A DNA stretch of 42,562 nucleotides from assembly GCA_016871395.1 (NCBI GenBank), contig VFYV01000016.1, positions 1-42,562 of the forward strand. Direction: 5' to 3'. Shown piece after piece: positions 1-42,562 of this stretch. The first letter of the stretch is position 1, and every line of letters starts with the position of its first letter. Source of the DNA: Actinomycetota bacterium (lineage in GTDB: Bacteria; Actinomycetota; Acidimicrobiia; Acidimicrobiales; Ilumatobacteraceae). Both the position numbers and the translations under genes were made by a program. The notes under the pieces are model-generated. The model had not been told where the DNA came from. It did no database searches and was given only the letters and a program-made list of their open reading frames with translations.

Positions 1-1310
1 CATCGCGCACCAACCCGATCCGGGTGGCGATTTTGTTGCTGGTGAGCGTGGCGATGGTGCTCCTGACGGTGGACGGCGCCGGGGCGTCACCGGCTTGCAA
101 TCCGAGAAAGCCGGCCACCTGCACATTGCGAGAACTCGCCGATCTCCACTCCCTCCGGATCGGCTCGACCGCCGAACCCTCGGAGGTCACCAACCCTGCT
201 TTCGCATCGATCCTCGGTCGCGAGTTCAACTCTCTCACTCCGGAAAACGCCCTCAAGTGGTACGCCACGCAGTCGACGGCCGGTACTTGGGACTTCACCG
301 GCGCCGACGCCATCGTGAACTACGCCTCGGACAACGACATGTCCGTGAGGGGTCACACCCTGGTGTGGGCGCAGGACACTTACACCCCCGCATGGGTGCG
401 AGCGATCTCGAACCCGGTCGACCTACGAGCCAAGGTCAACGAGCACATCACGACCACGATGAATCACTTTGCCGGTCGCATCCATCGCTGGGATGTGGTC
501 AATGAACCGTTGGCCACGTTCGGGACGGGTCCCTCGAGCAGCGTGTTCTGGACCATGGGTCCCGAGTGGATCGCCGATGCCTTCAGACTGGCGAGGAGCC
601 TCGACGCCGACGCCGAACTCTGGCTGAACGAGTACGGTAGTGACTGGGTGCCAGGTAAGCACGAGGCGTTGCTGGAGCTGGTCGCCGGCCTCGTCGCCGA
701 CGGAGTGCCCATCGACGGTGTCGGTCTTCAGACCCACCGCCTTCCCGGGGATCAACTGGACACCGTTCGCTTCGGCGAGCAGTTGGCCGACTTCACCGCT
801 CTCGGTCTCGAAGTGGCCATCACGGAACTCGACGTGCCGGTCTCACCCGACGACCCGAGCGCTTTTCAGAAGCAGGCGACGGAGTACGCCAAAGTCGTGA
901 GCACCTGTCTGCGCGTCACTGGTTGCGTCGAGGTGACCGTCTGGGGGCTCACGGACGGAGCGACCTGGCTGGACTCGCTCGGTATGTTTCCCACCCCCAC
1001 CCGTCCTTTGCTGTTTGACACGAACTTCGCCCCGAAGCCGGCGTTCGAGGCGGTGCGACGGGTGTTGGCGACGGCCGCCCCGCGGCTCCCGGTCACCGGA
1101 TCGAGGATGACGGCTGTTGCGACGGCGGGACTCTTGTTGATCGTGGGCGGAGCGTTTTCACTCATCCGAGCCCCGCGACCGGGTCTGATCGCGGGCCCGT
1201 CACCTGTCCGGCCAACCCGGGCAAGGTACGTGGGAAGGGCCCAGGGGCCCAGAGCAGGGGTCCGGTCGAACCGTCCCGGAAGATACCCGCGGCCAAGGAA
1301 ACATCGATAA
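1..1310 (+). CDS. GH10 endo-beta-1,4-xylanase with LPXTG sorting signal, 5'-partial
   Basis: Glycoside hydrolase family 10 enzyme, expected to cut beta-1,4-xylan outside the cell. Counting from the GTG at 24, the family motifs are a WDVVNEPL block with the acid/base Glu161 and an ITELD block with the nucleophile Glu268; HTLVW (111-115) is the usual GH10 substrate-binding His region. The N-terminus is hydrophobic (residues 2-16), but a start at 24 would lack a basic n-region. The frame stays open upstream and reads Ser-Arg-Thr-Asn-Pro-Ile-Arg, so the true start probably lies before the window. At the C-terminus an LPVTG motif (355-359) is followed by a hydrophobic stretch (about 363-381) and basic residues, a sortase-type wall anchor. 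An unusually long basic tail of about 45 residues follows the membrane segment. No sortase is in the window. The GH10 call is strong; wall anchoring is inferred. Confidence 0.9.
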   Translation, partial: SRTNPIRVAILLLVSVAMVLLTVDGAGASPACNPRKPATCTLRELADLHSLRIGSTAEPSEVTNPAFASILGREFNSLTPENALKWYATQSTAGTWDFTGADAIVNYASDNDMSVRGHTLVWAQDTYTPAWVRAISNPVDLRAKVNEHITTTMNHFAGRIHRWDVVNEPLATFGTGPSSSVFWTMGPEWIADAFRLARSLDADAELWLNEYGSDWVPGKHEALLELVAGLVADGVPIDGVGLQTHRLPGDQLDTVRFGEQLADFTALGLEVAITELDVPVSPDDPSAFQKQATEYAKVVSTCLRVTGCVEVTVWGLTDGATWLDSLGMFPTPTRPLLFDTNFAPKPAFEAVRRVLATAAPRLPVTGSRMTAVATAGLLLIVGGAFSLIRAPRPGLIAGPSPVRPTRARYVGRAQGPRAGVRSNRPGRYPRPRKHR

Positions 1311-1389
1311 AAATGCGAGGCGACGGGGAAGAGACTCTCTGCACAGTGTGCGAAGAGGCCGTCTCTCGCAAATACCGGAAGGGATTCTC

Positions 1390-4300
1390 ATGAACCGCTC
1401 ACCTCGACTCACCGTTCGAATCGTTGCTCTCCTGCTGGCCTTTGGGGGTTTCGCCGCCGCCTGTAGCGGGGGAAACGACGGATCTTCGACGGACACCCCG
1501 TCGGATCAAGGTGCTGCGCGTCCCCTCTTCCAGCCGGCCGCCGCAGTCGGCGTCGACTCCTTCGCCCCCTCGCTTGCATCGACGGTCCTCGAGATCGACG
1601 AGTCCACCCTTCAAGAAGGCACCGCTGGACCGGATGCCGCTGGTCTGTACTCGGGACCGACCTACGGCGGCACCGGCAAGCAGATCTGCGATGTCGAGAA
1701 GATGATCGCTTTCCTCACCACCCACGAGGATCGAGGTCGAGAGTGGGCTCGGATTCAGGGGGTCGCCTACGAGGACGTGGCGACGTTCCTGCGTGGTCTC
1801 ACCCCGGTGTTCTTGCAACAGAACGTGGAATTGACGATGTACGGCTTCCGTGACGGGCAGGCCTACGGATACCCGGCCGTGCTCGAGGCGGGCACGGCGG
1901 TTCTCATCGACGACGAGGGTTTACCCCGGGTCCGATGCGCGTGTGGTAATCCGCTCGAGGTGGTTCCACCCGAGCCGGACCAGCCGCCGTCGACCCAGGA
2001 GGACCCGTGCGTCGATGACTCTGACGGCGTGGTCGTCGACGACTCGATTCCGACCCAGCCGGTTGGCGAGCCCGGTGGCATCTATCCACCGTCCCCGAAC
2101 GGGCCCAACCCGGATGAGTCAGGTGATTCCTCTGATCCGTACGACGATTATCCGTACGACGAGTATCCGTACGACTTCCCGTACGACTACCCGAACGAGG
2201 AAGAGCCCTGCGTCCCCTGCCCTCCCGACGACGGAGCCGGAAACGACGATCTCAACGACTTCCCGAATGATTACGGTCGCACCTACGGTGATTACGACGA
2301 CGACTATCCCTACGACTATCCGCGTACTGATCCGAACGACCCGTGTGCTCCCCACGTGCCGCCGAGCATCTTCTCCGACTGTCTTCCCTTGCTCTACACG
2401 ACTGGTCAGACCTGGCTCGATGTCAACACCGGCTTGATCTGGACCTTCAACGGCATGCGAGATGGTGAGGAGTTGTGGATCTCCAATGGACGAGCGGTCT
2501 TCGGTGTCGACCAGATTCCCGGGTACCCGTGGGAACGTTGCGTTCCTCCGGCCGAGCGAACCTTCGACTGCCCGCCCGACGAACCGCAGCAACTCGATCG
2601 TTACGTTGGCTCGTGGGAGGGTGACGAGTGGTACTGGATGAACGACGGGTGGTACCTCCACACTCCGAACGGTGTCGAGGGCCCCGTTCCTACGGCCGAT
2701 CTTCCGGGTATCGATGCCTGCCGACCGGGCCCGTCGACTGACAATCCCCCGATCGACTGCCCGGCTCTCGACGCGCCCGCCGGCACTCTGTACGAGGGAG
2801 TTGTGAACGGCCTCACCGTCATCTACACCTCGCTCGGACCGACCGATCTTCTGCCCGACACCGTCGAGGAACCGATCACCTATTCGGCGTGGCGAGGGCC
2901 GGACCTCCGCGACGGCGTGCTCCCGACCTTCTCGCTCCCGGGCTACGCCGTTGGCTGTCTCAACGTTCCGGTGTGCCCGCCCACTCAACCTCAGCCCGGA
3001 GACCTAGCCACGATTTCGTGGGCAGGCAGTCCTCGCATGGTGTTGATCTTCGCCGATGTGCCCGGTGATCCGGCCGCCGATGGAATCGACGAGACGTTCG
3101 GTTTCGGTGGTCTCTGGGTGTACGGCTGGGCCGTACCGGGACAAGCACCGACCGAAGACGGTGGTGAAGTGCCACAACCTCAGCTATTGGAGATGAACGA
3201 CTGCCTGCCGCCGTGTCCTCCGGTGTCGGATGTGGCAGTCGGAACGTTCTGGGTTAGCAAATATGGCCGGATGTACGTGTCGTTGGTTGGCGACCGATGG
3301 CGCGACCTGGTCGACGGAACCGAGTTCGAATCGACTCTCCTCCTTCCCAACTTTGCCGAGGAGTGCGGTAACCCGTGTGCGAACACCGACGTCGAGGAGC
3401 CGACCCCGAGCGTGATCATCGGACCGGACGGAAATCCTGAGAATCCCGAGCCGATCGATGATGGTTCGGTGAAGTCGGTTCGCATCGATCCGGACCTTTC
3501 ACAGGGCGATGGATCGAAGTCAGTGGCCCCAGCCGATCCGAACGATGTGCAGGTCGCGGCGACGAACTACGACCTCTGTGATCCCACCGCCTGCCCCGAT
3601 GCCGACAATCCCCAACCTGGTGACACGTTCCACGATGCAATGGGTCGCTGGTGGGTCTTCGACGGCACGATGTGGTCCACGTTCATCGCTCCGATCATGG
3701 CTGTGGACGACATTCGAACGATCGAGGGCTACGACCGTTGCGAGTACGGCGATCGAATTCCCGAAATCGACGACGAATGTCCGGTCGATGCCACCAATGC
3801 CCCTATCGGCACACGAACCACTCTCGAGAGCTGGCCCGGGGTCGATTGGGTGAGGTTCGTGGATGTGTTTGACATTGTCGGTTGGGGTCGCGCCGTCGGG
3901 GACTCCATGATCGACACGGTGTCACTGCAGGCGCCACCGTACGAACCGTGTCTACCCGCACCGGTCTGTCCGCAGTTGCTGCCGCCCGTGTTGATCGGTG
4001 ACCTGTATTGGCCCAACGGGATGGTGGCGGTATCCGACAACTTCAGTGACTCCGAGGCGGTTTACCAGCTACAGAACCTCGGGGGTCCGTGGTTCGCCTA
4101 TGGATTCGACGGGTCACTCGACGAGTCGGTGGTCGACATCTCCACCGTTCCATCATGGGTGGAGTCGTGTTACCAGCCTGCGTGTCCCGGGGCCGCCATT
4201 TTCGAGTCGGTAAGCGGACAGATTTTCCTGGGAACCGACGGCGTCTGGTATCGAAACACGGGATCGTCGTCGGCGACGAAACTGCGACCTGACGCCACTG

Positions 4301-4824
4301 GCATTCCTACTCTCGACCTTCGGTTCGTCGACGAGGTTGGTTCGGTCGATCTGGCCTCTATTCCCGGCCTTTCTGAGTGCGCCGGACCGAGCTTTGAGAT
4401 CGCGCGGCAATTCCTGAAGTCGTCCCCTTCTGAGTCGGTTGCGCCGCCGGTCTCGGTGGCGCCGCCGGTGTCGGTTGCGCCGCCGGTGTCGGTGGCACCG
4501 CCGGTGTCGGTTGCACCGCCGCCCACGGTAAGCAATCCACCGCCCACGGTGTCAAGGCAGAGTTGTTCATGGTCGGCCTCTGGCTTGTCGCTGGAACTCA
4601 CGGCCTCCGACGACACCGACGTGGAGTCGCTCACGTTGACAGCCAATGGAAACCCGTGGACTGCGTCTCCAGACGGCGACGTTTGGTACGTGAGTTTCCT
4701 CGGCCCCAATCAGTTGGGTAAGGCCACGAAGGTGACCTTCGTGGTCACCGCCACCGATTCCCAGGGAGCGGTCACGACGTTCACCTACGAGGCCATCAAA
4801 CCCTCGTCAGGTATCGAGTGCTGA
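1390..4824 (+). CDS. large modular surface lipoprotein with DUF6777-like domain and repeated CP/W modules
   Basis: Predicted lipid-anchored exported protein of 1144 residues, function unknown. The ATG at 1390 follows a GGAAGGGA-like ribosome site and gives a basic n-region, a hydrophobic core and an FAAAC lipobox; an upstream GTG in frame at 1348 is less likely. Residues about 84-189 resemble an actinobacterial domain I recall as DUF6777 (GLY at its start, CGNPL at its end). Two Tyr/Asp/Pro-rich tracts follow (about 249-273 and 299-315). Then come about nine imperfect modules of 50-75 residues. Each opens with Cys (mostly Cys-Pro), has a central G-x-x-W or W-rich strand region and closes near a (L/I)PG...C element, so each could form its own disulfide. 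A five-copy SVAPPV linker (1016-1045) leads to a beta-rich C-terminal domain (1057-1144) with a Cys near each end. A scaffold, adhesin or sensor role is possible; nothing in the sequence decides. Confidence 0.85.
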   Translation: MNRSPRLTVRIVALLLAFGGFAAACSGGNDGSSTDTPSDQGAARPLFQPAAAVGVDSFAPSLASTVLEIDESTLQEGTAGPDAAGLYSGPTYGGTGKQICDVEKMIAFLTTHEDRGREWARIQGVAYEDVATFLRGLTPVFLQQNVELTMYGFRDGQAYGYPAVLEAGTAVLIDDEGLPRVRCACGNPLEVVPPEPDQPPSTQEDPCVDDSDGVVVDDSIPTQPVGEPGGIYPPSPNGPNPDESGDSSDPYDDYPYDEYPYDFPYDYPNEEEPCVPCPPDDGAGNDDLNDFPNDYGRTYGDYDDDYPYDYPRTDPNDPCAPHVPPSIFSDCLPLLYTTGQTWLDVNTGLIWTFNGMRDGEELWISNGRAVFGVDQIPGYPWERCVPPAERTFDCPPDEPQQLDRYVGSWEGDEWYWMNDGWYLHTPNGVEGPVPTADLPGIDACRPGPSTDNPPIDCPALDAPAGTLYEGVVNGLTVIYTSLGPTDLLPDTVEEPITYSAWRGPDLRDGVLPTFSLPGYAVGCLNVPVCPPTQPQPGDLATISWAGSPRMVLIFADVPGDPAADGIDETFGFGGLWVYGWAVPGQAPTEDGGEVPQPQLLEMNDCLPPCPPVSDVAVGTFWVSKYGRMYVSLVGDRWRDLVDGTEFESTLLLPNFAEECGNPCANTDVEEPTPSVIIGPDGNPENPEPIDDGSVKSVRIDPDLSQGDGSKSVAPADPNDVQVAATNYDLCDPTACPDADNPQPGDTFHDAMGRWWVFDGTMWSTFIAPIMAVDDIRTIEGYDRCEYGDRIPEIDDECPVDATNAPIGTRTTLESWPGVDWVRFVDVFDIVGWGRAVGDSMIDTVSLQAPPYEPCLPAPVCPQLLPPVLIGDLYWPNGMVAVSDNFSDSEAVYQLQNLGGPWFAYGFDGSLDESVVDISTVPSWVESCYQPACPGAAIFESVSGQIFLGTDGVWYRNTGSSSATKLRPDATGIPTLDLRFVDEVGSVDLASIPGLSECAGPSFEIARQFLKSSPSESVAPPVSVAPPVSVAPPVSVAPPVSVAPPPTVSNPPPTVSRQSCSWSASGLSLELTASDDTDVESLTLTANGNPWTASPDGDVWYVSFLGPNQLGKATKVTFVVTATDSQGAVTTFTYEAIKPSSGIEC
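2134..2335 (+). repeat. Tyr/Asp/Pro-rich low-complexity coding tracts
   Basis: Inside the large lipoprotein, two tracts (2134-2209 and 2284-2335) encode repeats of the form PYD(D/E/F)YPYD. The codons repeat as ccg-tac-gac and related triplets, so the DNA is also repetitive. They probably form an acidic, flexible spacer between the N-terminal domain and the Cys/Trp modules. Confidence 0.7.
4435..4524 (+). repeat. five tandem copies of an 18-bp unit encoding SVAPPV
   Basis: Five head-to-tail 18-base units (4435, 4453, 4471, 4489, 4507) start tcggt(t/g)gc(g/a)ccgccg and encode Ser-Val-Ala-Pro-Pro-Val. The last unit ends in Pro-Pro and runs into PPPTV-type sequence. The third position alternates t/g between copies, which suggests expansion by a two-unit step. 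The product is a stiff Pro-rich linker before the C-terminal domain. Copy number may vary between strains. Confidence 0.9.
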
Positions 4825-4843
4825 CCCGGGCAGTTCGACGTGA

Positions 4844-5044
4844 CTAGGCCTCTGGCGAGTCGTCGTCCGTGAGGATTTGCTCGTACTCACAAGTCATTCC
4901 GTTGCACGATCCGTAGGACTTGCAGAACGAGTCGAAGTTGAGGCACTCGGGGTCACGACCGTCGTTTTCATGAGCGACGGTCGTGGCTCGTCTTCCACGA
5001 CGCTTGCCCACCCGGTAGGCGATGTAGGTCGAGATCAATCCCAT
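4844..5044 (-). CDS. small Cys-containing protein of unknown function
   Basis: A 66-residue protein that I do not recognise. The N-terminus (about residues 2-12) is mildly hydrophobic and followed by a basic KRRGRR cluster. The C-terminal half holds four Cys (ECLNF, FCKSY, SCNG, TCEYE), a spacing that could bind a metal or form two disulfides. The start is supported by GAAGGA about 7 bases before the ATG and by a TAACGT hexamer (5066-5071, minus strand) about 20 bases further upstream. It converges on the large lipoprotein with a 19-base gap. The good ribosome site and compact placement argue for a real gene; the function is unknown. Confidence 0.65.
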   Translation of the reverse strand: MGLISTYIAYRVGKRRGRRATTVAHENDGRDPECLNFDSFCKSYGSCNGMTCEYEQILTDDDSPEA

Positions 5045-5237
5045 CGATAGTCCTTCAAAACACTCACGTTAGGTTCCCGGACGGATCGCGCCTGCGCGGG
5101 ACGCTCGTGAATCCCGGTCGTGCCCCTTTGGTGCACGTTCACGAACCACAGATTCCATCGTCATCACCGACAACGAGGCCCCCTGCGAGCGCCAGAGGGG
5201 GAGCCACTCGGTGATCCCCGACCATGCCGTCGAACAG

Positions 5238-5243
5238 TACCAT
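5238..5243 (+). promoter_or_regulatory. -10 hexamer TACCAT, VOC gene
   Basis: TACCAT lies 5 bases before an in-frame GTG (5249) and 11 bases before the ATG at 5255, so the transcript would be leaderless or nearly so. Confidence 0.4.
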
Positions 5244-5254
5244 CGGCGGTGCTC

Positions 5255-5767
5255 ATGGCTCGGGAACTGTTCCAACACGCGTATTTCGTCCCTGATGTTC
5301 GTGAGGCGGCTTCGCGCTGGTCCGAGGTCTTCGGCGCCGGTCCGTTCGCGGTGGCCGCCCACCATCGCACCGACCGCTTCGAATACCGCGGTCGACCCAT
5401 CGAGGCCGACGTCAGTTATGCGTTCGGTTACCTCGGTGACCTGATGGTCCAGTTCATCGAACAGCACGACGACACCCCGTCGATCTACCGAGACATGTAC
5501 TCACCCGGCGAGAGCGGTTTCCACCACGTGGCGTACTTGGTCGACGACTTCGACTCCGAAAAGACCCGACTCTCGTCGATGGGTTTCGAGTTGGCCTGCG
5601 ACCTGTACGCCGACGGAGTGAACGCCGCCTACTTCGACACCCGTTCGGTGACCGGCGGTTTCACCGAGATACATGGTCGACCCGCGCACATCGTCCGCAC
5701 TTTCGCCGCGTGGCGAGAGGCCCACCGGCGACGTTGCGACGGCGACGACCCCCTGATGCGACGCTGA
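5255..5767 (+). CDS. VOC (glyoxalase/bleomycin-resistance fold) family protein
   Basis: A 170-residue single-domain vicinal-oxygen-chelate protein. Two beta-alpha-beta-beta-beta modules are visible: one begins FQHAYFVPDV and the other FHHVAYLVDDF, and the second ends with GGFTEIHG. The two His and the Glu sit where the family places its divalent-metal ligands, so it may be an isomerase, lyase or dioxygenase of the methylmalonyl-CoA-epimerase or glyoxalase type; the substrate cannot be told. The start could be this ATG or the in-frame GTG at 5249, which adds two residues and sits 5 bases from a TANNNT hexamer. It converges on the flavoenzyme gene with a 4-base gap. The nearby oxidoreductases suggest small-molecule catabolism. 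Confidence 0.8.
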   Translation: MARELFQHAYFVPDVREAASRWSEVFGAGPFAVAAHHRTDRFEYRGRPIEADVSYAFGYLGDLMVQFIEQHDDTPSIYRDMYSPGESGFHHVAYLVDDFDSEKTRLSSMGFELACDLYADGVNAAYFDTRSVTGGFTEIHGRPAHIVRTFAAWREAHRRRCDGDDPLMRR

Positions 5768-5771
5768 CGGA

Positions 5772-7079
5772 TCAGTCGCCGAACACGCGCGCGGTGTAGG
5801 CATTGGCGAAGGTGCGCATGGGGTCGATGCAGCGGCGGGCCTGATGGAACGCCTCCCACTGCGGATACAGGCGCGAGAGTTCCTCGGCGCCCAGGAAATG
5901 CATCTTGCCCCAGTGCGGGCGCCCGTCATAGTCGGCCATGATCGCGGCCACGTCGCGAAAGTACGCGTCGAACGGCGTGCCTTTGTACATGTGCACGGCG
6001 ATGTAGGCCGACGGACGTCCCGACGCGGTGCTCAAGGGCACGTCGTCGGGAGCGGTGAAGCGCACCTCCACCGGGAAACTCACCATGTGCCCGCGTTCGT
6101 CGATCATCCGACGCACCCGTTGCAGGGCCTCGCCACACGCCTCGCGGGGGAGGGCGTATTCCATCTCCACGAAGCGCACCAGACGCTGGCTGGCGAAGAT
6201 GCGGTAACTCTCGTCCACGATGGTGGTTTGTCCGGTGGAGGGCAGTGCGGTGGCCAATCGTGGGATCAGATTCGGTCGGGCCCGCCCCAAACGACACACG
6301 GCGCCGAAGGCATAGTTCTCCATGAACGTTTTGGCGTACCAATGCTTGAGCGGGCGCGGGATCGACACCTCATCATCGGTGCGGTTGTTTCGTTTGGTCA
6401 GCGCCCACTTGGTGTGGGGGATCCAGAAGAACTCGAAGTGGTCGTTGCCGTCCACGTGCTCGTCGAGGCCGTCGATGAGGTCGTCGAGCCGTTGGGCGCC
6501 CTCTTGCGCCCGCAGGCGAAAGGCGGGCACGACCCGAAGGGTCACCCTGGTCACGATGCCGAGCGCCCCCACGCCCACGCGGGCCGCGTGGAACAGCGAA
6601 GGGTGGTGCTCGGGGCTCAAGTCGAGCACGCTGCCATCGCCGGCCACCACGCGCATGCCCACCACCTGAGCGGCGATACCCGTGAGGGCGCGCCCGGTGC
6701 CATGCGTGCTGGTGGCGATGGCGCCGCTGATGGTCTGGTAGGCGATGTCGCCCAGATTGGGAAGGGCCAAGCCGAGCCCATGCAACAACACGTTCAGGTC
6801 GGCGATGGTGATCCCGGCCTCGACGGTGACGGTCGACGTCGCACGGTCGACGGCGACCAACCGCGACAAACGAGTCATGTCGATCATGGCCCCGTCGGTG
6901 ACCGACACCGCCGTGAAACTATGCCCGCTGCCAAGGGCCTTGACCGTCGTGCGATCGGTGGCGGCACGAGCGACGATCGTCGACAACTCGTTTTCGTTCG
7001 CGGGACGGTGGACCGCCGACGGTCGAGCGGTTTGGTTGCCGGCCCAATTGGTCCACACGCCCCGACGAAGGGTCGACAT
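5772..7079 (-). CDS. FAD-linked aldonolactone oxidase/dehydrogenase (L-gulonolactone family)
   Basis: A 435-residue member of the vanillyl-alcohol-oxidase flavoprotein family, closest by motif to L-gulono-1,4-lactone and arabinono-lactone oxidoreductases. The N-terminal FAD-binding PCMH domain contains GSGHS (50-54); His53 is where the family attaches FAD covalently. HWGKMH at 389-394 near the C-terminus matches the HWxK motif of the aldonolactone oxidase group. Expected reaction: oxidation of a sugar lactone at C2-C3 or of a related alcohol. The substrate is uncertain because actinobacterial members are broad. The ATG overlaps the stop of the upstream SDR gene by one base (TGATG), so the two are translationally coupled and probably act on related substrates. 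A much longer open frame continues upstream but runs inside the SDR gene and is rejected. Confidence 0.85.
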   Translation of the reverse strand: MSTLRRGVWTNWAGNQTARPSAVHRPANENELSTIVARAATDRTTVKALGSGHSFTAVSVTDGAMIDMTRLSRLVAVDRATSTVTVEAGITIADLNVLLHGLGLALPNLGDIAYQTISGAIATSTHGTGRALTGIAAQVVGMRVVAGDGSVLDLSPEHHPSLFHAARVGVGALGIVTRVTLRVVPAFRLRAQEGAQRLDDLIDGLDEHVDGNDHFEFFWIPHTKWALTKRNNRTDDEVSIPRPLKHWYAKTFMENYAFGAVCRLGRARPNLIPRLATALPSTGQTTIVDESYRIFASQRLVRFVEMEYALPREACGEALQRVRRMIDERGHMVSFPVEVRFTAPDDVPLSTASGRPSAYIAVHMYKGTPFDAYFRDVAAIMADYDGRPHWGKMHFLGAEELSRLYPQWEAFHQARRCIDPMRTFANAYTARVFGD

Positions 7080-7930
7080 CAGAGCGCCCCGGGCCAGGCA
7101 CCGAGGGGGCGACCGTCGAGACCGTGCGGTGTCACGCCGAGTTCCTGGATCAGGCTCTGGCTGTACGCCACCCGACCGGTGAGCAACGTCGGAGGGGCCG
7201 AACACAACTCGAGGGCCGCTTGGGCGATGATCTCCTCGGGTTCGAGGCGGAACTTTTCGATGAGATCGTGAACCCCGGCCCCCGGCGTGGGCACGTTGTC
7301 CCACGGGGCCAAGGTGTTGACCGCGATGTTGTCGTCGAAAAGTTCGGCGGCCATGCCGAGCGACAGTCGTTCGAGAGCGGCCTTGCACAGGCCGTACACC
7401 GAGGAGTGGCCCGTCTTGTAGAAATCCTCGAACGGCGGGCCCATCGGTTTCACCGCCGCCCGCGACGAGATGTTCAGGATCCATCCCGAGCCCCGCGAAC
7501 GCATGTCGGGGATCACCCGTTGCGCCAGATCGATGGTGCTCCACACTTGGGTCTCGATCATCAACTTGAAACGCTTCTCGGGGAAGGTGTCGATGGGTAG
7601 GAAAAACGTGACTGCGGCGTTGTTCACCAGGATGTCGATCGGGCCCAGAGCCGAACGCACCTCGTCGACCATCCTTTGGCGGTCGTCGGCGTTGGACAGA
7701 TCACCCTTGAACGCCGCCGCCCGGCCGCCGGATCGTTCGATCAGTTCGACGGTCTCGCGCAAGGTGCCGGGGTAGCGCGGATCGGGTTCCATGGTGCGCG
7801 CGGTGCAAGCCACGGTGGCACCCTCGGCTGCCAGTCGACGGGCGATGGCGGTTCCGATTCCGCGACTGGCACCGGTCACCAGTGCCACCTTGCCATCCAG
7901 TCGTTGTCCGTCGATTCGCTCTTGCATCAT
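7079..7930 (-). CDS. short-chain dehydrogenase/reductase
   Basis: A 283-residue classical SDR using NAD(P). Counted from the first ATG: TGASRGIG (19-26) is the nucleotide-binding motif, NNAA (103-106) is the structural Asn motif, the active-site Ser is in ISSRAA (154-159), and Tyr179/Lys183 form YxxxK. The start is one of two adjacent ATGs (7930 or 7927) preceded by CGGAG. The reading frame extends further upstream, but that part lies under the divergent VOC gene. The stop overlaps the start of the flavoenzyme gene in TGATG. Coupling suggests successive alcohol or lactone oxidations. Substrate unknown. Confidence 0.85.
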   Translation of the reverse strand: MMQERIDGQRLDGKVALVTGASRGIGTAIARRLAAEGATVACTARTMEPDPRYPGTLRETVELIERSGGRAAAFKGDLSNADDRQRMVDEVRSALGPIDILVNNAAVTFFLPIDTFPEKRFKLMIETQVWSTIDLAQRVIPDMRSRGSGWILNISSRAAVKPMGPPFEDFYKTGHSSVYGLCKAALERLSLGMAAELFDDNIAVNTLAPWDNVPTPGAGVHDLIEKFRLEPEEIIAQAALELCSAPPTLLTGRVAYSQSLIQELGVTPHGLDGRPLGAWPGAL

Positions 7931-7989
7931 GGCTCCGGGTTCGGTGGCTGCTCGTCGGCAATTCTGGCAGGTGAACGGGGTCGATGGGG

Positions 7990-7995
7990 TACTGT
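7990..7995 (+). promoter_or_regulatory. -10 hexamer TACTGT, two-domain VOC gene
   Basis: TACTGT sits 8 bases before the GTG at 8004, matching the leaderless pattern of this window and deciding the start. Confidence 0.5.
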
Positions 7996-8003
7996 CGCCT
8001 CTG

Positions 8004-8933
8004 GTGACCAACGCGCCCGAACCGCCCGCCCGACGCTTCTTGCACATGTGCTACTGCTGCGACGACACCGACGAGGCCGTCGACTTCCTGGTGAACGTGC
8101 TCGACATGCGTGAGGTGATGCGCAATCCGTTGCACCCCTCAGATGGTTCGTTGTTGGGCATCGAAGGCGAGATCGTCAGTGGAGCGGCCTTCGTGTACGA
8201 CAAGCGCGGTCCGCGCACCAGCCCCTCGGTCGAGGTGCAGGAATGGGTGTCGCCCACGGTCATCGGCACCCCCATTCGTGACGCCACACACGTGGGCATG
8301 CAGGCGCTCGGCGTGGCGGTGCCCGACCTGGCCGACACGCTTCGGCGCATGGACGAGACCGGCTGTTCGGTGGTGGGCGAAGGCAGCACCGACTGGACCG
8401 GCCGGTGGGTGACGGTGGCTGACCCCACCGGAACGTTGTTCGACATGCTCGAGGACGCCACCATCCCCGCGGATGAATCGCGCATGCGCCACCTGCGCAT
8501 CACGGTGTCCGATCTCGAGGTCTCCTTGCCGTGGTACCGCGGCCTCGGGTTCGCCGAGGTGGCGCGCCACGACTGGACCACGGGCTCCCTCGTCGGCGTC
8601 GAGCAGATCGATGTCTCGGCGTCGATCGTTCGGATGCGTCTGCCCGACGAACCGTGCGAAGTGGTGCTCACGCAGTGGAACAATCCGCGTTCGCACGGGC
8701 GCCATCCAGAGCAGGCGAACCACGCCGGTTTGTTCCGTGCCGCGGTCGGTGTCGATGACACCGTGCGTTCGTACGAGGAATTCCTCGCCGCTGGTTGGGC
8801 GTTCGAGCGCGAGCCTCGACAGGTCGAACTCTCGGGCACCAAGGTGCCCGACATGTGGATTTGCTTTCTCAACGATCCCGACGGCGTGCCCTTCGAGTTC
8901 GTTCAGCGCCCGCGGTCGGCGTTCCGCCCGTAG
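8004..8933 (+). CDS. two-domain VOC family protein (extradiol-dioxygenase-like fold)
   Basis: A 309-residue protein with four beta-alpha-beta-beta-beta modules, i.e. two VOC domains. Modules begin at FLHMCYCCDD, DATHVGMQALGVAVPDL, MRHLRITVSDLEVSL and NHAGLFRAAVGVDD. The second domain ends with GVPFEFVQRP. The second half therefore holds a complete His-His-Glu set typical of the metal site; the first half has His-His and an acidic FDMLED end. Ring-cleavage dioxygenases and hydroxyphenylpyruvate-dioxygenase-like enzymes share this layout, but the substrate is unknown. The GTG start is chosen for the TACTGT hexamer 8 bases upstream; an in-frame GTG at 7971 is an alternative. It is divergent from the SDR, with a 73-base gap. 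Confidence 0.8.
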   Translation: MTNAPEPPARRFLHMCYCCDDTDEAVDFLVNVLDMREVMRNPLHPSDGSLLGIEGEIVSGAAFVYDKRGPRTSPSVEVQEWVSPTVIGTPIRDATHVGMQALGVAVPDLADTLRRMDETGCSVVGEGSTDWTGRWVTVADPTGTLFDMLEDATIPADESRMRHLRITVSDLEVSLPWYRGLGFAEVARHDWTTGSLVGVEQIDVSASIVRMRLPDEPCEVVLTQWNNPRSHGRHPEQANHAGLFRAAVGVDDTVRSYEEFLAAGWAFEREPRQVELSGTKVPDMWICFLNDPDGVPFEFVQRPRSAFRP

Positions 8934-8940
8934 ACGGACG

Positions 8941-9366
8941 TCATACCGTGCGCGGGAAGAGTGACGCGGCGACTTGACCGTCGAGGTTGACCGACCGCGA
9001 GGCGAACCGCCAGCGACCGTCCACCCGGCGGTACTCGTCGACGTAGCGACCCCAATGGTCGAGGCCGATGTCGGTGAGCACGACGAAGTAGGCGCGACCC
9101 GTGGCGTTGCTCTCGTCGATGAGGTCGATCTGGTGGGTGGCCACGAAGTGGCGCACGTGCGTGAGCCCGGGTGTGGATTCGGAGGTGCCGCTGAAGACCG
9201 CCATGATCGCCTCGATGCCCGTGTGGGTCACACCTTGGATGGTCATCACGGCGTCGGTCAGGAACAGTTCGCGCACGACGGCGAACCGACCGGTGTCGCC
9301 GTTGGCGTTGTACCGGGTCGCCAGGTCGCGAATCGCCTCGCGCGCTGCGACCTCCCACATCTCCAT
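8941..9366 (-). CDS. SnoaL/NTF2-like protein
   Basis: A 141-residue protein with the cone-shaped NTF2/SnoaL-like pattern. An N-terminal helix (AAREAIRDLATRYNANGD) leads into ELFLTDAVMTIQG, and the C-terminal strands read GRYVDEYRRVDGRWRFASRSV. Members are cyclases, isomerases, hydratases or scaffolds; none can be assigned here. The ATG has GGGAGAGG six bases upstream. A longer frame upstream is rejected because this ribosome site fits the ATG at 9366. It converges on the two-domain VOC gene with a 7-base gap. The 227 bases upstream contain no gene but hold a palindrome and a TATGAT hexamer. Confidence 0.75.
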   Translation of the reverse strand: MEMWEVAAREAIRDLATRYNANGDTGRFAVVRELFLTDAVMTIQGVTHTGIEAIMAVFSGTSESTPGLTHVRHFVATHQIDLIDESNATGRAYFVVLTDIGLDHWGRYVDEYRRVDGRWRFASRSVNLDGQVAASLFPRTV

Positions 9367-9441
9367 GGTGAATCCTCTCCCGCCCCGGTCGTCGGCCACG
9401 TGGGCTCGGGACCGCGATCACGACCGGAGGTCTTCCACCCC

Positions 9442-9454
9442 GATCGGTCCGATC
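9442..9454. promoter_or_regulatory. 13-bp perfect palindrome, candidate operator
   Basis: GATCGG-T-CCGATC, a perfect inverted repeat with one central base. It overlaps the end of a minus-strand TATGAT hexamer (9457-9452) that could serve the SnoaL-like gene, whose start is about 76 bases downstream. A repressor bound here would block that promoter. No regulator gene is adjacent. Confidence 0.35.
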
Positions 9455-9593
9455 ATACGGTCTGAGGCGGCGGCAGAATCTTGCCGTCCGGTGTCGGTGC
9501 GTGGTCGGCGAGATGCGCGACGACCCCGACGCGGCTTGGGTTCGCCGAGATCGCCCGTCGTTCTCGTGTCCCTCGCGCCCGAGGTTTTCGCTT

Positions 9594-10481
9594 TCAGAGA
9601 TCTCTCGGGTGGGCCGGGTGGAACGTGGCGGCACAGGTGCTCACCACGCGGCTGCCGTGACCGAGATCGATCAGCGATGCGCGCGCCCCCACCTTGCCGT
9701 CGGCCCCGAGGAACGCCTCGCCCGCGGTTCGGAACGGCCCGGTGGTGCCGCGGTTCACGAACATCACGTACCAATCATCCACCTGGAGTTCTACGCCGGC
9801 GAGGCCGGTGGCCAGTTCGGAAGCACACGCTTCGAGGACGATGTGCTGGGGCCCGATGTGCAATGCGGCGTCGGGCGACGCCAACTCGGCGCTCAGCACG
9901 GGGATCTCCCACACGCCGGCCGACAGTCGCGACGCCCCGAACACCTGGTGCAAAGGAGGCAGGTCCGCCGAGTCCACGACGTCGATGGGGGGATTGTCGA
10001 TCTTCTGGTATCCCTCGGGTTGATCACCGAGCGAGAGACCCACGCCCGTGGAGATGGCGATGATGCGCGACGTGTTCGTGGCATCCACCAGTAGGGCTCG
10101 ACTGAACCCCAGACGACGACCGGTGTGGAGGTTGTCGGGAATGATCATCAACTCTCGCACGTCCGTGGCCGGGTCGAGGATCTGCATGGACGCGATCAGC
10201 GGGTTCGGTACAACCAGGTCATCGTTGAAGCCCCCGCACTCGGGCGACGCCACGCACAACGGAGCCGCCATGATTCCGCCGCTGGCGTTGCGCATGTCGT
10301 GGCGCAGCGTCATGAAGTCACCCTCCACGCCGGAGTCCAGTGACGACCAACGACGTCCGAGGTATCGGTACGTCAACAGCGAGGTCCATTTCTCGGCGAA
10401 AGTCTCCCAGTACCTGTCGGGATCGGTGTCGCGGATGTCGATGGGCTTGTCGTTCATGGAGACGTTCTCGCTCTCGGTCAC
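9594..10481 (-). CDS. double hot-dog fold protein, probable acyl-CoA thioesterase/hydratase family
   Basis: A 295-residue protein whose two halves each look like a hot-dog domain. The first ends in SRALLVDATNTSRIIAISTG and the second in GARASLIDLGHGSRVVSTCA, both the long-helix-then-strands ends common in PaaI-like thioesterases. The first half also contains GGIMAAPLCV and the second a DDWYVMFVNRGTTG segment. Likely role: cleaving or binding an acyl-CoA. The GTG start overlaps the LLM gene stop by four bases (GTGA), so the two are translationally coupled. A sensible model is a coenzyme-A-linked catabolic step next to an F420- or flavin-dependent oxidation. Catalytic residues cannot be pinned down by eye. 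Confidence 0.65.
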   Translation of the reverse strand: MTESENVSMNDKPIDIRDTDPDRYWETFAEKWTSLLTYRYLGRRWSSLDSGVEGDFMTLRHDMRNASGGIMAAPLCVASPECGGFNDDLVVPNPLIASMQILDPATDVRELMIIPDNLHTGRRLGFSRALLVDATNTSRIIAISTGVGLSLGDQPEGYQKIDNPPIDVVDSADLPPLHQVFGASRLSAGVWEIPVLSAELASPDAALHIGPQHIVLEACASELATGLAGVELQVDDWYVMFVNRGTTGPFRTAGEAFLGADGKVGARASLIDLGHGSRVVSTCAATFHPAHPRDL

Positions 10482-11335
10482 GATGCCAGACGATCGATCA
10501 TCGCCGCGTACTTGTCGATGAAGGCGGGCACACCGCTCGGATCCTCCCAGCCGTCGCGACCGGAGCCCACGATGACCCGTTCGATGCCCAGATCGCGGTA
10601 GTGCGACAACGTGTCCAATGTGGGGTCACCAAAGGCGACCATCGAGATCGGCACGTCGTCGCGACCGGCTTCGGCCGCCACCTGACGAAACTTGCCGACT
10701 CGCTTGCCCACGTCCCCCAGGGTCACGTCCAGCGGCATCCACCCGTCGGCCCAGGCCACCGCGTGTTGGGTACCCAACTTGCCACCCGTCCCACACCAGA
10801 TCGGCGGATGGGGCGTCTGGACGGGCTTGGGGCGACTCCAGACCTTGTCGAAGTCGTACCACTCCCCGTGATGCTCGGATTCGTCGTCCATCCAAAGAGA
10901 GCGCAGCGCGGCCACGCAATCGGCGAGGGCGCGATAACGCTTCGACCACGCCACGTCGTGGTGGTTCGCCAATTCCTCGCGGTTCCAGCCGACCCCCACG
11001 CCGAACTGCACCCGACCTCGACTCAATACGTCGAGGGTGGCGACTTGTTTGGCGAGCACGAACACATCGTGTTCGAGGGGTAGGGCCACTCCCAGTCCGA
11101 GCAGGAGTGACGATGCGTGATCGCCGATCTGCATGAGGCTGAGGAAGGGATCCATCATGGTCGTGTACTGCCAGGGCATCTCGCCGCCGGTGGGGTACGG
11201 CGTCTCGCGTGACACGGGGATGTGGCTGTGCTCACCGATCCAGATGGAGTCGAACCCGGCCGACTCGAGGAGCGGACCCAGAATCGGTGGAGCGATGTCC
11301 GCCGGCGTGTTCATGGTGGTGTAGCCGAGCTTCAT
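10478..11335 (-). CDS. LLM-class F420/flavin-dependent oxidoreductase
   Basis: A 285-residue TIM-barrel enzyme of the luciferase-like monooxygenase family, F420-dependent in many actinobacteria. Recognisable blocks are GFDSIWIGEH near the N-terminus, the central SRGRVQFGVGVGWNREEL (family G-x-G-W-x-x-E signature), and RPKPVQTPHPPIWCGTGG. The substrate is unknown. The ATG follows AGGGAGGG, and a minus-strand TACGGT hexamer lies 9 bases upstream inside a palindrome. The gene is coupled by GTGA overlap to the hot-dog gene and divergent from the AcuI-type gene across 57 bases. Confidence 0.85.
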   Translation of the reverse strand: MKLGYTTMNTPADIAPPILGPLLESAGFDSIWIGEHSHIPVSRETPYPTGGEMPWQYTTMMDPFLSLMQIGDHASSLLLGLGVALPLEHDVFVLAKQVATLDVLSRGRVQFGVGVGWNREELANHHDVAWSKRYRALADCVAALRSLWMDDESEHHGEWYDFDKVWSRPKPVQTPHPPIWCGTGGKLGTQHAVAWADGWMPLDVTLGDVGKRVGKFRQVAAEAGRDDVPISMVAFGDPTLDTLSHYRDLGIERVIVGSGRDGWEDPSGVPAFIDKYAAMIDRLAS

Positions 11336-11343
11336 GCCCTCCC

Positions 11344-11356
11344 TACCGTAACGGTA
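11344..11356. promoter_or_regulatory. 13-bp palindrome in divergent promoter region
   Basis: TACCGT-A-ACGGTA, a perfect inverted repeat in the 57-base gap between the LLM gene and the AcuI-type gene. Its left arm plus the next base, read on the minus strand, is a TACGGT -10 hexamer for the LLM gene. It is 25 bases from the TAGGTT of the other gene, so one bound regulator could control both. Confidence 0.4.
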
Positions 11357-11380
11357 CGAGCCGACGTCTGAAGCCTCGGG

Positions 11381-11386
11381 TAGGTT
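11381..11386 (+). promoter_or_regulatory. -10 hexamer TAGGTT, acuI-like gene
   Basis: TAGGTT with a 6-base gap to the ATG at 11393, a leaderless arrangement. Confidence 0.6.
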
Positions 11387-11392
11387 TCGGAC

Positions 11393-12394
11393 ATGTCGTT
11401 CGGTCGCTTTCCCGCGTTCATGTTCACCAACGACCCCGAACAGCCGCGACGCGAGGTCGTAGAGATCGACCTCGATGTGCTGTCACCGGACGGGGTGTTG
11501 ATCGAGGTGGAGTGGTCGAGCGTCAACTACAAGGACGGTCTCGCCACCTCGCCCTCGGGCAAGGTGGCGCGCATCTCACCGCTCATCCCCGGTGTCGACT
11601 TGGCCGGGACCGTGGTCGATCCGGGAGGCTCACGATTTTTGGTCGGCCAGAAGGTGATCGCGCACGCCTACGACATCGGCACCGCCCATCATGGTGGCTA
11701 CGCCCGTTACGCGCGGGTACCGTCCGACTGGGTGCTCGACTTGCCCGACGGCTTGACCACCCGTGACGCCATGGTCATCGGCACCGGCGGTTTCACCTCC
11801 GCCGAGTCGGTGATGGCCCTGCTGGATCGGGGACTGCGCCCCGCCGACGGACCGGTTCTCGTCACCGGGGCCACCGGCGGAGTGGGAAGTATGGCGGTCT
11901 CGATGCTGTCCGCGCTCGGCTTCGAGGTCGTGGCGTCGAGTGGCAAGAGGGAGGCCGAGCCCTATCTGATGTCGTTGGGGGCGACCCGCGTGATCGATCG
12001 GTCCGACCTCTCCACCGAGGATCCCAAGCCACTGGGGGCGATGACATTTGCCGGGGCGGTGGACTGCGTCGGTGGCGTCACCTTGGCGAACGTACTGAAA
12101 CGGCTCCGGTACGGCGGTTCGGTGGCGGCCAGCGGTCTCACGGGGGGTGCCGGTCTGACGACCACGGTGATGCCCTTCATCTTGCGAGGGGTGGCTCTCT
12201 TGGGCATCGACTCCGTGCAGTTGCCGATGCCCCAGCGTGTGGAAGTGTGGCGACGTTTGGCTGACGACCTGCGACCAGCAGGAATCGACCGCATCGGTCA
12301 GGAAATCGACCTGAACGATCTCGACCCGGTGTTGACATCCATCCTGAGAGGCGAGGTGACCGGGCGTTACGTCGTCCGGCCCACGGTCGGTTGA
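11393..12394 (+). CDS. acuI: AcuI/YhdH-type acrylyl-CoA reductase (zinc-free MDR)
   Basis: A 333-residue medium-chain dehydrogenase/reductase of the YhdH/YhfP/AcuI group, which reduces acrylyl-CoA or similar enoyl-CoA and quinone-like substrates with NADPH. Family hallmarks are SSVNYKDGLA (42-51), PGVDLAGTV (66-74) and the nucleotide-binding VTGATGGVGSMA (157-168). There are no catalytic zinc Cys/His ligands, as expected. The length is usual for the group. In marine bacteria AcuI detoxifies acryloyl-CoA from DMSP or 3-hydroxypropionate, but no DMSP lyase or demethylase is in the window, so the substrate is inferred from family only. It is monocistronic, with a leaderless-type promoter. Confidence 0.85.
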   Translation: MSFGRFPAFMFTNDPEQPRREVVEIDLDVLSPDGVLIEVEWSSVNYKDGLATSPSGKVARISPLIPGVDLAGTVVDPGGSRFLVGQKVIAHAYDIGTAHHGGYARYARVPSDWVLDLPDGLTTRDAMVIGTGGFTSAESVMALLDRGLRPADGPVLVTGATGGVGSMAVSMLSALGFEVVASSGKREAEPYLMSLGATRVIDRSDLSTEDPKPLGAMTFAGAVDCVGGVTLANVLKRLRYGGSVAASGLTGGAGLTTTVMPFILRGVALLGIDSVQLPMPQRVEVWRRLADDLRPAGIDRIGQEIDLNDLDPVLTSILRGEVTGRYVVRPTVG

Positions 12395-12446
12395 GGTTCC
12401 ACCACGTCTTGGACGCCGGGGTGATGGAAGTGGCGGTGGCGCGCAT

Positions 12447-12452
12447 TACGCT
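12447..12452 (+). promoter_or_regulatory. -10 hexamer TACGCT upstream of phoH leader ORF
   Basis: TACGCT stands 6 bases before the GTG of the 15-codon leader ORF at 12459, not before phoH itself, so the operon transcript probably begins at the leader start codon. Confidence 0.5.
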
Positions 12453-12458
12453 GTGGGC

Positions 12459-12506
12459 GTGCCGATGAGACACCGGTCCCGCACCGCGCTTCGTGCCTCC
12501 GAATGA
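12459..12506 (+). CDS. predicted 15-residue leader peptide coupled to phoH
   Basis: GTG at 12459 opens a 15-codon frame (VPMRHRSRTALRASE) that ends in TGA at 12504-12506. That stop overlaps the phoH ATG (12503) in an ATGA quartet. The GTG has the same TANNNT-6-RTG setting as many certain genes here. The phoH frame has no other usable start, so phoH translation may depend on ribosomes finishing this leaderless peptide. The peptide is basic, with four Arg. This is inference; no protein evidence is available from sequence. Confidence 0.45.
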   Translation: MPMRHRSRTALRASE

Positions 12507-13471
12507 CGCCTCCATCTTCGACATCCACCCTGGTGATCCCGGGCACCCACCTGATGGCGAACCTTCTGGGCGCCCGTGACGGGCATTTACGCCTCATCGA
12601 GTCGGCGTTCGTCGGAACGGACATCTCCGCGCGAGGCAACGAGTTGGCCATCGAGGGACCTGACTCGGCCATGGTGGCGCGACTGTTCGAAGAACTGGTG
12701 GTGCTGCTGCAACGTGGCGAGAACGTCGACGAATCGGTCATCGAGCGCAGCATCGCCATGGTGCGACAGGACGCCAGTCCCATTTCGGTCCTGACCGACG
12801 AAATCTTGCGGGGAGCCAAAGGTCGCTCGATCAAGCCCAAGACCGCGGGACAGAAGCGGTACATCGACACGATTCGTCGCAACGTGATCACCTTCGGAAT
12901 CGGACCGGCCGGTACCGGCAAGAGTTGGTTGGCCGTGGCCATGGCGGTTCAGGCCCTGCAGACCCGGCAGGTGCAGCGCATCATCCTCACCCGTCCGGCT
13001 GTGGAAGCGGGGGAGCGTCTCGGATTCCTGCCCGGCGATCTGATGGCCAAGATCGATCCCTACCTACGTCCGCTCTACGACGCCATGTACGACATGGTCG
13101 ACATCGAGGGCGTACAGAGGATGAACGAAAAGCAGCTTCTCGAGGTCGCCCCGTTGGCGTTCATGCGGGGACGAACCCTCAACAATAGTTTCATCATCCT
13201 CGACGAGGCTCAGAACACGACCCCCGAACAGATGAAGATGTTCCTCACGCGTATCGGTTTCGGCTCCAAGGTGGTCGTCACCGGCGACGCGACACAGGTG
13301 GACGTCCCCGATGGTCGCAGTGGTCTGTCCGGACTCGAACGCATCTTGACGGGAGTCGAAGGACTGGAGTTCGTGCACCTCGACACCGGAGACGTCGTAC
13401 GACATCGAATCGTGGCTGACATCGTGGCCGCGTACAAAAAGCGTACGACTCGGACGGAACGCGATGGTTGA
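12503..13471 (+). CDS. phoH: PhoH-like P-loop ATPase (YbeZ type)
   Basis: A 322-residue cytoplasmic ATPase related to E. coli YbeZ, thought to act with the endoribonuclease YbeY in RNA or ribosome metabolism. An N-terminal small alpha/beta region (about 1-70) precedes the ATPase core with Walker A GPAGTGKS (134-141) and Walker B IILDEAQ (231-237). ILTRPAVEAGERLGFLPGD (161-179) is a conserved PhoH block. It is the first protein-sized gene of an overlapping operon: its stop overlaps ybeY by 8 bases, and ybeY overlaps the CNNM/CorC gene by 4. The start is the only one in frame and overlaps the leader ORF stop. The classical phoH-ybeY-corC order is intact; era lies 14 kb away. Confidence 0.95.
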   Translation: MTPPSSTSTLVIPGTHLMANLLGARDGHLRLIESAFVGTDISARGNELAIEGPDSAMVARLFEELVVLLQRGENVDESVIERSIAMVRQDASPISVLTDEILRGAKGRSIKPKTAGQKRYIDTIRRNVITFGIGPAGTGKSWLAVAMAVQALQTRQVQRIILTRPAVEAGERLGFLPGDLMAKIDPYLRPLYDAMYDMVDIEGVQRMNEKQLLEVAPLAFMRGRTLNNSFIILDEAQNTTPEQMKMFLTRIGFGSKVVVTGDATQVDVPDGRSGLSGLERILTGVEGLEFVHLDTGDVVRHRIVADIVAAYKKRTTRTERDG

Positions 13472-14066
13472 GGGTCCCCCACGATTCCGGCGCAAAACCA
13501 AGGTCGGTGGAGACACCGTCGCCGAGGTGTTCTGCGCCGACGAGCAATCGATCGTCCCGGTGGACGTCGAGCGTTGGCAGACGCTGGCCGGCAGTGCGTT
13601 GGCCATGGAGGGCGTGCGTGGAGGCACTGAACTATCGGTGTTCTTCATCGAGAAATCCGACATGGTCGACCTGAACCTCGAGCACATGGGTGAAGTGGGG
13701 CCAACCGACGTGTTGTCGTTCCCCATCGACGGTGGTGAGGTGCTGGAGGTCGTGAGCGGCCCGAGCGGGGGATCCCGGGGGCCCGATCGGTCGCCCCCGG
13801 ATCGCGGTGACATGCCACTGTTGCTCGGCGACATCGTCATTTGTCCCGAGGTGGCCGTTGCGCAGGCGTCCACGCACGCTGGAACGGTCGACGACGAGTT
13901 CGCTCTACTGGTCGTTCACGGCGTTCTCCACATCCTGGGCTGGGACCACGACACGGTCGAAAAGACCGCCGCCATGCAAGAGCGTGAGCGCGAGATCCTG
14001 ATCGCGCACCACTGGAACGGTGTCGTTCCGGCGACCTTCGGTCAGAGCATTTCGGAGGGAACATGA
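13464..14066 (+). CDS. ybeY: endoribonuclease YbeY
   Basis: A 200-residue single-strand-specific metallo-endoribonuclease that acts in 16S rRNA 3'-end maturation and ribosome quality control. The zinc motif HGVLHILGWDH gives ligands His152, His156 and His162. TDVLSFP (81-87) and LGDIVIC (121-127) are the other family blocks. Between them lies an unusually long Gly/Pro/Ser/Asp-rich insert (about 90-118), probably a surface loop, and it makes the protein longer than the usual 150-180 residues. The ATG lies inside the end of phoH (8-base overlap), and the stop overlaps the next start as ATGA, so the three genes are translationally coupled. Confidence 0.95.
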   Translation: MVEGPPRFRRKTKVGGDTVAEVFCADEQSIVPVDVERWQTLAGSALAMEGVRGGTELSVFFIEKSDMVDLNLEHMGEVGPTDVLSFPIDGGEVLEVVSGPSGGSRGPDRSPPDRGDMPLLLGDIVICPEVAVAQASTHAGTVDDEFALLVVHGVLHILGWDHDTVEKTAAMQEREREILIAHHWNGVVPATFGQSISEGT

Positions 14067-15358
14067 CCGCACTCGTCGCCGCATTCACGGGAACCGACTG
14101 GATCTTGTTGGCGGTCATCCTCGTGCTCTTGATCGTGCTGATCTTCCTCTCGCTGGCCGAGATGGGTCTGTCGCGCATGAGCAAGCCCAAGGCCGCGGCC
14201 CTGGCCGAGGGTGGTGTACGTCAGGGTCGGGCCCTGCAGGATCTGGTGGGCGAACCAGAAAAATGGGTGAACCCCTTGTTGTTGTCGGTCAACGTGTGTC
14301 AGACCGTGCAAGCGACGTTGACCGGTGTGATCGCCGCCCGGGCCTTCGGTGCCGTCGGGGTGGCCATCGGGGTGCTCCTGAACGTGGTCGTGTTCTTCGT
14401 GCTGGCCGAGGCCGTGCCCAAGACCTACGCCGTCCTGTATCCGGAGCGAGCGGCGTTGAGCACCGCGCGAGGGGTGCGCCTTTTGGTGTCGACCCCACCC
14501 TTGCGAATGTTGTCGGGTTGGTTGATCCGTCTCACCAACTTGATCGTGAGGGGAAAGGGTCTCGAGCAAGGTCCATTCGTCAGCGAGCAGGAATTGTTGG
14601 GCATCGTCGAAGCTGCGATGAACGACGAGGTGATCGAGGAGGAGGAGCGCGATCTGATCGAGTCGATCATCGAGTTCGGCGACACCGTGGCTCGTGAGGT
14701 GATGGTGCCGTTCCCCGACGTCGTCACGATCGCCGACCACTTCACCGTGCGCGAGGCGATGGACGTGGCGATCGAACACGGTTACTCCCGCCTGCCGGTG
14801 TTGAATTCCGACGATGACGTGCGAGGTGTCACGTTCATCAAGGACCTCGTACGCGCCGAGCGATCGGGACACGGCGCCCAACAGGTGACGATGCACATGC
14901 GTACCGCCGAGGTGATCCCCGAGAACAAGCCGGTGAGTCAACTGATGCGCGAGATGCAAGCGCGCAAATTCCACCTGGCCGTGGTGGCCGACGAGTACGG
15001 CACCATCGAGGGAATCGTCACGCTCGAGGATTGCCTCGAGGAGTTGGTCGGGGAGATCGTCGACGAATACGACAAGGATCACAAATCGATAGAAAAGCAC
15101 GATGACGGCCAGTACCTCGTGGACGGAACGACCAACGTGTCCGAGGTGAACGAGGAATTGGACACCGACATCCCCGACGACGAGTGGGAGAGCATCGGTG
15201 GTTTCGTGTTCAACACCTTGGGTCACGTACCGGTCGTCGGTGAGCACATCGACTTCGACGGCTGGCGATTCACGGTGGCCGAACTGCAGGGCCGTCGTAT
15301 CAGGTCGATCCGGGTGCAGGTCGTGGCGCGTTCGGGAGACGACGAATCCGACGACTGA
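14063..15358 (+). CDS. CNNM/CorC (HlyC/CorC) family CBS-domain membrane protein
   Basis: A 431-residue integral membrane protein of the CNNM/CorC family, linked to magnesium or cobalt efflux. The N-terminal DUF21 membrane domain (about 1-165) has hydrophobic segments near 10-32, 85-110 and 115-140 and the polar LAEMGLSR motif. Two CBS domains follow (about 200-320), including AREVMVPFPDVVTI and YSRLPVLN, which bind adenine nucleotides in the family. The C-terminal CorC_HlyC domain (about 340-425) contains VDGTTNVSEVNEELD. The ATGA overlap with ybeY places it in the phoH operon, as in many bacteria. Confidence 0.93.
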   Translation: MTALVAAFTGTDWILLAVILVLLIVLIFLSLAEMGLSRMSKPKAAALAEGGVRQGRALQDLVGEPEKWVNPLLLSVNVCQTVQATLTGVIAARAFGAVGVAIGVLLNVVVFFVLAEAVPKTYAVLYPERAALSTARGVRLLVSTPPLRMLSGWLIRLTNLIVRGKGLEQGPFVSEQELLGIVEAAMNDEVIEEEERDLIESIIEFGDTVAREVMVPFPDVVTIADHFTVREAMDVAIEHGYSRLPVLNSDDDVRGVTFIKDLVRAERSGHGAQQVTMHMRTAEVIPENKPVSQLMREMQARKFHLAVVADEYGTIEGIVTLEDCLEELVGEIVDEYDKDHKSIEKHDDGQYLVDGTTNVSEVNEELDTDIPDDEWESIGGFVFNTLGHVPVVGEHIDFDGWRFTVAELQGRRIRSIRVQVVARSGDDESDD

Positions 15359-15380
15359 ACCGGCGAGGACCTCGTCCCAC

Positions 15381-15386
15381 TAACTT
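15381..15386 (+). promoter_or_regulatory. -10 hexamer TAACTT, SDR gene
   Basis: TAACTT, 7 bases before the ATG at 15394; leaderless arrangement. Confidence 0.55.
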
Positions 15387-15393
15387 TGGTGAC

Positions 15394-16137
15394 ATGGACG
15401 TACGACTCGACGGAAAAGTAGCCCTCATCACCGGAGCCTCCAAGGGAATCGGCTTGGCCATGGCCAAGATGTACGCCGAGGCCGGAGCCAGCGTGATGAT
15501 GGTGTCGCGCAAGATCGGACCCGACGTGGTGTCGGACGCCAATGTCGTCGGTGACGTGCAGACGTACGCCGCCAACACCGGCGATGTCGAGCAAGGCCGA
15601 GCCTGTGTCGCCGCCACGATCGAGCGCTTCGGTCCCATCGACATCCTCGTGAACAACGCGGCCACGAACCCCTACTACGGCCCGTCACTCGGAGTGGACG
15701 AGGCCCGTTTCGACAAGACGTTCCAAGTGAACCTTCGCGGTCCGTTGTTCTGGACCCAGGCGGTCTGGAACGCCGGCATGAAGGATCGCCCCGGGGTGAT
15801 CATCAACGTGGCCTCGGTGGGGGGAATGCGTACCGAGGGTGCTCTCGGTATTTACAACCTCACCAAAGCGGCTCTCATTCACATGACCCGTCAACTGGCC
15901 GCCGAACTCGGTCCGACGCGAGTGGTTGGTATCGCCCCCGGTTTGGTGAAGACCGACTTCGCCAAGGTTTTGGTCGACAACTTCGGCGACCGTCTGGCGG
16001 CCGCGCTTCCGCTCGGGCGCATCGGAGTTCCCGACGACATTGCGGCGCTGGCGACGTTCTTGGCCTCGGACCACGCTTCGTGGATCACGGCGGAGACCTA
16101 TGTGATCGACGGCGGGGCCGGGGTGAAGAGTTCCTGA
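15394..16137 (+). CDS. short-chain dehydrogenase (3-oxoacyl-ACP reductase-like)
   Basis: A 247-residue classical SDR. TGASKGIG (14-21) binds the nucleotide, NNAATN follows, Ser is in NVASVGG, and the YxxxK pair is in IYNLTKAAL. The C-terminus DGGAGVKS is the usual FabG-like ending. It resembles FabG and steroid- or alcohol-dehydrogenase relatives, and the substrate cannot be set from sequence. It converges on the next SDR with a 2-base gap and has its own leaderless-type promoter. Confidence 0.85.
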   Translation: MDVRLDGKVALITGASKGIGLAMAKMYAEAGASVMMVSRKIGPDVVSDANVVGDVQTYAANTGDVEQGRACVAATIERFGPIDILVNNAATNPYYGPSLGVDEARFDKTFQVNLRGPLFWTQAVWNAGMKDRPGVIINVASVGGMRTEGALGIYNLTKAALIHMTRQLAAELGPTRVVGIAPGLVKTDFAKVLVDNFGDRLAAALPLGRIGVPDDIAALATFLASDHASWITAETYVIDGGAGVKSS

Positions 16138-16139
16138 GG

Positions 16140-16919
16140 TCAGAGCCCCGAGAAGATCGCCGGCAACGTGGGGTAGCGGCCGGTGTTACCACCACCGTCG
16201 ACCGACACGAACGAGGCGCTCATGAACGATGACTCGTCGCTGGCGAGGAACGCCGCGACGGAGGCGATTTCGTCCACGGTTGCGTGGCGACCGAGCGACG
16301 CGTTCTCCTCGAACTGCCGGATCACCTCCGGCACGGCGAACAGGCCGGCGGTGGCGTTGGTCGGCACCAGACCAGGGGCGATGGTGTTCACGCGGATGCC
16401 GCGGCCACCCATTTCCATGGCGGCGACACGCGTGAGCATGGCGACTCCGGCCTTGGCCGCGCAGTAGGCCGACATCCCCGCTGAGGGCTGGATGGCGTTG
16501 AGGGACGAAATGGTGATGAGGGAACCCCCCTCGTTCACGCTCGGCGCGGTCGTCTTCAGCGTGATGAACACGCCGACCAGACACAGATCGATGATGCGCC
16601 TCCAATCGGCGACGTCGTGCTCTTCGACGAGCCCGTACGTGCCGGCTCCGGCGTTGGCGACCACGATGTCGAGAGGACCGAACGCCGAGACCCCGGAGGT
16701 GACCGCGTCGTGCATGCTCCGCTCATCGGTGACATCAGCAGTAACGAGGTGCACACGCTCGGGTGCGGGTTCGCTCAGTCGAAGCAGACCGTCGAGGTCG
16801 ATGTCGGTGGCGATGACCCGCGCTCCCTCGTCGAGAAATCGGCGGGAGATGGCGGCTCCGATCCCCGAGGCCGCACCGGTGACGAAGGCGATCTTGTTGG
16901 TGAGACGGGTGTTGGTCAT
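16140..16919 (-). CDS. short-chain dehydrogenase/reductase downstream of menE
   Basis: A 259-residue classical SDR with TGAASGIG near the N-terminus, NAGAGTYG, the Ser of TISSLNA, and YCAAK as YxxxK. The N-terminal ATG lies 9 bases after the menE stop on the same strand, so co-transcription with menE is possible. A TAACGT hexamer whose first three bases are the menE stop codon also lies 6 bases upstream, so it may have its own leaderless start. No known menaquinone step needs an SDR, so the link may be only positional. Confidence 0.83.
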   Translation of the reverse strand: MTNTRLTNKIAFVTGAASGIGAAISRRFLDEGARVIATDIDLDGLLRLSEPAPERVHLVTADVTDERSMHDAVTSGVSAFGPLDIVVANAGAGTYGLVEEHDVADWRRIIDLCLVGVFITLKTTAPSVNEGGSLITISSLNAIQPSAGMSAYCAAKAGVAMLTRVAAMEMGGRGIRVNTIAPGLVPTNATAGLFAVPEVIRQFEENASLGRHATVDEIASVAAFLASDESSFMSASFVSVDGGGNTGRYPTLPAIFSGL

Positions 16920-16925
16920 GGGCGA

Positions 16926-16931
16926 ACGTTA
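16926..16931 (-). promoter_or_regulatory. -10 hexamer TAACGT overlapping menE stop
   Basis: Minus-strand TAACGT, 6 bases before the SDR ATG at 16919. Its TAA is also the menE stop codon, so part of the match is forced by coding. Confidence 0.35.
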
Positions 16932-18044
16932 GTGGTGCTCGTCGATCGGAGCATCGCGCACGAGGTCGGCCAACTCGCGTCGACGCACCTTTCCCGATGC
17001 CGTGCGGGGAATGTTCTCCAGTCGAATCATGATCGTGGGGGCGCAGTACGCGGGAAGGACGGCCTTCACGAGGTCCCGAACCTCGTCGAGGCGCGGAGCC
17101 TCGCCGGTGTGAACCAGTGCGACGCGCTCGCCCCATTCGGGATCGGCGCGCTCGATGATGGCGAAGTCGGTCATTCGTTGCTGCAACACGGCCTCGACGG
17201 CCTCGGGCCAGATCTTCTCGCCACCGCTCACGATCACATCACCAATGCGCCCATCGACGCTCAGTCTCCCATCGACACCCAGTCGACCGGCATCCCCGGT
17301 GTGCAACCAACCCTCGGAGTCGATCGACGTCGAACCGTCGCGGTACGCCCGCATCAGCATGGGCCCGCGCACGGCAATCTCGCCGTCGATGATTCGCAAA
17401 TCGACGCCGGGGATGGCGAACCCGTCGTACACGATTCCCGACCCGGTCTCGCTCATTCCGTAGGTGGCCACGCAGTTGGCGGGCATCGTCGCTGGCGGTC
17501 GTGAACCGCCGACCAAGATGCGCCGAAATCGAGTCGTGTCGACGCGGGCCAAGACGGTGGCCACGAGCGAGGTGAGCGAGCACTCCGCGACGTTCACCGC
17601 GTCGGCATCGAACCCCGCATGGACGACCACGGGGGTGTCGGTGAGCAGGGCACGACTGATGACCGAGAACCCACCGATGTGGGCTACCGGCAGGCAGGCC
17701 AGCCAGCGATCCTCCGCCACGATGCCGAGGGCCCGCGACGTGGAGTCGGCCGATGCCGCGAGACTCGACATGGTGTGCACGACTCCCTTCGGTTCTCCGG
17801 TGGAGCCACTGGTGGCGATGATCAAAGCGTCGCCGATCTCGGTGTCGAGCGGTTCGGGCAACTCTCGAATTCCCGACGTGGTGCGCACCTCGTGTGGTCG
17901 CATCGCGCGCAACAGGCGGTCCTTGGCCGCAGAAGGAAGTCGCGCATCGATGGGCAACACCGCATCGCCGCGTTCCCAGACGGACACGACGGTCGCAACC
18001 CAGGCGTCGCTCGTCGGCAGATCGATGGCGACGAGACGGGGCAC
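16929..18044 (-). CDS. menE: o-succinylbenzoate--CoA ligase
   Basis: A 371-residue adenylate-forming ligase that activates 2-succinylbenzoate to its CoA ester in menaquinone synthesis. Motifs in order: IIATSGSTGEPKGVVHT (AMP/phosphate loop), YGMSETGSGIV (A5), WLHTGDAGR (A7), SGGEKIWPEAVE (A8 hinge) and GKVRRREL (A10 with the catalytic Lys). The compact N-terminal domain is usual for actinobacterial MenE. The GTG start is set by TAGAGT 6 bases upstream. It is divergent from menA across 70 bases holding both -10 hexamers. The men context makes MenE far more likely than a general acyl-CoA ligase. Confidence 0.88.
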   Translation of the reverse strand: MPRLVAIDLPTSDAWVATVVSVWERGDAVLPIDARLPSAAKDRLLRAMRPHEVRTTSGIRELPEPLDTEIGDALIIATSGSTGEPKGVVHTMSSLAASADSTSRALGIVAEDRWLACLPVAHIGGFSVISRALLTDTPVVVHAGFDADAVNVAECSLTSLVATVLARVDTTRFRRILVGGSRPPATMPANCVATYGMSETGSGIVYDGFAIPGVDLRIIDGEIAVRGPMLMRAYRDGSTSIDSEGWLHTGDAGRLGVDGRLSVDGRIGDVIVSGGEKIWPEAVEAVLQQRMTDFAIIERADPEWGERVALVHTGEAPRLDEVRDLVKAVLPAYCAPTIMIRLENIPRTASGKVRRRELADLVRDAPIDEHH

Positions 18045-18050
18045 GACCGA

Positions 18051-18056
18051 ACTCTA
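18051..18056 (-). promoter_or_regulatory. -10 hexamer TAGAGT, menE
   Basis: Minus-strand TAGAGT, 6 bases before the menE GTG at 18044. Confidence 0.55.
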
Positions 18057-18102
18057 GGCAGAATTCGCCCGCATCATCCGACCGTCGTCGAGAGCGGTGA
18101 TT

Positions 18103-18108
18103 TAGCGT
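18103..18108 (+). promoter_or_regulatory. -10 hexamer TAGCGT, menA
   Basis: TAGCGT, 6 bases before the menA GTG at 18115. With the menE hexamer it forms a back-to-back divergent promoter pair about 47 bases apart. Confidence 0.6.
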
Positions 18109-18114
18109 GGCGAC

Positions 18115-18978
18115 GTGAACAAGTGGATCATCGGGGCCCGGCCGCGCACCCTGCCCGCCGCCGTCGTTCCCGTCGCAGTCGGTGCAGCAGTCGCGGTCGG
18201 TGAGCCCGACGTCCACTGGTGGCGAGGCGTCCTGGCCGGTGTGGTGAGCCTGATGCTGCAAGTCGGAGTCAACTACGCCAACGACTACAGCGACGGTGTG
18301 CGAGGAACCGACGATGTTCGGGTCGGCCCGGCACGACTCGTGGGTGGGGGACTGGCCCCGGCGCACTCGGTGAAGATGGCGGCGATGCTGTCGTTCCTCG
18401 CGGCCGCGGTGGCCGGACTGGTTTTGTCGATCGTCACGAGCCCGTGGCTTCTCGTCGTCGGGGTGGCGTCGATTCTGGCCGGTTGGTTCTACACCGGTGG
18501 CAAGAATCCATACGGCTATCGGGGTTTGGGTGAGTTGTTCGTCTTCGTCTTCTTCGGTCTGGTCGCCACCGTCGGCACGACCTACGTGGTGAGCGAACGC
18601 ATCACGGCCCTGTCGTGGCAGATGGGGGTCGCGGTCGGCTCCTTGGCCTGTGCCTTGTTGGTGACCAACAACCTGCGCGACATCGCCACCGATCGCGAGG
18701 TGGCGAAGAGGACTCTGGCCGTGCGGCTCGGTGATTCGCGCACCCGGACCTTGTTCGTCGTCCTCGTCGTCGGTGGCGTTCTCGTGGGAGCAGCGGCGGC
18801 CTGGCAACGAGGCCTCGCCGCTCTCATCGTCATCGTCGAACTCGTCGCCATCCGCCCCGTGCGGCGAGTGCGAGCCGGAGCCAGTGGTCGAGAATTGATC
18901 GCCGTCCTCGGCGACACCGCCAAGGTTCAACTGGTCTTCGGTGTGGTGGCCACGGTGACGCTCGCCCTGGGTGCCTGA
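18115..18978 (+). CDS. menA: 1,4-dihydroxy-2-naphthoate polyprenyltransferase
   Basis: A 287-residue UbiA-superfamily integral membrane enzyme that attaches the polyprenyl chain to 1,4-dihydroxy-2-naphthoate, giving demethylmenaquinone. The N-terminal WIIGARPRTLPAA block is typical of MenA. The first Asp-rich prenyl-diphosphate motif is NYANDYSDGVRGTD, and the second Asp region includes NNLRDIATDREV. About eight hydrophobic segments are visible. The GTG start fits the TAGCGT hexamer. It converges on menH. Its prenyl donor is an all-trans diphosphate, not the cis product expected of the uppS pair at 35 kb. Confidence 0.93.
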   Translation: MNKWIIGARPRTLPAAVVPVAVGAAVAVGEPDVHWWRGVLAGVVSLMLQVGVNYANDYSDGVRGTDDVRVGPARLVGGGLAPAHSVKMAAMLSFLAAAVAGLVLSIVTSPWLLVVGVASILAGWFYTGGKNPYGYRGLGELFVFVFFGLVATVGTTYVVSERITALSWQMGVAVGSLACALLVTNNLRDIATDREVAKRTLAVRLGDSRTRTLFVVLVVGGVLVGAAAAWQRGLAALIVIVELVAIRPVRRVRAGASGRELIAVLGDTAKVQLVFGVVATVTLALGA

Positions 18979-19002
18979 CCATGGGGCGCGGGAGGTGGGT
19001 GC

Positions 19003-19788
19003 CTAACCCAGCCAATCCCGCAGGATGTCCGCGACTACGTCGGGTCGTTCCAGATGCGCGGCATGACCGGCGTCGCGAACCGTGACGAAGCGCGCGTTGT
19101 CGCCGATCGCCTCGGCCATGCGACGCCCGATCGCCTCGAACTTGGAGTCGCGCGAGCCCGCCAGCACGAGGACCGGGATCTCGAGCGTCGACAATCGATC
19201 CCACAGGGGAGTTTGCTCGCCCACCCCACAGTGTCGGAGGCTGGACACCAGTCCCTCGACCGTGTTGAGGAGCCGTGCCGACAGGTCGTCAGATGACGGC
19301 GTCAGCCCGGCGAACAGTGGTTGGCCCAGCCACCAGCGGAGGAACGATTCGACTCCCGATTGGACGATTCGCTCCGACAGCGCCCGGTCGGCGTCGCGGC
19401 GTTCGGCGCGCTCGCGCTGGTCGTCGATGCCGGGCGTTCCCCCGATGAGAACCAGGCCGTTCACTGCGGACGTGGCGAGAGCGGCGTGAAGCAGGATTCG
19501 AGCGCCCATCGAATAGCCGACGTAGGTGCCCTCCCCGGCGGAGGCGACGACCGTTCGGGACACTCCGAACAGATCGTCGTCGAGTATCGGTGAACGACCG
19601 TGTCCGGGCGCGTCGACTCGACACATCGCGTATCGCTCGCCGAGAGCATCGACGAGACCGTTCCATGATCGTGAGGTCTGGGTGAAACCGTGGAGGAACA
19701 CGAGTCGCTGGTACGAGAGCTCGCCCGGGGACTCCTCGGTGAACAGCGGTGCATCACGTGGTGTCCACGTGCGGGCCACGTCGATCAC
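19003..19788 (-). CDS. menH: alpha/beta hydrolase, probable MenH (SHCHC synthase)
   Basis: A 261-residue alpha/beta-hydrolase. LHGFTQTSRSWNGL forms the oxyanion-hole region, the nucleophile Ser is in GYSMG, LAGSRDSKF carries the likely acid, and the catalytic His is in DAGHAAHLERPD. In MenH this triad eliminates pyruvate from SEPHCHC to give SHCHC, the step after MenD. Placement among men genes supports that assignment, although general esterases look similar. The GTG start overlaps the stop of the FrnE-like gene by four bases (GTGA), so the pair is translationally coupled. It converges on menA. Confidence 0.8.
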   Translation of the reverse strand: MIDVARTWTPRDAPLFTEESPGELSYQRLVFLHGFTQTSRSWNGLVDALGERYAMCRVDAPGHGRSPILDDDLFGVSRTVVASAGEGTYVGYSMGARILLHAALATSAVNGLVLIGGTPGIDDQRERAERRDADRALSERIVQSGVESFLRWWLGQPLFAGLTPSSDDLSARLLNTVEGLVSSLRHCGVGEQTPLWDRLSTLEIPVLVLAGSRDSKFEAIGRRMAEAIGDNARFVTVRDAGHAAHLERPDVVADILRDWLG

Positions 19789-20459
19789 TCCGAGGGGCCG
19801 GTTCGTCGTTCGACGGCGCGTCGGATGACGCGCTCGAAGGTGTCGGTGTCCTGCGCGCCGGGAATTGCCCAGCCACCGTCGATCACGTACGTGGGAACCC
19901 CGGTGATGCCGTGTCCGATGGCCCGGGCCAGTTCCTCGCGCACCTCGCCCTGACCGATGTCGCCGGCGAGCATCGTGGAGACATCCGTCGCGGCACATCC
20001 GATGGCGGTGGCCGCCAGTTCGGCGAGGGTCGAAGCATCGGCGACGTCTCGACCCCGGGTGAAATACGCGTCGAGGAAAGCCAACTTCACCCGGGACTGA
20101 GCGGCGTTCCCGTGGGTGACGGCGGCCCACCACAACACGCGATGCGCGAGCAGCGTGTTGGCGCGTTTGGCGATGTCCATGCGAAAGTCGAGATCGTCGT
20201 GGCGGGCGGTGGCGGTGAGATTCTCGATGATGCGGTCGGCCCGCTCGTAGCCGCCGAACTTCTTGGCGTAGGTGTCGCGAACCGAATGAGACGCTCCCAC
20301 CGGAGCGGTGGGGTCGAGTTGGTAGGCGCGGTACACCACCTCGATGGGTTCGGACACGGGATCGGGTCCGCTGGTCAAGGCCTCGATGGCGCGATCGAAA
20401 CGAACCTTTCCGATGTAGCACCACGGGCACACGACGTCGGACCAGATCTCTATGACCAC
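19785..20459 (-). CDS. FrnE/DsbA-family 2-hydroxychromene-isomerase-like thioredoxin-fold protein
   Basis: A 224-residue DsbA-superfamily protein of the FrnE type. CPWC (11-14) sits at the end of the first strand (IEIWSDVVCPWCY), and GVPTYVIDGGWAIPGAQ near the C-terminus holds the cis-Pro before the second strand. No signal peptide is seen, so it is cytoplasmic. FrnE was named from polyketide frenolicin clusters and has thiol-disulfide or isomerase roles elsewhere. The start is set to the GTG at 20459, 6 bases after a TAGGTT hexamer; the GTG at 20465 touches the hexamer and is less likely. It is coupled to menH by a 4-base overlap and divergent from menD. Confidence 0.85.
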   Translation of the reverse strand: MVIEIWSDVVCPWCYIGKVRFDRAIEALTSGPDPVSEPIEVVYRAYQLDPTAPVGASHSVRDTYAKKFGGYERADRIIENLTATARHDDLDFRMDIAKRANTLLAHRVLWWAAVTHGNAAQSRVKLAFLDAYFTRGRDVADASTLAELAATAIGCAATDVSTMLAGDIGQGEVREELARAIGHGITGVPTYVIDGGWAIPGAQDTDTFERVIRRAVERRTGPSE

Positions 20460-20465
20460 GAACAC

Positions 20466-20471
20466 AACCTA
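20466..20471 (-). promoter_or_regulatory. -10 hexamer TAGGTT, frnE-menH operon
   Basis: Minus-strand TAGGTT, 6 bases before the GTG at 20459. Confidence 0.55.
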
Positions 20472-20502
20472 CCCAGCGGGTCATGGGGTACGAGGACGCC
20501 GG

Positions 20503-20508
20503 TAGCGT
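20503..20508 (+). promoter_or_regulatory. -10 hexamer TAGCGT, menD
   Basis: TAGCGT, 7 bases before the menD GTG at 20516; divergent from the frnE-menH hexamer 31 bases away. Confidence 0.6.
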
Positions 20509-20515
20509 CCCGTTC

Positions 20516-22165
20516 GTGAGAAAGCCCGAGGACGTCCAGGCGTCGTTCTGCGCCACGCTCGTGGACGAGTGGGTTCGCGGCGGGCTTCGCGCGGTGATGA
20601 TCGCGCCGGGATCGCGCTCGACCCCGATGGCCGTGGCGCTGGTGGCGCACCCGTCGGTGAAGGTTTCGGTGTTCCTCGACGAACGCTCGGCAGCTTTCGC
20701 GGCGCTCGGTTGGGGGATGGCAACCGGAGAGCCAGCAGTGGCGTTGTGTACCTCGGGAACGGCGGCCACGCACTTCCACGCCGCGGTGGCCGAGGCCGAT
20801 CTTTCCGCCGTGCCCCTTCTGATCGTCACCACCGACCGACCACCCGAACTACGCGACGTCGGTGCCGCCCAGACGATCGATCAGTCGCACTTGTTCGGGG
20901 CGAAGGTGCGGTGGTTCCACGAACCCGGTGTCGCCGACGAGAACGCCAGTTCGTCGTGGCGGTCCTTGGCCGCTCGCTCGCTCGCACTCAGCGTCGGAGC
21001 ATGGCCCGGACCGGTGCATTTGAATCTCGCGTTCCGCGAGCCGCTGTTGGGTGCGGCCACTGTCGAGCGCGACGACGTGGATCGTCGCATTCGCCTCGGT
21101 CGTCTCGTTCCGGACGATTCGACCGTCGGCGACATCGTCCAACGTTGGTCGGGCCGTCGCGGTGTTCTGGTGGCCGGACGGGGTGGAGCGTCACCCGGCT
21201 CGCTGTACCGCCTCGCCGACGCCCTCCAATGGCCGTTGTTAGCCGAGCCACGGTCAGGGGCTCAGTCACGTTCGATCGCGCATTACGACTCGATCGTGCG
21301 TGGGGCCGACTCCACGTTGGTACCCGAAGTGGTGGTGCGCTTCGGTGAGGCGCCGTCGTCCAAGGTGTTGGGACGATTCTTGTTGGAATCCGGTGCCGAG
21401 CAGTGGCACGTGGCGAGTGTCGGGCGACCGTACGACCCTGATCACCGCGTGTCCGGCCACGTGCGTTGTGATGCTGATGCTCTTATCGAAGCAGTGAGTG
21501 ACCGTCTGCGACCGGCGCCGGTTTCCTGGGTTCGGGAATGGAGACGACGCGATGATGCGGCTCGGGCCGCCTTCACCATTCTCGACGACCCGAAGGGCGA
21601 GTTGACCGGACCGCGCGTGGCCCGACACGTGGTCTCCGGTTTGCCTGCCGGATCGAACTTGGTGGTGTCGTCCTCCATGCCCATTCGCGACGTCGAATGG
21701 TTCGCCGGTGATTGCTCGCATTTACGGGTTTTCGCCAGTCGCGGCGCCAACGGGATCGACGGGGTCATCGCCACCGCGATCGGAGTGGCGGCGGCCACCG
21801 GTCGACCCACCGGATTGTTGATCGGCGACGTGGCCTTCGTGCACGACGCCTCGAGTTTGGCCGGCTTGTCGCGGCGAGGACTCGATCTGCGTATCGTCGT
21901 CACCGACAACGACGGCGGCGGAATCTTTCACCATCTGCCCCAGAAGACGGTGCTCGATCCGGATCTGTTCGAGACGTTGTTCGGCACCCCGCACGGTAGC
22001 GACACCGCCGTCATCGGCCAGGCCTTCGGCGTCGATTCGACGACGGTGGAAAACCTCAGCGAACTTCACACGCGGTTGCGGAACATCGGTCCGTCGATCA
22101 CGGTGGTGCGAACCGATCGCGAGCGTGACGTGGCCGAGCACAAGCGCCTTCATCTCTCGATCTGA
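20516..22165 (+). CDS. menD: 2-succinyl-5-enolpyruvyl-6-hydroxy-3-cyclohexene-1-carboxylate synthase
   Basis: A 549-residue thiamine-diphosphate enzyme that joins isochorismate and 2-oxoglutarate. IAPGSRSTPM and the conserved Glu in DERSAAFAALGWG lie in the N-terminal pyrimidine-binding domain. TSGTAATHFHAAV follows, and the C-terminal diphosphate-binding domain holds GANGIDGV and DNDGGGIFHHLPQ, which are MenD-specific. The GTG at 20516 is chosen over the ATG at 20483 because of the leaderless TAGCGT. It is divergent from frnE-menH and converges on menF with a 2-base gap. Confidence 0.95.
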   Translation: MRKPEDVQASFCATLVDEWVRGGLRAVMIAPGSRSTPMAVALVAHPSVKVSVFLDERSAAFAALGWGMATGEPAVALCTSGTAATHFHAAVAEADLSAVPLLIVTTDRPPELRDVGAAQTIDQSHLFGAKVRWFHEPGVADENASSSWRSLAARSLALSVGAWPGPVHLNLAFREPLLGAATVERDDVDRRIRLGRLVPDDSTVGDIVQRWSGRRGVLVAGRGGASPGSLYRLADALQWPLLAEPRSGAQSRSIAHYDSIVRGADSTLVPEVVVRFGEAPSSKVLGRFLLESGAEQWHVASVGRPYDPDHRVSGHVRCDADALIEAVSDRLRPAPVSWVREWRRRDDAARAAFTILDDPKGELTGPRVARHVVSGLPAGSNLVVSSSMPIRDVEWFAGDCSHLRVFASRGANGIDGVIATAIGVAAATGRPTGLLIGDVAFVHDASSLAGLSRRGLDLRIVVTDNDGGGIFHHLPQKTVLDPDLFETLFGTPHGSDTAVIGQAFGVDSTTVENLSELHTRLRNIGPSITVVRTDRERDVAEHKRLHLSI

Positions 22166-22167
22166 GG

Positions 22168-23346
22168 TCAGGGCCGAACGACAGCCGACAACATGGCTTG
22201 GAATTTGGCCTGGGTCTCGGCCAACTCCGACAAGGGTTCGCTGGCGGCCACGATCCCGCCACCGGCCGTGAGCACGACGCTTCGTCGGTCGTCGGAGAAT
22301 CGTGCACAACGAATCGCCACCGCGAAGGCGCCGTTCCCACTCGCGTCGACCCAACCGACCGCGCCGCCGTAATCGGCGCGGTCGAAGTCCTCCACCCGCT
22401 CGATGAGATCGAGCGCCTCGGATCGCGGATGCCCGCCGAGGGCCGGCGTCGGGCACAGGCTTCGCACGAGATCCAGGATCGGTGGATGACCGTCGCGTAG
22501 TCGTCCCTCGATGAGAGTGCCCAGATGTTGGACGTTGGCCACTTTCACCACCGACGGCTCGGGCTCCCAGTCGAGATAACTGCAGTAGGGAAGCAGCGTG
22601 TCGTGAATGACGTCGATCACGACGCGGTGTTCGATCTGGTCCTTGAAGCTCGCCAGGAGTTTTCTCGCCAACTCGTCGTCGACGTTGGGGTCGCCCGTGC
22701 GGGGGGTGGTGCCGGCCAGAGGATGGGAACGAACGACGTCACCGTCTATCGACAGGAGCAACTCGGGAGAAGCGCCGATGAAACCCTCGAACGAGTATCG
22801 ATGACTGGAACCGAACGAGTTGCGTAACCGCGTCAAAACCGAATGAACACGAATCGGCTCCGAAGCCCGCACTTCTATCTGGCGAGCGATGACGGCTTTG
22901 ATCAGCCGACCATCACGCACTGCCTCGCGCGCCGCGGTGACGGCGGACAGGTACGAATCGATCGGTGTGAGCGGAGCCACGTCGAACGAGCCGGCCGTCG
23001 GAGGCGGAGCGGGTGCGAACTCGGGAATGGGGGCGCCGTCGATCGTGGTGCTCCAACAGTTACCTTTTCCGTCCTTTCCCACCAGGACTCGGGGGATGAC
23101 CGCCACGCCGGGCTGTCCGACGGCGAACGGCATCGTGCCGAGGGCCACCGGTCCGGGCGCGCCCGAGCCGGTGAGGTCCGTGTGGACGATGGAACTCAAG
23201 ATGTCGGGGATTTCCCTCCAGGCGGCGCGATGGGCCACCCCGCGTCCGGCGAAGCCGACGCCGTCGCGCACGAAAAGAAAACCGTCCTCACCGGCGACGT
23301 CATTGAGATCAGGGGCGGCGTCGAGAGGGCGAGAGGTGGCGCGCAC
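22168..23346 (-). CDS. menF: isochorismate synthase
   Basis: A 392-residue member of the chorismate-utilising family (MenF/EntC/PchA), making isochorismate for MenD. The IKAVIARQIEV block carries the Lys that serves as general base in the family. SPELLLS, SHPLAGTTPR and PALGGHPRSEALDLI are the C-terminal substrate-binding blocks. The N-terminal half is less conserved, as usual. The GTG start lies 9 bases after the menG stop on the same strand, so menG and menF form an operon. Salicylate synthase is an alternative reading, but the men neighbours favour MenF. Confidence 0.9.
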   Translation of the reverse strand: MRATSRPLDAAPDLNDVAGEDGFLFVRDGVGFAGRGVAHRAAWREIPDILSSIVHTDLTGSGAPGPVALGTMPFAVGQPGVAVIPRVLVGKDGKGNCWSTTIDGAPIPEFAPAPPPTAGSFDVAPLTPIDSYLSAVTAAREAVRDGRLIKAVIARQIEVRASEPIRVHSVLTRLRNSFGSSHRYSFEGFIGASPELLLSIDGDVVRSHPLAGTTPRTGDPNVDDELARKLLASFKDQIEHRVVIDVIHDTLLPYCSYLDWEPEPSVVKVANVQHLGTLIEGRLRDGHPPILDLVRSLCPTPALGGHPRSEALDLIERVEDFDRADYGGAVGWVDASGNGAFAVAIRCARFSDDRRSVVLTAGGGIVAASEPLSELAETQAKFQAMLSAVVRP

Positions 23347-23355
23347 GGGCGATCA

Positions 23356-24072
23356 TCAATCCCGGGTGGCGACCAACAACTGCGTGATTCCTCCCGACAG
23401 TTGGCGATGAGAGGCATCGGAAAAACCCGCGTCACGCAGATGACGCAGCATCACCTCGGGCTCGGGGAGATAGGCCACGCTCTTGGGCAGGTATCGATAT
23501 GCCGCCGGATCAGAGAGCCATGCGCCGATGCGCGGCACGATGCGCCCGAAATAGATGCCGTTCCCGAAACGGATGAGTCGGTTGCGAGGAACTCCCACGT
23601 CGAGTAGGGCGATGCGTCCACCCGGTCGGACCACCCGACCCAATTCCTGGAAGAAGCGCGGGAGGTCGAGCAGGTTGCGTAGGGCGAAGCCGCAGGTGGC
23701 GCCGTCGACCGCGGCTTCAGAGATGGGCAGATTCAAGACGTCGGCCTGACTGCGCGGCGCTCCTGACCGGTCGGCGGCCAACATGCCGAAACTCAGGTCC
23801 ATCGACAGCGGACGGATTCCGGCGCGAGCCAGGTCCACGCACAGGTCGCCGGTCCCACTGGCTAGATCGAGCACGAGGCTTCCCGAGGGGAGTCCCAGCA
23901 AGCGCACGGCCTTCCGACGCCACCGGGTGTCGAGACGAAAGGTCATGATCCGATTGACGAGGTCGTAACGCGGAGCAATTGCGTCGAACATTTCACGGAC
24001 CGCAACAACCTTGGCTTGGCCCTCAGGCAAACGTTCGGTGTCCCAAGAAGGGGTGTCGGGAGACGAGTCCAC
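23356..24072 (-). CDS. menG: demethylmenaquinone C-methyltransferase (MenG/UbiE)
   Basis: A 238-residue class-I SAM methyltransferase performing the last step of menaquinone synthesis. MFDAIAPRYDLVNRIMTFRLDTRWR is the UbiE/MenG N-terminal signature. LDLASGTGDLCVDLA is the SAM-binding loop, and RPGGRIALLDVGVPRNRLIR corresponds to the later Ubie block. The GTG start sits 6 bases after a TAGCCT hexamer. It is the first gene of menG-menF and divergent from the acyl-CoA dehydrogenase gene. Confidence 0.93.
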   Translation of the reverse strand: MDSSPDTPSWDTERLPEGQAKVVAVREMFDAIAPRYDLVNRIMTFRLDTRWRRKAVRLLGLPSGSLVLDLASGTGDLCVDLARAGIRPLSMDLSFGMLAADRSGAPRSQADVLNLPISEAAVDGATCGFALRNLLDLPRFFQELGRVVRPGGRIALLDVGVPRNRLIRFGNGIYFGRIVPRIGAWLSDPAAYRYLPKSVAYLPEPEVMLRHLRDAGFSDASHRQLSGGITQLLVATRD

Positions 24073-24078
24073 GTTCGC

Positions 24079-24084
24079 AGGCTA
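24079..24084 (-). promoter_or_regulatory. -10 hexamer TAGCCT, menG-menF
   Basis: Minus-strand TAGCCT, 6 bases before the menG GTG at 24072. Confidence 0.6.
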
Positions 24085-24189
24085 GGTGTGACTTCGGTAA
24101 ACGGCGTGATTCGGGGTCGTGGGCATCGGTCACCGGGCGACATAATTAGGCGTTAACTGAAGAACGTGACGCCCTGGGGAGGCACTGTC

Positions 24190-25428
24190 ATGATCGATTT
24201 CACTCTCGCTCCCGAGCACGAGGCCATTCGCGCCAAAGTGCGCGACTTCGTGGACGGAGAAATTCGTCCGGCCATCGATCCTTTCGGTCACCGAGAGGAA
24301 ATGGATTCCGACGCGCACAAGAAGTACATCGGTGAGTTGATTCAATTGCGCAAGAGGGCAGTGGAGGTTGGGCTGTGGCTGCCTCACATGCCCAAGGAAT
24401 GGGGTGGAATGGGTTTGGGCCACGTGGCCCTCGCGATGGTTCAAGCCGAGGCGGCCAAGACCCGCGTCGGACCATGGGTCTTCAACTGTCAGGCGCCCGA
24501 CGAGGGCAACATGCACACCTTGTTGCATTGGGCCACTCCCGAACAGAAGGAGAAGTACCTGAAGCCCTTGTGCAACGGCGTCTCCTCGTCGTGCTTCGCC
24601 ATGACCGAACCTGAGGTGGCCGGTTCGGATCCCACGCTCATCAAGACCTTCGCCATCAAGGACGGCGACGAGTGGATCATCAATGGTCACAAGTGGTTCA
24701 TCTCGGGGGCGAATCGCGCCAAGTTCGCGATTCTCATCGCGCGCACCGAGCTCGACGTGCCCGAGGGTTCGCGGGGAGCCAACACGGCCTTCATCGTCGA
24801 TCTACCAACCGAGGGTTGGAACAACGTCCGCGAAGTGGAGACCATGCACGGACCGGGTGGTCACAGCGAGATCGTCATCTCGGATCTCCGGGTGCACGAT
24901 TCACAGATTCTCGGGGGACGTGGAAACGGCCACCGACTGGGTCAGTATCGACTGGGGCCGGCGCGATTGGCACACTGCATGCGTTGGATCGCTCAGGCCG
25001 AGACCGCGCTGAACATGATGGTCGAGCGCTCGCTGAAGCGTTACTCGCACGGTTCGTACTTGGCCGAGAAGCAGGGCGTGCAGTGGATGATCGCCGATTC
25101 GGCCATGGAGATCTACCAGTGCAAGTTGATGATCCTCCACGCCGCCTACAAGATCGATCGTGGTGACGATTTCCGCACCGAGGTGTCGATGGCCAAGCAC
25201 TTCGTCGCCAACAGCCTCAACCGCGTCATCGACCGCGCCATCCAGGTCCATGGTGCCCTCGGGTACTCCACCGACACGCCGTTGGCGAACATGATGCAGC
25301 ACGCCCGTTGGGCGCGTTTCGCCGACGGCGCCGATGAGATCCATCAGATGCGCATCGCCGAGAACACCATCAAGGCGTTCACCGACACCGGCACCACCAG
25401 CAAGGCCACTGGCGACCTGCCGATCTGA
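24190..25428 (+). CDS. acyl-CoA dehydrogenase (ACAD10/11-like)
   Basis: A 412-residue FAD-dependent acyl-CoA dehydrogenase. CFAMTEPEVAGSDPT is the flavin/substrate strand, and WIINGHKWFISGA is the central beta-domain block. The C-terminal segment IQVHGALGYSTDTPLANM leads to FADGADEIHQM. That ADGxDE(V/I)H ending, instead of the classical YEGT, is typical of the ACAD10/11 and FadE-like group. The substrate chain is unknown. The ATG has GGGGAGG 7 bases upstream; an upstream in-frame GTG at 24166 is less likely. This gene has a short 5' leader, unlike many neighbours. The synthetase, LLM enzyme and MaoC gene that follow suggest one CoA-linked degradation module. Confidence 0.92.
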   Translation: MIDFTLAPEHEAIRAKVRDFVDGEIRPAIDPFGHREEMDSDAHKKYIGELIQLRKRAVEVGLWLPHMPKEWGGMGLGHVALAMVQAEAAKTRVGPWVFNCQAPDEGNMHTLLHWATPEQKEKYLKPLCNGVSSSCFAMTEPEVAGSDPTLIKTFAIKDGDEWIINGHKWFISGANRAKFAILIARTELDVPEGSRGANTAFIVDLPTEGWNNVREVETMHGPGGHSEIVISDLRVHDSQILGGRGNGHRLGQYRLGPARLAHCMRWIAQAETALNMMVERSLKRYSHGSYLAEKQGVQWMIADSAMEIYQCKLMILHAAYKIDRGDDFRTEVSMAKHFVANSLNRVIDRAIQVHGALGYSTDTPLANMMQHARWARFADGADEIHQMRIAENTIKAFTDTGTTSKATGDLPI

Positions 25429-25445
25429 GCCGGCCGCGGTTCTTC

Positions 25446-27059
25446 TCAGGACTCGATGGCGACCTGTTTGGCCCAGCGATAGTCGGCCTTGCCGGCGGGC
25501 GACCGCACGATGGCCTCCACGCGCACGATGGCCTTGGGCAACTTGTAGCGCGCCACGTGTTTGGCGGCCTCGTCCAGGAGGTCTTGATCGCTCGGGTGCG
25601 TGCCGGGTCGCAACTGCACCACCGCCACCACCTCGTGACCCCAACGATCGCTCGGTCGACCAGTCACCACGCAGTCGAAGACGGCGGGATGGGGCTTGAT
25701 GGCCATCTCGACCTCCTCGGCGAAGATCTTCTCGCCACCGGAGTTGATGGTCACCGAATCGCGTCCACGCAGTTCCACGATGTTCCCCTCCAGCAGCACC
25801 GCCCGATCACCGGGCACGACGTAACGCACACCGTCCACGATCGGATACGTCCGAGCGGTCTTGTCGGGATCGCCGAGATACCCCAGTGCCAAGCGTCCGC
25901 TCTTGGCCAGCCAGCCCACCTCGGGGTCGCCGGCCACAAGAACCCGCGTGAGGTCCTCGGAAAGAATGTGGTTGTTCGGTGCCAACGGGAAGGTACCCGT
26001 GCTGGCACCACCGGCGGCCGACACGTGAGCCAACTGTCCTCCGGCCTCCGAGGAGCCCAGACCGTCGATGATCATCAAATGCGGAGCGATGCTCAGCAGC
26101 TCCTCCTTCAGATGGGCCGACAAAGCCGCACCGCCGGAAAGTAAGACGTTCAGAGACGACAGGTCGTAGCAATTCTTGTTCAACTCGTCGATGAGTGGAC
26201 GAGCAAAGGCGTCTCCCACGATGAGCAGAAAGTCGATCCGTTCGCGTTCGACGATGCTCCAGATATCGCGGGGATCCAAGCGTTCCGGAATGCTGGGCAC
26301 GAACACCGTCCCGCCGGTGTTCCAGGTGCCGAAACTCACCCAATGACCGGCCCCGTGCATGAAAGGCGGAGCGATGAGAGCCCGCCGTCCGGTCGCTGCG
26401 GCCACGAACTCCTCGATCGACTCCGACGTGCGTGAGGCGCCGAAGCACTCCACGAGCGCGTCGCTTTGACGCCACATCACACCTTTGGGCATGCCGGTGG
26501 TGCCGCCGGTGTACAGGATGTAGAGATCGTCGGGGGAGGCCTCTGGTTCGGTCGTCCGATCTCCGGTCGCGAGGGCGTCCTCGTACCATCGGGCGCCGGG
26601 CAAAAGGTCGTGTTCCGAGTCATCGGGAACTTGCAGTAGAACCTGCAGGTCGGGCACTTCATCGCGAATGGATTGCAACACCGGTGCGAAGGTCGAGTGA
26701 TAGACGATGGCGGTGGCGCGAGAATCGCGCAACAAGTACGTCAGTTCCCCGGCGACGTATCGATAGTTCACGTTGAACGGAGCCACGCGGGCCTTGAACG
26801 CACCCAACATGCACTCGAGGTACTCGTTTCCGTTGTGAAGATAGATCGCCAGGTGATCCTGTCCACTTTCGTGTGACGACAGGCTCGCGCGTTCGGTGGC
26901 ACAGCCAAGTCCGACCCGACTCAAGAAATCCGCCAGGCGCCGGGTGCGCTCGGTGACTTCTTCCCACGTGAGACGGCGGTCGCGAAAGACCAAGCATTCC
27001 TGGTCCGGGCGTGTCGCAGCGATGGCTTCGTGGACGGCTCCGACGGTGAACTCTCGCAC
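25446..27059 (-). CDS. acyl-CoA synthetase (AMP-forming)
   Basis: A 537-residue ANL-superfamily ligase. YTGGTTGMPKGVMW is the phosphate-binding loop and GLGSSEAGG the A5 motif. GRDSVTINSGGEKIFAEEVE is the hinge region, and the C-terminus ends with SPAGKADYRWAK carrying the catalytic Lys. It resembles FadD-type fatty or steroid side-chain CoA ligases of actinobacteria; the exact acid is unknown. The GTG at 27059 is set by TAACTT 7 bases upstream. A longer frame extends to 27245, but that part runs under the divergent LLM gene. It converges on the acyl-CoA dehydrogenase with a 17-base gap. Confidence 0.9.
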   Translation of the reverse strand: MREFTVGAVHEAIAATRPDQECLVFRDRRLTWEEVTERTRRLADFLSRVGLGCATERASLSSHESGQDHLAIYLHNGNEYLECMLGAFKARVAPFNVNYRYVAGELTYLLRDSRATAIVYHSTFAPVLQSIRDEVPDLQVLLQVPDDSEHDLLPGARWYEDALATGDRTTEPEASPDDLYILYTGGTTGMPKGVMWRQSDALVECFGASRTSESIEEFVAAATGRRALIAPPFMHGAGHWVSFGTWNTGGTVFVPSIPERLDPRDIWSIVERERIDFLLIVGDAFARPLIDELNKNCYDLSSLNVLLSGGAALSAHLKEELLSIAPHLMIIDGLGSSEAGGQLAHVSAAGGASTGTFPLAPNNHILSEDLTRVLVAGDPEVGWLAKSGRLALGYLGDPDKTARTYPIVDGVRYVVPGDRAVLLEGNIVELRGRDSVTINSGGEKIFAEEVEMAIKPHPAVFDCVVTGRPSDRWGHEVVAVVQLRPGTHPSDQDLLDEAAKHVARYKLPKAIVRVEAIVRSPAGKADYRWAKQVAIES

Positions 27060-27066
27060 GCCCTCG

Positions 27067-27072
27067 AAGTTA
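27067..27072 (-). promoter_or_regulatory. -10 hexamer TAACTT, acyl-CoA synthetase
   Basis: Minus-strand TAACTT, 7 bases before the GTG at 27059. Confidence 0.55.
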
Positions 27073-27121
27073 GGGGGCTCATCGGGTGCCCCACGAATCA
27101 GGTCGTTCGACGTTCTTTGGT

Positions 27122-27127
27122 TATGGT
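27122..27127 (+). promoter_or_regulatory. -10 hexamer TATGGT, LLM gene
   Basis: TATGGT, 6 bases before the ATG at 27134; divergent partner of the synthetase hexamer 49 bases away. Confidence 0.55.
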
Positions 27128-27133
27128 TCGCCC

Positions 27134-28132
27134 ATGGTCGAAACCGCGGGGACGATTGGGGGCACTTCTCCCGAGGGCATCGTTTTTGGAATGTTCGTCC
27201 CTCAAGGCTGGAAGATGGAACTGGCATCCATCGAGGATCCGGCATCCAAGTGGGCCAAGACGGTGGAGGTGGCCGAGGCGGCCGAGCGTCTCGGCTACGA
27301 CTCGATTTGGGTGTACGACCACTTCCACAACGTGCCCCGTCCGGCGCACGAAACCGTCTTCGAGTGCTGGTCGACCATTGCCGCGATCAGTCAACGTACC
27401 TCGCGCATCCGTCTCGGGCAGATGGTCGGCTGCAACAGCTACCGCAATCCGGGTCTGTTGGCCAAGGTGACCTCGACCGTCGACGTCATGTCGGGCGGAC
27501 GTCTCGAGTGGGGCATCGGAGCGGGTTGGTACGAGAACGAATACCGGGCGTATGGCTACGACTTCCCCAAGCCCAAGGACCGCATCGGAATGTTGCGCGA
27601 GAGCGTCGAGATCGTGCGGGCGATGTGGACCGAATCGGAGACCACCTTCAAGGGTCGCTACTACGAGTTGAACCGGGCGAATTGCGACCCGAAGCCGCTG
27701 CAAAAGCCCAGGCCTCCGATCTGGATCGGCGGCGGGGGTGAGCAGTTGACCCTGCGGGTGGTGGCGATGTATGCCGACTGCTCGAACTTCGGTGGCTTGC
27801 CGGACGAGTGGGAGCGCAAGCGAAACACGCTGTGGGATCACTGTCGGGTGGTGGGTCGCGATCCGTCATCCATTCGCATGACCTGGTCGCCCGAGGTGTT
27901 CATTCGCGAGACCGAGGCCGAGATCGAGGCGGCCGGCTCTCGCAGCCTGTGGGGGGAGGAGGCCGCGTCGTGGCGCGAGGCGAACCTGGTGGGGACCCCC
28001 GAGCAGGTGTGCGAGAAGCTCGAGCGCTACCTCGCCCTTGGCTGTCGAGGCTTGGTCCCGTGGTGCCCCGACTATCCGAACCTGGAGACCCTCGAACTCT
28101 TCGCCACCAAGGTCATACCCAACTTCCGTTGA
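27134..28132 (+). CDS. LLM-class F420-dependent oxidoreductase
   Basis: A 332-residue luciferase-like TIM barrel. RLGYDSIWVYDHFHN near residue 50 is the usual F420-group block. TSRIRLGQMVGCNSYRNP follows, then SGGRLEWGIGAGWYENEYRAYGY with the G-x-G-W-x-x-E signature, and RPPIWIGGGGEQLTLR. The C-terminus has GTPEQVCEKLERYLALGCRG, as in mycobacterial F420 LLM proteins. It is distinct in length and sequence from the LLM protein at 10.5 kb. The substrate is unknown. It is divergent from the acyl-CoA synthetase and converges on the MaoC gene. Confidence 0.88.
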   Translation: MVETAGTIGGTSPEGIVFGMFVPQGWKMELASIEDPASKWAKTVEVAEAAERLGYDSIWVYDHFHNVPRPAHETVFECWSTIAAISQRTSRIRLGQMVGCNSYRNPGLLAKVTSTVDVMSGGRLEWGIGAGWYENEYRAYGYDFPKPKDRIGMLRESVEIVRAMWTESETTFKGRYYELNRANCDPKPLQKPRPPIWIGGGGEQLTLRVVAMYADCSNFGGLPDEWERKRNTLWDHCRVVGRDPSSIRMTWSPEVFIRETEAEIEAAGSRSLWGEEAASWREANLVGTPEQVCEKLERYLALGCRGLVPWCPDYPNLETLELFATKVIPNFR

Positions 28133-28153
28133 GTCACGAGGTTCGTCGTCGGA

Positions 28154-28612
28154 TCAGACGTACGAACGGAAGATGATCTCGGCTACGCACGACGGCTTGG
28201 GGGCACCCTCGCACTCGAAGGTGAACTCCATGGTGGTCTGCACTCCACCGGCGATCTCTTCGACTTCCAACAACTTCACACCGAGACGCAGGCGAGCACC
28301 AACGGGCACGGGTGAGGGGAAACGAATCTTGTTGGTCCCGTAGTTGACACCCATGGAGAAGCCGTCGATGCGCACCACCTTCGGATACAACGCCGGTCCG
28401 AGCGACAAGGTGAGATAGCCGTGGGCGATCGGACCGCCGAAGGGTCCGCTCTTGGCGCGATCCACGTCGACGTGGATCCACTGGTGATCTCCGGTGGCAT
28501 CGGCGAACTGGTTCACCCGTTCCTGGGTGATTTCCATGTACTCGCTGTAGCCGAGGTGTTCTCCGACCGCGGACTTCAGACCTTCGATGCCGGTGATGAT
28601 TCGTGAGCTCAT
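28154..28612 (-). CDS. MaoC-family (R)-specific enoyl-CoA hydratase
   Basis: A 152-residue single hot-dog protein of the MaoC type. The hydratase signature is ADATGDHQWIHVD followed by GPFGGPIAHGYLTLSL, in which Asp and His of the first block are the catalytic pair. It probably hydrates a trans-2-enoyl-CoA to the (R)-3-hydroxy ester, in line with the dehydrogenase and synthetase nearby. There is no clear ribosome site; CAAAGT 6 bases upstream resembles the leaderless hexamer with a C first. It lies 37 bases downstream of a small membrane protein gene on the same strand. Confidence 0.88.
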   Translation of the reverse strand: MSSRIITGIEGLKSAVGEHLGYSEYMEITQERVNQFADATGDHQWIHVDVDRAKSGPFGGPIAHGYLTLSLGPALYPKVVRIDGFSMGVNYGTNKIRFPSPVPVGARLRLGVKLLEVEEIAGGVQTTMEFTFECEGAPKPSCVAEIIFRSYV

Positions 28613-28649
28613 GAACTCACTTTGTCAGACGCGGGGGTCGGGCCCGAAA

Positions 28650-29081
28650 TCAGCGGTACCAGACACGCTGGTGTTCGCGGCTCATGGGGTGCAAGAGCAA
28701 TGCACACAGGGCAAGTTCGAAGAGCAGGCTCACGGTGTTGCCCCCGCTGATGCGATTCCAGAGAGTCACGGGCGAGTCGCTGTAAATCCAGAAACGCAAC
28801 AGGAACGGCGAGAAGGCGGCGAAGAGACCGATCCGATAGCCCAGTCGACGGTCGTTGGCCATCAAGAGGCCGCTCGTGATGAAGGACAAGACCACCACCA
28901 GGCCGACGACCGTTCCGAGTGTGCCCTTGACGACGCGGGCAAATCCGACCCAGTCCGACCGATCCATGAAACCGATCAGGGCGAAGAAGCCGTTGAGGTA
29001 CAACAGCATCAGGGCGATCTGCAGGGTCTGCGGCGCCATACGGTCGAACCAACGGCGAAAATCGATCGATGCCCGAGCCAT
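28650..29081 (-). CDS. small four-helix membrane protein, unknown function
   Basis: A 143-residue protein with four likely membrane segments (about 19-40, 53-75, 82-97, 118-134) and short charged loops, ending in a basic MSREHQRVWYR tail. I recognise no family. The ATG at 29081 is chosen over the in-frame upstream ATG at 29096 because it starts the basic MARASIDFRRWF n-region; CAATCT 5 bases upstream is a weak hexamer. It is divergent from era with an 81-base gap and may share a transcript with the MaoC gene. Confidence 0.65.
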   Translation of the reverse strand: MARASIDFRRWFDRMAPQTLQIALMLLYLNGFFALIGFMDRSDWVGFARVVKGTLGTVVGLVVVLSFITSGLLMANDRRLGYRIGLFAAFSPFLLRFWIYSDSPVTLWNRISGGNTVSLLFELALCALLLHPMSREHQRVWYR

Positions 29082-29148
29082 GACACAGATTGGCACAGAT
29101 GACGTCGGTCATCATGTCCGGGGGATCGAGTGACCGAGTGACTCCCGA

Positions 29149-29154
29149 TAGCGT
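29149..29154 (+). promoter_or_regulatory. -10 hexamer TAGCGT, era
   Basis: TAGCGT, 8 bases before the era ATG at 29163. Confidence 0.55.
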
Positions 29155-29162
29155 CTCGGGCG

Positions 29163-30002
29163 ATGCGTTCCGGATTTGTCACGTTGGTCGGTCGTCCCAA
29201 CGTCGGTAAGTCCACCCTGCTCAACGTCATTTGCGGTCAGAAGGTGTCCATCGTGTCGGACAAGCCGCAGACGACTCGGCGTCAGGTTCGCGGGGTGTTG
29301 ACCCGGCCCGACTGTCAGGTCGTGTTCGTGGACACTCCCGGATTACACAAGCCGGTCACCGCGCTCGGCGAGCGGGTGAACGGCGTGGCCCTCGACGCTC
29401 TCTGCGAGGTCGACGTGGCGTGCCTGGTCCTGGACGGATCGATGCCCGTCGGATCCGGAGACCGGTGGGTCGCGTCGCGGCTGGACTTTGCCAAGACCGT
29501 GGTGGTCGTCAACAAGACGGATCGCGCCGGCCGCGATCGCACGCTCCGACAGTTGTCGGCCTCGGCCGAGTTCGACGCTCTCGCCTACTTCGCCGTATCG
29601 GCCAAAACGGGTGAGGGGGTGGTCGAGTTGGTGGACTTCATCTCGTCGCGACTTCCCGAGGGACCGCAGTATTACCCCGACGGTGTCGTGAGTGACGTCC
29701 CCGAGGCCGAATGGGTGGCCGAACTGGTACGCGAGCAGTTGTTGGCGGTGTTCCGCGACGAACTTCCGTATTCCATCGCCACCCGTGTGACCGAATGGGA
29801 GTGGCCCCGCGTGCGATGCGAGATCGTTGTCGAACGGGAAAGCCAAAAAGGAATGGTCATCGGGAAGGGTGGCTCGGTCTTGAAGAACGTGGGTATTCAG
29901 GTGCGCCGGCAACTTCCCGAGGGAGTCTTCATCGAATTGCACGTCGTCGTCGACAAGGACTGGCAGAGTCGCCCCGATCGTGTCGAACGATTGGGCTACT
30001 GA
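29163..30002 (+). CDS. era: GTPase Era
   Basis: A 279-residue ribosome-assembly GTPase that binds the 16S rRNA 3' region. G1 is GRPNVGKST, the G2 region is PQTTRR, G3 is DTPGLH, G4 is NKTD and SAKTGEG is G5. The C-terminal KH domain carries GMVIGKGGSVLKNVGIQVRR. Era is often in the phoH-ybeY-corC operon; here it stands alone 14 kb away with its own leaderless-type promoter. It converges on the lipoprotein gene with a 1-base gap. Confidence 0.96.
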   Translation: MRSGFVTLVGRPNVGKSTLLNVICGQKVSIVSDKPQTTRRQVRGVLTRPDCQVVFVDTPGLHKPVTALGERVNGVALDALCEVDVACLVLDGSMPVGSGDRWVASRLDFAKTVVVVNKTDRAGRDRTLRQLSASAEFDALAYFAVSAKTGEGVVELVDFISSRLPEGPQYYPDGVVSDVPEAEWVAELVREQLLAVFRDELPYSIATRVTEWEWPRVRCEIVVERESQKGMVIGKGGSVLKNVGIQVRRQLPEGVFIELHVVVDKDWQSRPDRVERLGY

Positions 30003-30003
30003 C

Positions 30004-30642
30004 TCAGCAGGAATAGCCCGCCGGCAGCAGATTCGCGTAGTCGTCGCAGGCCACTGCTTCGCCCGGACCAGTCAGATCACCTCGACCGCGAGGGACACTC
30101 TGCGGTTGTGACTGGGTGGTGAAGGTGACCTGACCGATTCCGGCGCGCCGGGTGAGGGTCAGCACGATCTGAGCGATCGCAAGGCGCTGTTCGGCGCCGG
30201 GAAGTGCGGTGACGAACGTCGGGGGAAGATCGACGGTGGCGATGCCGCGCAGAACCACGACCGTGGCCGCGAATTCTGGCGGTATTGCCGTTCGAAGTCC
30301 GGCCGAGGGGTCGCCCTCGGGAAGACCTTCGGCCAGCGCGGCCAGCACCTGGGGGGCGACGGCGGGCGTCAGCAACAGTCGATTGATGGGGACCAATTGG
30401 GCACCGGCGACGAAGAAAAGAGGCACGATCTCGACGGGTACGGTCGTGCTGGTGGATGTGGTGCTCGCCGCGGGAGTGGTCGTCGTGACCACCACCGTGG
30501 TCGTGGGGGCGGCCGTGGTCGTGGCGTTCAACTCGTAGGGGATGTCCTCGGCGTCGATGGAGCGAACGTCACCCGAGCCGGGGATCGCGCACGAGACCGC
30601 CATCATCGACGCCAACACGAAGGACCCGATGTGCCGTTTCAT
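30004..30642 (-). CDS. GerMN-domain lipoprotein, LpqB-like partner of MtrB
   Basis: A 212-residue lipoprotein. The basic MKRH n-region, hydrophobic core and AVSC lipobox give a lipidated Cys. A Thr-rich linker (about 40-70) leads to a GerMN-like domain holding the VPINRLLLTP, LPEGDPSAGLRTAIPPEF and LPGAEQRLAIAQIVLTLT blocks. The ATG overlaps the mtrB stop as ATGA and has GGAGG upstream, so the two are coupled. In mycobacteria LpqB follows mtrB and modulates its activity; this protein is much shorter and seems to lack the large C-terminal beta-propeller part of LpqB. Confidence 0.82.
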   Translation of the reverse strand: MKRHIGSFVLASMMAVSCAIPGSGDVRSIDAEDIPYELNATTTAAPTTTVVVTTTTPAASTTSTSTTVPVEIVPLFFVAGAQLVPINRLLLTPAVAPQVLAALAEGLPEGDPSAGLRTAIPPEFAATVVVLRGIATVDLPPTFVTALPGAEQRLAIAQIVLTLTRRAGIGQVTFTTQSQPQSVPRGRGDLTGPGEAVACDDYANLLPAGYSC

Positions 30643-32045
30643 GAGTCCTCCATCGAAAATGTCACCACGAACCGGGCGCCCCCGGAGCGCGAGTCCTCGA
30701 CCCACGTGCGACCACCGTGGGCCCGCACATGTTCGGCGACCAGGGCCAGACCCAGCCCGGTACCACCGGACCGACTTCGGCCCGCCGACCCGCGAGCGAA
30801 GCGCTCGAAGATCCGGGCCCGCTCGCTGACGGTGACTCCGGGGCCGGCATCCTCGACGGCCACGAAGACCATCGGACGATCGACCCCATGAGCGTCATCG
30901 CGCAGGACGCCGATGACGACGCGAGTGGCTCCGGCACCGTGTATTCGGGCGTTGTCGAGAAGGTTGGCCATGATGCGCTCGAAGCGTCGCTTGTCGATCG
31001 GGGCGACCCCGTCGGAACCCGATTCGACCTCCACCGGCAATCCCTCGGCACCGTAACGCTGGGCGATGCGACGCACGAGCGGAGCCAGGTCGGTCGTTTC
31101 GCGGTGCAGATCGGTGACACCCACGTCGAGTCGGGACAATTCGAGCAAGTCGATGACCATTTGATCGAAACGCCTGACCTGGCTGATGACGACATCGAGG
31201 GCCTGTTGCGTCCGGTCGTTGAGATCGGCTCGGCGGGCATCGAGAACCTCCACCGCGGCGGCCAACGCGGTGATGGGCGAACGCAGTTCGTGACTGACGT
31301 CGCTCGCGAATCGAGTCTCTCGTTCGATGCGAGTCTGCACCGCATCGGCCATCCCGTTGAACGAGGTGATCAGGCGCGCCAGATCGGGGTCGACTTCGGA
31401 ATCCAGGCGGGTGTCGAGGCCCCCCTTGGCGATGTCGCCTGCGGCCTCGCTGACGCGCTCGAGGGGTCGCATGATGCGACGACCGACGGCCACGCCGACC
31501 AATCCCGCCAACACGGCCACGACGATGATGCCCACGACGAGGGCCGAACCGATCGCGGTCAGAGTCCGTTGCTCATCATCGAGCGGGAAGGCCTCGAAGT
31601 ACTGTGCATCGATGTCGGCAATGTGCACCGCCACCCCGATGTACGGTTGGCCGTCGATGTTGAACCGTTGGCGCGCGGTGATTCCAGTCAGGGCCGCGTC
31701 CACCAGTTCGGTCGGGAAGGTGTTCTGGGTGTACCGAATCTCCTGACTGAAAAAGAGGTTTTCCGGACGAAGATGCAAGACCGCGAATCCGCCCTGTTCG
31801 GTGCGGACGTTGCTGATCAACTCGAAGGCCTCGCTGCGACGGGTGCGAATCTGCGATCTGATGAGCTGGGCGTTGTTGAAGGCTTGGCGCTCCACCACCT
31901 CGTCGCGACGCTGGAGAACGTACGAACGTGCCGTCAGGTAACTGGCGGTGGACAAGGTGACCGAGGCCAAGAGGCCGGTCACCACGAAGAGCAGGGTGAC
32001 CCGCTGGCGCAGACTGATGGAACGGAGTCGTTCGAGCAGGGTCAC
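30639..32045 (-). CDS. mtrB: sensor histidine kinase, MtrB-like
   Basis: A 468-residue membrane histidine kinase. TM1 is about 15-36, an extracytoplasmic sensor spans about 40-160, TM2 is about 163-187, and a HAMP domain follows (188-241). The H-box FASDVSHELRSPITA gives the phosphorylated His252. Then come N-box NLLDNARIHG, DAGPGV and GGTGLGLALVAEH. The GTG at 32045 has CAGGAT 6 bases upstream, a one-base variant of the leaderless hexamer; longer starts remain possible. In Actinobacteria MtrB senses cell-wall or division state and phosphorylates MtrA. The cognate regulator is divergent rather than upstream in the same operon. PhoR-like kinases are the alternative. Confidence 0.83.
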   Translation of the reverse strand: MTLLERLRSISLRQRVTLLFVVTGLLASVTLSTASYLTARSYVLQRRDEVVERQAFNNAQLIRSQIRTRRSEAFELISNVRTEQGGFAVLHLRPENLFFSQEIRYTQNTFPTELVDAALTGITARQRFNIDGQPYIGVAVHIADIDAQYFEAFPLDDEQRTLTAIGSALVVGIIVVAVLAGLVGVAVGRRIMRPLERVSEAAGDIAKGGLDTRLDSEVDPDLARLITSFNGMADAVQTRIERETRFASDVSHELRSPITALAAAVEVLDARRADLNDRTQQALDVVISQVRRFDQMVIDLLELSRLDVGVTDLHRETTDLAPLVRRIAQRYGAEGLPVEVESGSDGVAPIDKRRFERIMANLLDNARIHGAGATRVVIGVLRDDAHGVDRPMVFVAVEDAGPGVTVSERARIFERFARGSAGRSRSGGTGLGLALVAEHVRAHGGRTWVEDSRSGGARFVVTFSMEDS

Positions 32046-32192
32046 TCGCCAATCCTGCCCCACGAAGGAACGCTCCCCAAACAGCGAATCGCCCGGCTCG
32101 GGCAAAGCCAGCGAGCCGGGCGACATCCGGGTTCGATCACGCTGGGAGGTGAAGACCAGGGGGAGGTCGGCCCCCACCACACCAGCGTGAAC

Positions 32193-32254
32193 GGTTACCA
32201 GTTTCCCGGGGGTCTGTGAAAGGACCGTGTGGCTTGTGTGCGTTTTGTGTAACA
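32193..32254 (+). promoter_or_regulatory. repeat-rich control region upstream of mtrA
   Basis: The 247-base gap between mtrB and mtrA holds no gene. It contains GGTTACC (32193-32199), GTGTG at 32227 and 32236, GTGT at 32247, and GTAACA (32249-32254). GTAAC-type half-sites on both strands recall published MtrA sites, so autoregulation is possible. Confidence 0.3.
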
Positions 32255-32292
32255 AATCTCCGTCGGACCGACCCATCGGCGAGACTCGAAAC

Positions 32293-32979
32293 GTGCATTC
32301 GCTGCTCTTCATCGAGGACGACGACCAGATCCGTTTGGCGCTGCGTCTGGCCCTCGAAGACGAGGGATACGAGGTTCGAGAGGCCGCCGATGGGGCCACG
32401 GGATTGGCCTCTTTCCACCAGAGTGAGCCGGATCTCGTTCTCCTCGACCTTCGCCTGCCCGACATCTCGGGTTTCGAGGTATGTCGCGCGATGAGGGCCA
32501 TGAGCGTCGTCCCCATTGTCATGGTGACGGCCGAGACGGATACCTCGGACATGGTGTCGGGTTTGGAGGCCGGAGCGGACGACTACGTCACCAAGCCGGT
32601 GGTGCCCAAGGAATTGGCGGCGCGGGTTCGGGCCCATCTGAGGCGCGCTCGATTGCAGGGAACCATGGTCGCCTCGACATCGGAGACGTTCGGTGACGTC
32701 GACCTACGGCGCGAGCAAGGCCGGGTGTTCAAGGCCGGCCGCGAAGTGGCGCTGACCAAAACCGAGTTCAACCTCTTGTGCGAATTCGCCGACCACCCGA
32801 ACGTGGTGTTGTCGCGGGACCAATTGCTCGAGCGAGTCTGGGGTTACGACTATCTGGGGGACAGCCGTCTGGTCGACGCCCACGTGCGCCGCTTGCGCGT
32901 GAAGATCGAGGATCAGCCCGACGAACCGCGCATCATCCTCACCGTACGCGGACTGGGTTATCGATTGATCCCCGGCTGA
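32293..32979 (+). CDS. mtrA: OmpR/PhoB-family response regulator, MtrA-like
   Basis: A 228-residue response regulator. The receiver domain (1-118) has acidic IEDDD (7-11), phosphoacceptor Asp52 in LLDLRLPD, Thr79 and Lys101 in VTKP. The C-terminal winged-helix domain (about 130-228) contains LTKTEFNLLCEFADHPNVVLSR and the RRLRVKIE recognition helix region, ending TVRGLGYRL. The GTG at 32293 starts directly at VHSLLFIEDDD; the upstream ATG-like extension adds unrelated residues. GAGACT 6 bases before the GTG is a weak -10 variant. It is divergent from mtrB and the lipoprotein, so the pair shares one control region. Naming as MtrA rests on context with the MtrB-like kinase. Confidence 0.85.
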   Translation: MHSLLFIEDDDQIRLALRLALEDEGYEVREAADGATGLASFHQSEPDLVLLDLRLPDISGFEVCRAMRAMSVVPIVMVTAETDTSDMVSGLEAGADDYVTKPVVPKELAARVRAHLRRARLQGTMVASTSETFGDVDLRREQGRVFKAGREVALTKTEFNLLCEFADHPNVVLSRDQLLERVWGYDYLGDSRLVDAHVRRLRVKIEDQPDEPRIILTVRGLGYRLIPG

Positions 32980-32991
32980 GGCGCACGCTCG

Positions 32992-34920
32992 TCAGCGGGT
33001 GATGTGGCGCAGGAAATCCTCGACCTCGGAGCGGGTGGTGGAGCGGCGCATGGGCGGCATGGCGGCCAGAATTTCCCGGCGGTAGCCCTTCGTGCCGAGG
33101 CGCGGGTCGAAGACCGCCACCACGCCACGGTCCGTTGCGTTACGAATGAGTCGTCCGGTGGCCTGGGCCAACAAGGTGGCGGCTCGTGGAAGATCGATGT
33201 CGCGAAAGGCCCGATCCCCCAGGGCCTCTCGACGGGCACTGAGCAACGGATCATCGGGTCGGGGAAACGGGATGCGATCGAGGGTGACCAGAGAGAGCGT
33301 ACGCCCGGGGATGTCGATGCCCTGGAAAAAACTGGCCGTGGCGAACAGGCACGACGTCTCATCGTCGGAGAACATTCTCACCAGTCGGCCTCGTTGGTAT
33401 TCGTTCTGCGCCAAGATCGTGACGTCGAGACGTTTGCGCATCTCGACGACCGCAGCGTCCATGGCTCTGTAACTGGTGAACAGAGCCAGTGTTCGTCCGC
33501 CCGCCGCCGAAATGAGATGGAACAGTTCGTCGTGCATTTGCGAACTGAATTGTGCCGAGTTGGGATCAGGCAGCGAGGTCGAGCAATACAGCATCGAGTT
33601 CTCGGCATAATCGAAGGGACTCTCGACGTCGAGCATGTCGGTGTCGTCGGCGGAAAGTCCGATACGCATCGGCAAATTGGTGGGAATCGTGGCGCTGGTG
33701 AGAATCGACGGATGTTTCGACCAGATGCCCTGTCTCAGAATCGGGGCCACGTCGAGGGGTGCAATGTCCAGTTTGGGTCGTTCGGGGCGGCCGGTCACGA
33801 AGGGGACGAACGTGGAACCGATCGCCAGGGCTGCGTCGAGGGTGTCGGCGAGTCGCGTGGCCAACATTTGCGCGCGTAGTTTGCGCTGGTTCGAGTCGTC
33901 GTCCTTGGTCTCGATGCGTCGCAGTCCGTCGAGGGTGCTGCCCACCACTCGCCGTCCCGCGGCCAACACCTCGGCAACGCCCGCGGGTAGTGGTGCGCTC
34001 AGTCGGTTACCGAGATTCGGAGCCAGCACCTCGTTGAGCATCAGGCCCACGTCGGCGATTTCGCGTTGCAGTTTCGAATCATCGAGGATGCGTCGAACCG
34101 CCCCTGCGAAGTACGTGAAGCTGCCCTCTCCGATGGAGAAGCCGACGGTGTCACTCATGATGTCCTCGAGACCGTGGGCCTCGTCGACGATGACCACGTC
34201 GTGCTCGGGTAACACGGCCCCATCGGATGCGATGTGATTTCCGTACAAATGCGTGTTCACGACGATGATCTCGGCCTCGGCGGCGCGGGCGCGGGCCATC
34301 TCGGCGAAGCAACTGCCACCGACGGGGCACCGGTTGGCCCCCGGGCATTCCTCGCTGCCCACGGATACGGCCGAGGTCGCTCGTTCGGAGGGATTGAAAT
34401 CCAGGTCGGCGAAATCCCCGGTGGCGGAGGTGGCCGCCCAGGTGACGATGCGATCGATCTCGTGCTTGGTCGATGCCGAGAATTCGTCGAGATCGAGCAG
34501 TGTGGGGGAGTCGTTGCGCTTGTCCTTTCCGACCACCTGACCCGTCACCTCGGCGATTCGTTGACGGCACACGTAATTGCGTCGACCCTTCAATACGGCC
34601 CACGAGACCTCGTGTTCGAGGAAGTCACTCAGGGTCTCCACGAGGAAGGGAAGATCCTTCGTGGCTAGTTGATCCTGCAGAGCCTTGGTGGCGGTGGCCA
34701 CCACGGTGCGCTTGCCCGCGAGCATGGCCGGAACGAGGTAGGCGATGGTCTTACCCGTGCCGGTGCCGGCTTGAACCACCAGATGACGGCCCTCGGCGAT
34801 GGCTTGCTCGACCGCGGCCGCCATCTGACGCTGTCCCGGGCGAGCCTCAGCGGCGGGAAGAGCCGAGGTGGCGATCTCCATTGCGTCTCTGAGGGTTCGA
34901 CGCACGGGCGATTCTGACAC
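32992..34920 (-). CDS. dinG: DinG/XPD-type ATP-dependent DNA helicase with Fe-S cysteines
   Basis: A 642-residue superfamily-2 helicase of the Rad3/XPD/DinG group, 5'-3' on DNA. Walker A is AGTGTGKT (51-58) and the DEAH box is VDEAHG (245-250). Four Cys, at 118 (YVCRQ) and 192, 198 and 204 (ECPGANRCPVGGSC), match the iron-sulfur cluster set of the family. The C-terminal helicase blocks include SLVTLDRIPFPRPDDP and QATGRLIRN. No exonuclease domain is fused. The GTG start is fixed by TACCGT 6 bases upstream; longer frames run under the uppS gene. It probably acts in repair or R-loop and G4 removal. Confidence 0.9.
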   Translation of the reverse strand: MSESPVRRTLRDAMEIATSALPAAEARPGQRQMAAAVEQAIAEGRHLVVQAGTGTGKTIAYLVPAMLAGKRTVVATATKALQDQLATKDLPFLVETLSDFLEHEVSWAVLKGRRNYVCRQRIAEVTGQVVGKDKRNDSPTLLDLDEFSASTKHEIDRIVTWAATSATGDFADLDFNPSERATSAVSVGSEECPGANRCPVGGSCFAEMARARAAEAEIIVVNTHLYGNHIASDGAVLPEHDVVIVDEAHGLEDIMSDTVGFSIGEGSFTYFAGAVRRILDDSKLQREIADVGLMLNEVLAPNLGNRLSAPLPAGVAEVLAAGRRVVGSTLDGLRRIETKDDDSNQRKLRAQMLATRLADTLDAALAIGSTFVPFVTGRPERPKLDIAPLDVAPILRQGIWSKHPSILTSATIPTNLPMRIGLSADDTDMLDVESPFDYAENSMLYCSTSLPDPNSAQFSSQMHDELFHLISAAGGRTLALFTSYRAMDAAVVEMRKRLDVTILAQNEYQRGRLVRMFSDDETSCLFATASFFQGIDIPGRTLSLVTLDRIPFPRPDDPLLSARREALGDRAFRDIDLPRAATLLAQATGRLIRNATDRGVVAVFDPRLGTKGYRREILAAMPPMRRSTTRSEVEDFLRHITR

Positions 34921-34926
34921 GGCGAC

Positions 34927-34932
34927 ACGGTA
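34927..34932 (-). promoter_or_regulatory. -10 hexamer TACCGT, dinG-like gene
   Basis: Minus-strand TACCGT, 6 bases before the GTG at 34920. Confidence 0.55.
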
Positions 34933-34994
34933 CAGCAGACCCGAGTGGGCTCGTGGATCGCCGGGCGGCCGACTCGATTCGGTGTGAGCGGCAG

Positions 34995-35666
34995 TCAGCG
35001 CGGTGTCGAGGCCGCGCGACGAGCCAAGGCGATGGCGTCGGCGAGATCGCTCGACGAATAGTCGGGCCAGGCCGCTTCGGCGAACGAGATGGGAGCGCCC
35101 TGCGACTGCCACAGGAGGAAGTTCGAGACCCGCGTCTCACCTGACGTTCGAACGAGGACGTCGACCGGCGCAAGGTCGGGGTCGTAGAGGCAGGAGCCGA
35201 TCGAATCAGCGGTGATGGCCCGTCCGCTTCGTCGAAGGGTTTCGGCGGCGTGGGCGATCTCGGTGCGGCTGCCGTAATCGAAAGCCACCGTCAGGGTCAT
35301 CCCGGTGTTCTTTTCGGTGTCTCTGATGGCCTTGGTGATCGCGCGCTGCACGTAGCGCGGAGTTCTCGCCGAACGGTCGCCGAATGGCCGCCCGATCCAA
35401 CGCACGCGTACGTTCGCATCGTTCAATTCGGCGATTCGACCGAACAACTTCTCGTGCAGACCCAGGATGTGGCGCACCTCCCGACGTGGTCGCACCCAGT
35501 TCTCGGTCGAGAAACCAAAAACCGTCAGGTGATCGACGTTCAGTCGCACCGCTTCACGAACGACGGCAGCCAGATTCTCCTCACCCGCCGTATGGCCGGC
35601 GGTTCGCGGGAGGCCTCGTTGTCGAGCCCATCGACCGTTCCCATCCATGATGCAGGCGACATGCAT
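34995..35666 (-). CDS. uppS: cis-prenyltransferase catalytic subunit (UppS-like, lacking RxG tail)
   Basis: A 223-residue Z-type prenyl diphosphate synthase, making the undecaprenyl or a shorter cis-prenyl carrier from isopentenyl diphosphate. Present: MDGNGRWA (7-14) with catalytic Asp8, GFSTENW (51-57), and RTSGETRVSNFLLWQ (173-187). Missing: the Glu of the usual WQxAYAELYF block (here WQSQGAPISF, 186-195) and the C-terminal RERRFGG tail (here it ends DAIALARRAASTPR). In E. coli UppS that Glu is a magnesium ligand and the RxG element contacts the diphosphate. Both missing parts occur in the divergent neighbour at 35,743. The start is the ATG 6 bases after TACGGT; the protein is short for UppS (about 250). 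I infer that it needs the partner subunit. Confidence 0.9.
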   Translation of the reverse strand: MHVACIMDGNGRWARQRGLPRTAGHTAGEENLAAVVREAVRLNVDHLTVFGFSTENWVRPRREVRHILGLHEKLFGRIAELNDANVRVRWIGRPFGDRSARTPRYVQRAITKAIRDTEKNTGMTLTVAFDYGSRTEIAHAAETLRRSGRAITADSIGSCLYDPDLAPVDVLVRTSGETRVSNFLLWQSQGAPISFAEAAWPDYSSSDLADAIALARRAASTPR

Positions 35667-35742
35667 GGAGGCACCGTACATCGTCGAAGTGGTCGACCGT
35701 CGGAGCCGCCGAGTGCCCCCACCCGTCGGTAACAATGGGAGT
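35667..35742. promoter_or_regulatory. bidirectional leaderless promoter region of the cis-prenyltransferase pair
   Basis: Seventy-six bases separate the two divergent starts. On the minus strand TACGGT (35678-35673) is 6 bases before the uppS ATG. On the plus strand AACAAT (35731-35736) is 6 bases before the partner GTG at 35743. Shared control would keep the two subunits balanced. Confidence 0.5.
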
Positions 35743-36303
35743 GTGTTCAGTCGCATGAAACGTCGCCGCGGGGTCAAGGTTCCGAATCCGGGAAGCCACT
35801 TGCACCATGTGGTGATCGCTGGTGGGGAACTCGATGACTGGGAGGCGATGTCCCCTGATCTATGGACGAGTCGGGTCACGATGCTGGCCACCGTGGCTGC
35901 GGACCATGGTGCTCGCTGGGTCACGGTTTTCCCGTTCGGCGCTCGTCCGGTGCCCGATTGCCCGATGACGACGGTGTCGAGCGAAGTCGCCGGGGTGCGC
36001 GTCCAGGTGACTCCCCATGCTGACGGGCGCCGGCGTATCGCTGAGATCCTGCGGGGTGCCACGGACGTCGAATTCGACGAGCAGTCGGTCGAGGAACTCC
36101 TGCACGGCGAGGCCGGTGAGCCCGATCTGGTCGTCGTGCTGGGAAGTGATGACCGCCTGCCACCGTCGTTGGTGTGGGAGTTGGCCTACAGCGAGTTGGT
36201 GTTCGTGCCCGTCGAGTGGTCCGTCCTCGATGGAGCGCAACTGGACGATGCGCTCAGGGCGTACCTCGGGCGTGAGCGTCGATTCGGTGGAGTCGATGAA
36301 TGA
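35743..36303 (+). CDS. degenerate cis-prenyltransferase homologue, NgBR/Nus1-like putative partner subunit
   Basis: A 186-residue protein that I read as a full-length but catalytically dead UppS relative. HLHHVVIAGGELDDW (19-33) takes the place of HVACIMDGNGRW, so the catalytic Asp and P-loop residues are gone. WVTVFPFGARPV matches the LTVFGFSTENW region. EPDLVVVLGSDDRLPPSLVWELAYSELVFVPVEW (126-159) aligns with DVLVRTSGETRVSNFLLWQ..., with RTSGE replaced by LGSDD. It retains AYSEL (148-152) and ends with GRERRFGG (176-183), the tail conserved in canonical UppS and known as the RxG motif in the eukaryotic NgBR subunit. The basic MKRRRG start suggests membrane or RNA contact. GTG 35743 is chosen from the AACAAT spacing; ATG 35755 is the alternative. 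The stop overlaps recO as ATGA. Confidence 0.8.
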   Translation: MFSRMKRRRGVKVPNPGSHLHHVVIAGGELDDWEAMSPDLWTSRVTMLATVAADHGARWVTVFPFGARPVPDCPMTTVSSEVAGVRVQVTPHADGRRRIAEILRGATDVEFDEQSVEELLHGEAGEPDLVVVLGSDDRLPPSLVWELAYSELVFVPVEWSVLDGAQLDDALRAYLGRERRFGGVDE

Positions 36304-37070
36304 CCAGTCGTTTGTATCGGGACCGGGGAATCGTTCTACGCACCTACAAATCCGGCGAGGCTGACCGCATCATCGTGTTTCTCACGGAGAACAACGGGAA
36401 GGTGCGGGCCATCGCCAAGGGCGTTCGCAAGACGAGGTCGCGGTTCGGTGGTCGGCTCGAGCCGTTGTCGTTGTTGGATGTCCAGTTCCATCGGGGTCGT
36501 GAACTCGACATCGTGAATCAAGTGGAGACGGTGGACAGCACCAACAAAGTGTTCGGTGATCTGGATTCCATGAGCGAAGGGATCGCCGTTCTCGAAGCGG
36601 TCGATCAGATGGTTCCCGATCGCGAGCCGGTTCCCCATCTGTACCGAATGCTCCTGGGCGTTCGGCGTACCTTGCTGACGCGTCCGTCGCCGCTGGTGGT
36701 GCCGGCCTTCCTGTGGAAGTTGCTGGCGTCCGAGGGTGTCCATCCGGTGCTCGATCGCTGTTCGTCGTGCGGTGAGCCTCCCGCGGGCGGCACCGAGTTC
36801 GGCACCTTCGACGTCCGACACGGGGGAGTGACGTGTTCGGCCTGTCGTTCGGGTGCGCCGGTCAGTGGGCCGGCGCTCGAGCTGATGCGCGAGATTCTCG
36901 GAGGGCGACTCGGAGACGCCTTGGACCGAGCGTTTCACCCGTCGGGTCAAACCCTCGACGACCCGGTGATCAACGAGGTATCGAATCTGGCGACGCGCGC
37001 CTTCGAACATCACGTGGAGAGGCGCCTGAAGTCGGTTTCCATCTTCGAGCGCCACGATTCGGGTCGGTGA
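36300..37070 (+). CDS. recO: DNA repair protein RecO
   Basis: A 256-residue recombination mediator that works with RecF/RecR to load RecA on gaps. The N-terminal OB-fold is LYRDRGIVLRTYKSGEADRIIVFLTENNGKVRAIAKGVRK, a strong RecO signature (shown here by its blocks YRDRGIVL, GEADRII and KGVRK). A C4 zinc site is made by RCSSCGE and TCSACRS in the helical C-terminal domain. The ATG overlaps the stop of the cis-prenyltransferase homologue (ATGA), so the two are translationally coupled. recO is commonly next to uppS and era in Actinobacteria, which supports the prenyltransferase reading of its partner. Confidence 0.94.
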   Translation: MTSRLYRDRGIVLRTYKSGEADRIIVFLTENNGKVRAIAKGVRKTRSRFGGRLEPLSLLDVQFHRGRELDIVNQVETVDSTNKVFGDLDSMSEGIAVLEAVDQMVPDREPVPHLYRMLLGVRRTLLTRPSPLVVPAFLWKLLASEGVHPVLDRCSSCGEPPAGGTEFGTFDVRHGGVTCSACRSGAPVSGPALELMREILGGRLGDALDRAFHPSGQTLDDPVINEVSNLATRAFEHHVERRLKSVSIFERHDSGR

Positions 37071-37087
37071 ACAGCGGGTCGTCCCTC

Positions 37088-37093
37088 TAGCCT
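37088..37093 (+). promoter_or_regulatory. -10 hexamer TAGCCT, glycyl-tRNA synthetase
   Basis: TAGCCT, 8 bases before the ATG at 37102. Confidence 0.55.
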
Positions 37094-37101
37094 TTTTCAC
37101 C

Positions 37102-38412
37102 ATGGCGGCCTCGGACCTCGACCAGATCGTCAACCTGTGCAAGCGTCGGGGGTTCGTCTACCCGTCCGCCGAGATCTACGGTGGGTTCCGCAGTTCCTAC
37201 GATTACGGCCCGCTCGGTTCGTTGATGCTGCGCAACGTGCGCGAGTCGTGGGTTCGCACGATGGTGCAGAAGCGCGACGACGTGGTGTTGATCGACGCGG
37301 CCATCCTCGGTCCCCCGCAGGTGTTCGAGGCCAGTGGTCACTTGGCGAATTTCAGTGACCCCTTGGTCGATTGCAAGAAGTGCAAACAACGTTTTCGCGA
37401 GGATCACTTGGACAACCCCTCGGTCTGCCCCAATTGTGGCTCGGTGGGAACCCTCACCCAGGCACGAGCTTTCAATCTGATGTTCAAGACCTTCGCCGGA
37501 CCGGTGGAAGGGTCCGGTGCCGAGGTCTACCTGCGTCCGGAGACCGCTCAGGGAATGTTCGTGAACTTCACCAACGTTTTGCAGACCAGTCGCAAGAAGC
37601 CCCCGTTCGGCATCGCACAAGTCGGCAAGAGTTTCCGAAACGAGATCACTCCCGGAAACTTCATTTTCCGCACACGAGAATTCGAACAAATGGAGTTGGA
37701 GTTTTTCGTCCCGCCAGCCGAGGGTCCGCGGTGGTACGAGTATTGGTGCAACGCACGCATGCAGTGGTACGTGGATCTCGGTATCCCGGCCCACATGCTC
37801 CGTTTGCGGGCCCACGACGCCGACGAGTTGTCTCACTACTCGGCGGGCACCTCCGACGTCGAATTCGCCTACCCGTGGGGCTGGGGAGAGTTGGAAGGCA
37901 TCGCCCAACGCACGAATTTCGACCTGAACCAACACGCCACGCATTCGGGACAGAGGCTGGAGTATTTCGATCAATCGACCAACGAACGCTACGTGCCGTT
38001 CGTGATCGAGCCGGCCGCGGGTGTGAATCGCGCGATGGCCGCCTTCTTGTTGGCCGCCTACGAGGAACAGCAGATGGGAGACGAGGTGCGCACCGTTCTG
38101 CACCTGCACCCTCGCTTGGCTCCGTGCAAGATCGCCGTGCTCCCGCTCAGTAAAAAGGACTCGCTCACACCGTTGGCCCGCTCCATCTTCGAGTCTCTGG
38201 CAGAGCACTACATGGTCGACTACGACGACACTCAGTCCATCGGCAAGCGGTATCGGCGCCAGGACGAGATCGGCACCCCGGTGTGCGTGACGGTGGACTT
38301 CGACTCGCTCGATGATCGGGCCGTCACGATTCGGGATCGAGACTCCATGGAACAGACCCGCGTCCCCATCGTCGATCTTCGATCAGAAATCGGGTCCCGC
38401 CTGGGTTTCTGA
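37102..38412 (+). CDS. glyS: glycyl-tRNA synthetase, alpha2 type
   Basis: A 436-residue class II aminoacyl-tRNA synthetase of the homodimeric (eukaryote-like) form. Motif 1 region is YGGFRSSYDYGPLG. A CKKCKQRF...CPNCG pair (C-x2-C and C-x2-C) forms a zinc-binding insert. RPETAQGMFVNF, GKSFRNEITP (motif 2) and PAAGVNRAMAAFLL (motif 3) follow, and the C-terminal anticodon-binding domain starts near LAPCKIAVLPL. The length matches actinobacterial GlyRS. Start supported by a leaderless hexamer. Confidence 0.96.
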   Translation: MAASDLDQIVNLCKRRGFVYPSAEIYGGFRSSYDYGPLGSLMLRNVRESWVRTMVQKRDDVVLIDAAILGPPQVFEASGHLANFSDPLVDCKKCKQRFREDHLDNPSVCPNCGSVGTLTQARAFNLMFKTFAGPVEGSGAEVYLRPETAQGMFVNFTNVLQTSRKKPPFGIAQVGKSFRNEITPGNFIFRTREFEQMELEFFVPPAEGPRWYEYWCNARMQWYVDLGIPAHMLRLRAHDADELSHYSAGTSDVEFAYPWGWGELEGIAQRTNFDLNQHATHSGQRLEYFDQSTNERYVPFVIEPAAGVNRAMAAFLLAAYEEQQMGDEVRTVLHLHPRLAPCKIAVLPLSKKDSLTPLARSIFESLAEHYMVDYDDTQSIGKRYRRQDEIGTPVCVTVDFDSLDDRAVTIRDRDSMEQTRVPIVDLRSEIGSRLGF

Positions 38413-38429
38413 CCATTGGGTTCGAGGTC

Positions 38430-38435
38430 TACCCT
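38430..38435 (+). promoter_or_regulatory. possible -10 hexamer TACCCT with 5' leader
   Basis: TACCCT lies 42 bases before the ATG at 38478. Unlike other hexamers here, it would give a transcript with a leader and a good ribosome site (AGGAGGG). Confidence 0.35.
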
Positions 38436-38477
38436 GTGAGGACTGGCCCGAAAGTGGGTCGAAACTCAGGAGGGAAC

Positions 38478-38783
38478 ATGTCCAAGGTCGCCGTCATCGC
38501 CAAGATCCCCGCTCAGGAGGGAAAGCGCGCGGATCTCGCTCGCGCCCTGCAGACGGCGCTCGACACCGCCCAGAGTGAACCGGGCACGGAAACCTACATT
38601 CTCCTCGAGGACGCGTCCGACGCGAACCTGTTGTGGATGTTCGAGATGTACACCGACCAAGAGGCGCTGACGGTTCACATGGGATCTGAAGCGTTCAAGG
38701 CCCTCGGACCGGCGATCATGCCGTTCCTGGCTGGTCGTCCCGAGTTGATTTTCGTGTCTCCTGTTGGTGGCAAGGGCGCCTGA
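38478..38783 (+). CDS. ABM-fold (antibiotic biosynthesis monooxygenase-like) protein
   Basis: A 101-residue dimeric-ferredoxin-fold protein of the ABM/YgiN type. It starts KVAVIAKIPAQEGKRADL, continues GTETYILLEDASDANLLWMFEMYTDQEALTVHMGSEAF, and ends LIFVSPVGG. Family members are heme-free quinol or polyketide monooxygenases or unknown stress proteins. The ATG has AGGAGGG five bases upstream; an in-frame GTG at 38436 directly abuts the hexamer and is rejected. The trpC start follows its stop by two bases, so the two are probably co-transcribed, although no tryptophan role is known for this fold. Confidence 0.8.
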   Translation: MSKVAVIAKIPAQEGKRADLARALQTALDTAQSEPGTETYILLEDASDANLLWMFEMYTDQEALTVHMGSEAFKALGPAIMPFLAGRPELIFVSPVGGKGA

Positions 38784-38785
38784 TC

Positions 38786-39577
38786 TTGTCCTCGCCCGCG
38801 ACGTACCTCGACCGCATCGTCGATTGGCATCGTCGTCGGGCCGCTGACGACCGGCGAAACCGCGACGACCTCGTCGCTCGCTGTCTCACGATGTCGCCGA
38901 CCCGGGGGTTTCGCTCGCGTGTGGCGACCGACGCGGTGAGCGGCCTGAGCGTGATCACCGAGATCAAGCGTCGATCGCCATCCCTCGGTGATCTCAACGT
39001 CGATCTCGACCCGGCTCAGATGGCCACGAGTTATCTCGAGGGGGGTGCGAGTTGCCTGTCGGTGTTGACCGACGCCGAGTTCTTCGGCGGCTCGATTCAG
39101 GACCTACAGATCGCCTCGGTCGCCAGTGGATTACCCGTCCTGCGCAAGGACTTCACGGTGAGTGCCCTCGACGTGCTCGACGCCCGGTTGATGGGTGCCG
39201 ACTGCGTTCTCCTGATCGCGGCGGCACTGAACGACCGCGAGTTGGCCGAGTTCCACGAGTTGGCCCGGGCCGTTGGTTTGGATGCGTTGGTCGAAATCCA
39301 CGACGAGGTCGAGTTGGAGCGGGCCGTGGAAGTGGGAGCCGTTCTGATCGGAGTGAACCAACGCGACCTGGTCACCTTCCGCGTCGACCACGAACGTGCT
39401 CTTCGGATGGGCTCGATCATGCCCGATTCGGTCGTTCGGGTGGCCGAGAGCGGAGTGCGGGGCGCGCCCGATGCCCGCTCGTTGCGCGACGCCGGCTTTC
39501 AGGCGGTTCTGGTTGGCGAGAGTGTCGTCACCGCGAGTGATCCTCGGGCCGCCGTGCGCGAGTTGCGCTGCGTCTGA
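38786..39577 (+). CDS. trpC: indole-3-glycerol phosphate synthase
   Basis: A 263-residue TIM-barrel enzyme closing the indole ring from CdRP. The VITEIKRRSPSLG block carries the catalytic Lys, VLRKDFTV the second Lys, LVEIHDE the Glu and IGVNQRDL the Asn, and AESGV follows near the phosphate site. The start is TTG, two bases after the stop of the ABM gene; no better start is in frame nearby. A dedicated trpF follows after 52 bases. Confidence 0.94.
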   Translation: MSSPATYLDRIVDWHRRRAADDRRNRDDLVARCLTMSPTRGFRSRVATDAVSGLSVITEIKRRSPSLGDLNVDLDPAQMATSYLEGGASCLSVLTDAEFFGGSIQDLQIASVASGLPVLRKDFTVSALDVLDARLMGADCVLLIAAALNDRELAEFHELARAVGLDALVEIHDEVELERAVEVGAVLIGVNQRDLVTFRVDHERALRMGSIMPDSVVRVAESGVRGAPDARSLRDAGFQAVLVGESVVTASDPRAAVRELRCV

Positions 39578-39615
39578 CCGAGGGTAATTCATGTACTGAC
39601 GTCGTCGAGGGGCGG

Positions 39616-39621
39616 TACCCT
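39616..39621 (+). promoter_or_regulatory. -10 hexamer TACCCT, internal trp promoter before trpF
   Basis: TACCCT, 8 bases before the trpF ATG at 39630, so trpF-trpB-trpA may have their own leaderless transcript. Confidence 0.5.
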
Positions 39622-39629
39622 CTCGACTG

Positions 39630-40283
39630 ATGTTCGTGAAGATCTGCGGAATCACGTCCGAGGACGATGCTCTGCTCGCCGTGGCCATGGGAGCCGACGC
39701 GGTGGGATTCGTCTTCGCGCCGTCACCGCGCCAGGTTTCACCTCAGGTCGTCTATGACATCACCCGTCGTTTGCCGCCCGAAATCCTCACGGTCGGTGTG
39801 TTCAAGGACGAACTCTCGGATCGCATCTTCGATGTCGTTTCCCGCTCGGGGGTGAAGGCGGTGCAACTGCACGGCCAAGAACCGGCCAGCACCGTTGCGG
39901 CCGTGTCCGAGACCGTTCGCTGGGTGATCAAGTCGGTGGTGGCCGGCAGCCGAGAGGCCCGTATCGCGAACCAATACGGAACCGATCTGATCCTGGTCGA
40001 CGCCCCGCAAGCCGGCTCGGGACGGGTCTTCGATTGGTCGTTGGTGGATCAAATACCGTCGGGGATCCGTTTGATTCTGGCCGGCGGCTTGACCCCGGAG
40101 AACGTGGCCTCGGCGGTGGAGTACGTGAACCCCTGGGGGGTGGACGTCTCCTCCGGCGTCGAGTCGTCGGGTGGACGTAAGGATCCGCTGAAGGTGAAGC
40201 GCTTCATCGAGAACGCCCGTGCCGCGGCCCCCGCCGAGTTCGAGGGTGGCGGCGACTTCCCGTACGACTGGGCCGACGAATAA
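39630..40283 (+). CDS. trpF: phosphoribosylanthranilate isomerase
   Basis: A 217-residue TIM-barrel enzyme. VKICGI at the N-terminus carries the catalytic Cys, [12 protein letters not shown] binds phosphate, VQLHGQE follows, and [17 protein letters not shown] carries the catalytic Asp. [10 protein letters not shown] and [15 protein letters not shown] complete the phosphate loop. Mycobacterium and Streptomyces lack trpF and use the bifunctional PriA instead, so a separate trpF here is notable. Confidence 0.94.
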
Positions 40284-40319
40284 CACACCGCGATCGACAA
40301 ACGACTGTGCTCTTTCGGT

Positions 40320-40382
40320 GTGGGAGTGCGAACATGGAGGGGTGCGCACGGGGCGCACCGTTGGTCTTTGGAGATTCGATGA
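40320..40382 (+). CDS. possible 20-codon Trp-containing leader ORF before trpB
   Basis: A GTG at 40320 opens 20 codons with Trp at positions 6 and 15 and a TGA (40380-40382) that overlaps the trpB ATG as ATGA. A 7-bp hairpin lies between the two Trp codons. No TANNNT hexamer fits this GTG. An attenuation or coupling role is possible, but chance cannot be excluded. Confidence 0.25.
40341..40359 (+). promoter_or_regulatory. 7-bp GC-rich hairpin upstream of trpB
   Basis: GGTGCGC (40341-40347), loop ACGGG, GCGCACC (40353-40359); a perfect stem followed by GTTGGTCTTT. It sits 20 bases before the trpB ATG and just before its GGAG ribosome site, so it could act as an attenuator or translational gate. 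Confidence 0.45.
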
Positions 40383-41548
40383 ACCCCACACCCTCGATCA
40401 TGTCGCCGCCCTCGTCCACGGGTCGCTTCGGTGAATTCGGCGGCCGATTCGTCCCCGAAACGCTCGTTCCGGCGTGTCAAGAACTCGAATCGGCCTTCAC
40501 CGAGGCGTGGGCCGACCCGATCTTTCGCGCCGAGTTGGACTCCATCCTCAAGGAGTATGCGGGACGTCCGTCCATTCTGACCGAGTGTCATCAGCTCGGC
40601 GCGCGACTCGGACTTCGTCTCCTCTTGAAGCGGGAGGACCTCAACCACACCGGCTCGCACAAGATCAACAATGTTCTCGGTCAAACTCTCCTCGCCAAGC
40701 GCATGGGTAAGAAGCGGATCGTCGCCGAAACGGGTGCCGGTCAGCACGGGGTCGCCTCGGCGACCGCGGCCGCGCTGATGGGTTTGGAATGCAAGGTCTA
40801 CATGGGGGCCGTCGATGTGGAGCGTCAGGCTCTGAACGTTTTTCGTATGAAGTTGTTGGGTGCCGAGGTCGAGGCGGTCCACTCGGGCAGTCGCACCCTG
40901 AAAGACGCCGTGAACGAGGCGATGCGGGACTGGGTGGCGACGGTCGAGAGCACCCATTACTGCCTCGGTTCGGTCATGGGCCCTCACCCGTATCCGTGGA
41001 TGGTTCGTGAATTCCACCGCGTCATCGGTCGTGAGGCGTTCGAGCAGTGCCTCGAGCGAATTGGCGACGTTCCCGACGTCGTGGTGGCCTGTGTCGGTGG
41101 GGGATCGAACGCCCTCGGGATCTTCTCCGGTTTCGTCGACAGTCGAGCCCGTTTGATCGGCGTCGAGCCCGCCGGCGGAGCCGCCGTCGGACGCGGTCAG
41201 CCCGGCGTCGTCCACGGCATGCGCAGTTACCTGATGCAGGACGAGTACGGACAGGTGTCCGAGGCGCATTCGGTGTCGGCGGGCCTCGACTATCCCGGCG
41301 TCGGACCGGAACACTCGTACCTGGCGTCGATCGGTCGTGCCGAGTACCCGACCGTGACCGACGCCGAGGTGATCGAGGCTTTTCAATTGATGGCTCGCAC
41401 CGAGGGCATCATCCCCGCGCTCGAATGTGCTCACGCTGTGGCGTGGATCGCACGGGAGGCACCCGGGATGCAGGGCCAGACGATCCTGATGAACCTGTCC
41501 GGTCGAGGCGACAAAGACGTCGGACAGATGATGGGGATCCTGGGTTGA
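40379..41548 (+). CDS. trpB: tryptophan synthase beta subunit
   Basis: A 389-residue PLP enzyme. [15 protein letters not shown] is the N-terminal TrpB block. [18 protein letters not shown] holds the PLP Lys (in HTGSHK), [10 protein letters not shown] the catalytic Glu, and [15 protein letters not shown] the phosphate-binding Gly/Ser/Asn loop. The ATG at 40379 has GGAG six bases upstream; ATGs at 40307 and 40334 would add unrelated residues. Its stop overlaps trpA as TTGA. A 95-base gap from trpF holds a hairpin and a small Trp-containing frame. Confidence 0.96.
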
Positions 41549-42330
41549 CGCCCGGTCTCGATCGACTGGAGACCCGTCTGCGGGCATCACGTGCTGCTGG
41601 TCGTAAGTTGCTCGTTCCGTATCTGACCGGCGGTCTGCCGGGCTGGACCGATGGCGTGCGCGCAGCGGCGGCCAATGGCGCCGATGTCATCGAAATCGGA
41701 TTGCCCTTCTCGGACCCGGTGATGGACGGACCGGTCATTCAGGAGGCGTCTCAGCGTGCCCTCGACGCCGGCGCGACTCCGGTGTCGATTTTGGAAGAGG
41801 CGCGCTCATTGGATGTCGAGGTGCCCTTGGTCGTCATGTGTTACTACAACACGATCCACCATCCCGGACATCGACGCTTTGCCTCGATGTTGACGTCGGC
41901 GGGAATCTGCGGGGCGATCGTCCCCGATCTGCCCCTCGAGGAGTCCGGCCCGTGGTGTGCCGCCGCCGATTCTGCGGGATTGTCGACGATCATGCTGGCC
42001 GCGCCCACCGCCCCCGATGAGCGGCTCCCGCTGGTGTGCGCCCGGGCTCGGGGATTCGTCTACTCGGTCGGACTCCTCGGTGTCACGGGCGAGCGCACCA
42101 GCCTGGCGGCCACGGCCACCGCTCTGGCCCGACGTTTGAAGGCGGTGACCGACGTTCCCGTGATCGTCGGCGTGGGGGTGTCCAACGCCGAACAGGCGGT
42201 CGAGGCCTGTCAGGTGGCGGACGGTGTCGTGCAGGGGGCCTCGGTGGTCCGGCGGTTCATGGCCGACGGCGCCGACGGGGTCGGGGACTACGTGGCCGAG
42301 GTTCGACAGGCTCTCGACTCCCACCGGTGA
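41545..42330 (+). CDS. trpA: tryptophan synthase alpha subunit
   Basis: A 261-residue TIM barrel that cleaves indole-glycerol phosphate and passes indole to Trp[11 protein letters not shown] is near the N-terminus. The catalytic Glu is in [19 protein letters not shown], and the catalytic Asp is in [23 protein letters not shown] is the loop-6 region, and [10 protein letters not shown] binds phosphate. The TTG start overlaps the trpB stop (TTGA), the usual tight coupling of trpB and trpA. A longer open frame reading back into trpB is rejected. Confidence 0.95.
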
Positions 42331-42336
42331 CGAACC

Positions 42337-42352
42337 TGTGACATTTGTCGCA
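42337..42352 (+). promoter_or_regulatory. CRP-like palindrome upstream of lipoprotein gene
   Basis: TGTGA-CATTTG-TCGCA fits the CRP/Cmr pattern TGTGA-N6-TCACA with one mismatch, 95 bases before the ATG at 42447. TAGAAC (42376-42381) downstream is a possible -10. Confidence 0.35.
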
Positions 42353-42410
42353 CAAAGGGAATCTTACGTGCTGAATAGAACGCTGACGGCTCGGCATGAT
42401 GGAAACTGAA

Positions 42411-42430
42411 GTACCAATCCGGGTTGTACC
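42411..42430 (+). promoter_or_regulatory. weak hairpin in 5' leader of lipoprotein gene
   Basis: GTA-C-CAA...TTG-TAC can pair over 6 bases with one bulged C and a TCCGGG loop, directly before the TAAGGAG ribosome site. It is weak and may be chance. Confidence 0.2.
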
Positions 42431-42446
42431 CCCTAAGGAGAAAAAC

Positions 42447-42562
42447 ATGCGTAAGACCATTGGAATCGCCGTTGCCGCGGCCGCTCTGTTGGTGGCCTGT
42501 GGAAGCGACGACAACGACGCCGCTCCCGAGGCTCCCACCACCGAGGCCCCGATGACCACCGA
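42447..42562 (+). CDS. lipoprotein, 3'-truncated by window end
   Basis: Only the first 38 codons are present. The protein starts MRKTIGIAVAAAALLVAC, a signal peptide with a clear LVAC lipobox, then an acidic and Thr/Pro-rich spacer (GSDDNDAAPEAPTTEAPMTT). Many actinobacterial ABC-transporter solute-binding proteins start this way, but the binding domain is outside the window. TAAGGAG six to seven bases before the ATG is the strongest ribosome site in the window, so this is a leadered, probably highly expressed gene, with a 116-base upstream region carrying a CRP-like palindrome. Confidence 0.85.
   Translation, partial: MRKTIGIAVAAAALLVACGSDDNDAAPEAPTTEAPMTT

Follow-up and report, generated by a model that had tools for sequence, protein, structure and literature searches.

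We describe in the family Ilumatobacteraceae, bacteria of soil and water, a pair of adjacent, divergently transcribed genes that very probably encode a two-subunit cis-prenyltransferase making a polyprenyl carrier. One, here called CAT, encodes a UppS-like chain of catalytic type that lacks the C-terminal RxG tail; the other, PAR, encodes a degenerate chain of the same fold that keeps this tail and has lost the substrate-binding motifs. The two chains are homologous, the motifs of a one-chain UppS are partitioned between them, the pairing is family-wide, three complete genomes hold no other cis-prenyltransferase, and both genes are under purifying selection. The pair was recognised in a stretch of 42,562 nucleotides, the whole of which we call the window (contig VFYV01000016.1 of assembly GCA_016871395.1, positions 1 to 42,562 of the forward strand), and the features of the locus are collected in Table 1.

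Table 1. Features of the CAT/PAR locus, in window coordinates
Feature	Position	Strand	Basis
DinG-type helicase, downstream of CAT, same strand	32992..35112 (open frame; true start probably near 34928)	-	Pfam Helicase_C_2 and DEAD
CAT, cis-prenyltransferase (UppS-like) catalytic-type chain without C-terminal RxG tail	34995..35681	-	PF01255 and AlphaFold2 model
CAT, position of the canonical AYxE glutamate, Pro here (QGAPIS)	35091..35093	-	Sequence
CAT, RTSGE motif (IPP-site arginine)	35136..35150	-	RTSxE in 115/117 distinct CAT
CAT, FSTENW motif	35496..35513	-	FSxENW in 117/117 distinct CAT
CAT, DGNGRW (Mg/diphosphate P-loop)	35628..35645	-	117/117 distinct CAT; invariant in 54-row alignment
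Intergenic stretch of 61 bases separating the two divergent starts, presumably a common promoter region	35682..35742	.	Deduced from the positions of both starts
PAR, degenerate partner with UppS fold, predicted to be non-catalytic and to donate its tail in trans	35743..36303	+	PF01255, profile, AlphaFold2 model
PAR, WELAYSE, AYxE glutamate kept at 36193-36195	36175..36195	+	W, E, L, Y and Glu invariant in 26-row alignment
PAR, C-terminal RERRFGG (RxG motif); the prediction is that it completes the active site of CAT	36271..36291	+	120/120 distinct PAR; invariant in 26-row alignment
recO, follows PAR; landmark of the ancestral uppS site	36300..37070	+	Pfam RecO_N and RecO_C
Class II tRNA synthetase adjoining recO, read as glyS	37102..38412	+	Pfam tRNA-synt_2b and HGTP_anticodon

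Both genes had been proposed in an earlier note on this DNA, and the window sequence holds them with every motif that the note quoted in its place, within limits narrower than the open frames; the start of PAR was set at a GTG by alignment with relatives. Of the neighbouring genes, we take the helicase to be DinG and the tRNA synthetase to be glycyl (glyS). Elsewhere in the window, a 1158-residue open frame (1348-4824) with a DUF6777 domain near its N-terminus lies beside a gene for a GH10 glycosyl hydrolase (24-1310).

Both chains belong to the cis-prenyltransferases. CAT matches Pfam PF01255 (curated cut-off 27) with 211.2 bits and E 1.8e-62 over profile positions 1-209 of 219; since the match stops there, the final ten positions, which are the tail, are missing. 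PAR, searched with profiles as the earlier note had proposed, matches the other end of the same family (42.5 bits, E 7.3e-11, positions 144-219 of 219). Compared directly by BLASTP, the window CAT and PAR share a best piece of 44 residues with E 0.005, and their family profiles align by hhalign over 91 columns (probability 97.3, E 2.6e-11). The statement that PAR aligns along its whole length thus fails for the two window sequences, but does hold for the predicted structure and when the PAR profile is compared with solved UppS, that of E. coli being matched with E 2.4e-20 and 76 bits across positions 22-175 of 176. AlphaFold2 models of CAT and PAR, with the window and fetched sequences as input alignment, reached pLDDT values of 87.8 and 88.8, respectively, and when these predicted models were compared with the PDB by Foldseek, the best 50 matches listed for each were cis-prenyltransferases, with TM scores of about 0.8 (top 0.84) for CAT and of 0.5-0.6 for PAR. 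An unrelated fold for PAR, which would have undone the proposal, is therefore not what either the models or the profile indicate.

The partition of motifs was counted in CAT and PAR sequences from genomes of the family and from named public contigs, comprising 142 CAT rows (117 distinct) and 143 PAR rows (120 distinct). DGNGRW is present in 117/117 distinct CAT and in 0/120 distinct PAR; FSxENW and RTSxE are likewise each found in 0/120 distinct PAR, and the only two distinct CAT without RTSxE (L115 and L131) run off their contigs. Conversely, the RxRRFGG tail is present in 120/120 distinct PAR and in 0/113 of the distinct CAT that reach a stop codon, the four that run off their contigs (L080, L115, L116 and L131) being left out of this count; a division this regular is no accident. 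In 34 one-chain UppS taken for comparison, 30 from other families of the order and four from one-chain genomes of Ilumatobacteraceae, DGNGRW, FSxENW, RTSxE and the AYxE glutamate are each present in 34/34 and the tail in 33/34, the exception (L179) ending in RERLFGG. Neither CAT nor PAR thus carries every motif, RxG included, in one chain, as a homodimeric UppS does; together they have the composition of the heteromeric class, namely a catalytic chain without RxG and a partner that shares its fold, has RxG and lacks the P-loop.

The complementary motif loss claimed in the earlier note is accordingly borne out for the tail and needs rewording for the AYxE glutamate, which in CAT is better called unconstrained than always lost: 12/114 readable distinct CAT have Glu there, and the others P, A, K, Q, R, H or T. 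All 120 distinct PAR have this glutamate, although the named loci were retrieved with the pattern [VM]WELAY[SAG]E and have it by construction, so that the fair count for PAR is 63/63, in the set not selected by that motif. A further signature of CAT is the change of NYGGR to DYG, seen in 116/116 readable distinct CAT and in 1/34 one-chain UppS.

The columns that do not vary are the ones expected of two such subunits. Among the columns that never vary across 54 CAT rows are DGNGRWA, FSTENW, and RTSGE with the next Arg and Ser. In a 26-row PAR alignment, whose rows were picked independently of the WELxYxE motif, WELxYxE and RxRRFGG account for 11 of the 16 invariant columns, although identity per column averages 42%. 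In the alignment the phosphate-binding motifs are missing from PAR, and with them some 40 residues that span the FSxENW region and the next helix; a functional active site is therefore not expected in PAR, and its product tunnel is presumably lost too. Both genes are nevertheless constrained: dN/dS is 0.075-0.15 for CAT and 0.14-0.33 for PAR against five kin of the window, with medians of 0.119 over 241 close pairs and 0.078 over 24 close pairs, respectively (crude NG86 values, some with saturated dS, all well under 1).

How the two chains might work together is suggested by known enzymes. In cis-prenyltransferase dimers of solved structure the RxG tail works in trans, and the partition is therefore best explained if CAT and PAR form an obligate heteromer, each pair having a single active site. 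In M. tuberculosis DPPS (MtDPPS), Arg292, located in the tail of the opposite subunit, makes contact with both Asp76 and the phosphate of the substrate (PMC6450523); in human DHDDS/NgBR, the RxG tail of NgBR is reported to help form both substrate sites of DHDDS, and the change R290H to lower activity (PMC7573591). By analogy, CAT would bind the allylic primer, Mg and IPP through its own DGNGRW, FSTENW and RTSGE, while PAR would dimerise with CAT through the usual UppS interface and insert its RxRRFGG tail into the CAT active site. A CAT:PAR dimer would then contain one complete active site, a CAT:CAT dimer no tails and a PAR:PAR dimer no sites, and since PAR no longer offers an active site for a tail to complete, CAT could have dispensed with its own. 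The product would be a polyprenyl diphosphate carrier of the C50-C55 class for peptidoglycan and other envelope glycans. The physical complex, the action of the tail in trans, the substrate and the product are all predictions. MraY/WecA-family users of polyprenyl phosphate are present in 6/6 genomes examined, so the organism needs such a product.

The conservation check that the earlier note proposed turned out strongly positive, the pair being a property of the family and not of the window alone. From 165 relatives found, 80 named loci were kept, and 76/80 of these hold the pair, divergent in 76/76, the other four having no CAT on the available piece. The named matches include two isolates, Ilumatobacter nonamiensis YM16-303 and Desertimonas flava, which the NCBI taxonomy places in Ilumatobacteraceae; they coincide in contig and position with G140 and G030 of the window's family (f1), hence the name used for that family here. 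PF01255 matches occur in 208/221 family genomes, and the remaining 13, without any, are all under 85% complete. Among the 79 good family genomes (completeness of 90% or more, contamination of 5% or less; tallied by hand from the per-genome match counts), 74 have exactly two matches, one (G183) has three and four have one. Of these four, G034 and G233 have a single full-length chain each, as have G234 and G144, G101 has its PAR at a contig edge, and in G096 PAR has an in-frame stop beside an assembly gap. One further MAG, G063, has an intact CAT and, at the start of the same contig, a PAR broken by stops and frame changes (L187:1-587); this could reflect either a faulty assembly or a genuine exception. 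A second, complete uppS elsewhere in the genome could make the pair dispensable, and we looked for one: besides CAT and PAR, no PF01255 match exists in the window's own genome (87% complete) or in G035, G131 and G138, each a single contig and 99% complete, and this possibility was discarded.

Several peculiarities of individual loci were seen along the way. In a genome of genus g4 (G085), a 695-residue open frame, judged by eye to resemble a polytopic membrane protein, lies between PAR and CAT on the PAR strand (L189:4814-6901), and the distance between CAT and PAR is also about 2 kb in L138. G085, a MAG, has two CAT genes (C103, C23; L050, L051), each beside a copy of dinG, perhaps from a strain mixture. 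The titles of five loci holding the pair or PAR (L134, L138, L144, L146 and L147) name unrelated taxa (Acidobacteria, Ferrithrix thermotolerans, Bifidobacterium breve), and these are probably mislabelled MAGs.

Outside the family the one-chain form prevails. A full-length chain matching PF01255 positions 1-219 is present in 111/114 genomes from the rest of the order, four of which have a second one; of the other three, one has no PF01255 match and two have fragments. In a sample of 296 genomes of the phylum, the 11 family members score at least 185 bits with the PAR profile and the next genome, among the matches listed, 102; coverage of this profile does not separate the family, as a few outside genomes match nearly end to end (among them G498, 6-175, and G489, 10-175). 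Two candidates for similar cases were followed and rejected: the PAR-like proteins elsewhere in the phylum, since the ten outside genomes checked have full-length 1-219 chains, and a parallel split in family f124, whose genomes have two matches each, since both copies run 1-219 in the seven f124 genomes examined.

The strongest competing reading is that CAT is by itself an active homodimer, on which PAR has no more than a modulating effect as an accessory regulator or adaptor. M. mazei MM_0014 gives this reading its substance: it is reported to be a tail-less cis-prenyltransferase that is homodimeric in the crystal and active (PMC8131916), so the absence of a tail alone is no proof that CAT needs PAR, and the MAG G063 has a broken PAR and an intact CAT. 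We nevertheless consider it unlikely, because a mere regulator would have no need to retain RxRRFGG, because the most strictly constrained residues of PAR include those that complete the active site of the neighbour in known dimers (PMC6450523, PMC7573591), and because both matches are kept in 74/79 good family genomes, only G096 among the other five having a broken PAR beside CAT. That PAR is instead a decaying UppS pseudogene, surviving by chance beside a replacement enzyme, is hardly credible: it has indeed lost all three substrate-binding motifs and evolves faster than CAT (mean column identity 44% vs 73%), but its 120 distinct open sequences all have their stop after the tail, its dN/dS is low, and disruptions of PAR are seen in two MAGs only (G063 and G096).

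A different objection concerns the product. CAT and PAR could make a special compound while another, unrecognised enzyme makes the cell-wall carrier; chain length is not readable from the CAT and PAR sequences, and heteromeric enzymes generally make long chains according to a review (PMC7839719). This, too, seems very unlikely, given that the three single-contig genomes hold no other PF01255 protein even though MraY/WecA-family users of polyprenyl phosphate are present in the genomes examined, and given that the relatives in the order have their UppS in the same place beside recO. We therefore retain the two-subunit carrier synthase as the preferred reading.

The gene order points to where the pair came from. 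uppS and recO are neighbours on one strand in 30/30 order loci (the best-scoring 30 of the order set), with dinG divergent upstream in the 12 whose short flank shows it, and the family member G034, which has a one-chain UppS, has the order dinG / uppS-recO-glyS. In the split genomes PAR is in the uppS place beside recO, and CAT lies between PAR and dinG, on the dinG strand. We infer one duplication at the dinG-uppS-recO site in an ancestor of most Ilumatobacteraceae, after which PAR kept the old place and CAT came to lie on the opposite strand; such a local duplication is the simplest account of the two genes. In the tree CAT forms one group and PAR another (each 100/100), which speaks for a single origin. 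However, the CAT stem is long and weakly attached (89/45), and the branches of PAR are longer still and flagged as unsafe by the tree program, so the tree does not show that PAR arose inside the order. The best matches of CAT outside the family, among 198 genomes of the class, are one-chain UppS of the same order (48-50% identity in the top rows); this comparison covers the class alone, and CAT may still be of foreign (horizontal) origin.

Genus g50 was considered as a possible case of loss of both genes. In G233 and G235 (L186, L195), the two genomes of the genus read at this place, dinG adjoins recO without uppS in between, and G233 and G234 have elsewhere a one-chain UppS of another type (tail RRRRxG), as has G144, filed in genus g13 (L036-L038 for the three). 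A tree of RecO and GlyS joins g50 to G034 (support 0.933) beside, and not within, the split genomes, although it supports the split group with 0.05 and the whole family with 0.47. Co-loss was set aside on this placement, which makes it more likely that g50 replaced a one-chain UppS.

The proposed enzyme resembles several known systems and differs from each of them: (i) With the eukaryotic DHDDS/NgBR it shares the division between a catalytic chain, which has the P-loop Asp, and an inactive chain that is folded alike and completes the active site of the first with its C-terminal RxG motif (PMC7573591). Unlike NgBR, the window PAR has by eye no visible N-terminal membrane segment; unlike DHDDS, CAT ends after its last helix, without the C-terminal helix-turn-helix through which two DHDDS/NgBR heterodimers pair up; and the role predicted for CAT:PAR is in the bacterial envelope. 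(ii) M. mazei MM_0618/MM_1083 is also a two-chain prokaryotic cis-prenyltransferase, said to give C45-50 products (PMC8131916), but it is archaeal and is likened to CAT/PAR here by description only. (iii) The homodimers of bacterial UppS and MtDPPS have the same fold, the same total set of motifs and a tail acting in trans across the dimer (PMC6450523), but they carry all motifs in each chain and have two equal active sites, whereas CAT/PAR has two genes and one predicted site per dimer.

PAR moreover does not look like a NUS1 orthologue. Its profile scores about 25 bits against NUS1 chains (E 8.7e-5 to 1.7e-4; E 0.51 for the yeast-type NUS1 6jcn) and 76 bits against E. coli UppS, so a transferred NgBR is not indicated and convergence from an independent origin is most likely. 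Human DHDDS may also lack the AYxE-type Glu and NgBR keep it, an idea to which we give no weight here. We think it likely, with considerable confidence, that Ilumatobacteraceae independently evolved an obligate heteromeric cis-prenyltransferase, in which, following a local duplication of uppS, each copy gave up those motifs that matter to its counterpart alone (the active site in one, the trans tail in the other) and an essential homodimer turned into an obligate heterodimer, in convergence with DHDDS/NgBR; genera of the family that retain a one-chain enzyme offer the comparison.

A review assigns homodimeric cis-prenyltransferases to bacteria and plants and heteromeric ones typically to fungi, metazoa, plants and animals (PMC7839719), and the accessible portion of PMC13247534 names no bacterial heteromeric enzyme. 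In the open-access literature, judged by titles and the starts of abstracts, we found no bacterial heteromeric cis-prenyltransferase, in agreement with the earlier note, which knew of none, and our search of that literature found no paper linking Ilumatobacter with undecaprenyl. Two-chain cis-prenyltransferases being known in eukaryotes and in M. mazei (PMC8131916), the bacterial form appears, within the literature searched, to be new.

If the proposal is true, an essential bacterial enzyme that is also a drug target would exist in a two-chain form, and nature would have repeated independently the emergence of DHDDS/NgBR. Being compact, bacterial and accompanied by one-chain relatives within both its order and its family, the pair would allow a test of whether heteromerisation begins with the reciprocal loss of the cis and trans parts of the active site, and would also provide a setting for asking what the trans tail does.
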